Positions 1-64,000 of a stretch of 64,000 nucleotides of DNA are shown here, piece after piece. Numbering within the stretch: position 1 is the first letter of the stretch; each line of letters begins with the position of its first letter. The DNA comes from Bacillota bacterium (lineage in GTDB: Bacteria; Bacillota_C; Negativicutes; JAEYSJ01): assembly GCA_023434855.1 (NCBI GenBank), contig JAEYSJ010000096.1, positions 14,749 through 78,748 of the forward strand. The letters are read 5' to 3'. The notes under the pieces were generated by a model. The model made no database searches. It saw nothing but the letters and a program-made list of their open reading frames with translations, and was not told the origin of the DNA. The translations under genes and the position numbers were made by a program.

Positions 1-11
1 AGATATTCCAC
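1..11 (-). CDS. Start of a divergent gene leaving the window (partial)
   Basis: On the minus strand an AAGGAGG ribosome site (about 19-25) is followed by a GTG codon at 11-9 and two more codons before the window edge. Only three codons are visible, so no product can be named. The site is strong enough to suggest a real divergently transcribed gene upstream of the leuA leader. Confidence 0.4.
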
Positions 12-25
12 AAAAGCACCTCCTT

Positions 26-600
26 AATATAGTCTTAGGTTACCCCATCTATTTGATAATCATTAACGTCCGATAATAATAATTACGGAACAAAGAAGGC
101 CAGCATTTTCGCTTGTTCCGCGAGATGCAGGCCAATCTTATGTCATTTATGCAGTTTTCAAAGCGATATTGTGTATAACCATTCAGGATTCCGGTTAATG
201 AGGTATATTTATTCATGTGATTCTATTTAGGTACTACGCGTTTAGTAGCAGCGGCGGTTTTTTTCTCTCCCAGTTTTGCCCTGCCTAACAAATCTAGGGG
301 GGATTTTTTTGGCATAGTAATAAAATGACTGCCTAGTCATATTTTTGTCATACTTCCAGACGATGCGTTGCGGGAATTTGGGGCCTTGCTGATAGGAATT
401 GCTGCTTCTTCTGAAAAATAGAGAGCTAACTACATTCTCCTTCTTGATGATTGATGGTAAAAAACATTAAATAAAATCAAGAAAACTGATTAAATTTATC
501 GCTGTGCAATAGAGAAGATATATGATAATATTCAATTAGGATTAGAAATCCGTTAAAATGTTAATATAATATGCTAAAAATGAATTTTATTGGGTAGGTT
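26..600. other. Intergenic region upstream of the T-box leader
   Basis: No gene is evident in this AT-rich stretch. A short plus-strand frame at about 326-412 reads like the tail of a protein (PDDALREFGALLIGIAAS, then stop) but has no start and is probably debris. A TATAAT box at 565-570 lies about 40 bases before the start of the T-box structure and is the likely -10 of the leuA transcript; a good -35 was not seen. Confidence 0.35.
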
Positions 601-608
601 TTATAAGT

Positions 609-885
609 TATCTGATAGGAAAAGCTGTGAAAAGGAATAGTATCCACAACGTGATTTCAGAAAGCTGTTGGATGATGCGAAACAGTGTGAACAATGTGGT
701 GAACTCGCCTTGGAGCTTCTGGCTGAAATACAGTAGGTCAAGACGGAATCCCCCGTTAGCGGGATAGGCATTAGCAGTGCTGATGAGTGTATGTTGATCA
801 TGAAATAGAGTGGTACCGCGAGAGCTTTGTCTTTCGTCTCTATAATCCGGTTTTCCGAATTATGGGGACGGAAGATTTTTTTGTT
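609..885 (+). promoter_or_regulatory. T-box leader, leucine type, with intrinsic terminator
   Basis: The T-box core AGTGGTACCGCG lies at 809-820. Just after it is a terminator hairpin (about 829-883) whose arms TCTTTCGTCTC and GGGGACGGAAGA are followed by a run of seven T. Upstream, the Stem I landmarks are recognisable: a GAAAAGGAATAGTA segment, an AGAAAGC-type internal loop and GGTGAACTCGCC. The specifier reads GAA-CTC-GCC, giving CUC (Leu) at 704-706. Uncharged leucyl-tRNA should stabilise the antiterminator and allow read-through into the isopropylmalate synthase gene, which fits leucine biosynthesis. The T-box identity is clear; the exact specifier register is inferred from position. Confidence 0.9.
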
Positions 886-908
886 GCATGCGGTAGAATG
901 GAGGATAT

Positions 909-2906
909 ATGAAGAACTTTGAACAATATGAAAGAGCATATTTTATGCCACCCGCGGTATCTTACGATTGGGTTAGGAGAGATCATATAGATAAACCGCC
1001 AATCTGGTGCAGTGTTGATTTAAGAGATGGAAATCAGGCACTTATTGAACCAATGAACTTAGAGGAGAAGTTGGAGTTTTTCCAGATGCTGGTGGAAATT
1101 GGATTCAAAGAAATCGAGGTGGGCTTCCCGGCGGCATCAGATACAGAATATAACTTCTTAAGGGCATTAATAGAGAGAAACATGATACCTAAGGATGTAA
1201 CCATTCAGGTACTAACGCAGGCCAGGGAGCATATCATAAAAAAAACATTTGAAGCTATTAAGGGGGCACCGCACGCGGTAATTCATTTATATAATTCCAC
1301 ATCCGTTGCTCAGAGGGAGCAGGTGTTTAGAAAGAGTAAGGAAGAAATCAAGCAGATTGCTATTGATGGAGCGGCATTATTGAACAAACTGGCAAATGAG
1401 ACAACTGGTAATTTTTCTTTCCAGTACAGTCCGGAGAGTTTTCCAGGAACGGAAGTGGATTATGCATTAGAAATATGTAATGCGGTACTGGATGTATGGA
1501 AACCGACTTCTGATAACAAGGCAATCATTAACCTGCCGACAACAGTAGAAAATGCAATGCCGCACGTATTTGCGGGTCAGGTAGAATTCATGAATAAGAA
1601 TCTGAAATACAGGGATTCAGTAATTTTGTGTTTGCATCCTCACAATGATAGGGGCTGCGGTGTTTGTGATGCCGAATTTGGAATGCTTGCAGGTGCTGAG
1701 AGAATAGAAGGAACATTATTTGGGAACGGAGAGAGAACAGGAAATGTTGACATTATCACACTGGCAATGAACATGTTTTCACATGGCGTTAACCCTAAAC
1801 TTGACTTTAGCAATATGCCTGGAATATGCCAGAAATATGAGAAATTAACCAGAATGCAAGTACATGCCCGCCAGCCGTATGCAGGCGAACTGGTATTTAC
1901 CGCTTTCTCCGGATCACATCAAGATGCGATTGCCAAAGGGATGAATTACAGGAAAGAAAATAATACCGATATATGGTCAGTGCCATACCTTCCGATTGAT
2001 CCTAAGGATGTCGGGAGGAAATACGATTCAGATGTTATCAGAATTAACAGTCAGTCGGGGAAAGGCGGTATTGGTTACATACTCAAACAGCATTATGGAA
2101 TATCTATTCCTTCTAAGATGCAAGAAGAAGTCGGCTACACTGTCAAAGATGTTTCCGACAGGGAACAAAAAGAATTATCACCACAGTGGGTATACCAAAT
2201 ATTCGAAGATAAATATGTTAATAACACTCCGTATTTCCATATAGCAGAATTCCGCTTTAAACAGATTGACGGTATTATGGCACAAGTCACCATATATCAT
2301 AACGGGCAGGTTAGAACGATTGTTGGAAATGGAAATGGACGATTGGATGCTGTCAGCAATGCGATTAAACAATATTTTGACATTCATTATGAATTAGCCA
2401 TTTATGAAGAACATGCACTTTCAAAAGGCTCGTACTCCAAGGCGGTTTCTTATGTTGGAGTTAGTTGGCACAACAAATTCTACTGGGGTGTTGGAATTGA
2501 TGATGATATTATTAAATCTTCGATTAATGCCCTTGTAGTAGCGGTCAATCAATTAGACGAAATACATGAGGAAGGTAAATGCATGGATGAAAGAATTAAT
2601 GAAATAGTGAATTATATTCAGACGAATTATTTAACGGTTACTTTAGGCGAACTTTCAGAACAGATGCATTTGTCAACCCCTTATCTGTCTAAATATATCA
2701 AAGAAAAATCAGGGGGGACATTTGGCGAAATCGTTAGAAATGTCCGGATGAAAAAGGCCTGTATTCTTTTGAAAAATGAAAGTATGACAGTTGAAAACAT
2801 TGCGGATAGCGTAGGTTATCCGAACGTTGAACATTTCAACAGATTATTCAAGAAAAAATATGGAATGACACCAGTTCAATTCCGCAACAGAAAGCAGACG
2901 CAGTGA
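909..2906 (+). CDS. leuA: 2-isopropylmalate synthase fused to an AraC-type HTH domain
   Basis: Condenses acetyl-CoA with 2-oxoisovalerate in the first committed step of leucine synthesis. The DRE-TIM catalytic domain shows DLRDGNQ at residues 37-43, the metal-binding HPHNDRG at 243-249 and [10 protein letters not shown] at 272-281. A LeuA-type regulatory region follows to about residue 555, as in the long, yeast-like class. Residues 558-665 are unexpected: a complete pair of helix-turn-helices of the AraC/XylS family, with [17 protein letters not shown] and a final [16 protein letters not shown] signature. A GGAGGATAT site precedes the ATG. The gene sits behind a leucine T-box and is alone; no other leu genes follow. 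Either the protein also binds DNA or the domain has been co-opted for allostery; no frameshift separates the two parts. Confidence 0.9.
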
Positions 2907-3025
2907 TGTCAGGCTTGAGAAATTCCTATTTATTAAGACACTAGCTGTGTAGGAGAAAGATGATAGTAAAGATTAGAAAATTGAAGAAAATTCTGTTAGG
3001 TATCTTAAAGGCTCAATATTATAAG

Positions 3026-3817
3026 TTAAATGTCAGGAAAGCTATCAATTTTCGATGCATTCTTTTTTGGGCGAAAATAATTGATAAGGGAATAATACAA
3101 GGGTATCGTTAAAAATAGAACCCAGGCTGGATGCCACAATTTATAAAGAAAGCCCAGGCTGAGATATATGGCGGTGACAAGAACGGGGTAGGGTAGTAAC
3201 TTCCAATTTTTATGTTGAATAGCTGAAGTAATTCCGTGGCTTAGGGGAATGAGCAGGAAGACTAGCCAAGTGGGGTGCCAGATATTATATAATACACCAA
3301 TGGATATATAGAAAAAGACGGCAATCAGGACAATGGGAAATTTGGCGGCATGATGGTATTTATGCCCCCATTTTTCATGGGCTTCTTGGAAAGTATAGTC
3401 TTGCCCGTTGATCGTAATGTGGGATGTGTCTTTGATATGCATCTTTTCCTGCTTGGCAAAATCGGTAGCATAGATGCCGTTCTGTCCAATATGGAGTTCA
3501 CCATCATTGCCTATTAGATGGATACCGTTGAATTTGTGCGAACATTCTTTTTCGCTGGGCTGTTCGGTAGTAGGCGAGTCATTACTAGATGATTCGTCGG
3601 TTGTGGTAGGAGTATCTTCGATTAATAGCAATTCATCGAGGGATATCTTATAGATTTTAGCCAATAAAATTAGATTATCGGTATCAGGAGAAGCTTCAGC
3701 TCTTTCCCATTTGCTGACAGCCTGGCGGCTGATACCAAGCTTTTCGGCCAAGGCTTCTTGTGAAAGACCGTTATTTTTTCTTAAATTAACTAAGCGGTTG
3801 GCAATTTCAATATTCAT
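3026..3817 (-). CDS. XRE-family regulator with C-terminal membrane segments
   Basis: Residues 1-60 form a Cro/C1-type helix-turn-helix (LRKNNGLSQEALAEKLGISR, then QAVSKWERAEASPD). A Ser/Thr-rich linker follows, then a short beta-rich part (about 105-145) and four hydrophobic segments that appear to be membrane helices, arranged as two similar halves (each ending in LWHP). This is the layout of the HTH regulators with a C-terminal membrane anchor common in Firmicutes. An AAGGAG site precedes a TTG at 3820 and an ATG at 3817; the ATG has the more usual spacing for this family and is used here. The ligand and targets are unknown. Confidence 0.75.
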   Translation of the reverse strand: MNIEIANRLVNLRKNNGLSQEALAEKLGISRQAVSKWERAEASPDTDNLILLAKIYKISLDELLLIEDTPTTTDESSSNDSPTTEQPSEKECSHKFNGIHLIGNDGELHIGQNGIYATDFAKQEKMHIKDTSHITINGQDYTFQEAHEKWGHKYHHAAKFPIVLIAVFFYISIGVLYNIWHPTWLVFLLIPLSHGITSAIQHKNWKLLPYPVLVTAIYLSLGFLYKLWHPAWVLFLTIPLYYSLINYFRPKKNASKIDSFPDI

Positions 3818-3927
3818 CAAGCATTGCTCCTTTTTATCTGAATCTAGATTATGAACTTTTGTAAGTCATATTCTGGCTCTTATTATAGAAAAAAAGGGGC
3901 GATTGCACTATACATTTTGCTTTTCGC

Positions 3928-4152
3928 TTGCCGCAACTATTGGTTGCAACGATTGAAAAACACCCCTATAACAGGTTGCTGCTTTTTATAAATTCTATCA
4001 CCTACCCCGTACTGAGCTACGGCGACTTCATGACTATTGACCTCGGCGATCAGATCATCGAGCTCCGTCATGCCCGCCATTCCCACACCGAAGGTGACAT
4101 GGTAGACAAATACCACTCTGGTTGGAGTGGTATTTGTTATTTTTATCGATAG
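3928..4152 (+). pseudogene. Fragment of an MBL-fold metallohydrolase
   Basis: The frame reads LTYPVLSYGDF-like sequence, then IDLGDQIIELRHARHSHTEGDMV. This matches the segment of metallo-beta-lactamase-fold hydrolases around the H-x-x-G-D-x-V motif. The N-terminal HxHxDH motif and everything after DMV are absent. The frame runs straight into an intrinsic terminator (4107-4144). It is a decayed internal fragment, not a working enzyme. Confidence 0.55.
4107..4144 (+). terminator. Intrinsic terminator
   Basis: Perfect 12-bp inverted repeat (4107-4118 and 4125-4136, loop of 6), followed by TTATTTTT. It lies inside the remnant MBL frame. Confidence 0.7.
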
Positions 4153-4211
4153 CAAAATCGCTAGTAGGATTTGTTTTTATAAAAGTTTTACCTTTAATGC
4201 TGATTTCACTG

Positions 4212-4430
4212 TTAAATACTTTTTAAAAAGACAACACGATCTTGGCCGAGCCCAGCATAGTTTCTAACAACAGGGATACCTTCTTCATTTTGCTCTCCTT
4301 GCAAAACCATACCAAGGCTTTTATGAAAATTAATTGATTTTTCATTTTTACTAGAAGTAATAGCCTTAATAAATTTATAGCCATTTAGTTTCGCTTTTGC
4401 AATAAAATATTCATACAGCAATGTCGCCAA
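4212..4430 (-). pseudogene. C-terminal half of a GNAT acetyltransferase
   Basis: Seventy-two residues resemble the second half of a GNAT fold: ATLLYEYFIAKAKLNGYKFI, then SSKNEKSINFHKSLGM and a typical end (GQDRVVFLKSI). The N-terminal strands and the acetyl-CoA loop are missing. In frame, a TAG stop lies immediately upstream of the RLATLL segment, and there is no ribosome site. GNAT enzymes normally need about 140-170 residues, so this is a truncated remnant. Confidence 0.6.
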
Positions 4431-4491
4431 TCTCTATTTTTTGTACCAGAACCCAAAGATTCTTGATGTTAGATTCGCTGACACTATGACG

Positions 4492-4758
4492 TTAGGATTT
4501 TTGAGCGAAAATACCCGCTTTATTCTTTTTGGCCCACATAATCATCCTAACACACATAAGAATTATAAATAAAAACGTTATACACCCAGAAATTAATAAC
4601 ATTTTATGATTCGGGTTACTCAGATTAAAAGCTACTATAGGCTTATTAATAGATTCAAATATACCTTCTGCAAAACCTCCGGAAATAAGCATACTAACAA
4701 GTAAAATTCTAAAGATCCAATCTGAAAATATAGTTTTTCTTTTCGGGGTTGGCATCAT
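4492..4758 (-). CDS. Small two-helix membrane protein, unknown function
   Basis: An 88-residue protein with two hydrophobic segments (about residues 11-30 and 48-70), the second ending in positive residues (WAKKNKAG). The frame is open for six more codons upstream, but GGAGGAATAATT falls inside those codons and precedes ATGATG, so the start is placed at 4758. No family was recognised. It stands alone between pseudogene fragments. Confidence 0.5.
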   Translation of the reverse strand: MMPTPKRKTIFSDWIFRILLVSMLISGGFAEGIFESINKPIVAFNLSNPNHKMLLISGCITFLFIILMCVRMIMWAKKNKAGIFAQKS

Positions 4759-4776
4759 AATTATTCCTCCATTCAA

Positions 4777-5227
4777 TTTTTAAAGGGTAGCCACTGGGAA
4801 TGACAACCATTTTTCCATTATAACATATTTTAGTTATTTTTTTACTAAATTTACTATCTTCTTATAACAAAGTAGAAAACTGACACAAAGTTAAACCGTC
4901 AAAAATTGAACCTGTTAACAAGGTAGCCTATTAATTTAAATGGTTTAATTGCTGATTGATTTAATATGCTGTCAATCACTTCGATTCCCAATATGTCTTC
5001 TTGCTTTGCGGGTTGTGACAGCTTCGCTGGTACTGGTCCTATATGACACGCTTGCTGGTACTACCCTACTTCGTCCGCTAATAAGGCTTTACGTAAATAA
5101 ACCATAGAAGAGTATGTATTTTACAATTGTGAAAGGATTTTATTATTGTACGACGAAATTACAAAATATCACAATTTCATATATAACACATTCATACATA
5201 TGGTGAACTATTTTTGTGGAGGTAACG
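4777..5227. other. Intergenic region with a possible gene remnant
   Basis: The minus strand at 4899-5060 is open for 53 codons and looks protein-like (for example KQEDILGIEVIDSIL and KPFKLIGYLVNRF, then stop), but a TAG lies directly upstream and no start or ribosome site is present. It may be the C-terminal end of a lost gene of unknown family. The rest is AT-rich with nothing recognised. Confidence 0.3.
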
Positions 5228-5803
5228 ATGAGACAGGATTTCTCAAATGTAACAAAGAAAATGCTTTCGGAATTATTTCCAGTTTTACTGGAATCGCATA
5301 ATCCTGCGTGGATAGATTATTTTTTAGTTGAAAGAGATTTCTTAAATTCTATTTTTGGTGATAAAATTTTAAGAATCAGCCATATTGGAAGCTCTTCTGT
5401 ACCCGGACTTATCGCAAAGCCTACTATTGATATATTGCTGGAGATTTCACAAGAAATTGACTTATCAGCAATTACCGAAAAAATGGAAGATGAGGGCTAT
5501 TGTATCAATACTCCTAAAAAAGACATCATTTTATACTTAAAAGGATATACGCCACACGGTTTTGAAGGGCAATGTGTGCATATTCATGTCAGGCATTACG
5601 GTGATTGGGATGAGCTATATTTTAGAGATTATTTAATTTTACATCCTGATGTTGCTCATGAATATGGAAAGCTAAAACTTATGCTGAAAGAAGAATATAC
5701 TTATGATAGAGACGGATACACTGAAGCAAAAGGGGATTTTATTAGAAAATACTCAGAACTTGCACGCGCAGAATTTCCTAACAGATATACTCCAGAAAAA
5801 TGA
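5228..5803 (+). CDS. GrpB/UPF0157 family protein
   Basis: A 191-residue protein of the GrpB family, which has a nucleotidyltransferase-like fold. The family landmark RISHIGSSSVPGL is followed by AKPTIDILLEI, giving the G-S-S-x5-K-x-x-x-D pattern, and later HIHVRHYGDWDELYFRDYL. A GTG at 5216 is in frame, but GTGGAGGTAACG is itself the ribosome site for the ATG at 5228, which is used here. Length and motifs are complete. The biochemical role of the family is poorly defined. The gene is monocistronic. Confidence 0.8.
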   Translation: MRQDFSNVTKKMLSELFPVLLESHNPAWIDYFLVERDFLNSIFGDKILRISHIGSSSVPGLIAKPTIDILLEISQEIDLSAITEKMEDEGYCINTPKKDIILYLKGYTPHGFEGQCVHIHVRHYGDWDELYFRDYLILHPDVAHEYGKLKLMLKEEYTYDRDGYTEAKGDFIRKYSELARAEFPNRYTPEK

Positions 5804-6097
5804 GCATAAACCTTAGCAGCCAATAAAATTTTACCGCGAAATGAAGAAAGCCAGCGTCGTCGGCATTGTCGTGCCTAGCAGGCTGGCCATTTTTATGATT
5901 TGATGTAACAGGTAGCTTCTATTAACTTGACTTTCCAGGACTTCAGAGCCATATAGCGGGGACGGTGAGTTAATGCTTCCGTCCGCTCTTCTTTTGCCCA
6001 GGAAGAGCGCAAAAGCACCAGTGAAAATATATAGACTCACCGCTTTCCAATGCAACAAAGAATTGTATAGTTACCTTTGTACAAGAAAAATTGAAAT
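5804..6097. other. Intergenic region without a recognised gene
   Basis: A 75-codon frame on the minus strand (5831-6058) has no ribosome site and no recognisable family. A short plus-strand peptide frame at about 5840-5899 also lacks support. Nothing is called. Confidence 0.3.
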
Positions 6098-6149
6098 ACT
6101 AAAAAAATAAGTAAAACCAGTTAGTACTGGTTTTACTTATTTTTTTAGT
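6098..6149. terminator. Bidirectional intrinsic terminator
   Basis: Perfect 23-bp inverted repeat (6098-6120 and 6127-6149) with a 6-base loop, flanked by A and T runs on either side so that it can end transcripts from both strands. The stop codon of the small minus-strand gene lies within it. Confidence 0.75.
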
Positions 6150-6274
6150 GTTTGGTAGTTATGCCAAAGAATTTCTAATTTCCGCACTAATTTCTCTTTT
6201 TCTATTAAATTATCATTACTCAAAATCTCGAGAGACAATTCATTCACTTTTTTATAGAAGTCTTTTTTACTCAT
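6137..6274 (-). CDS. Small 45-residue protein, unknown function
   Basis: A short reading frame beginning MSKKDFYKKVNELS and ending HNYQTLKK. It is preceded by a good GGGGAGG site with eight bases to the ATG, and its stop overlaps an intrinsic terminator. The protein is charged and probably alpha-helical. The size recalls Spo0E-type regulators, but the SQELD motif is missing. The ribosome site plus terminator suggest a real gene; the function is not recognised. Confidence 0.5.
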   Translation of the reverse strand: MSKKDFYKKVNELSLEILSNDNLIEKEKLVRKLEILWHNYQTLKK

Positions 6275-7137
6275 CGTAAATAACCTCCCCAAAAGCATAA
6301 TTAGTAAAGTAAGGTTATTTATATCTAACTATATAATTATATAAAAATAGCAAAATTCCTTTCAAATCAACAAATAATTACAAATATTTTAGTACTACTA
6401 CAGCGATGTATGGCTGCCTTTGGGTTTGATATGACGACTCTATTTTACGTCGCCAGAGGGCAAATCCAGAGCCGATAATGCAAAAAGCTTTAATACCGGA
6501 CGAGGAATATAAGATGATAACTGTACTTAAATTGGTTATTTCATATGTTATGAAATAAAGGAAGATAATTTGTAATTCCCTTTTACTCCTTAAGGGATTT
6601 TCCTATTAGTTCTAGCAACATAATATGCGAACAATGCCCAAATATAAAGAAAATTAGGAAGCCAGATGGCTTCCTTTTCTGTCGTCCGTTTTATCGAGGT
6701 GAAGCTCTTGGAAAGCAAAAATCTGAAGGCCTCAGTATTTAATGGACTATTTGCTAGTAAAACCGGGAGACCGTCAATTGCGACGACCTCTTTTTTCTAA
6801 CGACGAGGGCGGCAAACATGAGGTTTCGGGGGACAGGGTTTTGGAAAACAAGCTGTTGATGGAATGCAAATTGATGTGGGCAAACAAGCTAGCGGAGTAC
6901 ATGCTTTTGTGTAATTCATTGAATCTTCCCATTCGACTATCTCGGGATATTCCCACCGAGAAGAAAGCATTTATATTCACCTCCATTCTGTTTATATTAT
7001 ATGTCAACAGAACGCAAGGTGGTAAATGCTGAAAAGCTACCTGATAGTAATGGTCTATTCTTGAGAATTATTTTTGTTGGCATATTTATTAAAACTAGCA
7101 CGTAATAATAAAAAAACTGCTAGAAGAGGCGACAGGC
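6275..7137. other. Long intergenic region
   Basis: No supported gene. A hairpin with a T run at 6657-6678 (GGAAGCC, loop AGAT, GGCTTCC, TTTT) looks like an intrinsic terminator. Overlapping frames at 6742-7032 (plus) and 6774-7007 (minus) have no ribosome site and no family resemblance. A GAGGTG site near 6700 followed by TTG opens a 30-codon frame that stops at 6801 and may be a decayed gene start. Confidence 0.35.
6657..6680 (+). terminator. Intrinsic terminator-like hairpin
   Basis: Seven-base stem (6657-6663 with 6668-6674), a 4-base loop, then TTTT. No plus-strand gene lies just upstream. Confidence 0.5.
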
Positions 7138-7851
7138 TTGGTGAGATTTTATAGGTTTACGCTGTGTTCTGTAGTAATCGTCATGGCACTGCTTGCTGGG
7201 CTTGAGATGAAGGAAGAGTTAACTGCCCAAATAGTAAAAAAAGTGCCAACAACTCACAAAGTAGTGGCATTGACTTTTGACGATGGCCCTAGCTATCAAA
7301 CCACTGAACAAATTTTGAGTATTCTTAAAGAAAAGAAAGTGAAAGCTACTTTTTTCGTAGTTGGTGAAAACGTTGAACTACTTCCCAGCGTGTTGACGCA
7401 TGAGGCGCAAGATGGACATGAAATCGGTATTCACACTTATGATCATAAATCATTGCCCACATTAAGCAAAGATAGAATCAAAGAAGAACTGGAAAAATCA
7501 GAGAAGGCGGTTGCTTTAGCGACAGTAAAACCGACCTTGTTTCGTCCGCCCGGTGGCGCGTACAACAAAACTGTGCTGAATGTGGCCAGGGATATGGGCT
7601 ATACCGTAGTATTGTGGTCAGTTGATCCGCGCGATTGGCGCAAACCTCCCGTAAACACTATAGTGGACGATGTTATAAACAATATAAAGCCAGGAAGCAT
7701 TGTGCTACTGCATGACTTAAAATATCCATCAACTACTCCCGCAGCACTTAGCATCATAATTGACCGTTTAAGGGAACTAGGTTACGAGTTTGTTACCGTA
7801 GACGAATTACTGCAATATTATGAAATTCGAACTTCATATGATTTGACTTAG
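7138..7851 (+). CDS. Polysaccharide deacetylase (NodB domain), membrane-anchored or secreted
   Basis: Metal-dependent N- or O-deacetylase acting on peptidoglycan, chitin-like or other acetylated glycans outside the cytoplasmic membrane. Residues 5-22 form a signal anchor. The NodB motifs are all present: TFDDGP at 46-51 (catalytic base and metal Asp), GIHTYDHKSL with the two metal-binding His, RPPGG, DPRDW, and LLHD near the end. At 237 residues it is a typical single-domain form of the PdaA/sporulation-deacetylase kind, though which one cannot be said. TTG at 7138 and GTG at 7141 are both possible starts; the upstream AGAGGCGA is a modest ribosome site. Confidence 0.88.
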   Translation: MVRFYRFTLCSVVIVMALLAGLEMKEELTAQIVKKVPTTHKVVALTFDDGPSYQTTEQILSILKEKKVKATFFVVGENVELLPSVLTHEAQDGHEIGIHTYDHKSLPTLSKDRIKEELEKSEKAVALATVKPTLFRPPGGAYNKTVLNVARDMGYTVVLWSVDPRDWRKPPVNTIVDDVINNIKPGSIVLLHDLKYPSTTPAALSIIIDRLRELGYEFVTVDELLQYYEIRTSYDLT

Positions 7852-7853
7852 CG

Positions 7854-7884
7854 GCCACCAGTAGTTAACTGGCGGTCTTTTTTT
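7854..7884 (+). terminator. Intrinsic terminator of the deacetylase gene
   Basis: CCACCAGT pairs imperfectly with ACTGGCGG around a short loop and is followed by seven T. It lies right after the stop codon. Confidence 0.65.
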
Positions 7885-7908
7885 ATTGCTAAAAACGAGG
7901 TGGATTAT

Positions 7909-8070
7909 ATGGATAAATGTTGGGCTTTGGGGGTCGGTTCAACCTATAAGCTTGTAAATAAGGTAAATTCATGGGCTGCGGGGTTTGAAACAGTTGTAAA
8001 ATGGGACGTTTTCAAAAATTCAGTTTTCAACTTTTTGCGAAAAAGCTGGTTGCCAGGCGGGACGGGCTGA
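7909..8070 (+). CDS. Possible small protein of 53 residues
   Basis: A GAGGTGGATTAT ribosome site precedes an ATG opening a 53-codon frame that begins MDKCWALGVGSTYKLV and ends RKSWLPGGTG. No family was recognised. It lies between the deacetylase terminator and the toxin-antitoxin pair and may be a truncated gene. Confidence 0.3.
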   Translation: MDKCWALGVGSTYKLVNKVNSWAAGFETVVKWDVFKNSVFNFLRKSWLPGGTG

Positions 8071-8148
8071 TCTTGACGCTGGGGAATTACAGGAGTAAAA
8101 TAAGCATATGATAAGAGTATTATTTTACTACTGCGGAGGCGTTTTGAG

Positions 8149-8433
8149 ATGAATATTAAACCGTCGGCGGCGATACGCAAAAACTACAATGAAATATCCG
8201 CGCTTTGCAAAGCCACCAAAGAACCTGTTTTTCTGACGAAAAATGGGGAGGGTGATTTAGTGGTCATGGATATCGATACATTTTCTCGGCGCGAAAGTAT
8301 GCTGAAGCTGCGGGAACAGCTTGTTGCGGTTGAAGAAGATAGGTTAATGGGTAAAAAAGGCTTTTCAATCGACGAAGTGGACGAAATGATGAAAAAAGCC
8401 ATTAAGGATTCTGTTAATGAGCAGCGACGATAA
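8149..8433 (+). CDS. Antitoxin, Phd/YefM type
   Basis: A 94-residue protein whose first half is a Phd/YefM-type dimer and DNA-binding region (KPSAAIRKNYNEISALCK, KEPVFLTKNGEGDLVVMDID). The charged C-terminal tail (DEVDEMMKKAIKDSV) would wrap and neutralise the toxin. GGAGGC precedes the ATG. It overlaps the downstream toxin by 17 bases, the usual translational coupling of type II toxin-antitoxin operons. The antitoxin, alone and with its toxin, is expected to repress this promoter. Confidence 0.85.
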   Translation: MNIKPSAAIRKNYNEISALCKATKEPVFLTKNGEGDLVVMDIDTFSRRESMLKLREQLVAVEEDRLMGKKGFSIDEVDEMMKKAIKDSVNEQRR

Positions 8434-8734
8434 ACGGTATCGCGTCATCATCTCGGAAAGAGCGGGAGAAATGCTTGTGCAGCACACCCGCTTTATAGCT
8501 CAGGTCAGCCTCCAGGCGGCAGATAAACTTAGGATGGATATAGTTGAGGCTGCAAAATCCCTGCAAGAGTATCCGGAACGTGGTTCCTGGATTGTTGATC
8601 CCGTATTGCCCGCAAACGTATACAAAAAGTTGGTTGTGGACAAACGATATTTGCTTATCTATAAAATCAAAGATGGCACAGTGTACATTGACTACATAGT
8701 GGATTGCCGCCAGGAGTATTCCTGGCTGATTTAA
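8417..8734 (+). CDS. Toxin, RelE/ParE superfamily
   Basis: A 105-residue partner of the preceding antitoxin. It has the RelE/ParE fold pattern: RVIISERAGEMLVQHTRFI at the start, a central PERGSWI, and a C-terminal strand pair VVDKRYLLIYKIKDGTVYID with DYIVDCRQEYSWLI. Whether it cleaves mRNA on the ribosome (RelE-like) or poisons gyrase (ParE-like) cannot be told from the sequence. The frame is intact, so the module is probably functional. Confidence 0.85.
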   Translation: MSSDDKRYRVIISERAGEMLVQHTRFIAQVSLQAADKLRMDIVEAAKSLQEYPERGSWIVDPVLPANVYKKLVVDKRYLLIYKIKDGTVYIDYIVDCRQEYSWLI

Positions 8735-8953
8735 TCAAATTAAATACAGCAATCCAATATAAATAATATAAAGAACGAACATAGCGCTAACCACTAACTT
8801 TATATAGTCAAATGTCTTCTTCTTAATACCATAAATTCTCAATGTATCATATACTGGATCGTGCTTGTCTCGTACGGTTATGTACAAATATTGGCATACT
8901 ACCCAAAATATTAAGAGTAAGCAAGAGAATAATATGAATAATAATGGAAACAA
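8735..8953 (-). CDS. Small membrane protein, two predicted helices
   Basis: Seventy-two residues with hydrophobic segments at about 3-27 and 52-71, separated by a charged loop (RDKHDPVYDTLRIYGIKKK). The composition is typical of a real membrane protein, but no family was recognised. There is no convincing ribosome site and the start (TTG) is uncertain. It is convergent with the toxin gene, and the stop codons are adjacent. Confidence 0.4.
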   Translation of the reverse strand: MFPLLFILFSCLLLIFWVVCQYLYITVRDKHDPVYDTLRIYGIKKKTFDYIKLVVSAMFVLYIIYIGLLYLI

Positions 8954-9041
8954 ATAACTACATTTTCGTCTAAATTGCGATGAGGGCTGGGGGAGTGTAG
9001 GTAATATCTTACAGAAAAAAGGAGATCAAAACGCTATCCAT

Positions 9042-11720
9042 TTAAGCATTTGTATTAAACTTGACAAGAAATGTTGTACCTTGCGGACCTGTAGCGACAT
9101 CGATAACGGCCTTATGCCTGACGACAATACCGTAACACACAGCCAGCCCCAGTCCTGTGCCGTTATCCTTAGTAGACAAAAACGGGGTACCAAGTTTATT
9201 GATAACCTTATTCGAAATACCTGGGCCTTCATCTCGGACTGATAATACGACTTCTTTTCCTTGACAGAAGGTAGTTATCATTAGCTTTTTTCCGCAAATG
9301 GACATAGCCTCCAACCCATTGCGGCACAAGTTCAAAATCAGCTGGCGGATTTCGCTGTCATCTAATAGTATCTTTGGCACGTTCTGCAAATCGAAGATAA
9401 TTTCCTTATCTAACTTTAATGCTTCTGCGTTTAACAACGGGCTTAAAGCAAGAAGGATGTCATTAATATCCTGAAACTTGAAATTGGCACTCCGTGGTTT
9501 GGCGACCGATAAATATTCTGTCAGAATATTATTTGCCCTGTCCAGTTCGCTCAGCATCAATTCATAATACTCATGATATTTGGCATTATGTTCTTTTTGG
9601 CTCAGCAGTTGTAAAAATCCCCTTACTGTGGTCATAGGATTGCGGACCTCATGGCTAATGCCTGCTGCCATTTGTCCGATAAGGTTCAGGCGGTCTAAGC
9701 GCGCTATTTCTTTTTCCATATTTTTTTGTTCGGTAATATCCTTATTAAATTCCAGCACTCCGATAGGATTGCTATATGCATCCCGCTTGAGTAGCCAGCA
9801 GCTTCTGACAATCACTTGACTGCCATCCCGCCTGGTTTGAGTCAGTTCACCCATCCAGCGCCCATTGCGCATAAGTTCTTCATTGATTTCCTGCAGTGGT
9901 CGGGGAAACTGCGTCCTCAGTAGCAGAGCGGCTTCCTTGCCTACAGCCTCGTCCTTTGTCCAATTGTATCCCAGCTCAGCGCCGTGATTCCAAAATACGA
10001 TGGCCCCATCAAGGTTCCGTTCGATAGTGTAATCAGGGTCAAGATCCAGCAGCCGTACCTGTTCTTTTAGCATCTCCGTATATTCCATTATTTTCTCTTC
10101 AGCCTGCTTTCGATCCTGGATATTGCGGAGAAAAACGGAAACCCCGCCATGCGCAGGATAAGCGTTAACCTCCAGCCATAGTCCCAATCGGTCGCAGAAG
10201 GTTTCAAAATGGACCGGGACTTGGCTGCTTACCATTCGATGGTAGTACCGATATAACCGGGACTCCTCAAAAACAGGGAATACATCCCACACCACTTTAC
10301 CTAGCAGCTGCTCTTGCGGCTTATGCCACAAACGCTCAGCTTCTTTGTTAAAGTAAGTAAACCGGCCTTCGCTGTCAAGGGCAAAAAATCCTTCGGTGAT
10401 ACTTTCAAGAATATGTCTTATTTTATCATTGCTGTACTGTAGTTCCGCTGATAAGTTTTCCAAAGTGGTATAAGATCGCGAAAACCTTGTGGATAAAGCC
10501 AGCGACTGAAAAAAAATAAACACAAACAGTCCCACCGGCACCATTTCCCCGGTGAAAATTAGACCATTGGCATACAGAATGTCATTGACCACAGTAGCGA
10601 CTAAGATCGCCACACCCAGGACGAAATTCTCTGCGCCTTCTTTTCTTGCTATTACGGCTTTGACCAAAATTGTGCCAACATGCAAACAAGCCAACAGCGT
10701 AAAGAAATCATACCATAGTAAAGTACGGCCAAAGAATTTAACCGGCGTTAAAACTACCGGTATGCTAAACAGCAGGCCAATTGTGATAAAAGCATTCGGT
10801 ATTTTAGCTGGCGTATCGGAATCGTATAAATGGTAAATAAACATGACAAAAACGGGTACTGATAAATAATAAGATAAGTATTCGATTTTCAGGAGCAATT
10901 CCCACTGCAGAGTAGGAAACATCCTCATGATAACCATCCCGCCGGTAGTCATGGTTCTTATGGCAATCAACAGACAGAACAGCCCAAAATATAAAGCCGG
11001 CTTATCTTGTCTGCGCAGCATATAGAATCCGAAATGATATAGGGACATAATGAGAAAGATGCCCAATAAAAACATTTCGAAGCCTATCTGCTTTTCTTGC
11101 AGCTTTTGCACTGTTTCCTCACGGCCAAACTGCAAAATGGACTTGATCCCGCCTTTGTGATGCGCGAAATTCGATACCTGAATAATAAGTTCAATATTCG
11201 GACTGTCGGTGTAAAAATTCACAATCTGCGGCAAATATTGCGGCTTACTCTCGGCTGGTGACTGACCGATTACCCCTACTGAGCGTAACAGTTGCCCGTT
11301 TATGTATAAATTATACGCGGTGGCTATATCCGGTACTTTTATCGCCACATATTGGTTCGGTGCTGGAAGCCTGATATTCAAGCGGTATGTTGCGAACCCA
11401 TCACCAGTTGGACTGATTCCGGATTTATAATTATTCCACATATCAGGCACCGCAAAGAAGTCAACCTGGAGTGGCCTTTTTTCATCACTGAAATCAGACG
11501 GTCCCAAAAACTGCCACCAATAAAATTCCCATTGACCATTCAGGTTGACAGTCTCGCCACCATCTAAATCCCATCGTGATAAATCAATTACGCCATTGAC
11601 GGCCTGAGGAGGTTTGGCATGCATGGTTTCATAGTTGAAATAGTTAAATAAGCCAATGGCTACTATTATTACGCTAGCCATTGGCAGACGCCAATATTTA
11701 TTTTCTACGGTCTTCCACAT
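9042..11720 (-). CDS. Membrane sensor histidine kinase (7TMR-DISM, PAS-PAS, HisKA, HATPase)
   Basis: An 892-residue hybrid sensor without a receiver domain. After an N-terminal membrane segment (about 14-30), an extracellular beta-sandwich 7TMR-DISM domain spans about 40-190 and likely binds a carbohydrate or other small ligand. Seven membrane helices follow (about 215-415). Two PAS domains come next (about 440-545, with TEGFFALDSEGRFTYFN, and about 560-680). The HisKA box GISHEVRNPMTT places the phospho-accepting His at residue 690. The ATPase region has LILNLCRNGLEAM (N box), DEGPGIS (G1) and GTGLGLAV (G2). This resembles the KinA-E-like orphan kinases of spore formers. No response regulator is adjacent, so the partner is unknown. 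Confidence 0.9.
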   Translation of the reverse strand: MWKTVENKYWRLPMASVIIVAIGLFNYFNYETMHAKPPQAVNGVIDLSRWDLDGGETVNLNGQWEFYWWQFLGPSDFSDEKRPLQVDFFAVPDMWNNYKSGISPTGDGFATYRLNIRLPAPNQYVAIKVPDIATAYNLYINGQLLRSVGVIGQSPAESKPQYLPQIVNFYTDSPNIELIIQVSNFAHHKGGIKSILQFGREETVQKLQEKQIGFEMFLLGIFLIMSLYHFGFYMLRRQDKPALYFGLFCLLIAIRTMTTGGMVIMRMFPTLQWELLLKIEYLSYYLSVPVFVMFIYHLYDSDTPAKIPNAFITIGLLFSIPVVLTPVKFFGRTLLWYDFFTLLACLHVGTILVKAVIARKEGAENFVLGVAILVATVVNDILYANGLIFTGEMVPVGLFVFIFFQSLALSTRFSRSYTTLENLSAELQYSNDKIRHILESITEGFFALDSEGRFTYFNKEAERLWHKPQEQLLGKVVWDVFPVFEESRLYRYYHRMVSSQVPVHFETFCDRLGLWLEVNAYPAHGGVSVFLRNIQDRKQAEEKIMEYTEMLKEQVRLLDLDPDYTIERNLDGAIVFWNHGAELGYNWTKDEAVGKEAALLLRTQFPRPLQEINEELMRNGRWMGELTQTRRDGSQVIVRSCWLLKRDAYSNPIGVLEFNKDITEQKNMEKEIARLDRLNLIGQMAAGISHEVRNPMTTVRGFLQLLSQKEHNAKYHEYYELMLSELDRANNILTEYLSVAKPRSANFKFQDINDILLALSPLLNAEALKLDKEIIFDLQNVPKILLDDSEIRQLILNLCRNGLEAMSICGKKLMITTFCQGKEVVLSVRDEGPGISNKVINKLGTPFLSTKDNGTGLGLAVCYGIVVRHKAVIDVATGPQGTTFLVKFNTNA

Positions 11721-11925
11721 TACTACGGTATCCTCTCTTTAGCGATTGCTGGAACGCTTACTTGTTTTTTCCCCATCCTATTACAGTAAATACTAAATTT
11801 TTACATTGTTGTATAATTCCATAATTTATTGAATACTCCTGCATTATGACGGTGCGTGGATTTAAAACTTTATTATTCTGGATTTATGATCTATGTCATA
11901 ATGAGTCAAAGTTGCAATAAAGATC

Positions 11926-11966
11926 AAAACACCTTATCCTGGTTTTTATCAGGATAAGGTGTTTTT
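11926..11966 (+). terminator. Strong terminator or attenuator upstream of the deiminase-like gene
   Basis: A 16-bp stem (11926-11941 with 11950-11965) ending in a T run. No plus-strand gene lies upstream, since the neighbour is the kinase on the other strand. It may therefore attenuate a leader transcript of the gene at 12053 or end a small RNA. Confidence 0.6.
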
Positions 11967-12052
11967 GATTTGTTTAAAGCAGTATATACTGTTACTGGTA
12001 TTGGAGACAATATACATATTATATTACGCAAAGCAAAGCACGGAGGTAGGAA

Positions 12053-12970
12053 GTGACCTTATTATCAACTTATGGTGCAGAAAATTTCGGTAGGCTAAAA
12101 ACGGTGATGCTGCACAGACCGTTTCATTCAATACTTGATATCAACTCTATAACGATGGGCTATTATTTGTTTGATGCCATACCAGATGCAGAAAGGTACA
12201 TGGATGAACATGACCAGTATAGGAAACTCTTGCAAAAGCAAGATATTTCCACTTTGGAACTGAGTGATTTCGTTTATGAAAACAGAAATCTAATGGATAC
12301 TCTGGCCAGTTTACCCTATCTTAACGATAGTTCGGTAATATCACGGTTCGGAACGATTTTATCACAAATGGGTGGCGGGCGACAGGGTGAGGAAATAGTT
12401 GTCAGGGAGGCATTAACCAACCTGGGAATACCGATTGTTTTTGAATTTTCTCCAATAGATCACTTTGAAGGCTGCCTTATTTTACCGGAACGGCTTTTTA
12501 TTGCTTGTACTGAACGCCATCGCCGTGCATCAATTGAAAAATTTTTACCAACGGCGGTGTCATTATTTGGGGAAGTAATTTATGTTGAGTGCCCCAAAGC
12601 CAGGCGCTTCATGCATGCTGACATGGTTTACGGCCAGATAAATGAAAATCTTGCTTTGGCTTTCCTGCCTGCCTTTCTTGAAACGTACAGTATCACCGAT
12701 AAAGGTGCAAAAGAAATAGATTTTACAAAGCATATGTTCGAAAATGGTATAGAAATAATAAGCATATCTGACCAGGAACAAAAAAACTGGGGCTGCTCTT
12801 TCGTTCCTTTAGACCCCCGTCGAATCATCCACTACGATATTGCCCTTTCTGTGCAAACCAGTAAGGCCCTAAGCGCGAAAGGTGTTGAGGTAATTGAATT
12901 TCATCCCAACGCCCTTTTGGCAGGTGGTGGTAGTTTACGATGTTTGACATTACAAATCTTAAGAGAATAG
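12053..12970 (+). CDS. Arginine deiminase-like amidinotransferase-fold enzyme
   Basis: A 305-residue member of the guanidino-group-modifying superfamily (five-bladed pentein fold). Landmarks are HFEGCLILPERLFIACTERH (the Glu and substrate loop), the catalytic His-x-Asp in FMHADMVYG, and the terminal nucleophile in GGSLRCLTLQ (Cys about residue 297). This fits arginine deiminases or dimethylarginine/agmatine relatives, but the N-terminal part is shorter and different from classical ArcA (about 410 residues), so the substrate is open. GGAGG lies just before a GTG start. The gene is not in an arc operon and is preceded by a possible attenuator. Confidence 0.75.
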   Translation: MTLLSTYGAENFGRLKTVMLHRPFHSILDINSITMGYYLFDAIPDAERYMDEHDQYRKLLQKQDISTLELSDFVYENRNLMDTLASLPYLNDSSVISRFGTILSQMGGGRQGEEIVVREALTNLGIPIVFEFSPIDHFEGCLILPERLFIACTERHRRASIEKFLPTAVSLFGEVIYVECPKARRFMHADMVYGQINENLALAFLPAFLETYSITDKGAKEIDFTKHMFENGIEIISISDQEQKNWGCSFVPLDPRRIIHYDIALSVQTSKALSAKGVEVIEFHPNALLAGGGSLRCLTLQILRE

Positions 12971-13492
12971 TTGATAATTACTGACTTCGTCGTAACGAGT
13001 TCAATTTTAGATGAGGGGTGAACTCTGAGACGGCATTTTACGGATCATAAGGCGAAATATAGTCTCAGAAACTCGGAGAACTGCAAATGAATTTCTTTTT
13101 ATTAGTTCTATATGTGCGCGGTAGCAAAGTAAAACACCTGCTGAATTGTATAATGGCAGGTGTTTTACTTGCTTACAAGCCTATGTCAACGTGGAATTGT
13201 TAGCATCTCAAAGGTATCAGGGATCATTGCCGGTCGACCGCTTTGTTTGGTAGTAGAACTCATCTTAGCGGTAACAGTGTAGATATTATGGTTCTTAGGA
13301 TCGAGCGCAAAAAGTCCGCGCACGCTCTGGCTTTGTTCTTTGCGTGGATGTGCTTAATATAGTTTTACACTGGGGAGAATGTGTTTCGCCCGTGTGAAGG
13401 AAATTGAGAAAGGTAAGTTGAATTTTCTGAGTGGAGAAGTAAAAGCTGGGTCGGGGGTCCAGCTCAGTAATATAGAAAAGGAGAAAGTAATT
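12971..13492. other. Intergenic region with a decayed minus-strand gene fragment
   Basis: A minus-strand frame at 13186-13353 reads like a genuine protein end (RGLFALDPKNHNIYTVTAKM and SGRPAMIPDTFEMLTIPR, then stop) but is closed upstream by a stop and lacks a start. The family was not recognised. A 15-bp perfect inverted repeat (13127-13141 and 13156-13170) sits next to it. In-frame codons before 13493 are not counted as part of the YihY gene. Confidence 0.35.
13127..13170. repeat. Perfect 15-bp inverted repeat
   Basis: AAGTAAAACACCTGC and its exact reverse complement, separated by 14 bases. It has no clear T run, so it may be a terminator at the end of the deiminase-like gene or a protein-binding palindrome. 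Confidence 0.5.
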
Positions 13493-14338
13493 ATGCTAAA
13501 AAAGTTAAGAAGTTCTATAGTATCTAAATATATAGAACAACTAGCTTGTAGATATAGGGATGATGAATTAGCATCAATGAGTGCCCAAATCGCCTATTAC
13601 TTGATACTAGCATTCCCTCCTTTTTTGTTTTTCCTGATAAATTTATTAAGTTTTACCCCGCTAACAAATAGATTGTTAATTGCAAACTTTAATACCATTC
13701 TCCCTAAAGATACTGCCGTTTTGGTAAAAAATATGTTGGTACAGACTGCGCAGGCAAATGGTACACCGCTTTTACTTTTGGGCATGATCGGAAGCCTTTG
13801 GGCTGCATCGCAAGGAATGTCTGCTATTATACGAGGGCTTAATCATTCCTATGGTGTGAAGGAAACTCGAAATTATATTAAACGTAATCTTATAGCTTTG
13901 ATTTCCACCACAGGCGTGTCAGCTATGATAATATTTTCGTTTTTCATGATTGTATTTGGAAGAGTTATAGGATCAAATATTTTTGGGCTAATCGAAAAAA
14001 AATCTTTATTCTATACCTTTTGGCCATTTTTACAATATGGTATTTCTCTTGCCTTTATGCTAGTCACATTTTATTTAATATATAAGTATTTGCCGAATAG
14101 ACAATTGAATGGTAATAGTATTATAGCAGGAACTATTTTTGCAACTTTTAGTTGGGTTTGCGCGTCGTTATTATTTTCTTTCTATGTAAATAATTTTTCG
14201 AGTTTTGAACAGGTTTACGGAAGTTTGGGCGGGGTTTTTGCTTTAATTATCTGGCTATACATTAGCGCTTTAATTACCCTCCTTGGGGGAGAATTGAATG
14301 CTATTATAGATAATTTTCAAGACAAGGAAAAGCCTTAG
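13493..14338 (+). CDS. YihY/BrkB-family inner membrane protein
   Basis: A 281-residue polytopic protein of the YihY/UPF0761 family. It shows the family start (SAQIAYYLILAFPPFLFFLI), the SLWAASQGMSAIIRGLN segment and the end (GSLGGVFALIIWLYISALI, then GGELNA). Six membrane segments are visible. The frame is open upstream to 13379, but AAGGAGAAAGTAATT directly precedes the ATG at 13493 and the family begins there. The family was once annotated as ribonuclease BN or serum-resistance BrkB; the current view is a membrane protein of unclear transport role. Confidence 0.88.
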   Translation: MLKKLRSSIVSKYIEQLACRYRDDELASMSAQIAYYLILAFPPFLFFLINLLSFTPLTNRLLIANFNTILPKDTAVLVKNMLVQTAQANGTPLLLLGMIGSLWAASQGMSAIIRGLNHSYGVKETRNYIKRNLIALISTTGVSAMIIFSFFMIVFGRVIGSNIFGLIEKKSLFYTFWPFLQYGISLAFMLVTFYLIYKYLPNRQLNGNSIIAGTIFATFSWVCASLLFSFYVNNFSSFEQVYGSLGGVFALIIWLYISALITLLGGELNAIIDNFQDKEKP

Positions 14339-14426
14339 AAATTAAGTGTGGGCTAGGCACAATAAGTATTACTGTATTTTCTTAGCGTACGTTTTGCGCG
14401 TTTTGTTGGCGCGACCCCTATAAGTC

Positions 14427-14469
14427 AAAAAAAGGCGTCATGGTGGTTTCCCACTATAACGCCTTTTTT
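14427..14469. terminator. Bidirectional terminator between yihY-like gene and mosA
   Basis: AAAAAAGGCGT pairs with ACGCCTTTTTT around an inner GGTGG/CCCAC hairpin. It is flanked by A and T runs and serves the two convergent genes. Confidence 0.75.
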
Positions 14470-14488
14470 GAATTTAATCGTTTAGGTC

Positions 14489-15322
14489 TTATGGGCGCGC
14501 TGCACCGGTACGAATAATGGTTCCTACATGCTGTCCACGCAGAGCTGCAGTGAGTCGGCCCGGCACCAGTCCGTTAACAATTTGCACTTTTTGAATGTGG
14601 CGCGCGTTTGCCATGACTTCAAGAAGAGTACGGTCGACCGGCAATGTGCCTGTTTGTTTCGCAAGTTCGTCATAACTTATTTCGTCAATAAGCTTCGCGT
14701 TCTTTCCTTCAGGGCCATTGGGGTCGGAGCTGTAGACCCCATCCACATCCTCAACAATCGTAAGACCGGCTGCTCCAAGCGCATCCGCGATAAGGAAAGC
14801 GCCGGTGTCCGACTGGTGTATCGGTAAACGGGAGGTCGTAAACTCATGGTTGTGGTAAGGCGGAAAGGCGCTACCCACGACTGCCGGGGCACTGGCAAGG
14901 TGGATCGCTAGTTGGCTTGAGATGGTGGGTTTCTCGACGTAGGAAACGAAGTTCTGCGCGAGCAACTCTGCCAGGATATGACCGTTCTGACCCGCTTCAC
15001 TGGCGGCAAGAGGAGCCAGCGAACCAACCGGAAGGCCGAGATCAAGACCGACACCGTAAAGATGACGGGCGCGGATACCGGCCCCAGTCAGAATGAGCAG
15101 GCGATGTTCCGGAAGGACTTTCCGGATCTCATCCACAATGGGAAGGATCGCATCCCGGCCACGGTCAAAGATGGAGCGCCCTCCGAGCTTTATGACCTGC
15201 AGCCAGGGGAGAAGCTGCATAGGGCGCACACCCGCGACGGGGCAGGTGAGCGATCCGTCGAGGAGAGTCTGCCGAGCGAGCGCAGAAGAAACGTGTTTAA
15301 TATTGTTAGCTGTGTTTGTCAT
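14489..15322 (-). CDS. mosA: Molybdenum storage protein, alpha subunit
   Basis: A 277-residue amino-acid-kinase-fold protein matching the Azotobacter MoSto alpha subunit almost end to end. Examples are [54 protein letters not shown] and the end [20 protein letters not shown]. In MoSto an alpha3-beta3 cage hydrolyses ATP to pack polyoxomolybdate or tungstate clusters in the cytoplasm. It is the second gene of a mosB-mosA pair, with 13 bases between them. AAGGAGG precedes the ATG. The gene is distinctly more GC-rich than its surroundings. UMP kinase (pyrH) is a distant relative, but the match to MosA is far more specific. Confidence 0.93.
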
Positions 15323-15335
15323 TTATAGTACCTCC

Positions 15336-16148
15336 TTAATCTGCAGTTATAATGGTTCCGACGTGCTCGCCAGCGAGCGCGCGTGTCAGGTTGCCGGGAA
15401 CAAGGCCGTTCACGATCTGCACCTGGCGGACATGGCGGGCTTCCTTGAGAAGGTCAAGTACAGGAAACTCAAGGATAGAATCCTGTAATCCCTTCGCCTT
15501 CATCTCATCCACCGAGATCTTCGGGATAAATGTTGCGCCTTTTGTTGTCTTGGGATTGGCGGTATAAAGGCCGTTTTCATCCTTTACATAGATCATCGCC
15601 TTGCACCCAAACTGTTCCGCAACAAGGAAGCAACCGGCATCAGTGCGGTAGGGTGGAATGACATTTTCGGTAGCCGGCCGTATCCAGAGGCCGTATGGGG
15701 GCATGCCGCTGAAGATAACTGCATTCACTTCAGCCAGGTAAAGCGGAATCGCAGAGAGTCCGGCGTTGCCGACCGATGAAATGCCGTATTTGGCAAGAAG
15801 TTGTCCAAGCATCTCAGCGTTCTGATTTGCGACCGAGGCGCCCAGTTCTGAGAGTACACCGGCAGGCAGGTTGAGACCGGACGCAATCGAGTAGAGATGC
15901 CGGGCCCGTGTCCCTGCGCCTGTTCCGATCATCATTTTGTGATTCTTGCGAGCCGCGACAATCTCATCAACAAGCGGGTAAACAGCCGCCCGTCCGCGGT
16001 CAATGAAGCTCTGGCCGCCGATCTTTACAACCGTTGCGTCCGGCAGAATCCGGTAGTCTTCCGCACGCTCCGCCGCTTCGCGGAGCTCCGGATCGGACAG
16101 ATGCCTCTGTTTCAAAAGCTCTTCGAGTTCTATTATAGTGTTATCCAT
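15336..16148 (-). CDS. mosB: Molybdenum storage protein, beta subunit
   Basis: A 270-residue partner of MosA. It carries the MosB hallmarks DATVVKIGGQSFIDRGRAAV, VDEIVAARKNHKMMIGTGAG, NAVIFSGMPPYGLW, PPYRTDAGCFLVAEQFGCK and ISVDEMKAKGLQDSILEFPV. It is transcribed first, with AAGGAGGC before the ATG. Both subunits together should form the heterohexameric cage; beta carries an ATP site as in the Azotobacter protein. No mod transport genes or nitrogenase genes lie in this window. The GC-rich codon use of both genes points to horizontal transfer. Confidence 0.93.
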   Translation of the reverse strand: MDNTIIELEELLKQRHLSDPELREAAERAEDYRILPDATVVKIGGQSFIDRGRAAVYPLVDEIVAARKNHKMMIGTGAGTRARHLYSIASGLNLPAGVLSELGASVANQNAEMLGQLLAKYGISSVGNAGLSAIPLYLAEVNAVIFSGMPPYGLWIRPATENVIPPYRTDAGCFLVAEQFGCKAMIYVKDENGLYTANPKTTKGATFIPKISVDEMKAKGLQDSILEFPVLDLLKEARHVRQVQIVNGLVPGNLTRALAGEHVGTIITAD

Positions 16149-16599
16149 AGAAAAGCCTCCTTAAAGTATAAATTTATAATTAAGATGGTGCTGTTTGAAG
16201 CACTCTCTACTCCATATAATAGCAGCAAAGTTATCATATGTATAATTGTATATTGATATGGTTGTCATAGGGGAAAACCTATACATTACATCCTGGTATA
16301 TATTAAAGCGTCTCGCTATAAGCAAAATGTGAGAAAAGAGAAGAGAAAAGAAAAGATAAAAATCCATCATTAGGCTTGCAACAGATAGGACAAATGAACG
16401 AGTTACCTGGATAGTCCATTAACCAGTGGAAGAGGGCCAGGTAATCTGGTAATTCGGGTTGTAACAGAGGATGATGGTGAATATCGAAGTGAGAAGGAGT
16501 AAGATTTTGTGGTACGATAAATTTTACATATGCAAAGACGCCCTTCAGCTTGAAGTGGCGTCTTCTTTATATTTTAAAAATTTGTATTCATTTTATTGG
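16149..16599. other. Upstream region of mosBA
   Basis: No supported gene. A minus-strand frame ending at 16303 contains a CPICCKP stretch but has no start or ribosome site. A hairpin at about 16535-16568 (AAGACGCC, inner CTTCA/TGAAG, GGCGTCTT, then T-rich) looks like a plus-strand terminator with no gene before it. A convincing ModE-type molybdate operator (paired TATATA half-sites) was looked for and not found. Confidence 0.35.
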
Positions 16600-16956
16600 T
16601 TATTTGATTTCTTTAACTACTTTTATTTTAATAATGTCAGTCTTTACGGGGATAGTCTCATTTTTATGATAAAGTTCAAATTTTATTTGTCCCTGCCCTT
16701 CCTTTAATCCAATGAATTTCCAAATTCTTTTTCCCGGGAGCCAAGTTTCACCAGCATTACCTGTGGAATGATATAACGAGGTACCTTCAACCAGTTTATA
16801 AATTCCGGAAAAATCATCTTTATAGACCCATCTATAGAGACGTAAATAATTCTCATCTACTATATACCATCCTAGCTGACCATTTAACGGTATTTCATTA
16901 ACAGTTAAAACATCAAGTAGGATACCATTTTCGTGTAAAATATTATTTTCTTTCAT
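16600..16956 (-). CDS. Possible chagasin-like (I42) protease inhibitor
   Basis: A 118-residue, beta-rich protein. The stretch TGNAGETWLPGKRIWKFIGL, then QGQIKFELYHKNE, resembles the central and last loops of the chagasin/amoebiasin family, which inhibits papain-type cysteine proteases. The canonical NPTTG loop is replaced by STGNAG, and the RPW loop is not clear. No signal peptide is present, so it would be cytoplasmic. A GGGGG ribosome site precedes the ATG. The family assignment is tentative; otherwise hypothetical. Confidence 0.5.
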   Translation of the reverse strand: MKENNILHENGILLDVLTVNEIPLNGQLGWYIVDENYLRLYRWVYKDDFSGIYKLVEGTSLYHSTGNAGETWLPGKRIWKFIGLKEGQGQIKFELYHKNETIPVKTDIIKIKVVKEIK

Positions 16957-17555
16957 ATAAACCCCCGAATTTTATTGGTATAACAAGATAAACACGGTTA
17001 CTTGTTATACTTAAATATATTACATTATCCGCCAGGAAGCCGTCATTTCACGAATATATGACTAGTTAACATATTGCTGTTGGTCTTAAAATCACCGCCA
17101 GTAAATAATGGGCTGATCTATTCTATGCGAAATAATGAGTATTGGCGAAAATAACAAATTTATTGCTTATAAAAATCACTGTTCAAAAAACAGAGCATAT
17201 GCGATGGAAGTTAGCTATATCCTATAACCCAATAGAGTTACTATCGGGAAAAGGTTTGCTTCCTATATATTTTAGAGGATTTTTGTGTTATGGGATTGAA
17301 AGTTTTGATAAGTGACCATCTTACAGCTCGACTAAACTTCAGTTGTGGTTAAGACCGCACATGAAGTTAAGTCTCTCTTTATAAGATCGCGGTGTTTTCT
17401 TTTGCATCCGGAAGAACTATCGAACCGCCCGCGATACAGGCCCAGCAATGCATCGTGATGTGCGTGGGGGAGCATATAACAGTGATTTTTGTAGAAGATA
17501 TTACTACAAGCTTTAGTAAAAGTGTGTTTTTACGACAGAGAGGAGGAATATTTCT
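16957..17555 (+). other. Leader region upstream of the phosphohexomutase gene
   Basis: No supported gene. A hairpin at about 17336-17369 (AACTTCA paired with TGAAGTT around TGTGGT/ACCGCACA) is followed by an alternative GACCGC...GCGGT pairing and a T-rich stretch near 17393-17402. It could be an attenuator or unrecognised riboswitch for the gene at 17556. Minus-strand frames here have no ribosome site. Confidence 0.3.
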
Positions 17556-18959
17556 ATGATAAAGTTCGGCACGGACGGGTGGCGCGGGGTAATAGGCGAG
17601 GATTACACATTTAACAATGTTCGTTTGGTAGCTGAAGCCATCGCGGGGTACATAGAGGCACGGGGCGAAGCAGACAAGGGCATTGTTGTCGGTTATGATG
17701 CGCGGTTCTTGAGCCGGCAATTTGCGGAGGACTGTGCGGCAGTTCTGGCCGCCAAGGGGATTAGAACCTGGCTTTCAGACTCTATTCTGCCTACGCCTGC
17801 GCTCACCTGGCAGGTTAAGGACCGGCAGGCGGCAGGAGGGGTAATGATCACCGCCAGCCATAATCCTTACGAATACAACGGCCTTAAATTTAAAGCTTCT
17901 TATGGCGGTTCGGCATCACCGGAGATCGTAGCGGAGATAGAGAAGTATGTAGAGCCGCTTGAGAAAAGCGGTCGCCTGTTTTCAAAGATTCCGCTCAGTG
18001 GGAAGGTGGAGTTCTATTCTCCGCGGCAGGTGTATATCGAGCATGTCAGGCAGATGCTCAACGCGGAGACATTAAGCAAGCTACGCGGCAAGGTAATTTT
18101 CGACATGATGCACGGGGCATCCCAGGGATATGCTCACGAGCTGGGTAAAGAATATGGGCTCGATCTCATGGAAATTCGCAGCGATTACAATCCGTCGTTT
18201 GGCGGGGTAAATCCCGAACCGATCGAGAAGAACCTTGGCTCACTGAAGGACGCGGTATTAAAATATAAGCCAGTGCTGGCCTTGGCCACCGATGGTGATG
18301 GAGACAGGATTGGCGCCATGGATTCGGAAGGCCGCTATATCAACGCCCACCAGATAATCGCCTTGCTGATTAAACATCTCGTTGAAAAGCGCGGGCTGCG
18401 CGGCGGTGTGGTACAAACGTTGACCATTTCAGAACTGGTGAAACGGGTGGCCGCAAAATATGGTCTTAAGTTGTATGAAACGCCTGTCGGGTTTAAATAC
18501 GTCACTGAGCTTATGCTGACTGAGGATATCCTGATTGGCGGCGAAGAGGCAGGCGGTATCGGCGTCAAGGGATATATTCCCGAACGGGATGGATTGCTCC
18601 TCGGTTTCCTGCTAATCGAAATGGTGGCTGCTTATGGCAAGCCCCTTGGTCAGATCCTGGATGCGATGATGGACGAGTTGGGCTGGTTTTACTATAGCCG
18701 GTCCGATCTCCATCTTTCTATGGAACAGAAGGATCGCCTAATGCATAGACTGAAAACTGATCCTCCGACATCACTTGGAAATATACAGGTAATGAACGCA
18801 AGCTGCTTTGATGGCTGCAAACTATCCTTTGCAAAGGGATGGACTATTTTCCGGGCTTCAGGGACTGAACCACTTGTAAGAATTTATTCGGAAGCGGACG
18901 ATAAGAGGACCCTGGACGAGATACAACAGTTTTCCCGAAATTATGCAAAAAAAGCATAG
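17556..18959 (+). CDS. Phosphoglucomutase/phosphomannomutase family enzyme
   Basis: Interconverts hexose 1- and 6-phosphates through a phosphoserine. All four domain signatures are present: the active-site TASHNP with Ser at residue 101, the metal loop DGDGDR starting at 246, the sugar-binding GEEAGG, and the phosphate-binding RASGTEPLVR near the end. The length (467) matches the alpha-phosphohexomutase family. The very short N-terminus (MIKFGTDGWRG) is typical of the bacterial glucose/mannose type. Glucosamine specificity (GlmM) is less likely but not excluded. A GGAGGAAT site precedes the ATG. It may supply glucose 1-phosphate metabolism together with the glycogen phosphorylase at 54.5 kb. 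Confidence 0.9.
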   Translation: MIKFGTDGWRGVIGEDYTFNNVRLVAEAIAGYIEARGEADKGIVVGYDARFLSRQFAEDCAAVLAAKGIRTWLSDSILPTPALTWQVKDRQAAGGVMITASHNPYEYNGLKFKASYGGSASPEIVAEIEKYVEPLEKSGRLFSKIPLSGKVEFYSPRQVYIEHVRQMLNAETLSKLRGKVIFDMMHGASQGYAHELGKEYGLDLMEIRSDYNPSFGGVNPEPIEKNLGSLKDAVLKYKPVLALATDGDGDRIGAMDSEGRYINAHQIIALLIKHLVEKRGLRGGVVQTLTISELVKRVAAKYGLKLYETPVGFKYVTELMLTEDILIGGEEAGGIGVKGYIPERDGLLLGFLLIEMVAAYGKPLGQILDAMMDELGWFYYSRSDLHLSMEQKDRLMHRLKTDPPTSLGNIQVMNASCFDGCKLSFAKGWTIFRASGTEPLVRIYSEADDKRTLDEIQQFSRNYAKKA

Positions 18960-18983
18960 TGGGAACGTTCAACTAAAAAACAA

Positions 18984-19014
18984 ATCCTCAACCTACTGCA
19001 CAAAAGTTGAGGAT
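18984..19014 (-). terminator. Terminator of the RNase II-type gene
   Basis: ATCCTCAAC pairs with GTTGAGGAT; read on the minus strand the hairpin is followed by TTGTTTTTT. Confidence 0.65.
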
Positions 19015-19044
19015 CATCGCATTAAAGATGTGATTCTAATTTTA

Positions 19045-20520
19045 TTAATCTATTCTCTTAAAATCGATATAGCCATGTTCGACATCGGTATGGATCAATT
19101 TTACTCTAAGTCTATTGCCTACAGCCTGACCAGAAAAGTGTTCCACAAGCTTTCCCTCGACAGGCAAGTGCAACAGTCGAACCCATACCCCTTTTTCAGC
19201 TGCACCGGTTATGATCGCGTCGAACTTTTCCCCTATTCTTGCTTCTAGAAGGATTGCCGCTGCCGATTTTGCCACCTGCCGTTCCACTTTTTGCACAACA
19301 TTTTCGGTTTGGGTGCAGTGTTGGGCAAGCAACTCTAGCTCATCAATTGTATAGGGAATCGGGTCGCCTGCTAATGCGGCCTTTAATAATCGCTGGGTGA
19401 TTAGATCCGGATATCTGCGGTTTGGGGCGGTGGAATGCTCGTAATTTTTGACTGCAAGGCCGAAGTGACCAAGTGGGGTTTCTCCCGGTTGCTCAACGAC
19501 ATATTCTCCTGCACCCATTAGTTTGATAATACTGAGAGAGAGATCAGGAAAGCGAAGCGGATCGGCTGCTTTTGCCACTGCCAAAAATTGAGCTAACGCT
19601 TTCGAATCAGCATCCATGGGCAATCTGTAATTATGCTGCGCAGCAATCTCGACTATGCGGTCCCATTTTTTCGGTACACGCACTACGCGCCTGAGTGATG
19701 GAAACTTTTTTTTCTCAAGATAACGTGCGGTTACTCCGTTAGCGGTGATCATAAAGTCCTCAATAATTTCTCTTGCGGTATTGCGTTTTTGGACTTCCAG
19801 ATCTCTAATTTGTTCTTCTTCAAATATAGGGCGAGCTTCTATTGTCTCAAAATCAAGTGCACCATGCATATGACGGAGAGACTTTAGTTTTTTTGCCACT
19901 CGATACTGTAGCTGGAGGTTATCGGCAAGCCCAGCAACTTTACTGACAGCTTCCGGCATTGGCCCATAACCGTCAAGCCATGCAGCTATGCTGTCGTAAG
20001 CTAGCTTTGCTCGATTGCGAACAACTGCCCGGTAGATATTTGAACTTAACATTTCTCCTTCCACCGAAATGACAATTTCGACCACCAAGGCAAGCCGATC
20101 CTCTTCATAATTTAAAGATGTAAGATCATAGGAAAGCCTTTCAGGCAGCATAGTAAATATCTGAGCTGCTGTATAAATCGAGGTGGTATTATGTCTTGCA
20201 TGCTCATCGATAGCCGAGGATTTTTTCACAAGGGCATCTACATCGGCGATAGCAACAAGGATTTTTATACTTTCTCTCGGCAACTCAGCGGCAACCGTAA
20301 GCTGGTCCAGGTCTTGCGAATCATCGTTGTCAATCGAACACCACAACAAATCGCGTAAGTCGTGAACAGAGTTATCAAGTTTAGGAATATTGTCGGGAAA
20401 TGCATCTACCTCGGCCATAGCTTGCGTGGAAAAGTCCGGCAGAAGCTTTTTCTCGAGCATTACCATATGTGCGATTTGTTGTAATCTGGAACGATGATGA
20501 CTATCATTTGTGTTTCTCAT
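19045..20520 (-). CDS. RNB-domain exoribonuclease (RNase II/R family)
   Basis: A 491-residue 3'-5' exoribonuclease. The RNB catalytic core shows SIDNDDSQDLDQL (metal-binding Asp cluster, compare the canonical IDDxxxxDxDDA) and the late signature HSTAPNRRYPDLITQRLL. A short C-terminal S1-like barrel follows (KFDAIITGAAEKGVWVRLL). There is no N-terminal cold-shock domain, so it is a short RNase II-like form rather than full RNase R. An ATG at 20520 has AGGAAGGTGCACT before it; 16 more open codons upstream lack a ribosome site and are not included. Confidence 0.85.
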   Translation of the reverse strand: MRNTNDSHHRSRLQQIAHMVMLEKKLLPDFSTQAMAEVDAFPDNIPKLDNSVHDLRDLLWCSIDNDDSQDLDQLTVAAELPRESIKILVAIADVDALVKKSSAIDEHARHNTTSIYTAAQIFTMLPERLSYDLTSLNYEEDRLALVVEIVISVEGEMLSSNIYRAVVRNRAKLAYDSIAAWLDGYGPMPEAVSKVAGLADNLQLQYRVAKKLKSLRHMHGALDFETIEARPIFEEEQIRDLEVQKRNTAREIIEDFMITANGVTARYLEKKKFPSLRRVVRVPKKWDRIVEIAAQHNYRLPMDADSKALAQFLAVAKAADPLRFPDLSLSIIKLMGAGEYVVEQPGETPLGHFGLAVKNYEHSTAPNRRYPDLITQRLLKAALAGDPIPYTIDELELLAQHCTQTENVVQKVERQVAKSAAAILLEARIGEKFDAIITGAAEKGVWVRLLHLPVEGKLVEHFSGQAVGNRLRVKLIHTDVEHGYIDFKRID

Positions 20521-20644
20521 AGTGCACCTTCCTGTGTAATCAGTTGTAATCATGTTTAATTTGGCCAAATAGTGGATTAAACACTAGGCCTATTATTTCG
20601 TTTCCCGGTATTATTTTTCCTGCGAAAGGCATAATTTTTTCGCT

Positions 20645-20746
20645 TTAATATATGATATGCGGAAAAGCTCCCTGACGGAGGATATTAGATAACTGTTCAG
20701 GGCCCTTAATTTCCCAATCTGTACGACGTATGTGATACTTTTGCAT
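20645..20746 (-). pseudogene. N-terminal stub of a PNPOx-like flavin-binding protein
   Basis: A TAGGAGATG site and ATG start open a 33-codon frame beginning MQKYHIRRTDWEIKGPEQL, then NILRQGAFPH and stop. This is the characteristic start of pyridoxamine 5'-phosphate oxidase-related (flavin-nucleotide binding) proteins, which normally run to about 150 residues. The remaining domain is missing, so the gene is truncated. It faces away from the intact nitroreductase gene. Confidence 0.6.
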
Positions 20747-20888
20747 GATAACATCTCCTACCTGTTGTCTTTTGCTTTTTATCTCCCATTACACGAAATT
20801 CGAGAGGATTTTGTGTATTTGTATGGAAGATTAATCTTAAGCATTTTAGCTATTAAGTGTATAGTTAGAATAGAAAGGGGTTGGCTGT

Positions 20889-21449
20889 ATGAAGGTTACA
20901 GAAAGTATTAATGGAAGAAGAAGTATAAGATCTTTTACTGATCAAGCAATACCGTCAGAAGTAATTGACAGTTTAGTTACATTAGGAACGAAGGCTGCTA
21001 CCGGTTCAGGGCAGCAAGCATGGGGTTTTGTCATTATAACAGATAAAAACGAAATGAAGAGGTTATCGGATGAAACAAAAAAGTACTTGGGTGAAAACCT
21101 TGAAAAGTTTCCGTATATGCAGCAATACAAAACCTGGATAATGGATGAGAGCTATAATATTTTTTATGATGCCCCTTGTTTATTGATAATTTATGGTGAC
21201 ACTAATTCACATTGGTATGTTTATGATTGCACTTTAGCCGCTGGCAATATTATGCTTGCAACCGGCGAATATGGATTAGGTACATGCTGGATCGGTTTTG
21301 CAGAATATGTATGTGATACTGCAGGATTTAAATTAAAATACAATGTACCTGATAATTACAAATTAGTGTGTCCGATGGTTGTGGGTTATCCTACAGATCA
21401 ACTGCCGCCGCCCAGTAGAAAGCCTGCTCCTATATTCTTTCGCGGGTAA
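20889..21449 (+). CDS. Nitroreductase-family flavoprotein
   Basis: A 186-residue FMN-dependent NAD(P)H oxidoreductase. It begins with the family signature ESINGRRSIRSFTDQAI, in which the Arg residues contact the FMN phosphate. ATGSGQQAWGFVIITD follows, then GEYGLGTCWIGFAEY and a C-terminal VVGYP. The natural substrate cannot be told. AAAGGGG lies before the ATG, and an intrinsic terminator (21484-21508) follows, so the gene is monocistronic. The convergent HxlR gene could regulate it, since HxlR regulators often control nitroreductase or quinone reductase genes. Confidence 0.85.
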   Translation: MKVTESINGRRSIRSFTDQAIPSEVIDSLVTLGTKAATGSGQQAWGFVIITDKNEMKRLSDETKKYLGENLEKFPYMQQYKTWIMDESYNIFYDAPCLLIIYGDTNSHWYVYDCTLAAGNIMLATGEYGLGTCWIGFAEYVCDTAGFKLKYNVPDNYKLVCPMVVGYPTDQLPPPSRKPAPIFFRG

Positions 21450-21483
21450 TATTTCTGGTAAATTTATTACGTGTATTATTTTG

Positions 21484-21508
21484 GCCCAGACGTTGTTTGG
21501 GCTTTTTT
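21484..21508 (+). terminator. Terminator of the nitroreductase gene
   Basis: GCCCA pairs with TGGGC and is followed by six T. Confidence 0.6.
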
Positions 21509-21571
21509 CCGTTGGTAGGCATTTAATCCGAATTAGTAATATAGTTTTCGGGAAAGAACAAAAAACAGCCC

Positions 21572-21618
21572 GTGATTGAAGTTCCCCCTGTCTACTTGAC
21601 AGGGGGAACTTCAATCAC
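21572..21618. repeat. Perfect 21-bp inverted repeat
   Basis: Arms 21572-21592 and 21598-21616/18 are exact reverse complements around a 5-base loop (TACTT). No T run follows on either strand. It lies between the convergent nitroreductase and HxlR genes. Confidence 0.7.
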
Positions 21619-21704
21619 CTTGACCGGCTTTAATTATTTCAAAATCACAAACATATTATTGAGAATGATATCAATAAACTCAATTTAGATATAGGTCGCC
21701 GTAC

Positions 21705-22169
21705 TTAGTCATTGCATGAGCAATTATCGCCGCATGAACAATGGTCGCCGCACGAACAATTATCAGCCGAAGTTACGTAAATTTCTTTAGTAGCAACATT
21801 TTCGATAGCATCAATTACTTCTTGTTTCTTCAGAATTTTATTATATTCAATTATCCATTCAAATACAGCAGTCAAGATAGGAACAAAACTTTGGCCGATA
21901 TCTGTTAATGAATATTCAACTTTTGGAGGTATTTCTTTGTATATTTCCCTATGCACGATTCCATCACGTTCAAGTTCCCGCAACTGTTGTGTGAGTATTC
22001 CTTGTGAAATGTTGGGCAACTGTTTTTGAAGTTCACCAAATCGTCGTGTTCCTTCGCTTAAACGCCATAAAATTGCAAATTTCCATTTGCCTGCTACTAA
22101 TCTTTGGATAACTGCCATTTGGGAGGCTGTCACTGGACAAAGGCTTCTAAACGGTTGTACTTTTGCCAT
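21705..22169 (-). CDS. HxlR-family regulator with a Cys-rich repeat tail
   Basis: Residues 1-115 are a complete HxlR winged helix: the conserved early Cys (RSLCPV), [40 protein letters not shown] and the wing [13 protein letters not shown]. HxlR proteins sense aldehydes, disulfide stress or quinones through that Cys. The protein then continues for about 35 residues and ends in three near-identical units of Cys-Ser-Cys-Gly/Asn-Asp, carrying six Cys in the last 20 residues. Such a tail is not part of the usual family and could bind a metal or act as a thiol sensor. AAAGGAG lies upstream of the ATG. The DNA repeats are 18 bases long. Confidence 0.85.
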
Positions 22170-22384
22170 TCGGTATGCGCTCCTTTCGTAATAGAGTGTG
22201 TTTTAAAAACACACTTTCCTTCTTTTAAACTGTTACAGAATACCCCAATGTTAAACTACCGGAAAGTTGCACAGCGGGCATACCCGATTTCTACGCTGAA
22301 AGGCTCAACGGCAAAGAAGGGTATTTTGTAACAGCCTCTGATAGTACTATTTACCGTAGTATATAACATAAAAATGCGTACTTG
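22170..22384. other. Intergenic region with a C-terminal protein remnant
   Basis: A plus-strand frame at 22229-22366 encodes 45 residues that look real (TVTEYPNVKLPESC and ERLNGKEGYFVTASDSTIYR, then stop) but is closed upstream by TAA and lacks a start, so it is probably a truncated gene. CTGTTACAGAATACCC (22230-22245) and GGGTATTTTGTAACAG (22319-22334) form a 16-base inverted repeat with one mismatch that frames about 105 bases, possibly a tiny mobile element. Confidence 0.35.
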
Positions 22385-22401
22385 TAATGATTTCCATTAT
22401 A
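22385..22401 (+). promoter_or_regulatory. Possible Fur-type operator
   Basis: TAATGATTTCCATTATA is an imperfect palindrome close to the Fur consensus (ATAATGAT/ATCATTAT halves). It lies upstream of the HMA protein and the TonB receptor cluster, where iron or metal control would make sense. Identification is by eye only. Confidence 0.4.
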
Positions 22402-22567
22402 ATATAATATTATGTTAAAATCAACATGCATTAACATAATTCAACAATGGATATCGGAATTCTTTAAGTTATGCTTGTTTAAATGTTTATCATATTATTT
22501 TGTATGGTTGATATACCCATTAATTGGGTTTGGTTTCCGAATATTTTTAAGGAAAGGAAATGAATCA

Positions 22568-22780
22568 ATGAAGAATTCTAATCAGATTAAATTGAAGATT
22601 GAGGGTATGTCGTGCGGTATGTGCACTGGAAAGGTGGGAAAAACTCTTCAAGGTATTTCCGGGGTTAGTGAAGTAAGTGTTGATCTGGCGAAAAAGGAAG
22701 CAATCATAATTGGAGCAGTTAATCTTGCCGAGTGTATTCAGGCAATAGAAAAACTCGGCTTTAAAGTGGAAAATGATTAA
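22568..22780 (+). CDS. Small HMA-domain metallochaperone (CopZ-like)
   Basis: A 70-residue ferredoxin-like metal-binding domain with GMSCGMC; Cys16 and Cys19 bind a soft metal such as Cu(I). The beta-alpha-beta pattern GVSEVSVDLAKKEAII, then IEKLGFKV, is typical. It could deliver metal to a P-type ATPase, but none is in the window. The open frame extends 52 codons upstream, but an AAGGAAAGG site and family length favour the ATG at 22568. It precedes the TonB receptor cluster by 170 bases. Confidence 0.8.
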   Translation: MKNSNQIKLKIEGMSCGMCTGKVGKTLQGISGVSEVSVDLAKKEAIIIGAVNLAECIQAIEKLGFKVEND

Positions 22781-22832
22781 ATTTATGGCCAAGTCTATGA
22801 AAAACTGAATTCTTTTTAAAAGCATTTGGTCA

Positions 22833-22922
22833 ATTCCTTTGGTATTTAGTATCAGGTGTGATGAACGGTAAAGGATGTTAACATCTTCGGTGATTCAACT
22901 AAAGAGTAAACACCAAAGGAAT
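22833..22922 (+). promoter_or_regulatory. Structured leader or inverted-repeat element before the TonB receptor
   Basis: ATTCCTTTGGTATTTA (22833-22848) and TAAACACCAAAGGAAT (22907-22922) form a 16-bp closing stem with one mismatch around about 58 bases that contain a further GATGTTAACATC palindrome. It ends about ten bases before the ribosome site of the receptor gene. It could be an RNA regulatory fold or a small palindromic insertion. No known riboswitch class was recognised; the cobalamin box is absent. Confidence 0.4.
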
Positions 22923-22952
22923 CACTAGAGAGGGGAGAGAAAACTGACAAAT

Positions 22953-25244
22953 TTGCTACGATCATTATTTTGCAGCATTGCACTTGTTTTGACCTTGGCC
23001 TTATGGAGTCCTGGTGTAGTTAGAGCCGACCCCGAACAATCACAGACGGAGAGTACAGAAACTGCAGATGCTGAGCAGGCAAATAAGGCCCAAAGTCAAA
23101 ATACTGATAAGTCTAAGGAGGAAAAAAATAAAACAATAACTGCAGGCAACACATCTCAACAAACCGCTATTACGGTTATCGAAGTGGAGGTCAATGCGAA
23201 TAAGTATCAGGATCTGACAATTGGTCAACAAAAAAACGCTGAAGGCGTGAATAATTATGTGGTAACCCAAAGCTCCACCGGGAGCAAATCGGATGTTGCC
23301 AATAAAGATTTGCCCCAATCAATCACCGTTGTGGGCCAAAAAATCATGAAAGATCAGAATAACCTGACCGCGAGCGAAGCGTTGTCCAACGTCGCCGGGG
23401 TAAGGACGCAGCAATACCCTTCCTATGCCGACACACTCCTCGCTTTCTACATCCGCGGTTTTGACGCCGGTTCCTATGTCTATACCGACGGACTATGGGA
23501 TCCGTGTACTACATATTCAGGCTGGATCGGCAATGTTGACCGCATTGAGGTGCTTAAAGGTCCGGCATCGGTGCTTTACGGGAACGGGACGGCAGGTGGC
23601 CTTATCAACTACGTTACGAAAAAACCGCTTCCTTACTGGGCTTTTGCCTACGGCGCGGAGTATGGCTCCCGGGGGACGAAATCAGTGGACGCCGACATGT
23701 CCATTCCCCTGACCGAGGATAAAAAATGGCTTTCCCGCACTATTATTCAGAATACTGATTACGCATCCTTTCAACGGGGCGCGGACCCTTACAAGCGCTT
23801 TAATGGCAGTTTTATCGTGCAAGGCCAGCCGGTTAAAAATACGACATACACTTTCGAGACCCAGTTTAATGATTACTACGGACCTTCAAGCAGCTTGCTG
23901 CCGCTGAAAGGCACGATCAATCCACCCTACGGCCTGGTGCCTTATGATGCGAATTATTATGATCCCAGGTACAAGTCGCATACCATCGGGCGCGCCTTCT
24001 CCACCCGGGTCGACCATAAAATCAATGATATCTGGACTGTTCACTCAGGCTTGCGGTACAGTTTCTACGCCTATCAGTCGGAAACCAGAGGCGGAAGCAC
24101 GCTGGTCCTGAACAGCGCAAACCCAAGTCTGAGTACGGTATCCCAAAGTTATGGATCGATGCTCCGGTTTAACAATGCTATCGCCTGGGATACAACAGCA
24201 AATGCCAAGTTTCAAACCGGTGAGCTGGGCCACGATTTGACGACAGGCATTACCTGGGCTCATTTTAACCAATACATTCCTTATTTTCTCCGGGGCTCCT
24301 CCGCCGCAGTCAATGTTCTGGATCCCGTCTTCGCGGGCGAGCCGACTCTAAGCAAGTTTGGCATGGGCATGGGCGGGCGGCATTCCGAGAGTGAAAGGTA
24401 CGGCGCATATCTATCTGATGTGGTTGCGCTGTCGCCGAAATTCAAGGTGAATCTGGGTGAAAGCCTGACAATGCAGTCAAGCAGCATTGACGGCTCTTAC
24501 CGCAGGCATAATTCCGGCAGCGCGAGGCGGATTGGGACGACATATGAGACCTCACCCGGGGTGACCTGGTTTGCCGGCACCGAAACTTACTATGAACCAC
24601 AAGTTCCCCGAAACGACGGTTACCAATATATATACTTCCCCCCCGAAACCGGCGACCAGGTCGAAGGCGGCGTGAAAGTGGATGTCAGCGACCGCGCCAG
24701 TGTTACCTTGTCTGTTTACCGTATCAACCGGGAAAATATCGTTTACGGAGTCCAGGATCCGTACGACGTACTTCATACGATATATAGTCTTGTCGGCAAA
24801 CAGCGCAGCAAGGGGTTTGACCTTGACGCCAGCTATGTTATTAGGCCGGGGTGGAATGTGTCACTGGCTTATTCCCATTGTGATGCCCGGGTTCTTTCAA
24901 GTGACTCCTACGCCTCCAACAGCGTGGTTCCCAACGTGCCGCTCAATTCCGTCAAGCTTTGGAGTACCTATGAATATCAGGACGGGCCGCGGAAGGGATG
25001 GGGCTTTGGCGGCGGCCTGACCTTTGCCGGAAAACGCACAGTTGATACTAATAACAGTCTGGGATGGATGGACGGTTATACTGTATTTGATGCCGTAGTC
25101 TATTATAAAACCAAAGATTGGCGGTATTCGCTGAATGTCTATAACCTGACCAACGAGAAATACTGGGAATCGGGCAGTTCGTCCGGCGTTTATGCAGGCA
25201 CTCCCCGCAGCTTTGTCCTCCGTATCGAAAGAAGTTTCTTTTAA
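22953..25244 (+). CDS. TonB-dependent outer-membrane receptor (siderophore/metallophore type)
   Basis: A 763-residue outer-membrane channel that takes up a chelate with TonB energy. A signal peptide (about 1-25, ending VVRA-DP) is followed by a Gln/Lys/Glu-rich linker. The plug domain starts near residue 95 (DLPQSITVVGQKIMKD, ALSNVAGVRT, VEVLKGPASVLYGNG). A 22-strand barrel ends in FVLRIERSFF with the terminal Phe. The plug signature is that of FhuA/FpvA-like siderophore receptors. The start is TTG at 22953; a GGGGAGA site lies a little far upstream. The gene heads a GC-richer, one-direction cluster. Its presence indicates an outer membrane. Confidence 0.9.
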   Translation: MLRSLFCSIALVLTLALWSPGVVRADPEQSQTESTETADAEQANKAQSQNTDKSKEEKNKTITAGNTSQQTAITVIEVEVNANKYQDLTIGQQKNAEGVNNYVVTQSSTGSKSDVANKDLPQSITVVGQKIMKDQNNLTASEALSNVAGVRTQQYPSYADTLLAFYIRGFDAGSYVYTDGLWDPCTTYSGWIGNVDRIEVLKGPASVLYGNGTAGGLINYVTKKPLPYWAFAYGAEYGSRGTKSVDADMSIPLTEDKKWLSRTIIQNTDYASFQRGADPYKRFNGSFIVQGQPVKNTTYTFETQFNDYYGPSSSLLPLKGTINPPYGLVPYDANYYDPRYKSHTIGRAFSTRVDHKINDIWTVHSGLRYSFYAYQSETRGGSTLVLNSANPSLSTVSQSYGSMLRFNNAIAWDTTANAKFQTGELGHDLTTGITWAHFNQYIPYFLRGSSAAVNVLDPVFAGEPTLSKFGMGMGGRHSESERYGAYLSDVVALSPKFKVNLGESLTMQSSSIDGSYRRHNSGSARRIGTTYETSPGVTWFAGTETYYEPQVPRNDGYQYIYFPPETGDQVEGGVKVDVSDRASVTLSVYRINRENIVYGVQDPYDVLHTIYSLVGKQRSKGFDLDASYVIRPGWNVSLAYSHCDARVLSSDSYASNSVVPNVPLNSVKLWSTYEYQDGPRKGWGFGGGLTFAGKRTVDTNNSLGWMDGYTVFDAVVYYKTKDWRYSLNVYNLTNEKYWESGSSSGVYAGTPRSFVLRIERSFF

Positions 25245-25347
25245 AGCCCGGTTAATAATAAATGCAATCCGATGCCGGACCGGGTGGGTCAGAAGGACAG
25301 GCCAGCCTGGCATTGCCTGTGGAAAACGGGAGCAAGGAGTATAGGAA

Positions 25348-27096
25348 TTGAAACAGAAGATCGGAAAAGCATGGATTTTTTTGCGTGATGTATCAGGAAT
25401 TCTGCTTCCTTACTGGCGTTCCGGTGAAAGCCGGCTAGCGGGCGCGATGGTTGCCGGCGTATTGGGCCTAGTTGTCGGGCGGATCTATTTGGATGTTCAA
25501 ATCACCAACTGGTGGAAGGGTTTTTTCGACGCCATTCAATCGTTGGATTATGCCGGATATGTCCACCAGTTACTTAGGTACGCCTTATTGTCGCTTCTTG
25601 TTTTTCCGTTGCAGGGCTGTATCATTTATCTGCAGGGGCTCTTAAAGATACGCTGGCGCCGCTGGTTATCAGAGCGATATGTCGGCCAATGGCTGAACGA
25701 AGTCAATTATTATCGTGTCCAATACGTTGACGGCACGGATAATCCCGACCAGCGGATCGCCGAGGATCTTCGGATTCTTGCGGAAAGGACGGTTGAGCTG
25801 GTACTGGACTTTGTTTCGACATTGGGCTCGTTGGCAGCATTTTCGGTTGTGCTGTGGAATTCGCAGTGGGTGTTTGCAGTTGGCGAAGTAAGGATTCCCG
25901 GGGCCATGCTATGGCTGGCCGCATTCTATTCCCTTGCCGGAACATGGGTTAATCATACCATGGGGAAGGCACTGGCCGCCTTAACCTGGGAAAAGCAAAA
26001 GTGGGAGGCAAATTACCGGTTCGCGCTGATGCGGCTAAGAGAAAACGCTGAGCTAGTCGCCGTCTACGGCGGTGAAGTCCGGGAAAAATATGGCTTAACC
26101 GGAAGGCTTGCGCAAATCGTTGCTACCCAGTTACAGATTATTCATCGCAATAAAAGGCTGGACTGGTTTTTCCGCGGCTACTTTCAATTGTCACAAGTTT
26201 TGCCGTATTTACCGCTGGCGCCGCTGTACATCGCGGGGAGTATCAGCCTGGGCGATATGCAGCAGGCTGCTTCCGCTTTTGCCAGGTTGAGGATGTCATT
26301 TTCGTGGTTCATTATGAATTACGAGAAGTTAGCGGAGTGGAAAGCGACCGCCGACAGAGTGATTGGTCTGGAAAAAGCTATGATTCAAACCGCGGCGCTG
26401 CAGGTGGGCGGGGTAATCCGCGCGACTGGACCGTATAGGGAAGGCCTCCGGGTTGCTCAGCTTGACCTGTGGCTTCCGGACGGCAAGCCGCTGCTAAAGG
26501 GAATCACCATGGATATTCTGCCAGGTGACCGGTTATTGATTTCCGGTCCGCCGGGCTGTGGAAAAACGGCTTTCTTTCACGCCATTAACGGGTTATGGCC
26601 GTTTTGCCGCGGAACCATAACACTGCCGGCGGCGGCCCGGTTGTTGTTTATTCCGCAAAAACCGTTTCTGCCGATTGACACACTCAGGCAAGCACTGGTT
26701 TATCCTGATTCGGCGGACGACTACGATACGGAGCTTATCAGGCAGACGCTAAAGGATTGCGGACTGTCCCGGCTAGGCGGCCGGCTTGACGAAGAACGGC
26801 ACTGGCAGCAGGAACTTTCCCCCGGGGAACAGCAGCGGTTTGCTTTCGCCCGGGCGATGCTGCTCAGGCCGCAATGGCTCTTTCTTGACGAAACAACCTC
26901 GGCGCTGGATGAGGCCAGCGAGGCTGCTCTATACCGGCTGCTTGCGGATACTTTGCCCCAAACGGCGGTTGTGAGTATTGCGCACAGAGCTTCGCTGATT
27001 CGCTTTCACGAGCATTGGCTGGATTTTGCCAACAAGGCAGGGGGTTACGCGGGAGGCATGCCGCAAGATAAGCTTTTTATGAATATGACTTACTAG
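25348..27096 (+). CDS. ABC half-transporter, SbmA/YddA-like (permease-ATPase fusion)
   Basis: A 582-residue half-transporter with an N-terminal ABC_membrane_2-type permease (about six helices, residues 25-330) and a C-terminal ATPase. Walker A is GPPGCGKT (about 399-406), the signature is LSPGEQQR (about 490-497), and Walker B is LFLDETTSALD. The motif NPDQRIAEDLR in the permease is the mark of the YddA/SbmA/Rv1819c and peroxisomal ABC-D group, members of which import peptides, cobalamin or acyl-CoA. AAGGAG precedes the TTG start. A close paralogue lies at 27948, so the two probably form a heterodimer. Coupled with the receptor, import of a chelate across the inner membrane is the likely job; export cannot be excluded. 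Confidence 0.88.
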   Translation: MKQKIGKAWIFLRDVSGILLPYWRSGESRLAGAMVAGVLGLVVGRIYLDVQITNWWKGFFDAIQSLDYAGYVHQLLRYALLSLLVFPLQGCIIYLQGLLKIRWRRWLSERYVGQWLNEVNYYRVQYVDGTDNPDQRIAEDLRILAERTVELVLDFVSTLGSLAAFSVVLWNSQWVFAVGEVRIPGAMLWLAAFYSLAGTWVNHTMGKALAALTWEKQKWEANYRFALMRLRENAELVAVYGGEVREKYGLTGRLAQIVATQLQIIHRNKRLDWFFRGYFQLSQVLPYLPLAPLYIAGSISLGDMQQAASAFARLRMSFSWFIMNYEKLAEWKATADRVIGLEKAMIQTAALQVGGVIRATGPYREGLRVAQLDLWLPDGKPLLKGITMDILPGDRLLISGPPGCGKTAFFHAINGLWPFCRGTITLPAAARLLFIPQKPFLPIDTLRQALVYPDSADDYDTELIRQTLKDCGLSRLGGRLDEERHWQQELSPGEQQRFAFARAMLLRPQWLFLDETTSALDEASEAALYRLLADTLPQTAVVSIAHRASLIRFHEHWLDFANKAGGYAGGMPQDKLFMNMTY

Positions 27097-27125
27097 AACA
27101 ATTAACAAGTTTGGAGGATATTCCA

Positions 27126-27881
27126 ATGGAGAAAATTGATGCTATGGAACCGGTCGGGGAAGTAATCAGTGAATGGGAGGAAGAGGTCCGCGTCATAAAA
27201 ATCAGGCCGGAATATTTGCCGGCAACGCAGCGGATGGCAGAACACGGCTATTTTTGGATTTTGTCCTGGTTTCATAAGGCAAACAGAAGCTTGCTGAAAA
27301 TGCATTTTACCGCTATCGACAAAACATACGGGGTATTTGGTGTCCGTACACCGGGAAGGCCGAATCCCATCGCATTATCGCTTGTTAAACTGGTTAGGGT
27401 GGCCGGAGATGAAATTCATGTTACCGGACTGGATGCGGCCCAGGGGACACCGGTGCTGGATATCAAACCCTATTTTGAAGCAGATATCGTATTTTCGCCG
27501 CCAACACCACATATGCATATGCATTCGAACGACGAGGTATTCCGGAAGCAAGCCTTGGCGCATCACGGTGAAGTTTGCCAAGGACTGGAACTGGCAGTGA
27601 AAATGGCATTATTGGCGGAGAAACACTTCGGGCAGATACAGGCGCCTGACTTGAAGCTTGTGATTACAGGCGATCCCTGCTTAGCCGATGTTCTGCAGGG
27701 GCTGACCCGGGCTCGTTTGGCAAATCCCGGACGGCTGATTTATAAGGGAGAGGCGGAAAAAACAGAAGTAATCTGGCAAAAAAACGGCAGAACCATGCAT
27801 GTGACTGTGCCTTCGGAACTGAGTATAGACGAAATCAAGCAAAAAGACGGAGAAACGTTATTTGCAGTAAAAATCCTATGA
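27126..27881 (+). CDS. TsaA/TrmO-like domain fused to an FmdE-like domain
   Basis: A 251-residue protein in two parts. Residues about 8-135 form a TsaA/VirR domain with GVFGVRTPGRPNPIALSLV, as in the SAM-dependent tRNA t6A methyltransferase TrmO. After HMHMHS, residues from about 140 (HHGEVCQGLELAVKMALLAE) resemble the start of FmdE, the subunit E of molybdenum/tungsten formylmethanofuran dehydrogenase, normally HGHxCPG. Here the motif is HHGEVCQG, so the Cys is kept. GGAGGATATTCC precedes the ATG at 27126; a TTG at 27111 lies in the ribosome site. The gene sits between the two ABC genes, which suggests a role in metal or chelate chemistry rather than tRNA modification. Confidence 0.7.
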   Translation: MEKIDAMEPVGEVISEWEEEVRVIKIRPEYLPATQRMAEHGYFWILSWFHKANRSLLKMHFTAIDKTYGVFGVRTPGRPNPIALSLVKLVRVAGDEIHVTGLDAAQGTPVLDIKPYFEADIVFSPPTPHMHMHSNDEVFRKQALAHHGEVCQGLELAVKMALLAEKHFGQIQAPDLKLVITGDPCLADVLQGLTRARLANPGRLIYKGEAEKTEVIWQKNGRTMHVTVPSELSIDEIKQKDGETLFAVKIL

Positions 27882-27947
27882 TTTAATAAGCCGGTGGCAA
27901 GCCATTTTTGGCACTATTATTTTGGACAAAGGAGTTACCTAGAGGCG

Positions 27948-29660
27948 ATGGCGGCTAAAACAACATCTTTTTATCGCGATTTATGGGGAATCATTCGTCC
28001 TTTTTGGCGGACGAGGGAAGGCCGGGTGGCGGGAGCACTGCTGGCAGGCGCGTTGGCCCTGACCGTTTTCCGGCTTTATGTGAATGTGCTGCTTAATGAA
28101 TGGCAGAAGCTTTTTTTCAACGCCATCCAGTTAATGAACACCGCTGAGTTCACCCATCAGCTTCTTCGGTTTGGCGGCCTGTCCTTGCTGTTTTTGCCGC
28201 TTAACGGCTGCCAGAGATATTTGCTGGGACTTGCGCAAATCCGCTGGCGCCAGTGGTCGTCGGAGAATTATACCAATAGATTGCTAAAAGGGCGAAACTA
28301 TTACCGTCTTCGGTACGCAGCCGGCGACATGGACAATCCTGACCAGCGTATCGCCGAGGACTTGCGGCTATTTCCCGTGGATACAGTCAACATGGCTTTC
28401 GGTTTTATTGAAGCAATGGGATCGCTTACGGCATTCTCTATGATATTGTGGAATTCTCCGGGATCGCCGGAATTAGGCGGGATGATAATACCCGGGTTTC
28501 TGTTCTGGCTGGCCTTCTTCTTTTCACTGGCTGGCTCTTGGGCCAATCATCTTATGGGAAAGATCCTCAGCATATTTAAACGCGAGCAACAAAAATATGA
28601 GGCAAATTACCGGTTTTCTCTGGTGTGGCTGCGGGAGCATGCCGAGTCAATCGCCGCATACAGCGGTGAGGAGCGGGAAAAGGAAGTTCTCGCCGACCGC
28701 TTCGGCAGCATTGCCGGAATGTGGCGAAGCATTTTGCGCCGGAATAGAACTCTGGATTGGTTTTTCAGTGGCTATAATCAGTTGTCGTTCATCTTGCCCT
28801 ATTTGGTGTTGGCTTCACGCTTTTTTGCCGGGGCGATTTTACTCGGTGACGTGCAACAATCCGCCAACGCATTTTCCCAGACCAGAATGGCATTTTCCTG
28901 GTTCATCTACAATTACGGGTCGCTGGCGGAGTGGAAAGCCACGGTCGACCGGCTCATCGGTTTTGAAAAGGCGATGGCGGCAACCGAAGCGTTGCAGCCA
29001 ACCCAATTAAGCTGCAAGAGCGGGCCGGCAGCAAAAGGACTGCGCGTTGCCGGACTGGACGTGTGGCTTCCCGACGGCAAGCCGCTACTGCAAGGAATTA
29101 CCTTCACGCTTCAGCCAGGCAGCCGAACTTTAGTTTCCGGGCCTCCGGGTTGTGGAAAAACCACTCTTTTTCACGCGATCAACGGATTATGGCCGTTTTG
29201 CCGGGGAAATATCACGCTGCCTACAGGCGCACGGATGTTATTTATTCCGCAAAAACCGTTTCTGCCGATTGGCACGCTGCAACAGGCAATGGTTTATCCA
29301 GATGCAATAGTCGGTTATGAAACAGATCTCCTTCGACAGGCGCTGGTGGATTGCGGGCTGCCTCAGTTATATGGTCAATTGGACGCAGAACTGCACTGGG
29401 AGCAGCAACTTTCGTCCGGCGAGCAACAACGGCTGGCTTTCGCCCGCGCCTTGTTGCTTCGGCCTCAATGGCTTTTTCTTGATGAAGCGACATCGGCGCT
29501 GGACGAGTTAAGTGAAAACCAACTCTACCGGCTTCTTTTGGACAGGCTGCCAGATACAGCAATAATCAGTATCGCCCATAAGCCTTCTCTAAAGAAGTTT
29601 CATGAACGAATAATAGATCTTTACCAACCGGCAGGTTTGGCTTTCGTCGGCGAAAAGTAA
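27948..29660 (+). CDS. ABC half-transporter, SbmA/YddA-like, paralogue
   Basis: A 570-residue paralogue of the protein at 25348, with the same order of domains and many shared stretches (FLPIGTLQQAMVYP, KPFLPI, INGLWPFCRG). Walker A GPPGCGKTTLFHAINGLW, signature LSSGEQQR and LFLDEATSALDE are intact. The Glu after Walker B is present in both copies, so both ATP sites could be catalytic. A GTG at 27894 opens the frame, but alignment with the paralogue and the AGAGGCG just before ATG at 27948 favour the latter. It is followed closely by the GNAT gene and lies in the same operon. Confidence 0.88.
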   Translation: MAAKTTSFYRDLWGIIRPFWRTREGRVAGALLAGALALTVFRLYVNVLLNEWQKLFFNAIQLMNTAEFTHQLLRFGGLSLLFLPLNGCQRYLLGLAQIRWRQWSSENYTNRLLKGRNYYRLRYAAGDMDNPDQRIAEDLRLFPVDTVNMAFGFIEAMGSLTAFSMILWNSPGSPELGGMIIPGFLFWLAFFFSLAGSWANHLMGKILSIFKREQQKYEANYRFSLVWLREHAESIAAYSGEEREKEVLADRFGSIAGMWRSILRRNRTLDWFFSGYNQLSFILPYLVLASRFFAGAILLGDVQQSANAFSQTRMAFSWFIYNYGSLAEWKATVDRLIGFEKAMAATEALQPTQLSCKSGPAAKGLRVAGLDVWLPDGKPLLQGITFTLQPGSRTLVSGPPGCGKTTLFHAINGLWPFCRGNITLPTGARMLFIPQKPFLPIGTLQQAMVYPDAIVGYETDLLRQALVDCGLPQLYGQLDAELHWEQQLSSGEQQRLAFARALLLRPQWLFLDEATSALDELSENQLYRLLLDRLPDTAIISIAHKPSLKKFHERIIDLYQPAGLAFVGEK

Positions 29661-29677
29661 TGATTAGAGGTGAGAGC

Positions 29678-30136
29678 ATGGGAAAACAAAATGCCCCGTC
29701 GCCGAACCTTATGATAGTAGAAGGTGATGAAGAAGCGGGAGCATATATCAAACTAAGACTGTGGCAGTACAGCATGTCCCAAGTTCGCTATGACAGGGAG
29801 CGGGTCATCGAATCGGTTTACCTTATGCTAAAAGACCCGGACAAACAAATCATGGGTGGCTTAGTCGCTTATATCGATACTTATTGGCGAAGTTGCCACA
29901 TTAATATTTTGTGGATTGAGGAACAGTATCGGAATTTAGGTTATGGCAGTCAATTGCTTCGTAAACTGGAGGAGATTGTCCAAAAGAGAAAGTGCGGTCT
30001 TATCACCCTAAACACTGCCAGTTTTTACGCGCCCGAGTTCTATGCCAAACACGAATATGAATTATGCGGAGCAATAAATAATTATCCGCCGGGTCACTCG
30101 CTATATTATTTCAAGAAAACTATTACCTCTAAATAA
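29678..30136 (+). CDS. GNAT-family N-acetyltransferase
   Basis: A 152-residue acetyltransferase: core NILWIEEQYRNLGYGSQLLR (the acetyl-CoA binding loop R/Q-x-x-G-x-G/Y), then TASFYAPEFYAKHEYELCG, typical of small-molecule GNATs. An ATG overlapping the upstream stop (29660) exists, but GAGGTGAGAGC precedes the ATG at 29678. It is in the operon with the ABC transporters and the DUF364 protein, so it may modify the transported ligand. The substrate is unknown. Confidence 0.8.
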   Translation: MGKQNAPSPNLMIVEGDEEAGAYIKLRLWQYSMSQVRYDRERVIESVYLMLKDPDKQIMGGLVAYIDTYWRSCHINILWIEEQYRNLGYGSQLLRKLEEIVQKRKCGLITLNTASFYAPEFYAKHEYELCGAINNYPPGHSLYYFKKTITSK

Positions 30137-30159
30137 TCTTAAAAAGGAGAGTGTATTTC

Positions 30160-30891
30160 ATGTCCATGCTGGAAGAAGCCAGAACACGGTTGAGGAACAT
30201 AATCGTAAATAATGGATGGAATGAGACTGAAAAAATATACATTGTATCGGCGCGCGATCTTACTCCGGTCGAAGCGATCGGGAAACCGGACCGTGACGAT
30301 TATCCTTTGCTCAACGGGAAAGAAGTGATGCTGGAATCGCGTTTCCGGGAGGCCGCAGGACAGGCGTTTACCGACCAGCCGGGCCAATTTGAAGGTACCT
30401 TGGATGATGTGTTACATATGCCTCTCAATACAAATTTCCGGCGGGCGGTTTTCGTTTCAACGTTGAATGCGGTAATGCGGTATTTAAAACAGGCAGAGGC
30501 AACAATTCATTGTAAAGACAAAGAACCGGCGCTTTGCGCCCAGAAGTTGCCGAAATATATTCGAAAACATTATGGTCAACCAAAGATAGCATTTATCGGA
30601 TTTCAGCCTGCTATGATCCAAGTTTTGAGTGATGAGGGATTTGACTTGCGAGCAACTGATCTTAATCCGGCTAATGTAGGCCAAATTCGAAGCGGTACTT
30701 ACATTTATGATGCGAATCTTAATGCGGAACATACTCGTTGGGCAGATATTGTGTTGGCTACTGGCACTATACTAGTGAATGATACTTACCGTGAGTTGCA
30801 GCAGGGAAAACCAATAATATATTACGGCGTAACCGTAGCTGGTTTGGCTGAAATGTTTAATTTGACGAGAATTTGTTTTTATGGACATTAG
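30160..30891 (+). CDS. DUF4213/DUF364 putative metal-chelation protein
   Basis: A 243-residue protein with an N-terminal DUF4213-like part and a C-terminal DUF364 domain (Rossmann-like). It has KIAFIGFQPAMIQVLSDEGF, ATDLNPANVGQIRSGTYIYD, WADIVLATGTILVNDTY and KPIIYYGVTVAGLAEM. The family is annotated as putative heavy-metal chelation and is found near molybdenum, tungsten and iron transport genes; the reaction is not established. AAAAGGAGA precedes a GTG at 30151 and the ATG at 30160, which fits spacing better. It is the last gene of the TonB/ABC cluster. Confidence 0.78.
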   Translation: MSMLEEARTRLRNIIVNNGWNETEKIYIVSARDLTPVEAIGKPDRDDYPLLNGKEVMLESRFREAAGQAFTDQPGQFEGTLDDVLHMPLNTNFRRAVFVSTLNAVMRYLKQAEATIHCKDKEPALCAQKLPKYIRKHYGQPKIAFIGFQPAMIQVLSDEGFDLRATDLNPANVGQIRSGTYIYDANLNAEHTRWADIVLATGTILVNDTYRELQQGKPIIYYGVTVAGLAEMFNLTRICFYGH

Positions 30892-31138
30892 TATAGCAAA
30901 AACAAAAAAGGCGGAATCACCGAGCATTCTTACTAAATACCCCTATGTAAAAGCAGCGGGGATTTCCCTGTTCCTTGTTAAAAAGTTCTCTCATACTTTT
31001 GGGTGATGCTTTTCAAATAGCAATAGCTGTAAAATTGAAACAAGACAGTGGTAATCTTGGCTTCTGAAGCAAACAATTTTTTGTCAATTGGTAAAAGAGT
31101 ATCACTTTTGGCATTTATATAAAGATGGGGTGATTTTT

Positions 31139-32074
31139 ATGAGAGAGAAGATTAATCAAACAACAACGGCGATATTAATGGCTTATTTACGTGGCTACCA
31201 TGCTGCATGCGATTTTCCGAAGATATTTGATGATTATCTAGCTTATCAAATGATAGGAGAAGAGGTGTGTACATTCTACGAGCAACAATATACAAGTCTG
31301 CGGAGTCTCCAGTTTTTAGAGTATCTTGGCTTTAAAGGCAGTGCACAGAATGATAATAAAGCAGCTACCTTGGCCATGGCAATTCATGGCTATTCCCCTT
31401 TACCTCTTCCGGTAAGTCGTTCTCGGTATGCGGAAGACAATCTGGAACAAGCTGTGAGGCAAGGCATACGGCAATATGTAATTCTCGGGGCTGGGTTGGA
31501 TACGTTCGCATTCCGTCGGCCATCAATGCTGGAAGAGCTGCAGGTATTTGAAGTCGATCACCCCAATATGCAGGAATATAAGCGGCGCCGTCTTAGCGAA
31601 CTAGGCTGGAGTTTACCTGCACAACTGCATTTTGTTCCGGTTGATCTTGTACAAGAAAGTCTAAGCACAGCACTTAGCTGTTCTTCATATGACCCGCAGT
31701 CTCCAAGTTTTTTTAACTGGCTAGGCGTAACTTATTATTTGACCCGGGATGCAGTGTTCAACACCTTGTCAACCATTTCTCAGTTTGCTCCTTCAGGAAG
31801 CATTATTGTATTTGACTATGCTCATAAAGACGTATTTGTTCCGGAGAAAACCTCTGAGCTTATGCAAATTGGATTAAAGTTTTGTAAGGAGCAGGGTGAA
31901 CCATGGCTCACTGGCTTTGACCCGTCTGAGCTTGCTACAGAACTTGCATCAATAGGCTTACGTGTTCAAGAAGATTTGACCCCACACGATATTCAAGAAC
32001 GCTTCTTTCAGGGACGCACAGATAACTATCATGCATATGAACTTGTACATTTTTTATCGGCAATAGTTGAATAA
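31139..32074 (+). CDS. Class I SAM-dependent methyltransferase (LCM/PPM1 family)
   Basis: A 311-residue enzyme of the leucine-carboxyl-methyltransferase type (TIGR00027-like). The SAM-binding motif is YVILGAGLDTFAFR, followed by VFEVDHPNMQEYKRRRL and PVDLVQESLSTAL, then FNWLGVTYYLTRDAV. The family methylates small molecules or protein carboxyl ends, often polyketide or fatty acyl products. GGGGTGATTTTT precedes the ATG at 31139; the frame is open further upstream without a ribosome site. It follows the metal cluster by about 250 bases but probably has its own promoter. The substrate is unknown. Confidence 0.82.
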   Translation: MREKINQTTTAILMAYLRGYHAACDFPKIFDDYLAYQMIGEEVCTFYEQQYTSLRSLQFLEYLGFKGSAQNDNKAATLAMAIHGYSPLPLPVSRSRYAEDNLEQAVRQGIRQYVILGAGLDTFAFRRPSMLEELQVFEVDHPNMQEYKRRRLSELGWSLPAQLHFVPVDLVQESLSTALSCSSYDPQSPSFFNWLGVTYYLTRDAVFNTLSTISQFAPSGSIIVFDYAHKDVFVPEKTSELMQIGLKFCKEQGEPWLTGFDPSELATELASIGLRVQEDLTPHDIQERFFQGRTDNYHAYELVHFLSAIVE

Positions 32075-32151
32075 TTTAGGAAGAAAAAAAGCGGAAAGCA
32101 AACGCCTTCACGCCTAAGTGTAGTTAAAATAGTTATTATTATCCAATATTT

Positions 32152-32556
32152 CTAATCTTTGAAAAACCGGCTGATGGCTGAACGATAACGGTCAAACATA
32201 TTATCTAACGTGCTGACTTCATCCGCAAATTCAACTGAGTAATTAGCATCCGTGGTCTGGACGTTAAAGGAGTAGTTAGCGCCTGTGTTGTTGTCCCAAT
32301 TGTTGGCGGAATCTTTAAAGCAAACGTTTAAGCTGTCGGCATGATGCGGAATAGAAACAGAAGTTTCAAAACCATGGGGAGTTTTTTTCATTTTGTGATC
32401 TGAGATGTCTTCCCATTTTTGGCCGTAGCCGATGTGGGCATATACCTCAGTTGCACCACTTGTGGAAAGTAAACCGTTATAAGTGATTTTGGCTGTACTT
32501 CGAGTCGAAGGGACCTCAGGGCTTACTAATACACCATTAGCATGATATTTTGCCAT
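32152..32556 (-). CDS. Starch-binding module protein (CBM25/CBM53-like)
   Basis: A 134-residue cytoplasmic protein. Residues 18-95 look like a starch-binding beta-sandwich: KITYNGLLSTSGATEVYAHI, GYGQKWEDISDHKMKK, then LNVCFKDSANNWDNNTGANY, the last matching the W-D-N-N-x-G core of CBM25/53. No signal peptide or catalytic domain is fused. The C-terminal end is helical. AAAGGAGGGC precedes the ATG. It may link glycogen to other proteins in the cell; a glycogen phosphorylase lies at 54.5 kb. Confidence 0.75.
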   Translation of the reverse strand: MAKYHANGVLVSPEVPSTRSTAKITYNGLLSTSGATEVYAHIGYGQKWEDISDHKMKKTPHGFETSVSIPHHADSLNVCFKDSANNWDNNTGANYSFNVQTTDANYSVEFADEVSTLDNMFDRYRSAISRFFKD

Positions 32557-32669
32557 TGAATGCCCTCCTTTTATTTTACAAAGTAAAAGAAACTAATTTA
32601 TTGTTTGTCAAAATAGATAATAACATACCTGTAAATCTTTGCCGTTCATGCTTTATATGCCTTGAAGAA

Positions 32670-33662
32670 TTATTTAAACCATTTGATAACACTGGAGGCC
32701 CAGGTTAGGCCACCGCCAAATCCTACTAACACGATTACATCGCCATTTTTAATTTTGCCGCTTTGGACCGCTTCAGCAAGAGCAATTGGAATGGAAGCCG
32801 CTGAAGTATTGCCATATTTATCAACATTGACAATAACTTTATCCATTGGCAAGCCAAGACGTTTAGCTGCCGCTTGAATAATGCGAATATTAGCTTGGTG
32901 CGGTACAAGATAAGCTATATCTGCCGGAGAAATATTCGCATTTTCAAGGGCTTTAATTGCAGCTTCTCCCATAATTTTGACTGCGAATTTAAAAACTTCA
33001 GCACCGTTCATGCTAATAAAATGCAGACGTTGAGATACTGTTTCTTCAGATGCGGGCTGCCGAGAACCGCCAGCAGGCACTTTTAAGAGGTCACCACCCA
33101 TGCCGTCCGCTCCCAAATTCATTCCGAGAATTCCGAAACCAGACGGGGTCTCACCCAAAACAACTGCCCCTGATCCGTCTCCAAACACGATGCTCGTATT
33201 ACGGTCAGTCCAGTCCGTGATTTTCGATAGGGTTTCCGCACCAATGACTAAAACTTTACGATAAGTGCCTGACTTAATAAATTGGCTACCGATAACCAGT
33301 CCATATACAAAACCGGAACAAACAGCAGTAATATCAAAAGCGGCTGCGTTCGTTGCTCGTAGATTGTTTTGTACCAGACAAGCAACGGAGGGAAAGGGCA
33401 TATCCGGTGTGACAGTAGCGACAACTATTAAATCGATTTCCTTGGCACTGACCCCCGCGTCCACTAAAGCCATCTGAGCCGCTTTAGTGGCTAAATCCGA
33501 TGTAGCTTCACCCTCGTAAACAATACGTCTTTCGCGGATTCCAGTTCGCGCGATAATCCATTCATCAGTTGTATCTACCATTTTCTCAAGATCTTTATTG
33601 GTGACAACCGTTTCCGGAACATACGATCCCAGCCCTAAAATGCCTACAAATTTTTCATCCAT
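32670..33662 (-). CDS. fabH: 3-oxoacyl-ACP synthase III
   Basis: Starts fatty-acid synthesis by condensing an acyl-CoA with malonyl-ACP. The 330-residue protein has the Cys-His-Asn triad in TAVCSGF, VPHQANIRII and NVDKYGNTSAASIP, the oxyanion and CoA regions (TDEWIIARTGIRERR), and the final VLVGFGGGLTWAS. It stands alone rather than in a fab operon, so it may be an extra copy; the intact triad indicates activity. The AAGG ribosome site is some distance from the ATG. Confidence 0.93.
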   Translation of the reverse strand: MDEKFVGILGLGSYVPETVVTNKDLEKMVDTTDEWIIARTGIRERRIVYEGEATSDLATKAAQMALVDAGVSAKEIDLIVVATVTPDMPFPSVACLVQNNLRATNAAAFDITAVCSGFVYGLVIGSQFIKSGTYRKVLVIGAETLSKITDWTDRNTSIVFGDGSGAVVLGETPSGFGILGMNLGADGMGGDLLKVPAGGSRQPASEETVSQRLHFISMNGAEVFKFAVKIMGEAAIKALENANISPADIAYLVPHQANIRIIQAAAKRLGLPMDKVIVNVDKYGNTSAASIPIALAEAVQSGKIKNGDVIVLVGFGGGLTWASSVIKWFK

Positions 33663-34044
33663 GTTATTGGCAAAACCCTTCTTTCATTATTTTTATAACT
33701 CGCATAGACCTTTATTATAACCGGTTTTTGCTTGTTAGAATAGGTGGCTGGATAAATTATGCAGGGGGATGGCCACACCGACCAAGCTGAAGCTGACGGC
33801 CGTGAATGAAAATGAGATATATTGCGAGGAATATATTTTGAAGAAATGTAAAAAGAAACGAGTACTGAAGATCTTCGGTACTCGTTTCTTTTTACATTGC
33901 CAGCGAGTTGATATATACGTGTTTTTTCAAATCGTTCATCACTCATTGCGCCCTGTTGCAAAATGAATTGCACTATTGGCGACACGAGGGATTGCGCCTT
34001 ATAGTTCGGGATGCTAGGAGGGAATCTTCACTCATTTATCTACG
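33663..34044. other. Intergenic region with terminator
   Basis: A 65-codon frame at 33769-33966 starts near a GGGGG site but runs through the terminator palindrome and has no recognised family. Otherwise AT-rich sequence without a supported gene. Confidence 0.3.
33847..33896. terminator. 25-bp palindromic terminator
   Basis: Two 25-base arms (33847-33871 and 33872-33896) pair with a single G-U wobble. They carry A-rich and T-rich ends so that the element can stop transcription in either direction. Confidence 0.7.
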
Positions 34045-34341
34045 TTACCACCACCAGTGGTGGCAGGAATGATGATGATGGAATGGATATGGAAAAGGGA
34101 ATGGTATGGGATATGGAACGGGAAATGCTACCGGAAAACCGGTTACCGGAAAACCGGCTACCGGAAAATCAGTTGCTGGAAAACCAGCTACTGGAAATCC
34201 AGCTACTGGAAATCCATTTACCGATGTCACCGATGCCACTGCGTTGGGGCTGGTTGCGGTTCCCAGCGTGCCGGTAGGCTGGCCCATCGGATGGCATGAA
34301 TTTTGTTGTTGCTGGGGTTGCCGCCAGTATCCATAGTACAT
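34045..34341 (-). CDS. Low-complexity GFPVA-repeat protein, spore-coat-like
   Basis: A 98-residue protein with a strong AGGAGGTAATAAA site before its ATG. It begins MYYGYWRQPQQQQ, then has six tandem five-residue units of the form Gly-Phe-Pro-Val-Ala (about residues 43-72), then an aromatic/proline run (FPVPYPIPFPFPYPF) and a His/Trp-rich end (HHHHSCHHWWW). The repeats are visible in the DNA as 15-base units. Such composition is typical of structural coat or exosporium proteins, but no family was recognised. It is divergent from the YcaO gene and shares its 260-base upstream region. The start MYY is shared with the Cys-repeat protein at 36495. Confidence 0.7.
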   Translation of the reverse strand: MYYGYWRQPQQQQNSCHPMGQPTGTLGTATSPNAVASVTSVNGFPVAGFPVAGFPATDFPVAGFPVTGFPVAFPVPYPIPFPFPYPFHHHHSCHHWWW

Positions 34342-34598
34342 TTTATTACCTCCTCGACAATATACTTTGTATATTTTATGTCAATTCTCCCAATAATGTT
34401 CCTTCAAAATAGGATGTGGCAGGAATATAGCATGTCATCATTTCTGGTGGTACCGGAATTTTTTCGGGTGAAAAAGCCTGTAGTCTCCAGAACTCGTTCA
34501 TTCTGCAATCACAATCCATGATTTAGGGTCATATATTAAAAAAGAATCGGAATATTTAACATGACAATTCCCTTTAGTCATGGTGCGAGGTGTAATGC

Positions 34599-36416
34599 AT
34601 GGACTCAGCAGATATGAAGTACAAGGACGAAACGCCCATCAAAACGATTAACCAGGTAAGGAATATTCTTGGTGAGATGGGCCTTCTCACGGTGGAAACC
34701 TCCTGGAAAAATACGGTGAATGGTTTTTACTCGGTGAGTGTGATGATCGACAATACGGTTCTGATGACCAATGGAAAAGGAACTTCGGTTGAATTCGCCC
34801 TAGCCAGCGCATATGGCGAGATGATGGAACGTCTGCAAAATTTTTGCCATTATAGACTAAGTCTGGATTTGGATTCCAAGGTTATGGAATACCTTGGCTT
34901 TTATTATGCCCCGGACGAGAAACCAATGAGTACCGACGAGTTCCTTGTCAGTGGCGAAGACTGGATTAAAACCCAATTGTCCAGAATGAACCCTACGCTG
35001 GACAAACGGGAACTTCTGGCAAAATGGCAGACGGTGTCTTATGAGAAAGTGCCCGCCGATTTTATCGCTCTACCTTATTGCAATCTTAACAGCAAGCGTA
35101 TTTCTCATATCCCGATAAAAATGGTCTCGCTGATGTACATGTCGAATGGCATGTGTGCCGGCAATTCGCCCGAAGAGGCTTTGGTTCAGGGAATATCCGA
35201 GATCATGGAACGCTACGCCAACAAGAGAATCCTTAGGGAGAGAATAGTACCGCCCACTATCCCGCGGCGTTATATCGCAAAGTTTCCCAAGATTGAGGCG
35301 ATGATTGCCGAACTCGAAAAAAGCGGCAATTTCGAAGTTGTCGTCAAAGACTGCTCGCTGGGACAAAAGTTGCCAGTTGTAGGCGTTATCCTGGTTAATA
35401 AGAATGACCAGAATTATTTTGTAAAATTTGGTGCTCATCCTAAATTTGAAATAGCGGCAGAGCGGACATTGACCGAACTTCTTCAGGGGCAGGACATCAA
35501 ATTGATGATGGGAGTCAGGGAGTTTTGCGTCAGGAGTACGACGGACGATCCGGAAAACTACAGGAGCATACTGGTGACCGGCTCAGGGCTTTATCCCACG
35601 GAATTTTTCAGCCGAAACTTCAGTTATCAGTTCAACGAATTCGAAGAAACTGCGATAACTACCAACAAGGAAATGCTGGCTTATATGGTCGACCTGCTGG
35701 CTCAAATAGGCTACGAGACATATGTACGTGATGTTTCGTTCCTGGGCTTTCCGAGCTTTCATGTTATTGTTCCCGGCTTGAGCGAAGTCTCGGGATTTGA
35801 TGAGTTAAACCCCATTAGCGACTATGCTGCCTTCAACACCTTCAAAAGACTGGTTAAAAAAATCGACTGCCTCGATGACGCCGGTGCCGCCACGATCATC
35901 AGTTTTTTGCAAAACATGAATTATACTCCTGACGCTACAGTCATGGATCTGATCAATCTACCGGTACGTAGTAAAGCGTTTCCCTGGTATTATGCTAATG
36001 TTGACTTATTTGTCACTGCGCTAAACTACTGGAAAGGCGACATCGACAAAGCCTATGAGACCTTTACCAAATTTCTAAGTTATGCCCAGCGAGCCAATCC
36101 ACAGCGCCAAGTGTTAACGTATTACAAGTGCGTTCGGGATTTTCTGGCGAGCAGGCTTGAAGGACTTGCGGAAAATGAGGCGATAAGCACACTGAGTATG
36201 TTTTACCCGCAGGAGGTAATCCGGGAGGTCGTGATTGAATTCAGCTCGCCGGCGGAAATTATCAGTTACCAAGGACAATTAAATTGCTTCGATTGCGAGA
36301 AATGCCAGTTCTTAAAACAGTGCCTTTATCCGCCGATGGAAGGGATTTACAAAATACTTAAGGAGCGGTATGCCTCCGGCGGAATAGATCAGAACAATCT
36401 CAAGGAGCTGGTATAA
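34599..36416 (+). CDS. YcaO-domain protein
   Basis: A 605-residue ATP-dependent YcaO enzyme. Family members phosphorylate a backbone amide so that a Cys/Ser/Thr side chain (azoline), sulfide (thioamide) or amine can attack. The ATP-binding landmarks are LMTNGKGTSVEFALASAYGE, then MERLQ, SNGMCAGNSPEEALVQGISE, then MERYANKRI, and FGAHPKFEIAAERTLTELLQ. The layout and C-terminal helical (TPR-like) part follow E. coli YcaO rather than the short RiPP cyclodehydratases. The end has an added Cys cluster CFDCEKCQFLKQC that could bind zinc or an iron-sulfur centre. GCGAGGTG precedes the ATG. No E1-like, RRE or dehydrogenase partner is adjacent, but two odd repeat proteins flank it. Confidence 0.88.
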   Translation: MDSADMKYKDETPIKTINQVRNILGEMGLLTVETSWKNTVNGFYSVSVMIDNTVLMTNGKGTSVEFALASAYGEMMERLQNFCHYRLSLDLDSKVMEYLGFYYAPDEKPMSTDEFLVSGEDWIKTQLSRMNPTLDKRELLAKWQTVSYEKVPADFIALPYCNLNSKRISHIPIKMVSLMYMSNGMCAGNSPEEALVQGISEIMERYANKRILRERIVPPTIPRRYIAKFPKIEAMIAELEKSGNFEVVVKDCSLGQKLPVVGVILVNKNDQNYFVKFGAHPKFEIAAERTLTELLQGQDIKLMMGVREFCVRSTTDDPENYRSILVTGSGLYPTEFFSRNFSYQFNEFEETAITTNKEMLAYMVDLLAQIGYETYVRDVSFLGFPSFHVIVPGLSEVSGFDELNPISDYAAFNTFKRLVKKIDCLDDAGAATIISFLQNMNYTPDATVMDLINLPVRSKAFPWYYANVDLFVTALNYWKGDIDKAYETFTKFLSYAQRANPQRQVLTYYKCVRDFLASRLEGLAENEAISTLSMFYPQEVIREVVIEFSSPAEIISYQGQLNCFDCEKCQFLKQCLYPPMEGIYKILKERYASGGIDQNNLKELV

Positions 36417-36420
36417 TACA

Positions 36421-36454
36421 GTCAAAGCCAAAGCCGAAAGGCTTTGGCTTTGAC
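36421..36454. terminator. Terminator of the YcaO gene
   Basis: Perfect 15-bp stem (36421-36435 and 36440-36454) with a GAAA loop between the convergent YcaO and Cys-repeat genes. No strong T run follows. Confidence 0.6.
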
Positions 36455-36494
36455 CATTTCCACTCATAAAAGCCGCATGTTACTGACTATTACG

Positions 36495-36821
36495 TTACCG
36501 CCTGCACTTCATACAATGGCAGGAGTGGCAGGAATGGCAGCTCTTAAACGGGAAGCAGGACTGGCAACTACCCATCGGGAAGCAGGAATGACAGCTCTTA
36601 CATGGGAAGCAAGACTGACAGCTACCCATCGGGAAGCAAGACTGACAGCTACCCATCGGGAAGCAGGACTGGCAGCTACCCATCGAGAAGCAAGACTCGC
36701 AGCTACCCATCGGGAAGCAGGAATGGCAGCTACCCATTGAGAAACAGGACTGGCAACTACTCATCGAGTAGCGGCCACTATACATAATGTCGTCATCGTC
36801 ATCGTCATAGTCATAATACAT
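36495..36821 (-). CDS. Cys-Ser repeat protein, candidate YcaO substrate
   Basis: A 108-residue protein in which 22 residues are Cys. After an acidic head (MYYDYDDDDDD, then IMYSGRYSMSS) come eight 9-residue units of consensus Cys-Gln/His/Glu-Ser-Cys-Phe-Pro/Ser-Met-Gly-Ser. A tail of CHSCHSCHCMKC, then RR, follows. The DNA repeats are 27 bases long. A TGGAGATGA site precedes the ATG at 36821; 15 upstream open codons lack one. No family was recognised. The acidic head plus a Cys/Ser-rich core resembles a leader and core of thiazole/oxazole-modified peptides, and a YcaO gene ends 79 bases away in the convergent direction. A metal-binding or spore-coat role is the main alternative. Confidence 0.7.
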   Translation of the reverse strand: MYYDYDDDDDDIMYSGRYSMSSCQSCFSMGSCHSCFPMGSCESCFSMGSCQSCFPMGSCQSCFPMGSCQSCFPCKSCHSCFPMGSCQSCFPFKSCHSCHSCHCMKCRR

Positions 36822-37098
36822 TAAACAATCATCTCCATATATAATTTGTAGGTAACCTATTAACATAATATGACGACGCCGTGTAAGATGTTACAACGTA
36901 AAGGGTATTTTTTCTTAATATCATTATAAATGGCAGCTATGATATCAGACACACCGGATATTTGGGACATTTTAGAAAATACAACAATATAATATAGCGG
37001 AAATATCTTATGAAAGCTAAACAAAAGATAAACGAGAAAGTCAATTGTTTCATAGAATACCCAAATGCTAAATAAGATTAAGATTAGGAGAGATATTG

Positions 37099-38472
37099 AT
37101 GGAACGTAATATACAGCTAACCGGAAGGGTCATCTTCAGGGGAGAACTAGGGTATGAACAGGCGCGTAAAAATTGGAACCCATATGTAGATACATTTCCT
37201 TTCGTATTCGTCTTCGCGCAAAGCACAGAGGATGTAAAAAAAGCCATAAAATGGGCACGTGAGAACTGTGTACCCATTCGAATTCGAAGCGGACGTCATG
37301 CCCTGGACAAAAATCTTTCAGAGGTAAGAGATGGAGTTGTTATTGATGTAAGCAATATGAATAAGGCCTGGCTAAATAGTAATGAAAGAGTGGCTATCGT
37401 CCAGACTGGTTTCCATGTAGGACATCTCGTAAAGTGGTTAGCGCAGAAAGGCTTCATGGCCCCTTTTGGAGACAGTCCGACCGTTGGGATCGGCGGAATT
37501 ACAATGGGGGGAGGAATTGGGCTGCTGCTGCGGTCAGTTGGTCTTGTCAGCGACAATCTAGTTGGACTGGAAATGGTTGACTACAACGGATGCGTTATCG
37601 AAGCCGATGAATACAATAATTCGGATCTTTTATGGGCTTCGCGCGGTGGTGGCGGTGGTAATTTCGGGGTTAATACTGAATACAAATTCAAGGTGCGTTG
37701 TGCTCCTTCCCAAGCGACGGTATTTGAAATTATTTGGCCATGGAACCAACTGGAAATAGTTTTCGAGGCATGGCAATGCTGGGCTCCTTTTGTTGATGAA
37801 AGATTAGGCTCTTATTTGGAGATTTTTAGTAAAGTAAGTGGCTTAGTCCATACAAAAGGACTATTTCTCGGTTCAAAAAGAGAGCTGATTTGCTTGTTGG
37901 AACCTTTAATGAGCGCAGGCACTCCAACCAAGGTGGATATCAAAACATTATCCTATCCGGATGTTGTTGAATATTTAATACCAGATGAACCAATTCCGGG
38001 AAGAGCTGATCAGAAGAATAAATTTTCATCAGCTTGGGCACATGATCTATTGCCGTGTGAGGCGATTAAGATTATGCGTCGCTTCCTGGAAGAAGCCACC
38101 GGAACAGAATCTAATTTCTTTTTTCTGAACTGGGGTGGCGCTGCGAGCCGTATCTCCCCCGAGGAGACTGCATTCTTTTGGCGATATCCCAAATTTTATT
38201 TAGAATGGAATGCAACTTGGACTAAAGACTCTGATGCCCAGAGAAACATTACTTCGGTTGAAAGAATCCGCTGGGAGTTGAGGCCTTTTGTTGAGGGGTC
38301 CTATATTAATGTTCCGGATCAGTATATTGAGGACTTCGGTCCGGCGTATTATGGAACAAACTACGGCAGACTTCGAGAAGTGAAAGAAAAGTATGATCCT
38401 GAGAACGTATTTAATTTTCCACAAAGTATACCTCCTGCCTGTTGTCGACCAGAGAAACCTGACCGAAAATAG
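37099..38472 (+). CDS. FAD-linked oxidoreductase, berberine-bridge (BBE) type
   Basis: A 457-residue flavoenzyme of the PCMH/VAO superfamily. The FAD domain has RIRSGRHAL (the His is a likely site of covalent FAD attachment), SPTVGIGGITMGGGIGLLLR and VNTEYKFKV. The end YYGTNYGRLREVKEKYDPEN, then FNFPQSI, is the BBE domain. Related bacterial enzymes oxidise sugars or secondary metabolites. There is no signal peptide. The TTG at 37096 precedes the ATG at 37099, which has AGGAGAGAT in front of it. The gene is alone, with debris after it. Confidence 0.88.
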   Translation: MERNIQLTGRVIFRGELGYEQARKNWNPYVDTFPFVFVFAQSTEDVKKAIKWARENCVPIRIRSGRHALDKNLSEVRDGVVIDVSNMNKAWLNSNERVAIVQTGFHVGHLVKWLAQKGFMAPFGDSPTVGIGGITMGGGIGLLLRSVGLVSDNLVGLEMVDYNGCVIEADEYNNSDLLWASRGGGGGNFGVNTEYKFKVRCAPSQATVFEIIWPWNQLEIVFEAWQCWAPFVDERLGSYLEIFSKVSGLVHTKGLFLGSKRELICLLEPLMSAGTPTKVDIKTLSYPDVVEYLIPDEPIPGRADQKNKFSSAWAHDLLPCEAIKIMRRFLEEATGTESNFFFLNWGGAASRISPEETAFFWRYPKFYLEWNATWTKDSDAQRNITSVERIRWELRPFVEGSYINVPDQYIEDFGPAYYGTNYGRLREVKEKYDPENVFNFPQSIPPACCRPEKPDRK

Positions 38473-38799
38473 CTTTCATTCACTTTTCGGAATACTAGTG
38501 TAATCTAAAAAATGGTATCATAAATGAACAGTTGAAAAATAATAAAGTTAGCTTGAAATAGAGAGAGTCAGGGGATGGTTCTGTGACTCTATATTACTTA
38601 TATGGTATAATTTTTCTAGAATATTGAGTAACGCACGAAATGAGTCGAAGAACCGTGCTTTGACTCTTTTTTCTTGCCATAAAGGAAGATCTTTCATACC
38701 TATTTACATAAAATTTTATGCGGCCTTGATAAACTTTGCGTTATATAAACAAACTAGGCCCAGAACCGGCAAGAGTTCTGGGCTTTAAGGGGTAGCTTT
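38473..38799. other. Intergenic region containing a REP-like palindromic element
   Basis: Contains the element at 38565-38666 and a terminator (about 38758-38783, GCCCAGAAC with GTTCTGGGC) at the 3' end of the corrinoid-protein gene. No gene is seen. Confidence 0.5.
38565..38666. mobile_element. RAYT/REP-like non-coding palindromic element
   Basis: About 100 bases with related ends: GAGTCAGGGGATGGTTCTGTGACTC at the left (read in two halves) and GAGTCGAAGAACCGTGCTTTGACTC at the right. Each end has GAGTCA/TGACTC boundaries and a GAACCGT/ATGGTTC inverted core. This pattern is the one that flanks REP-associated tyrosine (Y1) transposases in Clostridia and relatives. No transposase is present, so this is a non-autonomous copy. 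Confidence 0.5.
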
Positions 38800-39168
38800 T
38801 CAAGCAGACTTAAAATTTTCAATGATTAATTTTGAAACATCTTCTATTGTTTCAGCAAAAGCATCCGCACCGACACTCGCCGCAAGTTCTCCTGTAACAA
38901 ATTGCCCTCCAAATACTATAAAAGAATTTCGATCTTCCATTCGTATTTTGTCGATCGTTGCTGCCACCATCTTGTTTGATTTCGTCATACCAGCTGTTAA
39001 AACAATATTATTCGTTTTATATACTTTCATGGCTTGAATTATTACATCAACAGGAACATTTACCCCTAAATCAAAAACTTCGATGCTATTCTTCTTCATA
39101 TCATCTTTTGCAAGATCTTTCCCTACAGTATGTTTATCGCCTTCTACTACAGCTATAATGGCTTTCAT
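38800..39168 (-). CDS. Stand-alone cobalamin-binding (corrinoid) domain protein
   Basis: A 122-residue Rossmann-like B12-binding domain. The signature D-x-H-x-x-G is present as D11-K-H13-T-V-G16, with His13 as the lower cobalt ligand. It is followed by SIEVFDLGVNVPVDVIIQA, VLTAGMTKSNKMVAATI and FVTGELAASVGADAFAE, the usual corrinoid-protein pattern. The N-terminal helical cap found in most methyltransferase corrinoid proteins is missing. No partner methyltransferase or activase is nearby. AGGGGAG precedes the ATG. It may serve a distant methyl transfer system or act as a corrinoid or light sensor component. Confidence 0.82.
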   Translation of the reverse strand: MKAIIAVVEGDKHTVGKDLAKDDMKKNSIEVFDLGVNVPVDVIIQAMKVYKTNNIVLTAGMTKSNKMVAATIDKIRMEDRNSFIVFGGQFVTGELAASVGADAFAETIEDVSKLIIENFKSA

Positions 39169-39440
39169 TTAATCTCCCCTTTTCTTAAGTTAAATATATT
39201 TTCCCTTCGTGTATGTATATAAAAATTATACTGTTTGGTTATTTGTAAGTAAAGTGAACCCGCTCCTTTGTTATGGCAGCCTTTTGCTATGGGCGCCGCG
39301 CGAAGCCGGAAAGGGGCACCAAACCTAAAAACCTGAATTTTTCCCGTGCTGGCAGGGTTTTGGTTTTTCCATGGTAAAATATACAGTGTATATAGTAAAA
39401 TAGTGTTAGTTTTATACAAATCAAAAGAGGAGTGAAAAAG
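39169..39440. other. Intergenic region with strong folding potential
   Basis: A GC-rich patch at about 39255-39330 is followed by a hairpin ending in T-rich sequence (about 39325-39378: ACCTAAAAACCTG paired with CAGGGTTTTGGT). It may be a regulatory leader of the TlpA/CcdA genes; no known riboswitch was recognised. Confidence 0.3.
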
Positions 39441-39947
39441 ATGGCAAAAAAAATGTTCTGTTTCCGAACGTTTTTGGGAATTTCAATACTATTCTTATTG
39501 ATGTCCGGTTCAATATGTAGTGCTGATCCAGGCACAGGTGCAGCTGTTGGTAATGTAATGCCGCAGTTTACCTTGAACGCTTTGAACGGACAAGGCATTA
39601 CGGTAGCTCCATCAGATAAAATAACAATCCTTAACTTCTGGGCGACGTGGTGTCCGCCTTGCCGGGGAGAAATGCCTGAACTCAATGATTTTTTCGGGGA
39701 ATATGGTGATAAAGTCGTATTTTATGCGATAAATTTACGGGAAGAAGCGGGTTTCGTAAATGATTTTATGTATAAGAACGGGTATTCCATTCCGACATTG
39801 TTGGATTCAAATGGTGAAACCGGAAATCTATTCCAGATAAAATTTGTTCCGACCACTATTGTAGTTGATCGTAGCGGTATTATTCGATTTCGTAAAAGTG
39901 GGGCAATAACAAAAACTGAATTGGAAAATGTAGTTAAAAGCATCTAA
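39441..39947 (+). CDS. TlpA/ResA-like extracytoplasmic thioredoxin
   Basis: A 168-residue secreted thiol-disulfide protein. Residues 1-30 are a signal peptide (FLGISILFLLMSGSICSADP). The redox motif lies in FWATWCPPCRGEMPELNDFF, and the typical cis-proline region is IKFVPTTIVVDRSG. GAGGAG precedes a GTG at 39432 and the ATG at 39441. It is followed 11 bases later by a CcdA membrane protein, which would pass electrons from cytoplasmic thioredoxin to it. Likely roles are cytochrome c maturation, spore-protein reduction or general envelope thiol homeostasis. Confidence 0.87.
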   Translation: MAKKMFCFRTFLGISILFLLMSGSICSADPGTGAAVGNVMPQFTLNALNGQGITVAPSDKITILNFWATWCPPCRGEMPELNDFFGEYGDKVVFYAINLREEAGFVNDFMYKNGYSIPTLLDSNGETGNLFQIKFVPTTIVVDRSGIIRFRKSGAITKTELENVVKSI

Positions 39948-39957
39948 GGAGAAAATT

Positions 39958-40677
39958 ATGATTGATACGCATATTTCATTACTAGCTGCTTTTATTGCCG
40001 GAATTGTATCCCTCTTTTCCCCGTGTGTTTTACCATTATTACCAACCTATTTTGCTTTTTTGGGCGGCAATAGCGGCGGCGTAACAAATGAACAGTCCTC
40101 AAACCGGTGGCGCTTGTGCATAAACGCCTTGTTTTTCCTTTGTGGATTTACCATTGTATTTGTAATGGCTGGAGCCAGTGCATCTTATATTGGGCAACTA
40201 TTTTTTAATTATCAGGTGATTATTCGAAAATTCAGTGCCATTTTTATGATGATAATGGGGATTCAATTATCCGGATTGCTATCTATTCAGCTTTTGCAGC
40301 AAGAGCACCGGCCATTATTAAATTATACTTTTCAGGGCCCTTTTGGGGCCTTCGTCTTCGGAATTGCAGTAACGGCCGGTTGGACTCCCTGTATCGGTCC
40401 TATTCTTGCATCTATTCTGATGTACGCTGGTACGGGGGAAACGATCAATCGTGGTGCTTTATTGCTTTTTGTTTATGCAATGGGATTTTGTCTTCCGTTT
40501 ATGCTGCTGGCATTTCTGTGCAATAATTTTTTGTCTCGGTTTTCCTCGATTTACTCTTGGCTGCCATGGATACAACGAATATCAGGTATCGTAATTATTT
40601 TAGTAGGAATTGCAATCTATTTTGATTTATTGAATGCCTTACTGGCAATTATAGAAAGCTTTTCATCTAATTTTTGA
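39958..40677 (+). CDS. ccdA: CcdA-family thiol-disulfide membrane transporter
   Basis: A 239-residue protein with six membrane helices. It has the two redox Cys of the family in LFSPCVLPLLPTYFAFLGG and TAGWTPCIGPILASIL. It carries reducing power across the inner membrane to the TlpA/ResA-like protein encoded just upstream, with which it forms an operon (10-base gap, AAGGAGAAAATT before the ATG). No cytochrome c genes are next to the pair. Confidence 0.9.
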   Translation: MIDTHISLLAAFIAGIVSLFSPCVLPLLPTYFAFLGGNSGGVTNEQSSNRWRLCINALFFLCGFTIVFVMAGASASYIGQLFFNYQVIIRKFSAIFMMIMGIQLSGLLSIQLLQQEHRPLLNYTFQGPFGAFVFGIAVTAGWTPCIGPILASILMYAGTGETINRGALLLFVYAMGFCLPFMLLAFLCNNFLSRFSSIYSWLPWIQRISGIVIILVGIAIYFDLLNALLAIIESFSSNF

Positions 40678-40687
40678 ATTGTCATTG

Positions 40688-40849
40688 ATGGCTTCCGTAA
40701 CCTGGACGTTAGCCTTTTCCACTGTCGTTGACTGGCCGACCGGGATAATAGCTGTCGTGTCGGTGATTGCAATCTTCAAATATAATGTGAATAGTACTTG
40801 GCTAATTCTGGCAGGTGGGTTAATTGGGTTGCTGAAGATTATGCATTAG
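40688..40849 (+). pseudogene. C-terminal fragment of a ChrA chromate transporter
   Basis: A 53-codon frame starting ATG: MASVTWTLAFSTVVDWPTGI, then IAVVSVIAIFKYNVNSTW and LILAGGLIGLLKIMH. It resembles the last two helices of CHR-family chromate transporters (SVTWxL, then a ridge of hydrophobic residues and a final GGLIGLL). There is no ribosome site, and the rest of the protein is missing. Confidence 0.5.
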
Positions 40850-40884
40850 AAGGTTAGGTTAGAATAGGCAGAATGGAAGGGTTG

Positions 40885-40914
40885 GAACTCGTGTATACGG
40901 GTTCTAATTTTTTT
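40885..40914 (+). terminator. Intrinsic terminator
   Basis: GAACTCG...CGGGTTC hairpin followed by TAATTTTTTT, downstream of the ccdA gene and the ChrA fragment. Confidence 0.6.
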
Positions 40915-41147
40915 ATCTGTATCAGAATTTATAACTTTTCGGGTGACTGCAAACAGCTAATTAGCTGCAGTTTAGCCGAAAAGTAACTTAAATTCTTCAC
41001 TGTTCGAAAACGGAACGTTTTTCTTAAGCATGTTACCCAGCACATTTGATTGGTTACGGAATAAGTTGAATATAGAGAGCAAAAGAATTAGGGCGGTACT
41101 GGCTAGGAATCGTCCAGTTACAATTGAATAAAATGGAGGGGATAAAC

Positions 41148-41783
41148 TTGTCACCCAATGTGAGCGAAGATAATCAGCTTGCAATAAGTCCTACGGAAGA
41201 TTTGATGCGGGAACATGGTGTACTTAAGCGGATACTTTTAATCTATGGTGAAGTAAAAGGCCTTTTAAAATATGAAAATCTGTGCCAGCAATCCTTTATA
41301 TACCAGTTAACCATTGATACAGCTCAAATTGCGGCACAATTCATCGAAAACTATCACCAAAAGCTCGAAGCGGACTACGTATTTCCGGAGTTTTTGCAGG
41401 AGCAACGGTATGTTAAATTAGTGCATACATTACAGGAACAACATAATGCGGCACGAGAGTTGACCAAACTTATAAAACATTCGGCCAGAATGCAGAGCCC
41501 TTTCGATTTATATCAGCTGTTATCCGCGTATATCCATATGTACGAGCCTCATTCAGCACGCGAAGATACGGTTGTATTTCCCGCTTTCCGGCAATTAGTT
41601 AGCCCGAAGCGGCTTGACCAGTTGGGACAGAGGTTTGAGGAAATTGAAGAACAAAATTTTGGAGAACATGGCTTTGAAAATATTGTTAAGAACATAGCTC
41701 AAATAGAAAAGGATTTAGGAATTTATGACTTATCCCAGTTTACACCATCCTATAAACAGACTGGATTCTGTTTTGAGATATAG
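41148..41783 (+). CDS. Hemerythrin-domain protein
   Basis: A 211-residue cytoplasmic four-helix protein. It has the di-iron ligands of a hemerythrin: MREHGVLKR, ENYHQKLEADYVFPEF, LQEQHNAARE and YEPHSAREDTVVFPAF. Such proteins bind O2 or NO, or repair iron centres, and fit an anaerobe that meets oxygen. GGAGGGGATAAAC is followed by a TTG at 41148, used as start; the open frame from 41124 would place the ribosome site inside the gene. Confidence 0.85.
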   Translation: MSPNVSEDNQLAISPTEDLMREHGVLKRILLIYGEVKGLLKYENLCQQSFIYQLTIDTAQIAAQFIENYHQKLEADYVFPEFLQEQRYVKLVHTLQEQHNAARELTKLIKHSARMQSPFDLYQLLSAYIHMYEPHSAREDTVVFPAFRQLVSPKRLDQLGQRFEEIEEQNFGEHGFENIVKNIAQIEKDLGIYDLSQFTPSYKQTGFCFEI

Positions 41784-41925
41784 ATGAATTTGGACGTCTC
41801 CGTGCTTTCGCCATTTAGCTAATTTGTGAAATAATGGATGTTGCAGAGGAATCCTTAAGTGTGATTTCGAATGGAGAAGTGAGTAAAATATATAACATCC
41901 CTAATCGTCTATGGGAGGTAATACT

Positions 41926-42165
41926 ATGCCGTGGTGTCCAAACTGTAGGGTAGAGTATCGAGAAGGTTACAAAACCTGCAGCGATTGCAATATTGAACTG
42001 GTAACCGAGTCAGAGCCGATTGTGGAAAATAGCGGTTTGGTATCTTACCCCATAAGAGGGGGGAGGTCGATGAATGCATTATTTGGTTTGGCTGCCATGC
42101 CTGACAAAAACTGTTCATTGTTGAAACCGAGGCTCTCTTGTAAAATAAACAATATAATAATTTAA
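41926..42165 (+). pseudogene. Zinc-ribbon protein, probably truncated
   Basis: GGGAGGTAATACT precedes an ATG, and the first 26 residues form a zinc ribbon (MPWCPNCRVEYREG, then CSDCNIELV, two Cys-x-x-Cys knuckles) of the kind that starts many short Firmicute proteins with a following DUF2007-type domain. After about residue 40 the sequence loses family character (SYPIRGGRSMNALFGLAAM) and ends without the expected domain. Probably a gene with a lost or replaced 3' part; it might still make a small zinc-binding protein. Confidence 0.5.
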
Positions 42166-42177
42166 GGAGGTCGTTTT

Positions 42178-43416
42178 ATGTCTCAGTCTCAGTCGCCATT
42201 TTCTGACCTGCTTAATAATCTCTCTCCGGGGAGACTATTGGCGTTGTTCATTGTAATAATTCTTATTACAGGTAGTATCCATTTTGTTAACAATCATCCA
42301 AAGATTGAGGCAAAACCGGCCTCTGCGAGTATAAGTTTACCAGGGCAATTTGCAGTAACTTTCCCACAACAAGGTGAATCTGCTGTCGGTACAGACAATC
42401 TTGGTGTAATTGCATCGACACCTGACCAATCTCCAGTTCCAATTGCTAGTGTTACCAAAATCATGACAGCTTATCTGGTACTCCAGACGCATCCTTTAAA
42501 GCCAGGCGAAAATGGTCCTACATTAACCATGACTGCAGAAGATGTTGCTAATTACAAAAGTGATTGCGCAAATGACTACTCCGTCATGGAAGTCAAAGAA
42601 GGAGACCAATTAAATGAGAAGCAGCTTCTGGAAGCGTTGATGCTTCCTTCCGCAGACAACATCGCGACTACTTTAGCCCGTTGGGTTGCTGGATCAGATG
42701 ATGCATTCATCGCCAAAATGAATGATACTGCCCACTCCTTGGGTATGACCTCGACACATTATGCTGATGTTAGTGGTGTTAGCGAATCAACAGTAAGTAA
42801 TGCAGTGGATCAAATAAAGCTCGCCCAGGCAGCCATGCAAAACCCAGTTTTTCGCGAAATCGTTGCTATGCCGCAAGCTACCTTCAAGACTGCGGGAACT
42901 GTGTATAACGTTAACAGTTTGCTTGGACAGCATGAATTTGTTGGCATTAAAACAGGTTCTACTCTGGCAGCCGGCGGTTGTTTTGTAGGAGCTTCTTCTA
43001 TATCCTCCGGGTCTGAACATCATTATATTATTTCGGCTGTACTAGGGCAAAAGACTTCCCAATCCCTGCAAAGTGCTTTAGATGCGAATACACTAATTCA
43101 AGATCAGGCACGCACTCAGATTAAGTTGTATGCCATGCCCACTGAAAATGGTCTAGGGCGGTTGATAGCTCCGTGGAGCGGCAGTGGGACTAGCGCTTTG
43201 AATTCTTCAAAGCCAGCTCAGTTTTGGGGATATCCCGGCATGACTGCAAATCTTTCAATTGCCGTTAAGGATATTCAGTTACCGATACCATCTGGTACTG
43301 AAATAGCAACCTTAAAAGTTCAGTCTGAGCAGTCCGTTCAGGAAATTCCGCTCCAAGATACTGAGCAAATCAGTGAACCGGGTTTTTTGTGGCGCTTATT
43401 CCGTAATTGGGTTTAA
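42178..43416 (+). CDS. D-alanyl-D-alanine carboxypeptidase (PBP5/DacA-like)
   Basis: A 412-residue penicillin-binding protein of peptidase family S11 that trims the terminal D-Ala from peptidoglycan stem peptides outside the inner membrane. An N-terminal hydrophobic segment (about 18-38) is the signal or anchor. The nucleophile motif SxxK is S91-V-T-K94 (IASVTKIMTAY). The KTG box is GIKTGST. The second motif reads LPSADNIA, that is S-A-D instead of the usual S-x-N. A C-terminal beta domain follows (about 320-400). AAGGAGGTCG precedes the ATG. Confidence 0.9.
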   Translation: MSQSQSPFSDLLNNLSPGRLLALFIVIILITGSIHFVNNHPKIEAKPASASISLPGQFAVTFPQQGESAVGTDNLGVIASTPDQSPVPIASVTKIMTAYLVLQTHPLKPGENGPTLTMTAEDVANYKSDCANDYSVMEVKEGDQLNEKQLLEALMLPSADNIATTLARWVAGSDDAFIAKMNDTAHSLGMTSTHYADVSGVSESTVSNAVDQIKLAQAAMQNPVFREIVAMPQATFKTAGTVYNVNSLLGQHEFVGIKTGSTLAAGGCFVGASSISSGSEHHYIISAVLGQKTSQSLQSALDANTLIQDQARTQIKLYAMPTENGLGRLIAPWSGSGTSALNSSKPAQFWGYPGMTANLSIAVKDIQLPIPSGTEIATLKVQSEQSVQEIPLQDTEQISEPGFLWRLFRNWV

Positions 43417-43435
43417 TCATATCTCTGGAATCGGC

Positions 43436-43504
43436 ATTCTAGTAAATAAAACAAGTAGGGATGACCAACTATTGGCCATCCCTACTTGTTTTATTTACTA
43501 GAAT
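43436..43504. terminator. Long perfect hairpin (28-bp arms)
   Basis: Arms 43436-43463 and 43477-43504 are exact reverse complements around a 13-base loop. It lies between the carboxypeptidase gene and the tetR promoter and probably ends transcription of the former, though the length is unusual for a simple terminator. Confidence 0.7.
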
Positions 43505-43558
43505 AAGTAGAACGTGATTCTCTCGATCCCTGTTATGGGAAAATTTTCTTGCAATATC

Positions 43559-43573
43559 TAGACGACTGGTCTA
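43559..43573 (+). promoter_or_regulatory. TetR-type operator, copy 1
   Basis: TAGAC-GACTG-GTCTA is a 15-base palindrome ending 10 bases before the ATG of the TetR gene. The same GACTGGTCTA core recurs at 44204-44218 before the QueG-like gene. Confidence 0.6.
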
Positions 43574-43583
43574 ATATATAATT

Positions 43584-44165
43584 ATGAAATACAATGACAC
43601 TAGACAGAAAACAATTGAAATAGGAACTCAAATTATCCTTGCCAAAGGCTACCATGCGGTCGGGCTGCAGGAAATATTAACAGCAGCAGGCGTACCCAAG
43701 GGATCATTTTATCATTATTTCCGGTCTAAGGAGGATTTTGGCATCGCTATTGTGGAGTATTATGGGCGATTGCGTTCTGAAATGATGGCACCGATTTTGA
43801 ATAATCAAGATTTATCGCCAAAACAGAAGTTAAAAGAGATGTTCGTCATTGGACGCGACTATCGTGTGATACACGGCTGCAATGCAGTGTGTTTGGTCGG
43901 GAAGCTGGGCACAGAGATGGCTAACGCCAGCGAACCAATCCGGCTTGCTGTCAAGAAAGAAGTCGACCGCTGGGTGAATGCTGCTGCCGGTCTCATTGCC
44001 GAGGCTCAGGTCCAGGGGGAAATTTCATCTACTTATGACTCCCAGTCTCTTGCCGAGTTTATTTATGCCGCATGGCAGGGGTCACTTACCAGGATGCAAA
44101 TCAATAAAGATTTAAGATCATTAGATATTTTTTTGACACAAATATTTGACAATCTTCTAGCCTAG
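43584..44165 (+). CDS. TetR/AcrR-family regulator
   Basis: A 193-residue repressor. The N-terminal HTH is KTIEIGTQIILAKGYHAVGL, then ILTAAGVPKGSFYHYF and RSKEDFGIAIV. The C-terminal ligand domain includes two Cys (HGCNAVCLVGKLGTEMA) that could sense electrophiles, as in the NemR-like group. A palindromic operator sits directly at its start, so it represses itself, and a matching site precedes the downstream iron-sulfur protein, its likely target. A hairpin (44139-44180) overlaps the stop codon. Confidence 0.87.
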   Translation: MKYNDTRQKTIEIGTQIILAKGYHAVGLQEILTAAGVPKGSFYHYFRSKEDFGIAIVEYYGRLRSEMMAPILNNQDLSPKQKLKEMFVIGRDYRVIHGCNAVCLVGKLGTEMANASEPIRLAVKKEVDRWVNAAAGLIAEAQVQGEISSTYDSQSLAEFIYAAWQGSLTRMQINKDLRSLDIFLTQIFDNLLA

Positions 44166-44203
44166 TTCGTCAAATATTTGGCTGTTGTCATTGTAATTCA
44201 TAA

Positions 44204-44218
44204 TATACGACTGGTCTA
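44204..44218 (+). promoter_or_regulatory. TetR-type operator, copy 2
   Basis: TATAC-GACTG-GTCTA, matching copy 1 at 13 of 15 positions, lies about 70 bases upstream of the QueG-like gene. Confidence 0.6.
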
Positions 44219-44286
44219 TTATTAATTTAAGGAGGCTGAAATAGCGTTATAGTTAATCATAAATAAATTTTTAGAGGTGATTGAAT

Positions 44287-44994
44287 ATGGAATTACTAGA
44301 AGAAATACGGCAATTAGGCAATTTCCATGGTATAGATTTTATCGGCATAGCTGCAATAGGACAGTTTAAAAATGAACTTGAAAGTATAGGCGGTTTAATA
44401 ATCGGAGATTTTCCCAGAGCATTAGCAATAGGAATTGTTTTACCAAAAAGTATAGTTAATCTTTTAAAAGATAGAGACGTATATGAAAATATATTTGAAT
44501 ATAAAAGTCATGCCTACAACATCATTAATAACCGTCTTGATAATTTTGCTTCTATTGTTAGTTCTGTTATTCAGAAAAAAGGTTACCGGGTGCTACCTAT
44601 TCCAGCGGCAGAGCGCATAGACAACAATAGAGTGTGTGCTTCCATTCCGCACAAAGCAACTGCTTATTTAGCTGGTTTCGGTTGGATAGGTAAGAGTTGT
44701 CTGCTAATTCATCCTGACCACGGACCACGTATAAGATGGACAACCGTTTTAACGAATGCTCCTTTTGCAGAAAACCAAACAATAATGGAGGATAGATGCG
44801 GTACGTGTAACCAGTGTGTTAAAGCTTGTCCTGTTCAAGCTATTAAGGGCAGGAATTTTTTTAAGTTTGAACCTCGTTCCGAAAGATTGGATGTAGCTAA
44901 ATGCGAAAAATATTTTAAAGAACTTGATACACCAGAAAAGCTAAAAGTATGTGGTATGTGTCTTTACGCTTGTCCATATGGGAAAATAAATTAG
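44287..44994 (+). CDS. QueG-like iron-sulfur protein (short form)
   Basis: A 235-residue protein related to epoxyqueuosine reductase QueG. It has an N-terminal DUF1730-like cofactor-binding part (RALAIGIVLPKSIV, AYNIINNRLDNFA), the LAGFGWIGKSCLLIHPDHGP segment, and two 4Fe-4S motifs (CGTCNQCVKACPVQAI and CGMCLYACPYGK). It lacks the HEAT-repeat tail of true QueG (about 380 residues), so it is more likely a paralogue with another reductive task. GAGGTGA precedes the ATG at 44287. The shared operator puts it under the TetR encoded upstream. Confidence 0.82.
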   Translation: MELLEEIRQLGNFHGIDFIGIAAIGQFKNELESIGGLIIGDFPRALAIGIVLPKSIVNLLKDRDVYENIFEYKSHAYNIINNRLDNFASIVSSVIQKKGYRVLPIPAAERIDNNRVCASIPHKATAYLAGFGWIGKSCLLIHPDHGPRIRWTTVLTNAPFAENQTIMEDRCGTCNQCVKACPVQAIKGRNFFKFEPRSERLDVAKCEKYFKELDTPEKLKVCGMCLYACPYGKIN

Positions 44995-45506
44995 ATAGGT
45001 AAGAACCAAAATCTATTTAAGGTCGGGATGAGTAATGACCGCTAATAAACATTAAGACGTATTAACGGCACATCAGACTATATTTGGCATATTTTTAACA
45101 AACTGGAGGATTTTCGACCGATATTAAAATCCTAATAGGGAAAAGACCTAAAGAGATAATTGTTGGTAAGGGAAGCGGCTTGAAGGATTTGCGGAATTAG
45201 AGTGATTGGGTGGAATATCGATACCATCGCTATCAGCGAAAAATTTCAAGTGCTAACTAGGAAGGTGACGACGTGAATGCATTTTGGTACTGGGGACTTT
45301 GTGTGATCGCCGCCTTGGCTATTTTATTTGCTCCCGCAGTAGGTTTAGTGCGGTAGCTACAGTCGACTAACTGGCGGTAATTGCGGTTGCAATTGGTCTT
45401 GATTTGAAAGGATGTCACATTGAAATGGGTCATCTAGCTTCAAAGGATATGATCGTTACACACACCTTTTTCATAAGCATCTCGGTTATCTGAGAAAGTA
45501 CTTATA
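44995..45506. other. Intergenic region with small-protein candidate
   Basis: GAAGGTGACGAC precedes a GTG at 45273 that opens a 27-residue, single-helix frame (NAFWYWGLCVIAALAILFAP, then stop at 45356). A further hydrophobic stretch follows after stops, so this may be a decayed membrane gene, perhaps related to the ChrA fragment at 40.7 kb, rather than a working micropeptide. The rest holds nothing recognised. Confidence 0.3.
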
Positions 45507-46229
45507 ATGAACGCATATCTCAGGCCGAGTGTCGGAAAAGTTGGAAAGAAGGGGATGTTAGGAATGCATTTTGATGGTAAAGATGAGTGGCTGGAAGAAC
45601 GTTTGGCCATATGTGATGAGTGGATTAAGGAAGGGAAAATTCCGACTTCATCCAAGGTAATCCCTCTGACGGAGTCATTATCAGATCAGCAGTGGGTGCT
45701 GCCAACCCAGCAAGTCATTGAAATTTTACGTAATGCAAGATCATTTGCTTTAGCTCCTTGTGGATGCCGGACACGGTACAAAAGATGCAACAATCCTATG
45801 GAGGTTTGTCTGTTTACAAATGATGTAGCTGATAAGATGGTCGCCGAAGGAAAGGCGCGACACGTCAGTTTGGATGAAGCAAAAGAAAGGCTGAAACTGG
45901 CTAATGAACATGGTTTGGTGCATCTAACATTTTATAAACCTGATCAGTATAACTTTGCCCTGTGCAGCTGCTGTAAATGCTGCTGCCACGATTTACAGTT
46001 CATGACAAAATATCATCGTCCCGACCTCATTGCTCATGCCGACTATGTGGTGGAAGTAGATGTGAGCGCATGCCTTCAGTGCGGTACTTGTGCTAATCGT
46101 TGTGTCTTCGGTGCTCAGGAAAATGAGGGGGAGACAGTGGTGTTTCATCAGGATAAATGTTATGGTTGCGGAGTATGCGTTACAACCTGCCCGAGCGGAG
46201 CTATCAGAATGAAATTGCGGCGAGAATAA
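45507..46229 (+). CDS. Ferredoxin-domain iron-sulfur protein with extra Cys clusters
   Basis: A 240-residue soluble protein. The C-terminal 60 residues form a two-cluster ferredoxin (CLQCGTCANRCVFGA and CYGCGVCVTTCPSGAI). The central part has two more Cys groups: CGCRTRYKRCNNPMEVC and CSCCKCCCHDLQF, the latter with six Cys in eight residues. These could hold another cluster or metal. This family occurs in anaerobes next to reductases; its job is not established. The start at 45507 has only a weak GAGAAAG site; GAAGGGGATGTTAGGA before ATG at 45564 (MHFDGKDEW) is a good alternative. Confidence 0.75.
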   Translation: MNAYLRPSVGKVGKKGMLGMHFDGKDEWLEERLAICDEWIKEGKIPTSSKVIPLTESLSDQQWVLPTQQVIEILRNARSFALAPCGCRTRYKRCNNPMEVCLFTNDVADKMVAEGKARHVSLDEAKERLKLANEHGLVHLTFYKPDQYNFALCSCCKCCCHDLQFMTKYHRPDLIAHADYVVEVDVSACLQCGTCANRCVFGAQENEGETVVFHQDKCYGCGVCVTTCPSGAIRMKLRRE

Positions 46230-46621
46230 AAACGCATTATGGGGAGGTACGTGGTAGCGTATTAACGTATATGCGTCACCATTTGGCTTCAACCGCTTTG
46301 AGCCATCACTTTAAGGGCTTCACCTAAAGGTCACACAACGCAAATTTGTAAAGCTAAGTGAATTTGAAATTTTTAAACAGAACAATGGCGTGTTTTGCTA
46401 ATATCAAAACATTTTTTGTTGCCTTAACCATATATTTGCCAAACAAAACCTAGGAACCGGAGAATGCCCCGGAAATCCTGGGTTTTCTAATAAGTTTTTC
46501 TCGCATTGGCTTAAGAGGAATTTTATGGAAGATCGTCGAACAATTTTAAAAATCCGGCTGTGGCGGTAACTTCTGTATTGCATTTATGTTAAAAAATTTT
46601 TTTGAATTATGGGAGGAAACA
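46230..46621. other. Intergenic region with terminator
   Basis: No gene. A hairpin at about 46445-46488 (AAAACCTAGGA with TCCTGGGTTTT around an inner CCGG pairing) ends in a T-containing tail and looks like a terminator. Confidence 0.45.
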
Positions 46622-47653
46622 ATGCTTGAATTCTTTACCGAGATAGGAAACAGAATCATAAACGGCGGTTTTAAAGCGCGTTTGGTGGTTTACTTTATTA
46701 GTTTAGCATTGGGAATCATCATACTCCGGTGGGTATTTTCTAAACTGCTCACATTAATCGCTAGAAAAACCAATATCTCTTATTCCCTTCTGCAGCAAAC
46801 CTTTAGGGGAATACCCACATTGTTGGGCATTATCATTGGCCTTTATGCTTCTATGGAAATCCTGGTAATTCCACCGCGGCCGCTATTATTTCTCCAAAAG
46901 TTGACCCACTCTCTTATTATTGTATCCCTGTCCCTCATGGTCGCGCATTTAAGCTCTGGCTATCTTAAGCAAAAGCTTGGGAAAACATCCGAACACTTCG
47001 CTTCCACTTCAATTTTGGCCACAACGGTTGACTTGACCGTTTACACCATCGGCATGTTGATTTTACTTGAATCTTTCGGATTTTCTATCTCGCCGTTAAT
47101 CACTGCTTTGGGCATTGGTGGCTTGGCTACCGCATTGGCGTTGCAGGACACTTTGGCAAATTTATTATCCGGCATTAATATTCTGGTATCAAAACAAATT
47201 AAGATGGGTGACTTTATTAAACTGTCGACTGGTGAAGAGGGCCAGGTGGTGGATACGAACTGGCGCAATACCACAATAAAAACTCCCACGGAAAACATGG
47301 TGCTTGTACCCAATCAGAAAATTGCTTCATCCACAATCACTAATTACGCACAGCCGTTTGCTGAATGCTCTATCGCTATTCCCCTAGGAGTCAGTTATGA
47401 AAGTGATTTGGATCATGTGGAAAAAGTTACTACCGAGGTTGCAAAAGAAATTCTCCAAGAAATCGAGGGAGGGGTCAAAAGTTTTGAACCGTTTATCCGG
47501 TACGGGAGTTTCGGTGAATACAGTATTAACTTCAATGTTATCCTACGGGTAAAGAACGTAACAGCCCAGAGCCTCGTCCGCCACGAATTCATCAAGAAAA
47601 TTTATGTACGTTACCAACAGGAAGGAATAATAATTCCGTCAACGGTAGAATAA
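46622..47653 (+). CDS. MscS-family mechanosensitive channel
   Basis: A 343-residue small-conductance mechanosensitive channel. Three to four membrane helices are followed by the pore helix region GIGGLATALALQDTLANLLS and the MscS beta domain (MGDFIKLSTGEEGQVVDTNW, then TIKTPTENMVLVPNQKIAS). It opens on membrane tension to release solutes during osmotic downshock. The ATG at 46622 has GGGAGGAAACA before it; the open frame from 46586 is not used. Confidence 0.88.
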   Translation: MLEFFTEIGNRIINGGFKARLVVYFISLALGIIILRWVFSKLLTLIARKTNISYSLLQQTFRGIPTLLGIIIGLYASMEILVIPPRPLLFLQKLTHSLIIVSLSLMVAHLSSGYLKQKLGKTSEHFASTSILATTVDLTVYTIGMLILLESFGFSISPLITALGIGGLATALALQDTLANLLSGINILVSKQIKMGDFIKLSTGEEGQVVDTNWRNTTIKTPTENMVLVPNQKIASSTITNYAQPFAECSIAIPLGVSYESDLDHVEKVTTEVAKEILQEIEGGVKSFEPFIRYGSFGEYSINFNVILRVKNVTAQSLVRHEFIKKIYVRYQQEGIIIPSTVE

Positions 47654-47813
47654 TTATAAAGGTATAATATGGAAATGATTATTCGCTCACCTTTATGAGG
47701 TGGGTGAGGGCCTGTATTTGTCCCTATCGAATAAATTCGTACGATGTCAAAACATCAGAATCAGATAAATGGTTTAATGCCATTTGTTTTTTAACAAGTA
47801 GAAATAACTATGC

Positions 47814-48707
47814 TTATATACTTTTGCTAGGCTCTACATGAATGAGAATATCGCAAAATGCAAACTGCGATTTAATTTGCTGCTCAATTTCATCACAAAC
47901 AACGTGAACCTTTTCAACCGAAAGTTCCTTATCAAATTTAAGATGGACATCAATTAAGCACATACTGCCTGAACGACGGGTGCGCAAATGAGTATATCCC
48001 TTAACCATTAAATGTTCCTGCAAGATTGCACCAATTACATTTTTGTCTTCTTCCGTTAAGGTTACATCCATTAACTCGCCAACACTTTTTTGCGTCATAG
48101 CAAAGCCGGCTTTGAAAATAATACATGCCACGGCTATGGCCATTACCGGATCAAGCCAGGGTAAACCAGTCAGCTTTATTGCCAGCAATCCGCCTAAAAC
48201 ACCAACGCTGGTCCAAACATCGGCTTGTAAATGTAAGGCATCTGCCTCTAAAGCATGGGATTGGGTTTCTTTTGCTATTTGAAACAAGTATTTAGAAACA
48301 AAAATGTTTACTACGATAGATACAAGCATGATGATTATACCGTATTCCAATTTCTCCGGTAAATCTTTTACATGCAGCTTGTGTATTGACTCATAAATAA
48401 TCCCGCATGCGGCAAAAACAATTAAAACAGCTTCCACAGTGCCTGAAATGTTTTCAACTTTCCCGTGGCCATAGGGATGTTTCCGATCCGGGGCTTTTCC
48501 TGCCATTCTGACTGCACAATAGGCGATCAATGAAGCTGCGAGGTCAACTGCGGAATGTGCGGCTTCTGAAACTATACTGACTGAACCAGTAAAAAAACCA
48601 ATTACCAATTTAGATGCTACCAACAGACTATTTGATAAAACAGAAATCTTAGCGGCTTTCGTTTTCTTTAGACCTAAATGACCACTAGAAACAGACTGAA
48701 TTGCCAA
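47814..48707 (-). CDS. Cation diffusion facilitator (CzcD-like metal exporter)
   Basis: A 297-residue CDF antiporter with six helices. The metal site has H-x-x-x-D in SEAAHSAVDLAASL (TM2) and again in ADALHLQADVWTSVG (TM5). The C-terminal cytoplasmic domain contains the family's metal-sensing fold (SMCLIDVHLKFDKELSVEKV). It exports Zn, Fe, Co, Ni or Mn out of the cytoplasm. GGGAGGAAGATATAC precedes a TTG at 48707; the ATG at 48725 lies before that ribosome site. A candidate metal riboswitch precedes it. Confidence 0.87.
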   Translation of the reverse strand: MAIQSVSSGHLGLKKTKAAKISVLSNSLLVASKLVIGFFTGSVSIVSEAAHSAVDLAASLIAYCAVRMAGKAPDRKHPYGHGKVENISGTVEAVLIVFAACGIIYESIHKLHVKDLPEKLEYGIIIMLVSIVVNIFVSKYLFQIAKETQSHALEADALHLQADVWTSVGVLGGLLAIKLTGLPWLDPVMAIAVACIIFKAGFAMTQKSVGELMDVTLTEEDKNVIGAILQEHLMVKGYTHLRTRRSGSMCLIDVHLKFDKELSVEKVHVVCDEIEQQIKSQFAFCDILIHVEPSKSI

Positions 48708-48734
48708 AGTATATCTTCCTCCCATAACGAAATT

Positions 48735-48860
48735 AGGTAAAAAAAATAAACCTGTAGAACCGGTTTGGTCCCACAGGTTTTTACCTGCTGCTTTATGAGC
48801 CCAGCTACGCCGAATTGATCGGCCGCCTGATCCTCAATATAGTGCTTTGGAAATTAATAT
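48735..48860 (-). promoter_or_regulatory. Candidate czcD (NiCo) metal riboswitch with terminator
   Basis: On the minus strand, the 100 bases before the CDF gene carry GGATCAGGCGGCCGATC, then GGCGTAGCTGGGC and AGCAGCAGGTAAAAACCTGT. They end in an intrinsic terminator (AAACCTGT...ACAGGTTT and a run of eight T, about 48739-48780). The GGTAAAAACC segment can pair alternatively with the terminator arm, the expected switch. The location before a czcD-type exporter and the arrangement fit the NiCo/czcD class, which binds Co, Ni or Fe ions. The class assignment is from memory of the motif, not from a model search. Confidence 0.6.
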
Positions 48861-48972
48861 ACTATATATCCAATTAATTGTCAATAGTAGTAATAATAAA
48901 CGTTTTGTTATAGTCACATGAGGTAACAGTATTACTGCTAACGTGCTAAATGGCCTGGGTAATGTGGAATAG

Positions 48973-49233
48973 TGTATTACCTGGGAGGAAAAAAAGGTAA
49001 ATGGCGAACTTTCACTTCATCAAAAAAAGGTACTTATTCTGGAAAAGGGAAAACTTGACCTATCTATTAATATTCCCAAGATGCTTATTAACAGAGAGAT
49101 GCTTTTTAGCGGCAAAGGAAGAACATTGGTAAGAGGGATCAGGGCTGGAGGAACATCAGCTTTATATTACGGTACGTCCTATGATCCCCCAACTGAAATT
49201 TTTGCAATGAAAGGAAAGTGTTTTAAATTTTGA
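48973..49233 (+). pseudogene. Fragment of an FAD-dependent oxidoreductase
   Basis: The frame without a start reads KVLILEKGKLDLSINIPKML, then REMLFSGKGRTLVRGIRAGG and TSALYYGTSYDPPTEIFAMK, ending in stop. This corresponds to the end of the FAD-binding Rossmann strand and the following substrate-domain segment of GMC-like or NAD(P)/FAD oxidoreductases. The GxGxxG dinucleotide motif and everything downstream are missing, so the gene is dead. Confidence 0.5.
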
Positions 49234-50042
49234 ATATATCATACAAGGATTATATGAGTAGTGTTGAACAAGATGGAGATATAGAATTTAGCAAAAGCAT
49301 TATTGAAGGCGTGGAAATCAAGCTATGTAGAAACAACCCCCATCTTTATAAACCGCATGTCCATAATGAACTTTCCTTAGGGTATATCGTAGAAGGATCC
49401 ACAGACTTAACATTGAACGACAGGACGATCCACTATGGATCAGGTGATGGTTTTATTATACCGCCATTGATGACGCACAGATGTGCGCCGAATGATATTC
49501 AGCACTGGGCATATGTTTTGTTATTTGTTGATCCCGGTTACTACAGTGATGTAGTAAGTTTTAGTCAGGCAAAAAAGTTAACAGGCAATCAAACCCGGAA
49601 ATTAATCGGCTTTATTGAACAATTGCTCATAGAAAAGATTCCGGACACATTGGAAAATGTACTTATTGAGTTATTGCTGGAGTTTGGAGATAAAGGCATT
49701 GCAGATACCGCTGCGGCAAATACAAATGATATCGTTAAAACCATCCATGATTATATATTAAATCACGGGAATGAGGATATAACCTTAGATAAGCTTCAGC
49801 AAATATCTGGGTTAAATAAATTTTCGATCATCAGGAATTTTAAAAAGCTATATACAACCACACCTGCCGCATACCATCTGCAATATCGGGTTGCTGAAGC
49901 AAAAAGATTATTAAGTAAAGGGGCAGACGTATTTGCTGTTTGTGAGGAATTGAGATTTTATGACCAAGCCCATTTAATCCGGGAATTCAAAAAAATGTAT
50001 GGCATTACGCCTGGGGCATATATAGGGCAATTAAAGGGTTAG
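49230..50042 (+). CDS. AraC-family regulator with cupin sensor domain
   Basis: A 270-residue activator. The N-terminal AraC-binding cupin (about 30-110) includes PHVHNELSLGYIVEGSTDLT and GSGDGFIIPPLMTHRCAPND. The C-terminal double HTH has DITLDKLQQISGLNKFSIIR and ends DQAHLIREFKKMYGITPGAY. The TTG at 49230 is one start; the ATG at 49254 behind ACAAGGATTAT is an alternative. The EamA transporter gene follows directly and is its probable target; such pairs often control amino-acid or metabolite efflux. Confidence 0.87.
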   Translation: MNISYKDYMSSVEQDGDIEFSKSIIEGVEIKLCRNNPHLYKPHVHNELSLGYIVEGSTDLTLNDRTIHYGSGDGFIIPPLMTHRCAPNDIQHWAYVLLFVDPGYYSDVVSFSQAKKLTGNQTRKLIGFIEQLLIEKIPDTLENVLIELLLEFGDKGIADTAAANTNDIVKTIHDYILNHGNEDITLDKLQQISGLNKFSIIRNFKKLYTTTPAAYHLQYRVAEAKRLLSKGADVFAVCEELRFYDQAHLIREFKKMYGITPGAYIGQLKG

Positions 50043-50118
50043 TGGAGTGCCAATTTTATACAATACAACTCCTTATTATTTAGCTAATCTAGACTTAGCA
50101 AAGATAAGGAGGCGTACG

Positions 50119-51009
50119 ATGAATAGAATTAAATTGGCACTTGTTATGATTATTTGGGGGAGTTTGGGTGTATTTACAAGATCCATTCCCTTGTCTGCTT
50201 TAAGTTTAGCTTTTCTCCGGGCATTAATTGCCCTGCCGGTCCTTTTTGTTGTAATGAAAATGAAAAAAGCAGATAAGGTAGAGTGGTCACTGTTAAAACC
50301 GTATCTTATTTCCGGTGTATTACTAGGTTTTGGCTGGTTATCTTTGTTTTATGGGTTTAAACATACCAGTATTTCATCTGCTGTTATTATCTATAATATG
50401 TGTCCGGTCTATGTAATGATCGCTGCACCACTGATATTAAAAGAGACCATTTCGAAGCTGCAAATTGCTGTGATTTTCAGCTCATTTCTCGGTCTCTTCT
50501 TGGTTGTCGGTCATAATCTGTTAGAAGGGTACGGATACATGGGGATGGCGCTTAGCGCTATTTCAGGGATGCTTTATGCAACTATTGTTCTTATTAATCG
50601 CAGCATTACATTGAGGGTGGATAATCAAACTGCCACATTTGTGCAAATATTTACAGCGATGCTGGTTTTACTACCATTTGTACTGATGGATGGAAATATT
50701 TTAACGGTAGTAAACTTGGATGTGCTGGCGATTGTATTTACCATTCTATTGGGTATATTACATACAGGTGTGGCCTATACCATATTCTTTTCCCTGTATG
50801 CACATATGAAATCGGTTGAAATCGTGTCCTACAGTTACTTGGAGCCTTTATTTGGCATTTTATTCAGTGTAATCGTTATTGGAGAGAAATTAACAATCCT
50901 GCAAATTATTGGTGGGGTTTTTATATTGGGTTCAACATATATTGGGGAAATGCTTAAGGATAGGAAAATATCTAAAGAAAAAGGTGCTACGCAAGAGTCC
51001 TTATCATAG
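50119..51009 (+). CDS. EamA/DMT-family transporter
   Basis: A 296-residue membrane protein with ten helices in two homologous EamA halves (WGSLGVFTRSIPLSALSLAF, LRALIALPV; later ISGMLYATIVLINRS and SYLEPLFGILFSVIVIGEKL, the typical E-P-x-x-A/G motif). It likely exports or imports an amino acid or nucleoside-type metabolite. AAGGAGGCGTACG precedes the ATG at 50119. It is 76 bases after the AraC gene and probably co-transcribed or activated by it. Confidence 0.85.
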   Translation: MNRIKLALVMIIWGSLGVFTRSIPLSALSLAFLRALIALPVLFVVMKMKKADKVEWSLLKPYLISGVLLGFGWLSLFYGFKHTSISSAVIIYNMCPVYVMIAAPLILKETISKLQIAVIFSSFLGLFLVVGHNLLEGYGYMGMALSAISGMLYATIVLINRSITLRVDNQTATFVQIFTAMLVLLPFVLMDGNILTVVNLDVLAIVFTILLGILHTGVAYTIFFSLYAHMKSVEIVSYSYLEPLFGILFSVIVIGEKLTILQIIGGVFILGSTYIGEMLKDRKISKEKGATQESLS

Positions 51010-51068
51010 TAACTGCTATCTGCATGCTATTTTTCTCTTGACAGGATAAAGGGAATAATAGTAAAATA

Positions 51069-51086
51069 ATGACTGACATCAGTCAT
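51069..51086 (+). promoter_or_regulatory. TetR-type operator site 1 (TGACTGA-N2-TCAGTCA)
   Basis: ATGACTGACATCAGTCAT lies just before the decayed tetR copy, in the same position as site 3 before the intact tetR. Confidence 0.65.
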
Positions 51087-51089
51087 TAA

Positions 51090-51183
51090 ATAACGGAGCA
51101 ATTACTATACAACGTTTAGAATGATTGAAATTTTGGATGCCGCTGAGAATTTGTTTTACTCAGAAATATGATGAACCTGCAGC
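51090..51183 (+). pseudogene. Decayed copy of the TetR gene found at 53.8 kb
   Basis: The stretch runs from AACGGAGCAATTACTATA through TTAGAATGATTGAAATTTTG and GATGCCGCTGAGAATTTGTT to GATGAACCTGCAG. It lines up closely with bases about 53806-53905 of the intact tetR, including its ribosome site and the codons for RMNEILDAAENLFYS. A gap removes the start and the frame breaks after about 20 codons; the rest of the gene is gone. With the shared operator, it marks a partial duplication. Confidence 0.7.
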
Positions 51184-51228
51184 ATCTTTGTTTGCATCGC
51201 TGTGAATAAAGATTTTTTACGGATGTAG

Positions 51229-51258
51229 CCTTAAATGACTGAAATCAGTCATTTAAGG
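51229..51258 (+). promoter_or_regulatory. TetR-type operator site 2, extended palindrome
   Basis: CCTTAAATGACTGA-AA-TCAGTCATTTAAGG is a perfect 14+14 base palindrome containing the same TGACTGA/TCAGTCA core. It lies about 145 bases before the NDH-2 gene. Confidence 0.7.
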
Positions 51259-51401
51259 CGGATTGCCACTTGAGATGGTGTCGCGACTGATGTCTAACTA
51301 AAGGCTTTCTTTTACGTCATATTTAAACCTGGAATTTCTTACTTTTTACCCAATGCAATGAAACTGAAATTTGCTATCTAGGCCAAGGAGGCATTAGTCA
51401 A

Positions 51402-52655
51402 ATGGAGCACTTGGTTAATAAAACTCATATTATTATTGTCGGTGCAGGTTTTGGTGGTATACAGGCCGCAAAACTACTAGCGAATATTGCCGCGGAGATT
51501 ACTATAGTTGATAAGCATAATTATCATTTATTTCAGCCATTATTGTATCAGGTGGCTACTGCCGGTTTATCAGAAAAGGACATAGCCTGTCCGATTCGCT
51601 CAATTTTTCGTGACCAAAAAAATATAGAGTTTCACATGGATGAGGTCATAGATATTGATCTAGTTGATAACCGTGTTATTACAATCACGGGACATCAGAT
51701 TTCTTTTGATTATTTAATAGTGGCTACCGGCAGTACAAATAACTTTTTTGGAATGGAAACTTTAGCGAAAAACGCTTTATGTTTGAAGACACTTAGCCAA
51801 ACAGTTGCTACCCGGGACCACGTTATAAAAATGTTCGAGTTGGCTGCCCATGAGCCGGATCCAGATATACGCCATGCGTTGCTTACCTTTGTTATAGTGG
51901 GTGGTGGTCCTACCGGTGTTGAATGTGCGGGGGCGTTGTCTGAACTCATATTTTTTGTATTGGCGAAAGAATATCATAATTTGAACTTTAAAGAGGTGCG
52001 TATCATACTTGTTGAGGCTTCGGATGCTTTATTGCCTGTTATGCCTTTAGACTTGCAAGAGGCTACTTTCGAAACTTTACTGCGCAAGCATATTGAAGTA
52101 CGTTTACTTGTACAAGTTAGCAGTTTTGACGGCAATACATTATCACTGAAAGGCGGGGAAGTAATTCCCACTCATACCGTTATCTGGGCCGCAGGTGTAT
52201 GCGCTACTGAACTGCTGGATACCCTCAAACACGAACAGGACCGTGCCCATCGTGTCATTGTGAATGAGTATTTGCAGATTCCGAATAGACCCAATGTTTT
52301 TATTATCGGAGATGCAGCGCACTTTGAACAGGATAATTCGCCGCTTCCGATGATTGCACCGGTTGCTATCCAGCAGGCCGGAGCTGTTGTCCAAAATATT
52401 ATTAATCTGATGAATGGCCGTCCACTGCAGAAATTTATTTACAAACCCATGGGTACTATGGCTACAATTGGTCGCAATGCTGCGGTGGGCAATATTGGCA
52501 AATTTAAGTTTCATGGCTTTGTTGCCTGGATAATTTGGTCTTTACTGCATGTGCTACGTTTAGTTCATTTCCGGAATCGCACAGTGGTATTTATGAAGTG
52601 GATTTGGGAATATATTACATATGATCGCGTCGAGCATGTAATAAACCGGGATTGA
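51402..52655 (+). CDS. ndh: Type II NADH:quinone dehydrogenase (NDH-2)
   Basis: A 417-residue peripheral membrane flavoprotein that oxidises NADH and reduces quinone without pumping protons. It has the FAD motif IIIVGAGFGGIQAAKLL near the start, the NADH motif FVIVGGGPTGVECAGALSEL in the middle, and NVFIIGDAAHFEQDN with the conserved GD. A hydrophobic, basic C-terminal segment (FHGFVAWIIWSLLHVLRLVH) anchors it. The CAKEGG ribosome-site-like AAGGAGGC precedes the ATG. The upstream palindrome places it in the TetR regulon described here. It may serve as an oxygen-protection or redox-balancing enzyme in an anaerobe. Confidence 0.9.
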   Translation: MEHLVNKTHIIIVGAGFGGIQAAKLLANIAAEITIVDKHNYHLFQPLLYQVATAGLSEKDIACPIRSIFRDQKNIEFHMDEVIDIDLVDNRVITITGHQISFDYLIVATGSTNNFFGMETLAKNALCLKTLSQTVATRDHVIKMFELAAHEPDPDIRHALLTFVIVGGGPTGVECAGALSELIFFVLAKEYHNLNFKEVRIILVEASDALLPVMPLDLQEATFETLLRKHIEVRLLVQVSSFDGNTLSLKGGEVIPTHTVIWAAGVCATELLDTLKHEQDRAHRVIVNEYLQIPNRPNVFIIGDAAHFEQDNSPLPMIAPVAIQQAGAVVQNIINLMNGRPLQKFIYKPMGTMATIGRNAAVGNIGKFKFHGFVAWIIWSLLHVLRLVHFRNRTVVFMKWIWEYITYDRVEHVINRD

Positions 52656-52822
52656 TAGCACTACTGTTCTTTCATGTTTATTAAGCAGTCTTTGCGCAGT
52701 ATTTGGTAGGCATGAACTTTCAAACAAGGGAATATCAGTGGAAATTGGAAAACTAATAAAATTCCCTTCGCAGATTGCTCATCATTTAGACCATAGGTTA
52801 AAATATCTAAGGAGGAAAAGAA

Positions 52823-53665
52823 ATGAAAAAAATTTTAGTAATCGCTCTGGTGCTTGTATGCACATTCAGCATTGCCGGCACCGCTTTTGGTGCTTTGCCA
52901 TTTCCTGGTGGTCCGAATACTCCACCCGCGCCACCTTTTCCGGGTATAGGCATGCCTGATATACAGCAAATAATCTACTGTATAAATAAATTAGTCAGTG
53001 CGGGAACGATAAACCAGGACCAAGCTGACAAAGTAATCAATTATTTTAAGCAAAACAAGCCTGATCCGTCAAAGAAGATTGATCCTTTCAAAATTGCTAA
53101 CGAACTGAAAAGCACTGGACTAACTGTTGAACAAGCGCGGGCAATAGCTGACGCAATCCTTCCGCCCAAGCCTCCGGGTATAGGCATGCCGCCTGATATG
53201 GAACAGCAAATAAAATACAGTATAGATAAATTAGTTAGCGCGGGAACGATAAACCAGGACCAGGCTGATAAAGTAATCAATTATCTTAAGCAAAACAAGC
53301 CTGATCCTTCAAAGAGTATTGATCCTTTCAAAATTGCTAACGACCTGAAAAGCACTGGACTAACTGTTGAACAAGCGCGGGCAGTAGCTGACGCAATCCT
53401 TCCGCCCAAGCCTCCGGGAATAGGTATGCCGTCTGATATGGAACAGCAAATAATATACAGTATAAATAAATTAGTCAGTGCGGGAACGATAAACCAGGAC
53501 CAAGCTGATAAAGTAATCAATTATCTTAAGCAAAACAAGCCTGATCCTTCAAAGAATATTGATCCTTTCAAAATTGCTAACGACCTGAAAAATATTGGAC
53601 TAACTGATCAACAGGTGCAGGCGATAGTTGAGTTAATCCGTCCATCAGGAAGTACGTCGTCTTAG
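52823..53665 (+). CDS. Secreted protein of three 80-residue tandem repeats
   Basis: A 280-residue protein with a clear signal peptide (KKILVIALVLVCTFSIAGTA, cut after AFG). The mature part has three near-identical units, each with KLVSAGTINQDQADKVINYL, KQNKPDP, DPFKIANDLKSTGLTVEQAR and a Pro-rich link PPKPPGIGMP. The DNA period is exactly 240 bases (for example the GTAATCAATTAT blocks near 53033, 53273 and 53513), and the copies are nearly identical, so the duplication is recent or kept uniform. The SAGTIxQDQADKV helix recalls bacterial short C-terminal (SHOCT-like) helices, but no family was assigned. AAGGAGGAAAAGAA precedes the ATG. It lies inside the TetR regulon region. Confidence 0.8.
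   Translation: MKKILVIALVLVCTFSIAGTAFGALPFPGGPNTPPAPPFPGIGMPDIQQIIYCINKLVSAGTINQDQADKVINYFKQNKPDPSKKIDPFKIANELKSTGLTVEQARAIADAILPPKPPGIGMPPDMEQQIKYSIDKLVSAGTINQDQADKVINYLKQNKPDPSKSIDPFKIANDLKSTGLTVEQARAVADAILPPKPPGIGMPSDMEQQIIYSINKLVSAGTINQDQADKVINYLKQNKPDPSKNIDPFKIANDLKNIGLTDQQVQAIVELIRPSGSTSS
52973..53650 (+). repeat. Three direct repeats of 240 bases within the secreted-protein gene
   Basis: Units begin near 52961, 53201 and 53441. The first two are full length and the third ends slightly early and diverges in the last 60 bases. Confidence 0.85.
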
Positions 53666-53782
53666 GTTTTCCATGAGCAGTCTTTTTCGCTTACAGATGT
53701 TCTAAACACCAGGCGTACGATTCAGCGGCAAAACTGGCTACAGGCGGTATCTTTGATAGGATGATAGAAAAATAGTAAAATG

Positions 53783-53799
53783 CGACTGACACCAGTCAC
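53783..53799 (+). promoter_or_regulatory. TetR-type operator site 3
   Basis: GCGACTGACACCAGTCAC, a variant of the TGACTGA-N2-TCAGTCA palindrome, ends about 20 bases before the tetR start. Confidence 0.6.
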
Positions 53800-53819
53800 T
53801 AAGTAATGGAGGAATTAGT

Positions 53820-54434
53820 ATGGCGCGTATTTCAAAAGAGCCTTTAGTTAGAATGAATGAAATTCTGGATGCCGCTGAAAACTTGTTTTATTCAAAAGGG
53901 TACGATGAAACCGCAGTTAGCGACATAGTAAATGAAATAGGGGTTGCTCAGGGTACTTTTTACAACTATTTTGCATCCAAAGAATCGGTTTTGGATGCAG
54001 TCGTCAATCGGCATTTATCTAAGACTTATCGGGAAATGGAAGATATAGTTAATTCTGACAGAAGCGTGCCCAATAAACTTGAACTAGTAATATATTCAAC
54101 TTTTAATAATCTCCGTAACGGGGATGGATGGATGTTTGATTTCTTATACAATCATAAACATCTTCATATCGTAGATAAATTTATTCGTCAAGCCAGTGCG
54201 ATGTTTGCTCCGCTAATGAAAAAAATTTTTGAAGAAGGAAATCAACTAGGCTATTTTAAAATATCACATCCCGATGAGGTATTGGATTTTTTTTCCGCAG
54301 TACTTACCTGCATATGCCATTCACTATATCAGAATCATTCCGGAGAACCGTTGGAATGGCGACTAGAAATAGCTGCAAGGATGATAGAGAGTGCTCTTGG
54401 ATTAGAAAAAGGCGCGCTGCATCTAACTGTGTAA
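53820..54434 (+). CDS. TetR/AcrR-family regulator
   Basis: A 204-residue repressor with the HTH ILDAAENLFYSKGYDETAVS, then IVNEIGVAQGTFYNYFASKE. Its C-terminal domain (about 60-195) resembles the fatty-acid- or drug-sensing type. GGAGGAATTAGT precedes the ATG, and a palindromic operator lies directly upstream, implying self-repression. The same palindrome near ndh and the glycogen phosphorylase gene suggests they belong to its regulon. Confidence 0.87.
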   Translation: MARISKEPLVRMNEILDAAENLFYSKGYDETAVSDIVNEIGVAQGTFYNYFASKESVLDAVVNRHLSKTYREMEDIVNSDRSVPNKLELVIYSTFNNLRNGDGWMFDFLYNHKHLHIVDKFIRQASAMFAPLMKKIFEEGNQLGYFKISHPDEVLDFFSAVLTCICHSLYQNHSGEPLEWRLEIAARMIESALGLEKGALHLTV

Positions 54435-54473
54435 AATATGTTGGTTCATTGCGGAGTAATTAGATAACCCATA

Positions 54474-54491
54474 ATGACTGATATCAGTCAT
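54474..54491 (+). promoter_or_regulatory. TetR-type operator site 4
   Basis: ATGACTGATATCAGTCAT, a perfect 18-base palindrome, lies between tetR and the glycogen phosphorylase gene, about 46 bases before the latter. Confidence 0.7.
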
Positions 54492-54537
54492 GTTATGTTG
54501 AGATCAAATAAACAGTTAATGGGAAGGGGTGTTCACA

Positions 54538-56910
54538 GTGAAGAGAACGGGAGAGCTGAAAACAGCTTTTGAAAATCGCTTGTTAGCTTTATTAGGGAAG
54601 GATCTTTATGAGTCGTCTGCTTATGATAAGTATGTTGCCCTAGCCAGCTTGGTAAGGGACGTCATCGGCCAGCGCTGGTTAGATACTACCCGGGGATATG
54701 ACCTAAGAGGCGAAAAACAGGTATATTTCTTTTCCGCTGAATTTCTTCCCGGGCGGTTCTTAGACTGCAACCTGAGAAATCTCGATATGAGGAATCTCTG
54801 GTTTGAGGCTCTGCAGGAAATGGGGATCGACTATGAGGAGATTGTCCGTCAAGAGCGTGACGCCGGGCTTGGCAACGGTGGGCTGGGGCGACTGGCGGCT
54901 TGTTTTTTGGATTCATTGGCCGCAGCCGGTTTGCCAGGTCATGGCTGCGGTATCCGGTATGCATATGGTCTGTTCGAGCAATCGATAATAAATGGCGAGC
55001 AGGTTGAACGCCCTGACCGCTGGCTTAATGATCTCAACATTTGGGAGTATCGCAAATCCGACAAAGCGGTGAATGTTGTCTTTGCCGAACCTCTTGGCGT
55101 TGTAAAGGCGATCCCCTACGATATTCCAATAATCGGCTATGGTAATGATACGGTGAATACTCTACGCTTGTGGAGCGCTGAATTACGGGACGATATGGAC
55201 GTGAATTACTCTAGCTTAACCCCGGATGATATTCGCCGATTGCTTGAATACAAAACTTCGGTGGAAACGATCTCCGAGATTTTATATCCGGATGACAGAT
55301 ATGAAGAAGGCCGCATGCTGCGCCTGGTTCAGGAATATTTCCTCGTTTCGGCCGGCATCCAGAGCATTGTTCGCCATGTGAAGAAAAAGCACGGTTCGGT
55401 CGAGGACCTTGGAAGACGGGTAGCCATTCATATCAACGACACTCACCCGGCTCTGGCGATACCCGAAATGATGCGCATTCTGATGGACCAGGAAGGATTA
55501 GGTTGGGACGACGCCTGGCGGATAACCTGTGAGGTGATGTCTTACACCAATCATACCGTCATGCCCGAAGCACTGGAAAAGTGGCCGATTGATAAATTTC
55601 GTGGCTTGTTGCCCCGTATTTACGATATTGTAAGTGAAATCAATGAACGATTTTGTCGCGACCTTTGGCAAAAGTACCCCGGTGACTGGGAACGGATTTC
55701 CACCATGGCCATAACCGCTTACGGGCAGGTGCGTATGGCTCATTTGGCAGTCGCCGGCAGCCACAGTGTCAACGGAGTATCCAAGCTTCATAGCGAAATC
55801 CTAAAAAAGGAGTTGCTGAAACCTTTTTATGAATATACCCCAGACAAATTCAATAATAAAACCAACGGTATAACACATCGCCGCTGGCTGTTGTCCGCCA
55901 ATCCGCAGTTGGCCGAACTGGTGACCGAAGCTATTGGCCCTGATTGGGTCGGCCAGCCGGAAAAACTTAAGGAACTTTTGCCTTTTGCTGCAGATGCCGC
56001 GTTTCAAGAAGGCCTGGCCGCGGCGCGCCGAATACGAAAAGACGCTCTGGCCGGCTATGTCAGCTCCAAGTACGGTATCCGTATTGATAGCGATTCAGTG
56101 TTCGATGTTCAGGTTAAGCGGATTCACATGTATAAGCGGCAATTGTTGAATGTCCTGCGGATAATGGCGCTCTATAACCGGCTTAAGGATAACCCGGATC
56201 TGGATATCAGACCCCGCGCATTTATATTCGCCGGCAAGGCGGCTCCGGGCTATTATCTGGCGAAAAAGGTTATTAAGCTTATCAACACCTTGGCCGCTTT
56301 GATCAACAATGATTCCACGCTTCGCGATAGGCTCAAAGTCGTATTTATTGAGAACTACGATGTATCGGCCGCCGAACTCATTATTCCCGCCGCTGATGTG
56401 AGTGAACAAATTTCCACCGCCGGCAAAGAGGCATCGGGAACAGGTAATATGAAGTTCATGCTAAACGGCGCTATCACCGTCGGTACTCTGGACGGGGCGA
56501 ACGCAGAAATGCTTGAAGCGGTTGGGGAGGAAAACATCTTTATCTTTGGCCTTGATGCTGACGAAGTGACCCGGCGGCTTCAGGAGGGTCAAAACCGGCC
56601 TCTGGCGGTATATAACCGCGATGTTCGCCTGCAACGATGTGTAAATCAGCTGATAGACGGCACTTTATCGCCTGTAAGGGAGGATTTTAGGTTACTTTAT
56701 GATCATTTGCTGTATGGCAGCGGCGAGTATTTTGAACTGGAGGATTTTGCGGCCTTTCTGGAGACTCAGGACAAGGTAAATGGTATGTTTACCGACAGTT
56801 CCAAACTCTGGCAGATGGCAGTAGCGAACATCGCTGGTGCCGGAGTGTTCTCCAGCGATAGGACGGTACGCGAGTACGCCCGGGATATTTGGCATTTGAA
56901 GAACATTTGA
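54538..56910 (+). CDS. glgP: Glycogen/alpha-glucan phosphorylase
   Basis: A 790-residue enzyme that releases glucose 1-phosphate from glycogen. It has the family landmarks GLGNGGLGRLAACFLDSLA, HINDTHPALAIPEMMRIL, NGITHRRWLLSANPQLAEL, QVKRIHMYKRQLLN and the pyridoxal-phosphate region KEASGTGNMKFMLNGAITVG with the cofactor Lys in GNMKF. Length is full. AAGGGG precedes the GTG at 54538; a GTG at 54529 overlaps the ribosome site. A TetR operator lies just upstream. Its product can be converted by the phosphohexomutase at 17.5 kb. Confidence 0.93.
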   Translation: MKRTGELKTAFENRLLALLGKDLYESSAYDKYVALASLVRDVIGQRWLDTTRGYDLRGEKQVYFFSAEFLPGRFLDCNLRNLDMRNLWFEALQEMGIDYEEIVRQERDAGLGNGGLGRLAACFLDSLAAAGLPGHGCGIRYAYGLFEQSIINGEQVERPDRWLNDLNIWEYRKSDKAVNVVFAEPLGVVKAIPYDIPIIGYGNDTVNTLRLWSAELRDDMDVNYSSLTPDDIRRLLEYKTSVETISEILYPDDRYEEGRMLRLVQEYFLVSAGIQSIVRHVKKKHGSVEDLGRRVAIHINDTHPALAIPEMMRILMDQEGLGWDDAWRITCEVMSYTNHTVMPEALEKWPIDKFRGLLPRIYDIVSEINERFCRDLWQKYPGDWERISTMAITAYGQVRMAHLAVAGSHSVNGVSKLHSEILKKELLKPFYEYTPDKFNNKTNGITHRRWLLSANPQLAELVTEAIGPDWVGQPEKLKELLPFAADAAFQEGLAAARRIRKDALAGYVSSKYGIRIDSDSVFDVQVKRIHMYKRQLLNVLRIMALYNRLKDNPDLDIRPRAFIFAGKAAPGYYLAKKVIKLINTLAALINNDSTLRDRLKVVFIENYDVSAAELIIPAADVSEQISTAGKEASGTGNMKFMLNGAITVGTLDGANAEMLEAVGEENIFIFGLDADEVTRRLQEGQNRPLAVYNRDVRLQRCVNQLIDGTLSPVREDFRLLYDHLLYGSGEYFELEDFAAFLETQDKVNGMFTDSSKLWQMAVANIAGAGVFSSDRTVREYARDIWHLKNI

Positions 56911-56929
56911 ATGCGACAGTAAACAGCTC

Positions 56930-58273
56930 TTGAATGGTAAAGGGGAGATTGATATAAGCCGGCTTTTTATTATTACTTGTTTTTGTTTTGTACTTATGAC
57001 TCATGTGCAGTGTTCCGCCGGGGTGAAGGAAGACTACGAACAGGCTTACAAGGTTTATATTGCTGCCGGTGCCTGTATGGCAGCGTATAGTGACAGGTAT
57101 GGACAATTGGTCAACAAATACTTGGAACGGGATGGATGGCAAATTGAAAGGTTCGAAAAAGCCGGTGACAGTGTCGACGCTCGTTTTCTGCTTGCTAGAA
57201 AGCAGGCAGAGGACGGGTCGCAGATGTATGTCCTGGCACTAGTAGGCACTGAAAATGGAAAAGATATGAAGGCTAACTTCGAGGTGGAAAAAGTATATTT
57301 TGCTGGCAGCAATGTAGAAGAATTTGCGATTAATGCAGCGAAAATTGGTGTACCATCGACAGAACCTAAAGTCCACAGGGGGTTTAACGAGTTCGTTCAG
57401 GCCGGTCTGCTGGTCAAAGGACAAGATACTGACGGGCAAGTAAAATATCTCAGCGAAATGCTTTTGATCAATAAAGAAAGGAAAATATACCTGGTGGGAC
57501 ATAGCCGCGGAGGCGCAGCCGCTACGTTGACCGGGGCAAGGTTGATCAGTATGGGTGTGAGACCTGAACAGATCGAAATAATTAGTTTTGGCGCTCCCGC
57601 TGTTGGCAACGAAGCCTTCGCTAATCGTTTCGCGCCGATTATGAACGTGACAAGGGTAGTTATTTCAGGCGACCCGGTAACCGGGGTATTACAAACAATA
57701 GTTGGTGGTTATAGACAATTTGGCCGTGAAATTATTTGGGAAGCTCCCATTACCGCCGATAATCCCCATTCAATGACAGGTTACGCAGATGTTGCAATGA
57801 AAAAATATTACGATATGCGAGAGAAAGCTGTGCAGGCTGGATTGATTCAATTGCCGACTTGTACGGTGGGGACGGGGGGAAGTATGGGAAAAGTTTATAT
57901 AGCTCCTCTCATTAATCACCTTCCTACTGACCTGGCCAAAGAATTCCCGTACATCAAGCAGGTTTTATTTGATGAATACCGTCAACTATTGCCCGGCTAC
58001 TCTTTTGACGATGACTCTGCTTTTGATCAATCGCGGGAAAAGGCACTCAAAAAAGGCTGCAAATGGCTGATAGTTCCGGAAGTCAGCGGGCATCGTTTAA
58101 AGGAGAAACAGAACGTATATTACATATCGTTATCTCAAGTTATATACGATGTAAATACCGGAGCTATCATTAAGGCCGCCGACTTTTCAACTGGAACATA
58201 TAACCTTACGCCACTGGAAGCGTTTATCCATGTTACTAAAGATATGAGTTACGATTGGTTGATAAAAAGGTAA
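56930..58273 (+). CDS. Secreted or lipid-anchored class-3 lipase
   Basis: A 447-residue alpha/beta hydrolase. Residues about 10-29 form a signal segment with a possible lipobox (HVQC-SAG). The class-3 lipase nucleophile is in YLVGHSRGGAAATLTGARL (Ser about 192). FGAPAVGNEAFANRF and SGDPVTGVL supply the Asp, and NPHSMTGYADV the His. A further 130-residue C-terminal domain of unknown role follows. The only standard start in frame is a TTG at 56930 with no ribosome site. A GGGGAG lies seven bases before an ATT/ATA pair (56949 and 56955), so a rare start codon is possible. It follows glgP by about 20 bases. Confidence 0.75.
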   Translation: MNGKGEIDISRLFIITCFCFVLMTHVQCSAGVKEDYEQAYKVYIAAGACMAAYSDRYGQLVNKYLERDGWQIERFEKAGDSVDARFLLARKQAEDGSQMYVLALVGTENGKDMKANFEVEKVYFAGSNVEEFAINAAKIGVPSTEPKVHRGFNEFVQAGLLVKGQDTDGQVKYLSEMLLINKERKIYLVGHSRGGAAATLTGARLISMGVRPEQIEIISFGAPAVGNEAFANRFAPIMNVTRVVISGDPVTGVLQTIVGGYRQFGREIIWEAPITADNPHSMTGYADVAMKKYYDMREKAVQAGLIQLPTCTVGTGGSMGKVYIAPLINHLPTDLAKEFPYIKQVLFDEYRQLLPGYSFDDDSAFDQSREKALKKGCKWLIVPEVSGHRLKEKQNVYYISLSQVIYDVNTGAIIKAADFSTGTYNLTPLEAFIHVTKDMSYDWLIKR

Positions 58274-58412
58274 GGCAAAGTCACCTTCTATAGAAGTAGT
58301 CCTTACTTTCATGTATATTATTAAGTGCCATACAAAGCTTTGGTTCAAAACCCCAGTAGGTTTGACAATTTTTCATTGCTTAATAAACGAAAAATAAATA
58401 GGTGATAGAATT

Positions 58413-59009
58413 ATGGACGATATTAAAGATCTTATTCTAGATAAAGCAAAAGAGAGGTTTGAGCGTTTCGGCTTTAAAAAGACAACAATGGACGGAATTA
58501 GCCGGGATTGCAAAATTTCAAAAAGGACGATTTATGAACACTTTAAATGCAAAGAAGATTTGTTCATGTATTTAATTATTAGAGAAAAGCGCAAGACTCA
58601 GGCAATTATATTTACCCGTATAGGCGAGAGCTCTAACCCACTTGAAAAGCTAATTCAATTTGTCAAAACTACAATAGCACATTTTAGAGAAGATCACTTT
58701 CTAACGGGACTATTAAAGAGCGATGATGATTTTTTTTCCTCCTTTCTAATCTCAAAATATCAGTGCATGGTTGAAGACGAGATGATTTTGATTATTGCTA
58801 ACATAATTAGCGAGGGGAAAAAACAGGGAATTTTCCGGCAGTTAGACGAAAATGTTGTTGCTTACGCTGGTTTAAAATTAGTCCAGGCATTTAGTTACAT
58901 GTTAACCATAGAATTTTGCAAGGAGAAGGAAGAACTGAGTTATTACACAGATGTACTCATTGATTTTTTTATCCATGCTGTTTCTCATAATAGTATTAGG
59001 ATAGTGTAA
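58413..59009 (+). CDS. TetR/AcrR-family regulator of the RND pump
   Basis: A 198-residue regulator: HTH ILDKAKERFERFGFKKTTMD, then ISRDCKISKRTIYEHFKCKE. The C-terminal domain is helical and has no assigned ligand. AGGTGATAGAATT precedes the ATG. It lies directly before the RND adaptor and pump genes in the same direction, so it very likely represses them in response to a toxic or lipophilic compound. No clear palindrome was seen in the 250 bases before the adaptor. Confidence 0.85.
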   Translation: MDDIKDLILDKAKERFERFGFKKTTMDGISRDCKISKRTIYEHFKCKEDLFMYLIIREKRKTQAIIFTRIGESSNPLEKLIQFVKTTIAHFREDHFLTGLLKSDDDFFSSFLISKYQCMVEDEMILIIANIISEGKKQGIFRQLDENVVAYAGLKLVQAFSYMLTIEFCKEKEELSYYTDVLIDFFIHAVSHNSIRIV

Positions 59010-59257
59010 AAGTAAATTTTTTTGCTTTGATTAAACTGTGATACTAAAATAGTTTATGAGTAACAAGCGTTTTAATTATTGACTTAAAGAAGATGTAAAT
59101 AATTTTGCAAGCTATTGTAGGTTTTTAGAATTTTATGTCGAAATAACCAAAAATTGATTTAGGGAGTGATTAGCTTTGTGGTAAGTTCATATCTAAGATC
59201 AGCTTCAAAAAATTACCGTTATTTCTATAATAGTTTTTACCAAGGAGGATATTTGCA

Positions 59258-60328
59258 ATGTTGAAACCTTTTGTGCGAACTTATACGACTATTTTTATTC
59301 TAATAGCAAGCTTGATTTTTACCGGCTGCTCGAAAACAGAAACAGCGCAAGAAGAAGTTTCACTTGTTCGCTCGCAAATAGTCAAAATCGATGGAGGCAG
59401 TCAAAGTGCGAGTTATTCAGGTGAGGTGCGGGGTCGTTATGAGACACAGCTCGCCTTTCAGGTAAGCGGCAAAATTATCAAACGAAATGTAGAACTGGGC
59501 AGTGTAGTTAATGCTGGCGATATCCTTATGGAGATTGATGCCAAGGATATTCAGCAAACAGTAAATAGCAATTCAGCACAGGTATACTCTGCAGAGTCGC
59601 AATTAACCTTAGCTCAGAGCAATTTAGAACGCTATCGCAAGCTGTACGCACAAGGCGCTATCAGCAGTGCTCAATTAGATCAGTACCAAAATGCCTATAA
59701 TGTTGCCGCAGCCGCTGTTCATCAATCATCAGCCCAGTATGCCCAGGGCGCCAACCAATTGGGTTATACTACCTTGGCTGCTGATAGCGCCGGGGTTATT
59801 TCCGGTATCAGCGCTGAAGCCGGGCAGGTAGTTAGTGCCGGACAGGCTGTCCTTACACTTGTTAAGGATGGCGAACGGGAAATAGAAATAAATGTTCCGG
59901 AAAACCGTGTCGATGAATTGAGGACAACCGGGCAAATACAGGTAAGTTTTTGGGCATTGCCTGGTAGTTTAGCTGAAGGAAAGATCAGAGAAATTTCACC
60001 GATGGCTGACAAGGTATCTCGAACCTATAAAGTTCGTATTAGTCTGGCTAATCCTCCTGCAGGTATGAATTTAGGCATGACGGCTAACGTAATTGTCGCA
60101 AATTCCGGCGGACAAACAGCGGCGTATATCCCTCTGTCCGCGATTTACCAGACAGGTGATACGCCTAATGTTTGGATTATTAATGATGGCGTAGTCGCAT
60201 TACGGCCGATAAAAGTCGGTACTTTTGGCGACAACAAAGCTCAGGTGCTAGAAGGATTGCAGGATGGGGATAGGATAGTTGTTGCCGGGGTACAAAAATT
60301 ACGGGAAGGACAAAAGGTGCGGATATGA
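59258..60328 (+). CDS. RND efflux adaptor (membrane-fusion protein), lipoprotein
   Basis: A 356-residue periplasmic adaptor of the HlyD/AcrA type. The signal peptide ends in a lipobox (IFTGCSKTE, Cys about 24), so the protein is lipid-anchored. It has the lipoyl halves (GEVRGRYETQLAFQVSGKII, VNAGDILMEID; later DSAGVISGISAEAGQVVSAG), a coiled-coil hairpin (about 95-150) and the beta-barrel and membrane-proximal parts (VRISLANPPAGMNLGMTANV). AAGGAGGATATTTGC precedes the ATG. Its stop overlaps the start of the pump gene by four bases. An outer-membrane TolC partner is not in the window. Confidence 0.9.
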   Translation: MLKPFVRTYTTIFILIASLIFTGCSKTETAQEEVSLVRSQIVKIDGGSQSASYSGEVRGRYETQLAFQVSGKIIKRNVELGSVVNAGDILMEIDAKDIQQTVNSNSAQVYSAESQLTLAQSNLERYRKLYAQGAISSAQLDQYQNAYNVAAAAVHQSSAQYAQGANQLGYTTLAADSAGVISGISAEAGQVVSAGQAVLTLVKDGEREIEINVPENRVDELRTTGQIQVSFWALPGSLAEGKIREISPMADKVSRTYKVRISLANPPAGMNLGMTANVIVANSGGQTAAYIPLSAIYQTGDTPNVWIINDGVVALRPIKVGTFGDNKAQVLEGLQDGDRIVVAGVQKLREGQKVRI

Positions 60329-63300
60329 GCAGTCTGAATTTATCCGAATGGGCCCTTAAGCATAAACAGTTAGTCTATTTTTTTGTGATATTGATCTTCA
60401 TTATGGGGATATTCTCCTATCAGCAGCTAGGCAGGATGGAAGATCCGGATTTTGTAATTCGCACAATGCTGGTTTCGGTCGCCTGGCCGGGGGCCAGTGC
60501 CCGTGAAGTGGAAGAGCAGGTAACAGACAAAATTGAGAAAAAGCTGCAAGATACTCCTGGGCTGGACTATCTGAAGAGTTATTCGCGGCCGGGACAATCA
60601 GTTATCTATGTCAACTTAAAGGAATCAACCAATGAAAAAGATGTCCGGCCAACTTGGCTTGAAGTCCGCAACATGGTTAACGATATCCAAAGTACACTGC
60701 CCGCTGGGGTGGTCGGGCCATCTTTCAATGACCGGTTTGATGATGTGTTTGGCTGTATATATGCACTCACTGCTGATGGATACACTTATGAGGAAATGCG
60801 GGACAGGGCGGAAAAAATCCGCAGGACCATACTAGGTGTAAAAAATGTTAAAAAGGTTGATCTTTTTGGCGTTCAGCCTGAAAAAATATATATTGAGATG
60901 GAAAACAGCAAGTTAGCGCAACTCGGTATAGATCCTAATGTTATCGTTAATGCTGTCAAGACACAGAACGCCATGACGGCTTCAGGGATGATTGATACGG
61001 CATCGGACAATGTGTATTTACGGGTCACAGGGATGTTTGCAGATGTGGACAGCCTTCGCAATTTGCCCATCCGGGTAAATGAACGCACCTTCCGTTTGGG
61101 GGATATTGCCAAGATACAACGCAGTTACATTGATCCCATCGAACCTAAAATGTATTTTAACGGCCAACCGGCAATAGGCATCGAAGTTTCTATGGACAAA
61201 GGCGGAAACATCCTCAATCTTGGAGATGATTTGGATAAAACGATGACCCAGATAAAGAAGGATTTGCCGCTTGGTCTGGAAATTAACCAAGTATCCAGTC
61301 AGCCGGAAGTTGTCAAAGAATCCATTGGTGAATTCATTAAATCATTGCGCGAAGCGATCATAATCGTATTAATTGTCAGCTTTCTCAGTCTGGGTATACG
61401 GACAGGGATTGTGGTGGCCTTGTGTATCCCCCTGGTTATTGCCGCCATTTTTGTTTGCATGAAAATCTGGGGGATAGATTTGCATAAAATTTCATTAGGC
61501 GCTTTGATCATTGCATTAGGATTACTGGTAGATGATGCGATTATTGCGGTGGAAATGATGACCGTAAAATTGGAGCAAGGCTGGGAACGCTTTGAAGCTG
61601 CCTGTTATGCTTATACGGCTACGGCTTTTCCGATGCTGACCGGCACATTAATCACCTGTGCGGGATTTATACCCATTGGCTTTGCTAAGGGTAATGCAGC
61701 AGAATTTACCGGCAGTATTTTTACGGTGGTAACAATCGCTCTGGTAATTTCCTGGTTCGTGTCAGTTTTGGTAACTCCTTTACTGGGTTATAAACTAATT
61801 AAGCCAAAACACCAGACTTGTGAAGAGCATAATGTTTATAATTCCAAATTTTACCGGATTTTCCGGCAGATGCTGATCTGGTGCCTAAATCATCGTAAGC
61901 TTGTACTTAGTATAACCTTTGTATGTTTCCTCGGCTCCATATTTCTCTTGAAATTTGTCAGGCAGGAATTCTTTCCGCCGTCAATTCGCACTGAGCTTAT
62001 CGTTGAGCTGACTTTGCCGGAAGGATCGTCGCTTGCGGCTACGGAACAGGAAGCCCAAAGTTTTGCTGCAAATCTTGTCGGAGATCCGGATATTGAAAAT
62101 TATAGCTATTATGTCGGGCAGGGAGCACCACGTTTTGTACTGACTACTGATCCGATATTGCCGGAATCCAACTATGCTCAGTTTGTTATTGTGACCAAAA
62201 ATTTAGACTCCCGTAAAGCCTTAAATGACAAGATCAATAAATTGTTTGCCGAAAAGTTTGAGAATGTGCGTGGCAATGTCAAACTCATCCAGACAGGTCC
62301 ACCATCCCCATACCCTGTGATGCTGCGCGTTACCGGATACGACCATGAAAAGGTGCGCGAGATTGCTAAACAGGTGAGCGATGTAATGGCAGGTAACCCC
62401 AATATCATCAACATCAATTTTGACTGGAACGAAAAGAATAAAATTATGCACCTGGCTATTGATCAGGATAAGGCCAGAATGCTGGGGGTTGATAGTCAAA
62501 GTCTGGCGCTGGATTTGCAGACGCAAATTTCCGGGTTAGCGATTTCCGAGTTTTATGAACAAGATAAGACTGTTGGTATTATCTTTCGTATGGATGCCCA
62601 AGATCGGAAAGATTTAGCCAAAGTTAAAGATCTTCCCATCCATATCGGCAGTGGCAAATTTATTCCTTTGGACCAAATTGCCAAAATCAGCTATAACGCT
62701 GAAGAAGGCTTAATCTGGCGGCGCGACCTCAAACCGACAATAACCGTGCAGGCCGGAATAATTTCAGGGGTGACCGGAAATGACGTCACGAAGAAAGTAT
62801 ATGAAGACCTAAAGACTGTGCGGGAAAGCCTGCCACCCGGTTATAGTATTGATATTGGTGGTTCTCTGGAAAGAAGTAACACGTCGATGGACTTTTTGTT
62901 ACAGCCGGTGCCAGCGATGATTGTGATTATTCTGATCCTCCTCATGCTCCAGCTTCAGAAGATGTCATTGATGTTGCTTGCCATGCTTACCGCACCGTTG
63001 GGGATAATCGGCGTAAGTCTGGCGATGCTGCTGACAATGCGCCCGATGGGGTTTGTGGCTGAACTGGGAATTTTAGCGCTTAGCGGAATGATTATCCGTA
63101 ATTCGGTGATTCTGATTGATCAGATTGAAAAGCATATCAAAGACGGGCAATCGCCCTGGGATGCCATTATTGATTCGGCCGTACTTAGATTTAGGCCAAT
63201 CATGCTTACTGCTGCGGCGGCTATATTAGGCATGATTCCTCTGATTCCGACTACATTTTGGGGTCCGATGGCTGTAGCGATGGCCGGTGGTTTGTTTGGC

Positions 63301-63435
63301 GCTACGGTGTTAACACTGTTGGTTTTGCCGACGATGTATGCGGCCTGGTTCAAAGTCAGTAACAATGAAGATAAAGTTACCAGCGGCAACGCGCAGGCTA
63401 CCCAAGAAGGGAATTCCGGTCTGCCAAGTCTGTAG
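60325..63435 (+). CDS. RND-family efflux pump (AcrB/MexF-like permease)
   Basis: A 1036-residue inner-membrane proton antiporter with twelve helices and two large periplasmic loops. The proton-relay pair is D403-D404 in GLLVDDAIIAVEMM. Other landmarks are the N-terminal DPDFVIRTMLVSVAWPGASA, the REVEEQVTDKIEKKL porter segment and the C-terminal half with FVAELGILALSGMIIRNSVI. Overall it fits the short HAE1-like group that handles drugs, solvents or lipids. It is translationally coupled (ATGA overlap) to the adaptor. The upstream TetR is the likely regulator. Confidence 0.93.
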   Translation: MSSLNLSEWALKHKQLVYFFVILIFIMGIFSYQQLGRMEDPDFVIRTMLVSVAWPGASAREVEEQVTDKIEKKLQDTPGLDYLKSYSRPGQSVIYVNLKESTNEKDVRPTWLEVRNMVNDIQSTLPAGVVGPSFNDRFDDVFGCIYALTADGYTYEEMRDRAEKIRRTILGVKNVKKVDLFGVQPEKIYIEMENSKLAQLGIDPNVIVNAVKTQNAMTASGMIDTASDNVYLRVTGMFADVDSLRNLPIRVNERTFRLGDIAKIQRSYIDPIEPKMYFNGQPAIGIEVSMDKGGNILNLGDDLDKTMTQIKKDLPLGLEINQVSSQPEVVKESIGEFIKSLREAIIIVLIVSFLSLGIRTGIVVALCIPLVIAAIFVCMKIWGIDLHKISLGALIIALGLLVDDAIIAVEMMTVKLEQGWERFEAACYAYTATAFPMLTGTLITCAGFIPIGFAKGNAAEFTGSIFTVVTIALVISWFVSVLVTPLLGYKLIKPKHQTCEEHNVYNSKFYRIFRQMLIWCLNHRKLVLSITFVCFLGSIFLLKFVRQEFFPPSIRTELIVELTLPEGSSLAATEQEAQSFAANLVGDPDIENYSYYVGQGAPRFVLTTDPILPESNYAQFVIVTKNLDSRKALNDKINKLFAEKFENVRGNVKLIQTGPPSPYPVMLRVTGYDHEKVREIAKQVSDVMAGNPNIININFDWNEKNKIMHLAIDQDKARMLGVDSQSLALDLQTQISGLAISEFYEQDKTVGIIFRMDAQDRKDLAKVKDLPIHIGSGKFIPLDQIAKISYNAEEGLIWRRDLKPTITVQAGIISGVTGNDVTKKVYEDLKTVRESLPPGYSIDIGGSLERSNTSMDFLLQPVPAMIVIILILLMLQLQKMSLMLLAMLTAPLGIIGVSLAMLLTMRPMGFVAELGILALSGMIIRNSVILIDQIEKHIKDGQSPWDAIIDSAVLRFRPIMLTAAAAILGMIPLIPTTFWGPMAVAMAGGLFGATVLTLLVLPTMYAAWFKVSNNEDKVTSGNAQATQEGNSGLPSL

Positions 63436-63532
63436 CCTATAAAGTATGGCAACAAATTCTTTGCATTTTGTGCCAAAGCATTTAAAAAAGCAATACCTAT
63501 TACTATCCAAGCAGAAGAGAAGGAGTATACGA

Positions 63533-64000
63533 ATGTTTGTTTTTCAGCTTATTCATCAGGGAGTAGACAATCAAGTCGCCTTTTATGGAAAAACCAATGT
63601 AACATATAATAGACTCCAAGTTGAAGTAACTGCATATAAGAACTTTTTTTGTCAGTCTGGGATACGGGCAGGGAACAACGTTGGGTTATACTTGCGCAAT
63701 TCAGTTGAATTCGTATTTTGCTACATGGCAGTTATAAGTTTAGGTGCAGTGGTAGTACCATTGAATTACCAGCTTACTTTCAGAGAAATTGCTTGTATTG
63801 TAAAGGATGCTCAGATGAAGCACTTGATTACGGCGCACTCTATTGCACTGAATGATGCGCTTAAACAATATGGCGGACAACAGGAAGTTACCCAACTCGC
63901 CCTTGAGGAGTTTAAAGCGAGACTAACCTTTGAAGAAAAAGAAGGGGTTTCCTTAGGGGATTGCGGGTTTACTGAGGACGATCCTTGTGCGATTATATAC
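63533..64000 (+). CDS. AMP-dependent acyl-CoA synthetase/ligase (5' part)
   Basis: The first 156 codons of an ANL-superfamily adenylating enzyme that runs off the window. The start shows the typical fold: VAFYGKTNVTYNRLQVEV, GIRAGNNVGLYLRNSVEFVF, then GAVVVPLNYQLTFREIACIV and EDDPCAIIY, where the P-loop (YTSGTTG) should follow next. GAGAAGGAGTATACGA precedes the ATG. Substrate (long-chain fatty acid, luciferin-like or other) cannot be read from this part. It follows the RND pump by about 100 bases. Confidence 0.8.
   Translation, partial: MFVFQLIHQGVDNQVAFYGKTNVTYNRLQVEVTAYKNFFCQSGIRAGNNVGLYLRNSVEFVFCYMAVISLGAVVVPLNYQLTFREIACIVKDAQMKHLITAHSIALNDALKQYGGQQEVTQLALEEFKARLTFEEKEGVSLGDCGFTEDDPCAIIY

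Follow-up and report, generated by a model that had tools for sequence, protein, structure and literature searches.

What does a YcaO-domain enzyme modify when it lies between two small repeat proteins, and is either neighbour its substrate? We analysed a window (the whole 64,000-nucleotide stretch of DNA examined here) in which both small proteins begin with MYY, as the initial annotation had observed. Its interpretation of the three genes as one system is partly supported by the comparisons described below, which concern the following features.

34045..34341, minus strand: GFPVA-repeat protein, 98 residues, MYY start; a neighbour, not a conserved part of the system
34599..36416, plus strand: YcaO-domain enzyme of the E. 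coli type, 605 residues (Pfam/NCBIfam matches and structure comparison)
36285..36323, plus strand: C-terminal Cys cluster of YcaO, C563-x2-C566-x2-C569-x5-C575 (residues 563-575; from alignments)
36495..36821, minus strand: sulfur-ladder repeat protein, proposed substrate, 108 residues, MYYDYDDDDDD head, 22 Cys (from its sequence and its relatives beside YcaO)

The YcaO enzyme of the window

The enzyme consists of a YcaO domain followed by a C-terminal helical region, and its score against PF02624 (189.8 bits; gathering cut-off 25.7) places it in the YcaO superfamily. By sequence and by fold the closest solved structure is E. coli YcaO (4q84-4q86), in agreement with the type assigned initially; for an AlphaFold2 model of the window YcaO (pLDDT 87.8), the top fold match was 4q86, with a TM of 0.73-0.77 over its chains. 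In an alignment of 60 YcaO sequences, E77, N189, E193, E201, E204, R205, R289 and E293 were invariant and E74 was kept in at least 90%. These residues correspond to the ATP/Mg site of YcaO proteins; E204 aligned to E202 of the E. coli enzyme in the sequence comparison with solved structures.

The initial annotation described the substrate of the E. coli enzyme as poorly defined, a view now superseded: Rice et al. (2026; PMC13063428) report that it thioamidates uL16 at Met82, replacing a backbone oxygen by sulfur, and that thioamidation of uL16 is incomplete when E202 is changed to Ala. Compared to this enzyme, with which it shares overall fold, length and the aligned ATP-site E204/E202, the window YcaO is about 25% identical and scores 317 bits against NF040716 (equivalog cut-off 700), so it is not a uL16 equivalog. 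It is also less acidic, with a pI of 5.12 (median 5.43 and range 4.75-8.66 for 120 relatives) against 4.4 for E. coli YcaO (PMC13063428) and 4.5-4.6 for three Pseudomonadota YcaO proteins, and the very acidic character (pI about 4.4) of the uL16 type is therefore absent. A C-terminal Cys cluster, a gene-linked repeat partner and a sporulation-type promoter further set it apart. The MCR glycine-thioamidating YcaO of methanogens (TIGR03266; related structures 6pe3 and 6ci7) has in common with it the YcaO domain and, under the proposal made below, modification of a protein backbone, but the window YcaO reaches 52.6 bits against a cut-off of 365, the archaeal structures comprise about 360-385 residues, and the MCR target is one residue of an enzyme.

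The extra Cys cluster had been noticed at the outset, and alignment bears it out: all four Cys (C563, C566, C569 and C575) are invariant in 22 sequences including the window, and across the set of 60 this still holds for three of them, with C569 kept in at least 90%. The cluster was not found in the three Pseudomonadota YcaOs examined. It is possibly a metal or Fe-S site. As a hallmark of ladder-linked YcaOs it was rejected, being present in distant YcaOs with no adjacent ladder (L030, L033, L063, L066-L068) and altered in the ladder members L009, L016, L026 and L060.

The sulfur ladder and its pairing with YcaO

The ladder gene and the YcaO gene are arranged tail-to-tail. The count of 22 Cys in 108 residues after an acidic head in the initial annotation was correct, and 46 of the 108 residues are Cys, Ser or Thr. 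The eight 9-residue units described there also stand, but the sequence assigned to them, CxSCFPMGS, is exact in only four, the full set being described by CxSCF[PS][MCF][GK]S; overlooked was that Met takes the third slot (C..C..M), from which it follows that the true period is three residues, filled by Cys or Met. In the window ladder, 28 of the 31 non-initiator Cys/Met fall in one phase.

The same spacing recurs in relatives, since the gap between successive Cys/Met was exactly 3 in 659 of 969 cases across 23 ladder proteins, the remainder being mostly 1 or 2. Despite differing unit length, every tandem period was a multiple of 9 nt in 22 of 28 ladder genes, the window gene (periods 6, 9 and 27) being among the six exceptions. 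Composition differs between Sporomusaceae and Clostridia: the Sporomusaceae ladders, many with an acidic head, are rich in Cys and Ser and generally have a small residue before each Cys, whereas slots in the Clostridia members are mostly Met. The ladder of C. uliginosum (L022) has 54 Met, no Cys and 8 Ser/Thr among 170 residues, and Cys/Ser/Thr are likewise scarce in L025 (8/215) and L015 (12/119).

In a Pfam/NCBIfam scan of the window ladder and six relatives, nothing exceeded its cut-off except Collagen for the GMQ forms L022 and L025. Homology searches with the window protein (108 candidates, none at E<=0.01) and with ladder alignment A3 (4250 candidates, none at E<=0.001) were also negative, presumably because of low complexity. 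HxsA His-Xaa-Ser repeat RiPP-like systems (NF038313) have a triplet-repeat substrate beside a modifying enzyme of the radical SAM type; the ladder is likewise a triplet repeat beside an enzyme, but the triplet is different, the enzyme is a YcaO, and the L025 ladder scored 39.1 against a cut-off of 55.

The initial annotation would have been undermined had no YcaO/Cys-repeat association existed in other genomes. The association was kept: a ladder adjoins YcaO in 31 of the 32 members of one YcaO tree group (weak support, 81/79), comprising 28 complete ORFs, one with masked bases (L011) and two cut by a contig end (L019 and L003), while the 32nd member, L040, has a transposase-like fragment in its place. 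Loci at the same place or with an identical protein were not counted again (L036, L037, L039, L041-L045, L048-L050, L054-L056, L058, L059, L061, L062 and L065). In a better-supported group of 37 (98/97), five members have no adjacent ladder by the score used. L032 (46% identity) also has no ladder; its YcaO frame seems to be broken, and because the aligned stretch gave 95 aa only, this locus was excluded from the tree. Judged from gene order, a small protein conserved to this extent beside a modifying enzyme is what would be expected of a gene-linked RiPP precursor. None of the titles or abstract openings found in a literature search concerns such a pairing.

Conservation of this kind did not extend to the surroundings. 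None of 12 further window genes recurred at close identity in the 35 YcaO loci, their sole matches being to ABC transporters in four loci (25-29%) and one hit each for two genes; the ladder gave seven hits in the same comparison, one of which (L022) runs antisense to its ladder gene. The GFPVA gene, which is divergent from YcaO with 257 bp between them, had been taken as a third component. Its protein has no relative across the 35 loci, and 11 related genomes gave only two fragmentary matches, both broken by internal stops and scoring E above 0.001; for want of a convincing relative in either set, it was rejected as a part of the system.

Repeat number and unit vary widely among ladder genes, as might be expected if the ladder were a freely drifting low-complexity repeat that stays beside YcaO by inheritance only. 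We consider this highly improbable, given that period-3 Cys/Met is kept across units of different length, that the promoter is often kept, and that Met ladders are rare elsewhere (matches in 2/249 and 5/391 genomes at E<=1e-8). Four of these seven matches lie beside YcaO and are circular, being rows of the query alignment A4 or, like the L089 protein, identical to one, so that the informative part of the search is the rarity of the others: one false match and two ladders in genomes with no hit to this YcaO (G776, locus L092; G311, locus L091, at a contig end).

A different account is that YcaO has some other target, such as mother-cell uL16, and that the ladder is an unmodified coat protein sharing its timing and place. 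The closest characterised relative does modify uL16, G776 has a ladder without this YcaO, and two Tepidibacter loci (L020 and L021) have YcaO without an adjacent ladder. Set against this are the adjacency in 31 of 32 group members, which the other window genes compared do not share, the pI values above those of E. coli YcaO and its Pseudomonadota relatives, and the patchy distribution of YcaO profile matches (17/300, 7/249 and 5/391 genomes in three sets), a pattern hard to square with a ribosomal target that is itself conserved. We regard this account as unlikely, and an enzyme-substrate relation between YcaO and the ladder as probable.

Promoters and the link to sporulation

The GFPVA and YcaO genes were initially thought to share a promoter region; instead, each of the three genes has its own site resembling the sigma-K consensus, which sigma-E sites also resemble.

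34372..34399, minus strand: sigma-K-like promoter of the GFPVA gene, AC-N17-CATAAAATA
34511..34538, plus strand: sigma-K-like promoter of YcaO, AC-N17-CATATATTA
36865..36891, minus strand: sigma-K-like promoter of the ladder gene, AC-N17-CATATTAT; 43 bp separate its end from the ATG

Ladder genes of relatives have a similar site at a similar distance, and a strict match upstream of YcaO occurs also in 5 of the 35 loci (L001, L002, L003, L013 and L016). When AC-N16/17-CATANNNT was sought within 150 bp upstream, it was present for 17 of 25 repeat genes, 6 of 30 YcaO genes and 14 of 475 other ORFs (repeat genes versus other ORFs, Fisher p 1.4e-17, with related loci not being independent), leaving 8 repeat genes without a match. 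This comparison included the weak loci L028 and L031 and excluded L019 and six ladder loci found later.

SpoIVA was found in 51 of 300 class members, among them each of the 17 that match this YcaO profile, one of which (G152) has distant YcaOs only and no ladder, and in 29 of 29 YcaO-positive handles examined; the co-occurrence counted in these genomes is that of YcaO. Together with the promoters, these counts favour the spore link suggested initially, and comparison of genomes supports the pair being tied to sporulation. Cys-rich coat and exosporium proteins are known in Bacillota; the window ladder resembles them in Cys content and in its late-sporulation type promoter, and differs in its linked YcaO; neither it nor the six relatives scanned has a Pfam/NCBIfam match above a cut-off, Collagen in L022 and L025 excepted. 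Its location in the spore coat is likely.

Candidate chemistry

The initial proposal was that YcaO acts on Cys and Ser along the ladder, forming thiazolines and oxazolines at regular spacing. The composition of the window and Sporomusaceae ladders, with a small residue usually before Cys, would suit this. TOMM/azol(in)e RiPP cyclodehydratases (SagD, TIGR03604) share with the locus the YcaO domain and a small gene-linked protein with Cys/Ser. Distant E. coli-type YcaOs, judged by eye, sit in RiPP-like clusters, two of them (L034 and L035) with a nitroreductase/McbC-like gene upstream. However, the window YcaO scores 62.7 bits against TIGR03604 (cut-off 219.25), and a scan of six window proteins (YcaO, two repeat proteins and three neighbours) recognised no dehydrogenase of the McbC type and nothing E1-like or of the RRE type. 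Next to the pair, at 37096, lies an FAD/BBE oxidase with a strict sigma-K-like site at 37032; it was rejected as an azoline dehydrogenase because no relative was found in the 35 loci. Met replaces Cys in relatives: because slots outside Sporomusaceae hold mostly Met, cyclisation is not supported as shared chemistry. Azolines in the Cys-rich Sporomusaceae ladders are possible; as an explanation of the pair, cyclisation seems improbable.

Met ladders with few cyclisable residues call for chemistry that does not use Cys. We propose, with the balance about even, that the sulfur ladder is a coat protein whose backbone is modified repeatedly, most likely to thioamides, by a YcaO acting late in sporulation. 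Conserved pairing, Cys/Met at every third residue, sporulation-type promoters, occurrence of YcaO in SpoIVA-bearing genomes and conserved ATP-site residues are each supported by sequence comparison. The fold match to E. coli YcaO and, as judged by eye, the RiPP-like clusters around distant E. coli-type YcaOs also speak for the proposal. The mother cell would produce enzyme and gene-linked substrate at a late stage of sporulation, and YcaO would use ATP to activate backbone amides of the ladder, in every [S/A/G/P]-[M/C]-x triplet either at the sulfur residue or beside it. The carbonyl oxygen would most likely be replaced by sulfur, as E. coli YcaO does at uL16 Met82, although we hold the thioamide product itself to be plausible at somewhat short of an even balance. 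What results would be a protein of the coat or exosporium that carries sulfur in every third side chain and in part of its backbone, and that might bind soft metals, quench oxidants or cross-link. More speculatively, and rather doubtfully, sporulating Clostridia and Negativicutes may build a polythioamide, with a thioamide written by a sporulation-specific YcaO at nearly every third ladder residue. Such a gene-encoded polymer, with sulfur in backbone and side chains alike, would sequester soft metals or absorb ultraviolet light around the spore. To our knowledge, backbone thioamidation of a structural protein at multiple sites would be without precedent.

Some observations run counter to the proposed thioamidation. 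E. coli YcaO needs folded uL16, leaving peptides of 11 or 21 residues unmodified, whereas the ladder is of low complexity; nor does it demand the Met side chain, as uL16-M82A is still modified (PMC13063428). No TfuA or sulfur-carrier gene was recognised among the six scanned window proteins. The ladders without YcaO, the YcaOs with no adjacent ladder in the 37-member group, L032, the NF040716 score and the repeat genes without a promoter match point the same way.

Besides uL16, the MCR thioamide is the only characterised protein thioamide known to Rice et al. (PMC13063428). The YcaO conserved in spore-formers next to a repeat protein offers a directly testable third case, gene order supplying the candidate substrate. 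If true, it would connect the architecture of spores with backbone modification of the RiPP kind, have a bearing on the recurrence of sulfur, as Cys or Met, at every third position, and provide a sulfur-rich polymer that can be genetically encoded. In mass, a thioamide (+15.977 Da) almost coincides with Met oxidation (+15.995 Da; PMC13063428); ordinary proteomics could thus misread it in a Met-rich protein, which is one way in which it could have been overlooked.

The YcaO gene and its repeat-protein neighbours

The YcaO gene lies between genes for two small repeat proteins, with an oxidase gene beyond the second:

34045-34341, minus strand: GFPVA-repeat protein, 98 aa, divergent, upstream of YcaO
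34599-36416, plus strand: YcaO, 605 aa
36495-36821, minus strand: Cys protein, 108 aa, tail-to-tail, 78 bp downstream of YcaO
37096-38472, plus strand: FAD-binding/berberine-bridge-type oxidase; a sigma-K-like promoter of the strict form lies just upstream, at 37032

The initial annotation had described the Cys protein as eight C-x-S-C-F-P-M-G-S units. The window sequence confirmed the count of 22 Cys in this 108-residue protein. Eight units of nine residues are also present, but only four are exactly CxSCFPMGS, and the underlying period is three, with Met slots. The slots follow the order C..C..M, and 28 of the 31 non-initiator Cys and Met residues share one phase of three, a regularity that is masked when the protein is parsed as CxSC units. 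We refer to small proteins with Cys or Met at nearly every third residue as ladders.

Across 23 ladder proteins, the gap between consecutive Cys/Met residues was exactly three in 659 of 969 cases (one in 136, two in 124). Slots were occupied by Met 595 times and by Cys 265 times; in 675 of these 860 cases the slot came after a Ser, Gly, Pro, Ala or Thr, and Gln, Lys, His, Asp, Ser and Asn were common after it. Tandem units vary (9, 18, 27, 36, 45 nt and more); in 22 of 28 ladder genes every unit is a multiple of 9 nt long, the window gene being among the six exceptions. Ladders of Sporomusaceae are mixed Cys/Met proteins, many with an acidic head, and those of Clostridia are mostly of the Met type (SMQ, AMN, GMQ); in the ladder of locus L022, 54 of the 170 residues are Met, 8 are Ser/Thr and none is Cys. 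Among seven ladder proteins scanned, the only Pfam match above cut-off was Collagen, for the GMQ forms of L022 and L025.

Linkage of YcaO and ladder across genomes

Screening genome contigs with an alignment built from 22 YcaO sequences yielded 35 loci. All ORFs in these loci and in the window were then scored for stretches in which every third residue is Cys or Met. Ladder matches scoring at least 6 all lay within about 570 bp of YcaO, except for one at 3 kb, and at this score 11 of the 35 loci had no match (L003, L020, L021, L027-L030, L032-L035). At E<=1e-100, the class of a Sporomusa had YcaO matches in 17 of its 300 genomes searched, an order of Clostridia in 7 of 249, one genus in 3 of 8, and the class of a Clostridium in 5 of 391. 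With repeats removed, the genome search yielded six more ladder loci (L038, L046, L047, L051, L057, L060), one contig-end case (L040) and the distant, ladder-less YcaOs L052, L053, L063, L064 and L066-L068.

In a tree of 52 YcaOs, from which L032 (46% identity, no ladder, YcaO frame apparently interrupted) was omitted, one group of 32 rows (support 81/79, drawn open) held all 30 ladder loci and two rows labelled contig end. Complete ladder ORFs were present in 28 of the 30; the ladder of L011 contains masked bases, and that of L019 is truncated where the contig ends. At one contig-end row, Pelosinus propionicus (L003), the C-terminus of a ladder is visible at the contig edge, which brings the rows with a ladder beside YcaO to 31 of 32. 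The proposed association of YcaO with a repeat gene is conserved in these other genomes. At L040, a transposase-like fragment (1-240), assigned by eye, lies directly downstream of YcaO, where relatives have the ladder. The 32-row group nests in one of 37 rows with good support (98/97), whose five further rows, L020, L021, L027, L028 and L031, have no adjacent ladder by score; in L028 a Met-rich protein adjoins YcaO, L031 has the Met ladder at 3 kb, and elsewhere in the L021 genome (L076 1477-1839) a Met-rich protein with an acidic tail is encoded. The Tepidibacter loci L020 and L021, without an adjacent ladder, also have YcaOs without a C-terminal Cys cluster.

The ladder gene is mostly convergent and downstream of YcaO, and upstream in L022, L024 and L025. 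When 13 window genes besides YcaO were compared with the 35 loci by tblastn, the ladder recurred in seven (E<=1e-4; one of them, L022, on the wrong strand), an ABC transporter matched in four at 25-29% identity, two window genes had a single match each, and the FAD-binding oxidase, which we take to resemble the B. subtilis coat protein CotQ, had no relative in these loci. Gene order beyond YcaO and the ladder is little shared. Because the two-gene linkage survives while the other compared neighbours change, the simplest account of it would be that YcaO and the ladder are an enzyme and its substrate. This pairing was not found in the open-access literature searched.

A YlbF/YmcA-family gene adjoins YcaO in eight loci (PF06133 confirmed for L007 and L017) and is a possible third partner:

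L006 9652-9954
L007 9575-9907
L017 9634-9972
L018 12324-12623
L020 9650-9955
L021 9305-9634
L024 6147-6458
L060 1144-1464

A similar-looking YlbF-like gene (L092 2016-2351) lies beside a Met ladder with no YcaO.

Candidate chemistry

An AlphaFold2 model of the window YcaO (pLDDT 87.8) matched E. coli YcaO (EcYcaO) best (4q86 chains, TM 0.73-0.77). Its E204 aligned with EcYcaO E202, and acidic and Arg residues near E204 are invariant in 60 YcaO sequences. The window enzyme differs from the uL16 type in reaching 317 bits against an equivalog cut-off of 700. Its pI is 5.12 (median 5.43, range 4.75-8.66, in 120 relatives), whereas that of three Pseudomonadota proteins, at least one of them an OsmC-YcaO fusion, is 4.5-4.6. 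The extra C-terminal Cys cluster attributed to it is indeed present (CxxCxxCx5C) and is absent from these three proteins. Rice et al. (2026; PMC13063428) showed EcYcaO to thioamidate Met82 of ribosomal protein uL16 using ATP, Mg and sulfide, with uL16 M82A still a substrate and short peptides unmodified.

In the ladders, Cys and Met occupy the same slots, and ladders of the Met type are spread over several branches of the 32-row YcaO group. Since this is so, the reaction common to the ladders should not, judged from their sequences, require the Cys thiol. The same two features argue against cyclisation of Cys and Ser, as proposed in the initial annotation, as the general chemistry; azolines are possible in the Cys-rich ladder forms. 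Among known YcaO reactions, backbone thioamidation fits best; the closest characterised relative carries out that reaction, and at a Met. The YcaO would install backbone thioamides on the ladder protein. Two observations count against this account: the ladder is of low complexity, whereas the substrate of EcYcaO is folded, and ladders occur in two genomes without a match to this YcaO, clearly so in G776, beside a YlbF-like gene, and in G311 at a contig end. Ladder exclusivity was checked for Met ladders in the 249- and 391-genome sets, and matches at E<=1e-8 were found in 2 and 5 genomes, respectively, one of the five (G904) being false; the Met-ladder profile also misses known members (G013 at this threshold, and others), so that absence is weakly informative.

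Rice et al. (PMC13063428) place a few non-acidic group members in contexts suggestive of RiPP biosynthesis, and distant YcaO members also lie in RiPP-like clusters here, as read by eye from translations. L030 (6589-11962) and L052/L053 combine two YcaO genes of the E. coli type with a gene resembling a methyltransferase and a small leader peptide of Nif11-like form, possibly a RiPP cluster with paired YcaOs. In a Thermotoga MAG (L029 992-6091), a row of genes encodes a radical-SAM-like protein, a YcaO of the E. coli type, a 77-aa peptide that carries the motif CLCGLCSGSGG, and an ABC transporter; it looks RiPP-like by eye. In L034 and L035 a nitroreductase-like gene, also assigned by eye, lies upstream of YcaO.

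Promoter sites and sporulation genes

Promoter sites were sought with the sigma-K consensus, to which sigma-E sites are similar. The site AC-N17-CATANNNT precedes the YcaO, ladder and GFPVA genes of the window; its strict form, with a final A, precedes the YcaO and GFPVA genes and is present at six places in the 64-kb window, both strands counted. Across the loci, 17 of 25 repeat genes had a site no more than 150 bp before the start, compared with 14 of the 475 other ORFs (Fisher p 1.4e-17, the related loci not being independent), and so did 6 of 30 YcaO genes (p 0.0006). Of the 300 class members, 51 carry SpoIVA, among them all 17 genomes matching the YcaO profile; one of the 17, G152, has distant YcaOs only and no ladder. 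This co-occurrence (hypergeometric 6.5e-15) is confounded by shared ancestry. In a second test, SpoIVA was present in all of the 29 YcaO-positive handles tested and also in 5 of 10 YcaO-negative ones. Upstream of YcaO in L018 (9643-9762) and L032 (9388-9504, 9725-9835) lie genes for tiny proteins with LLFFFLLLVVLF cores, which resemble small sporulation proteins.
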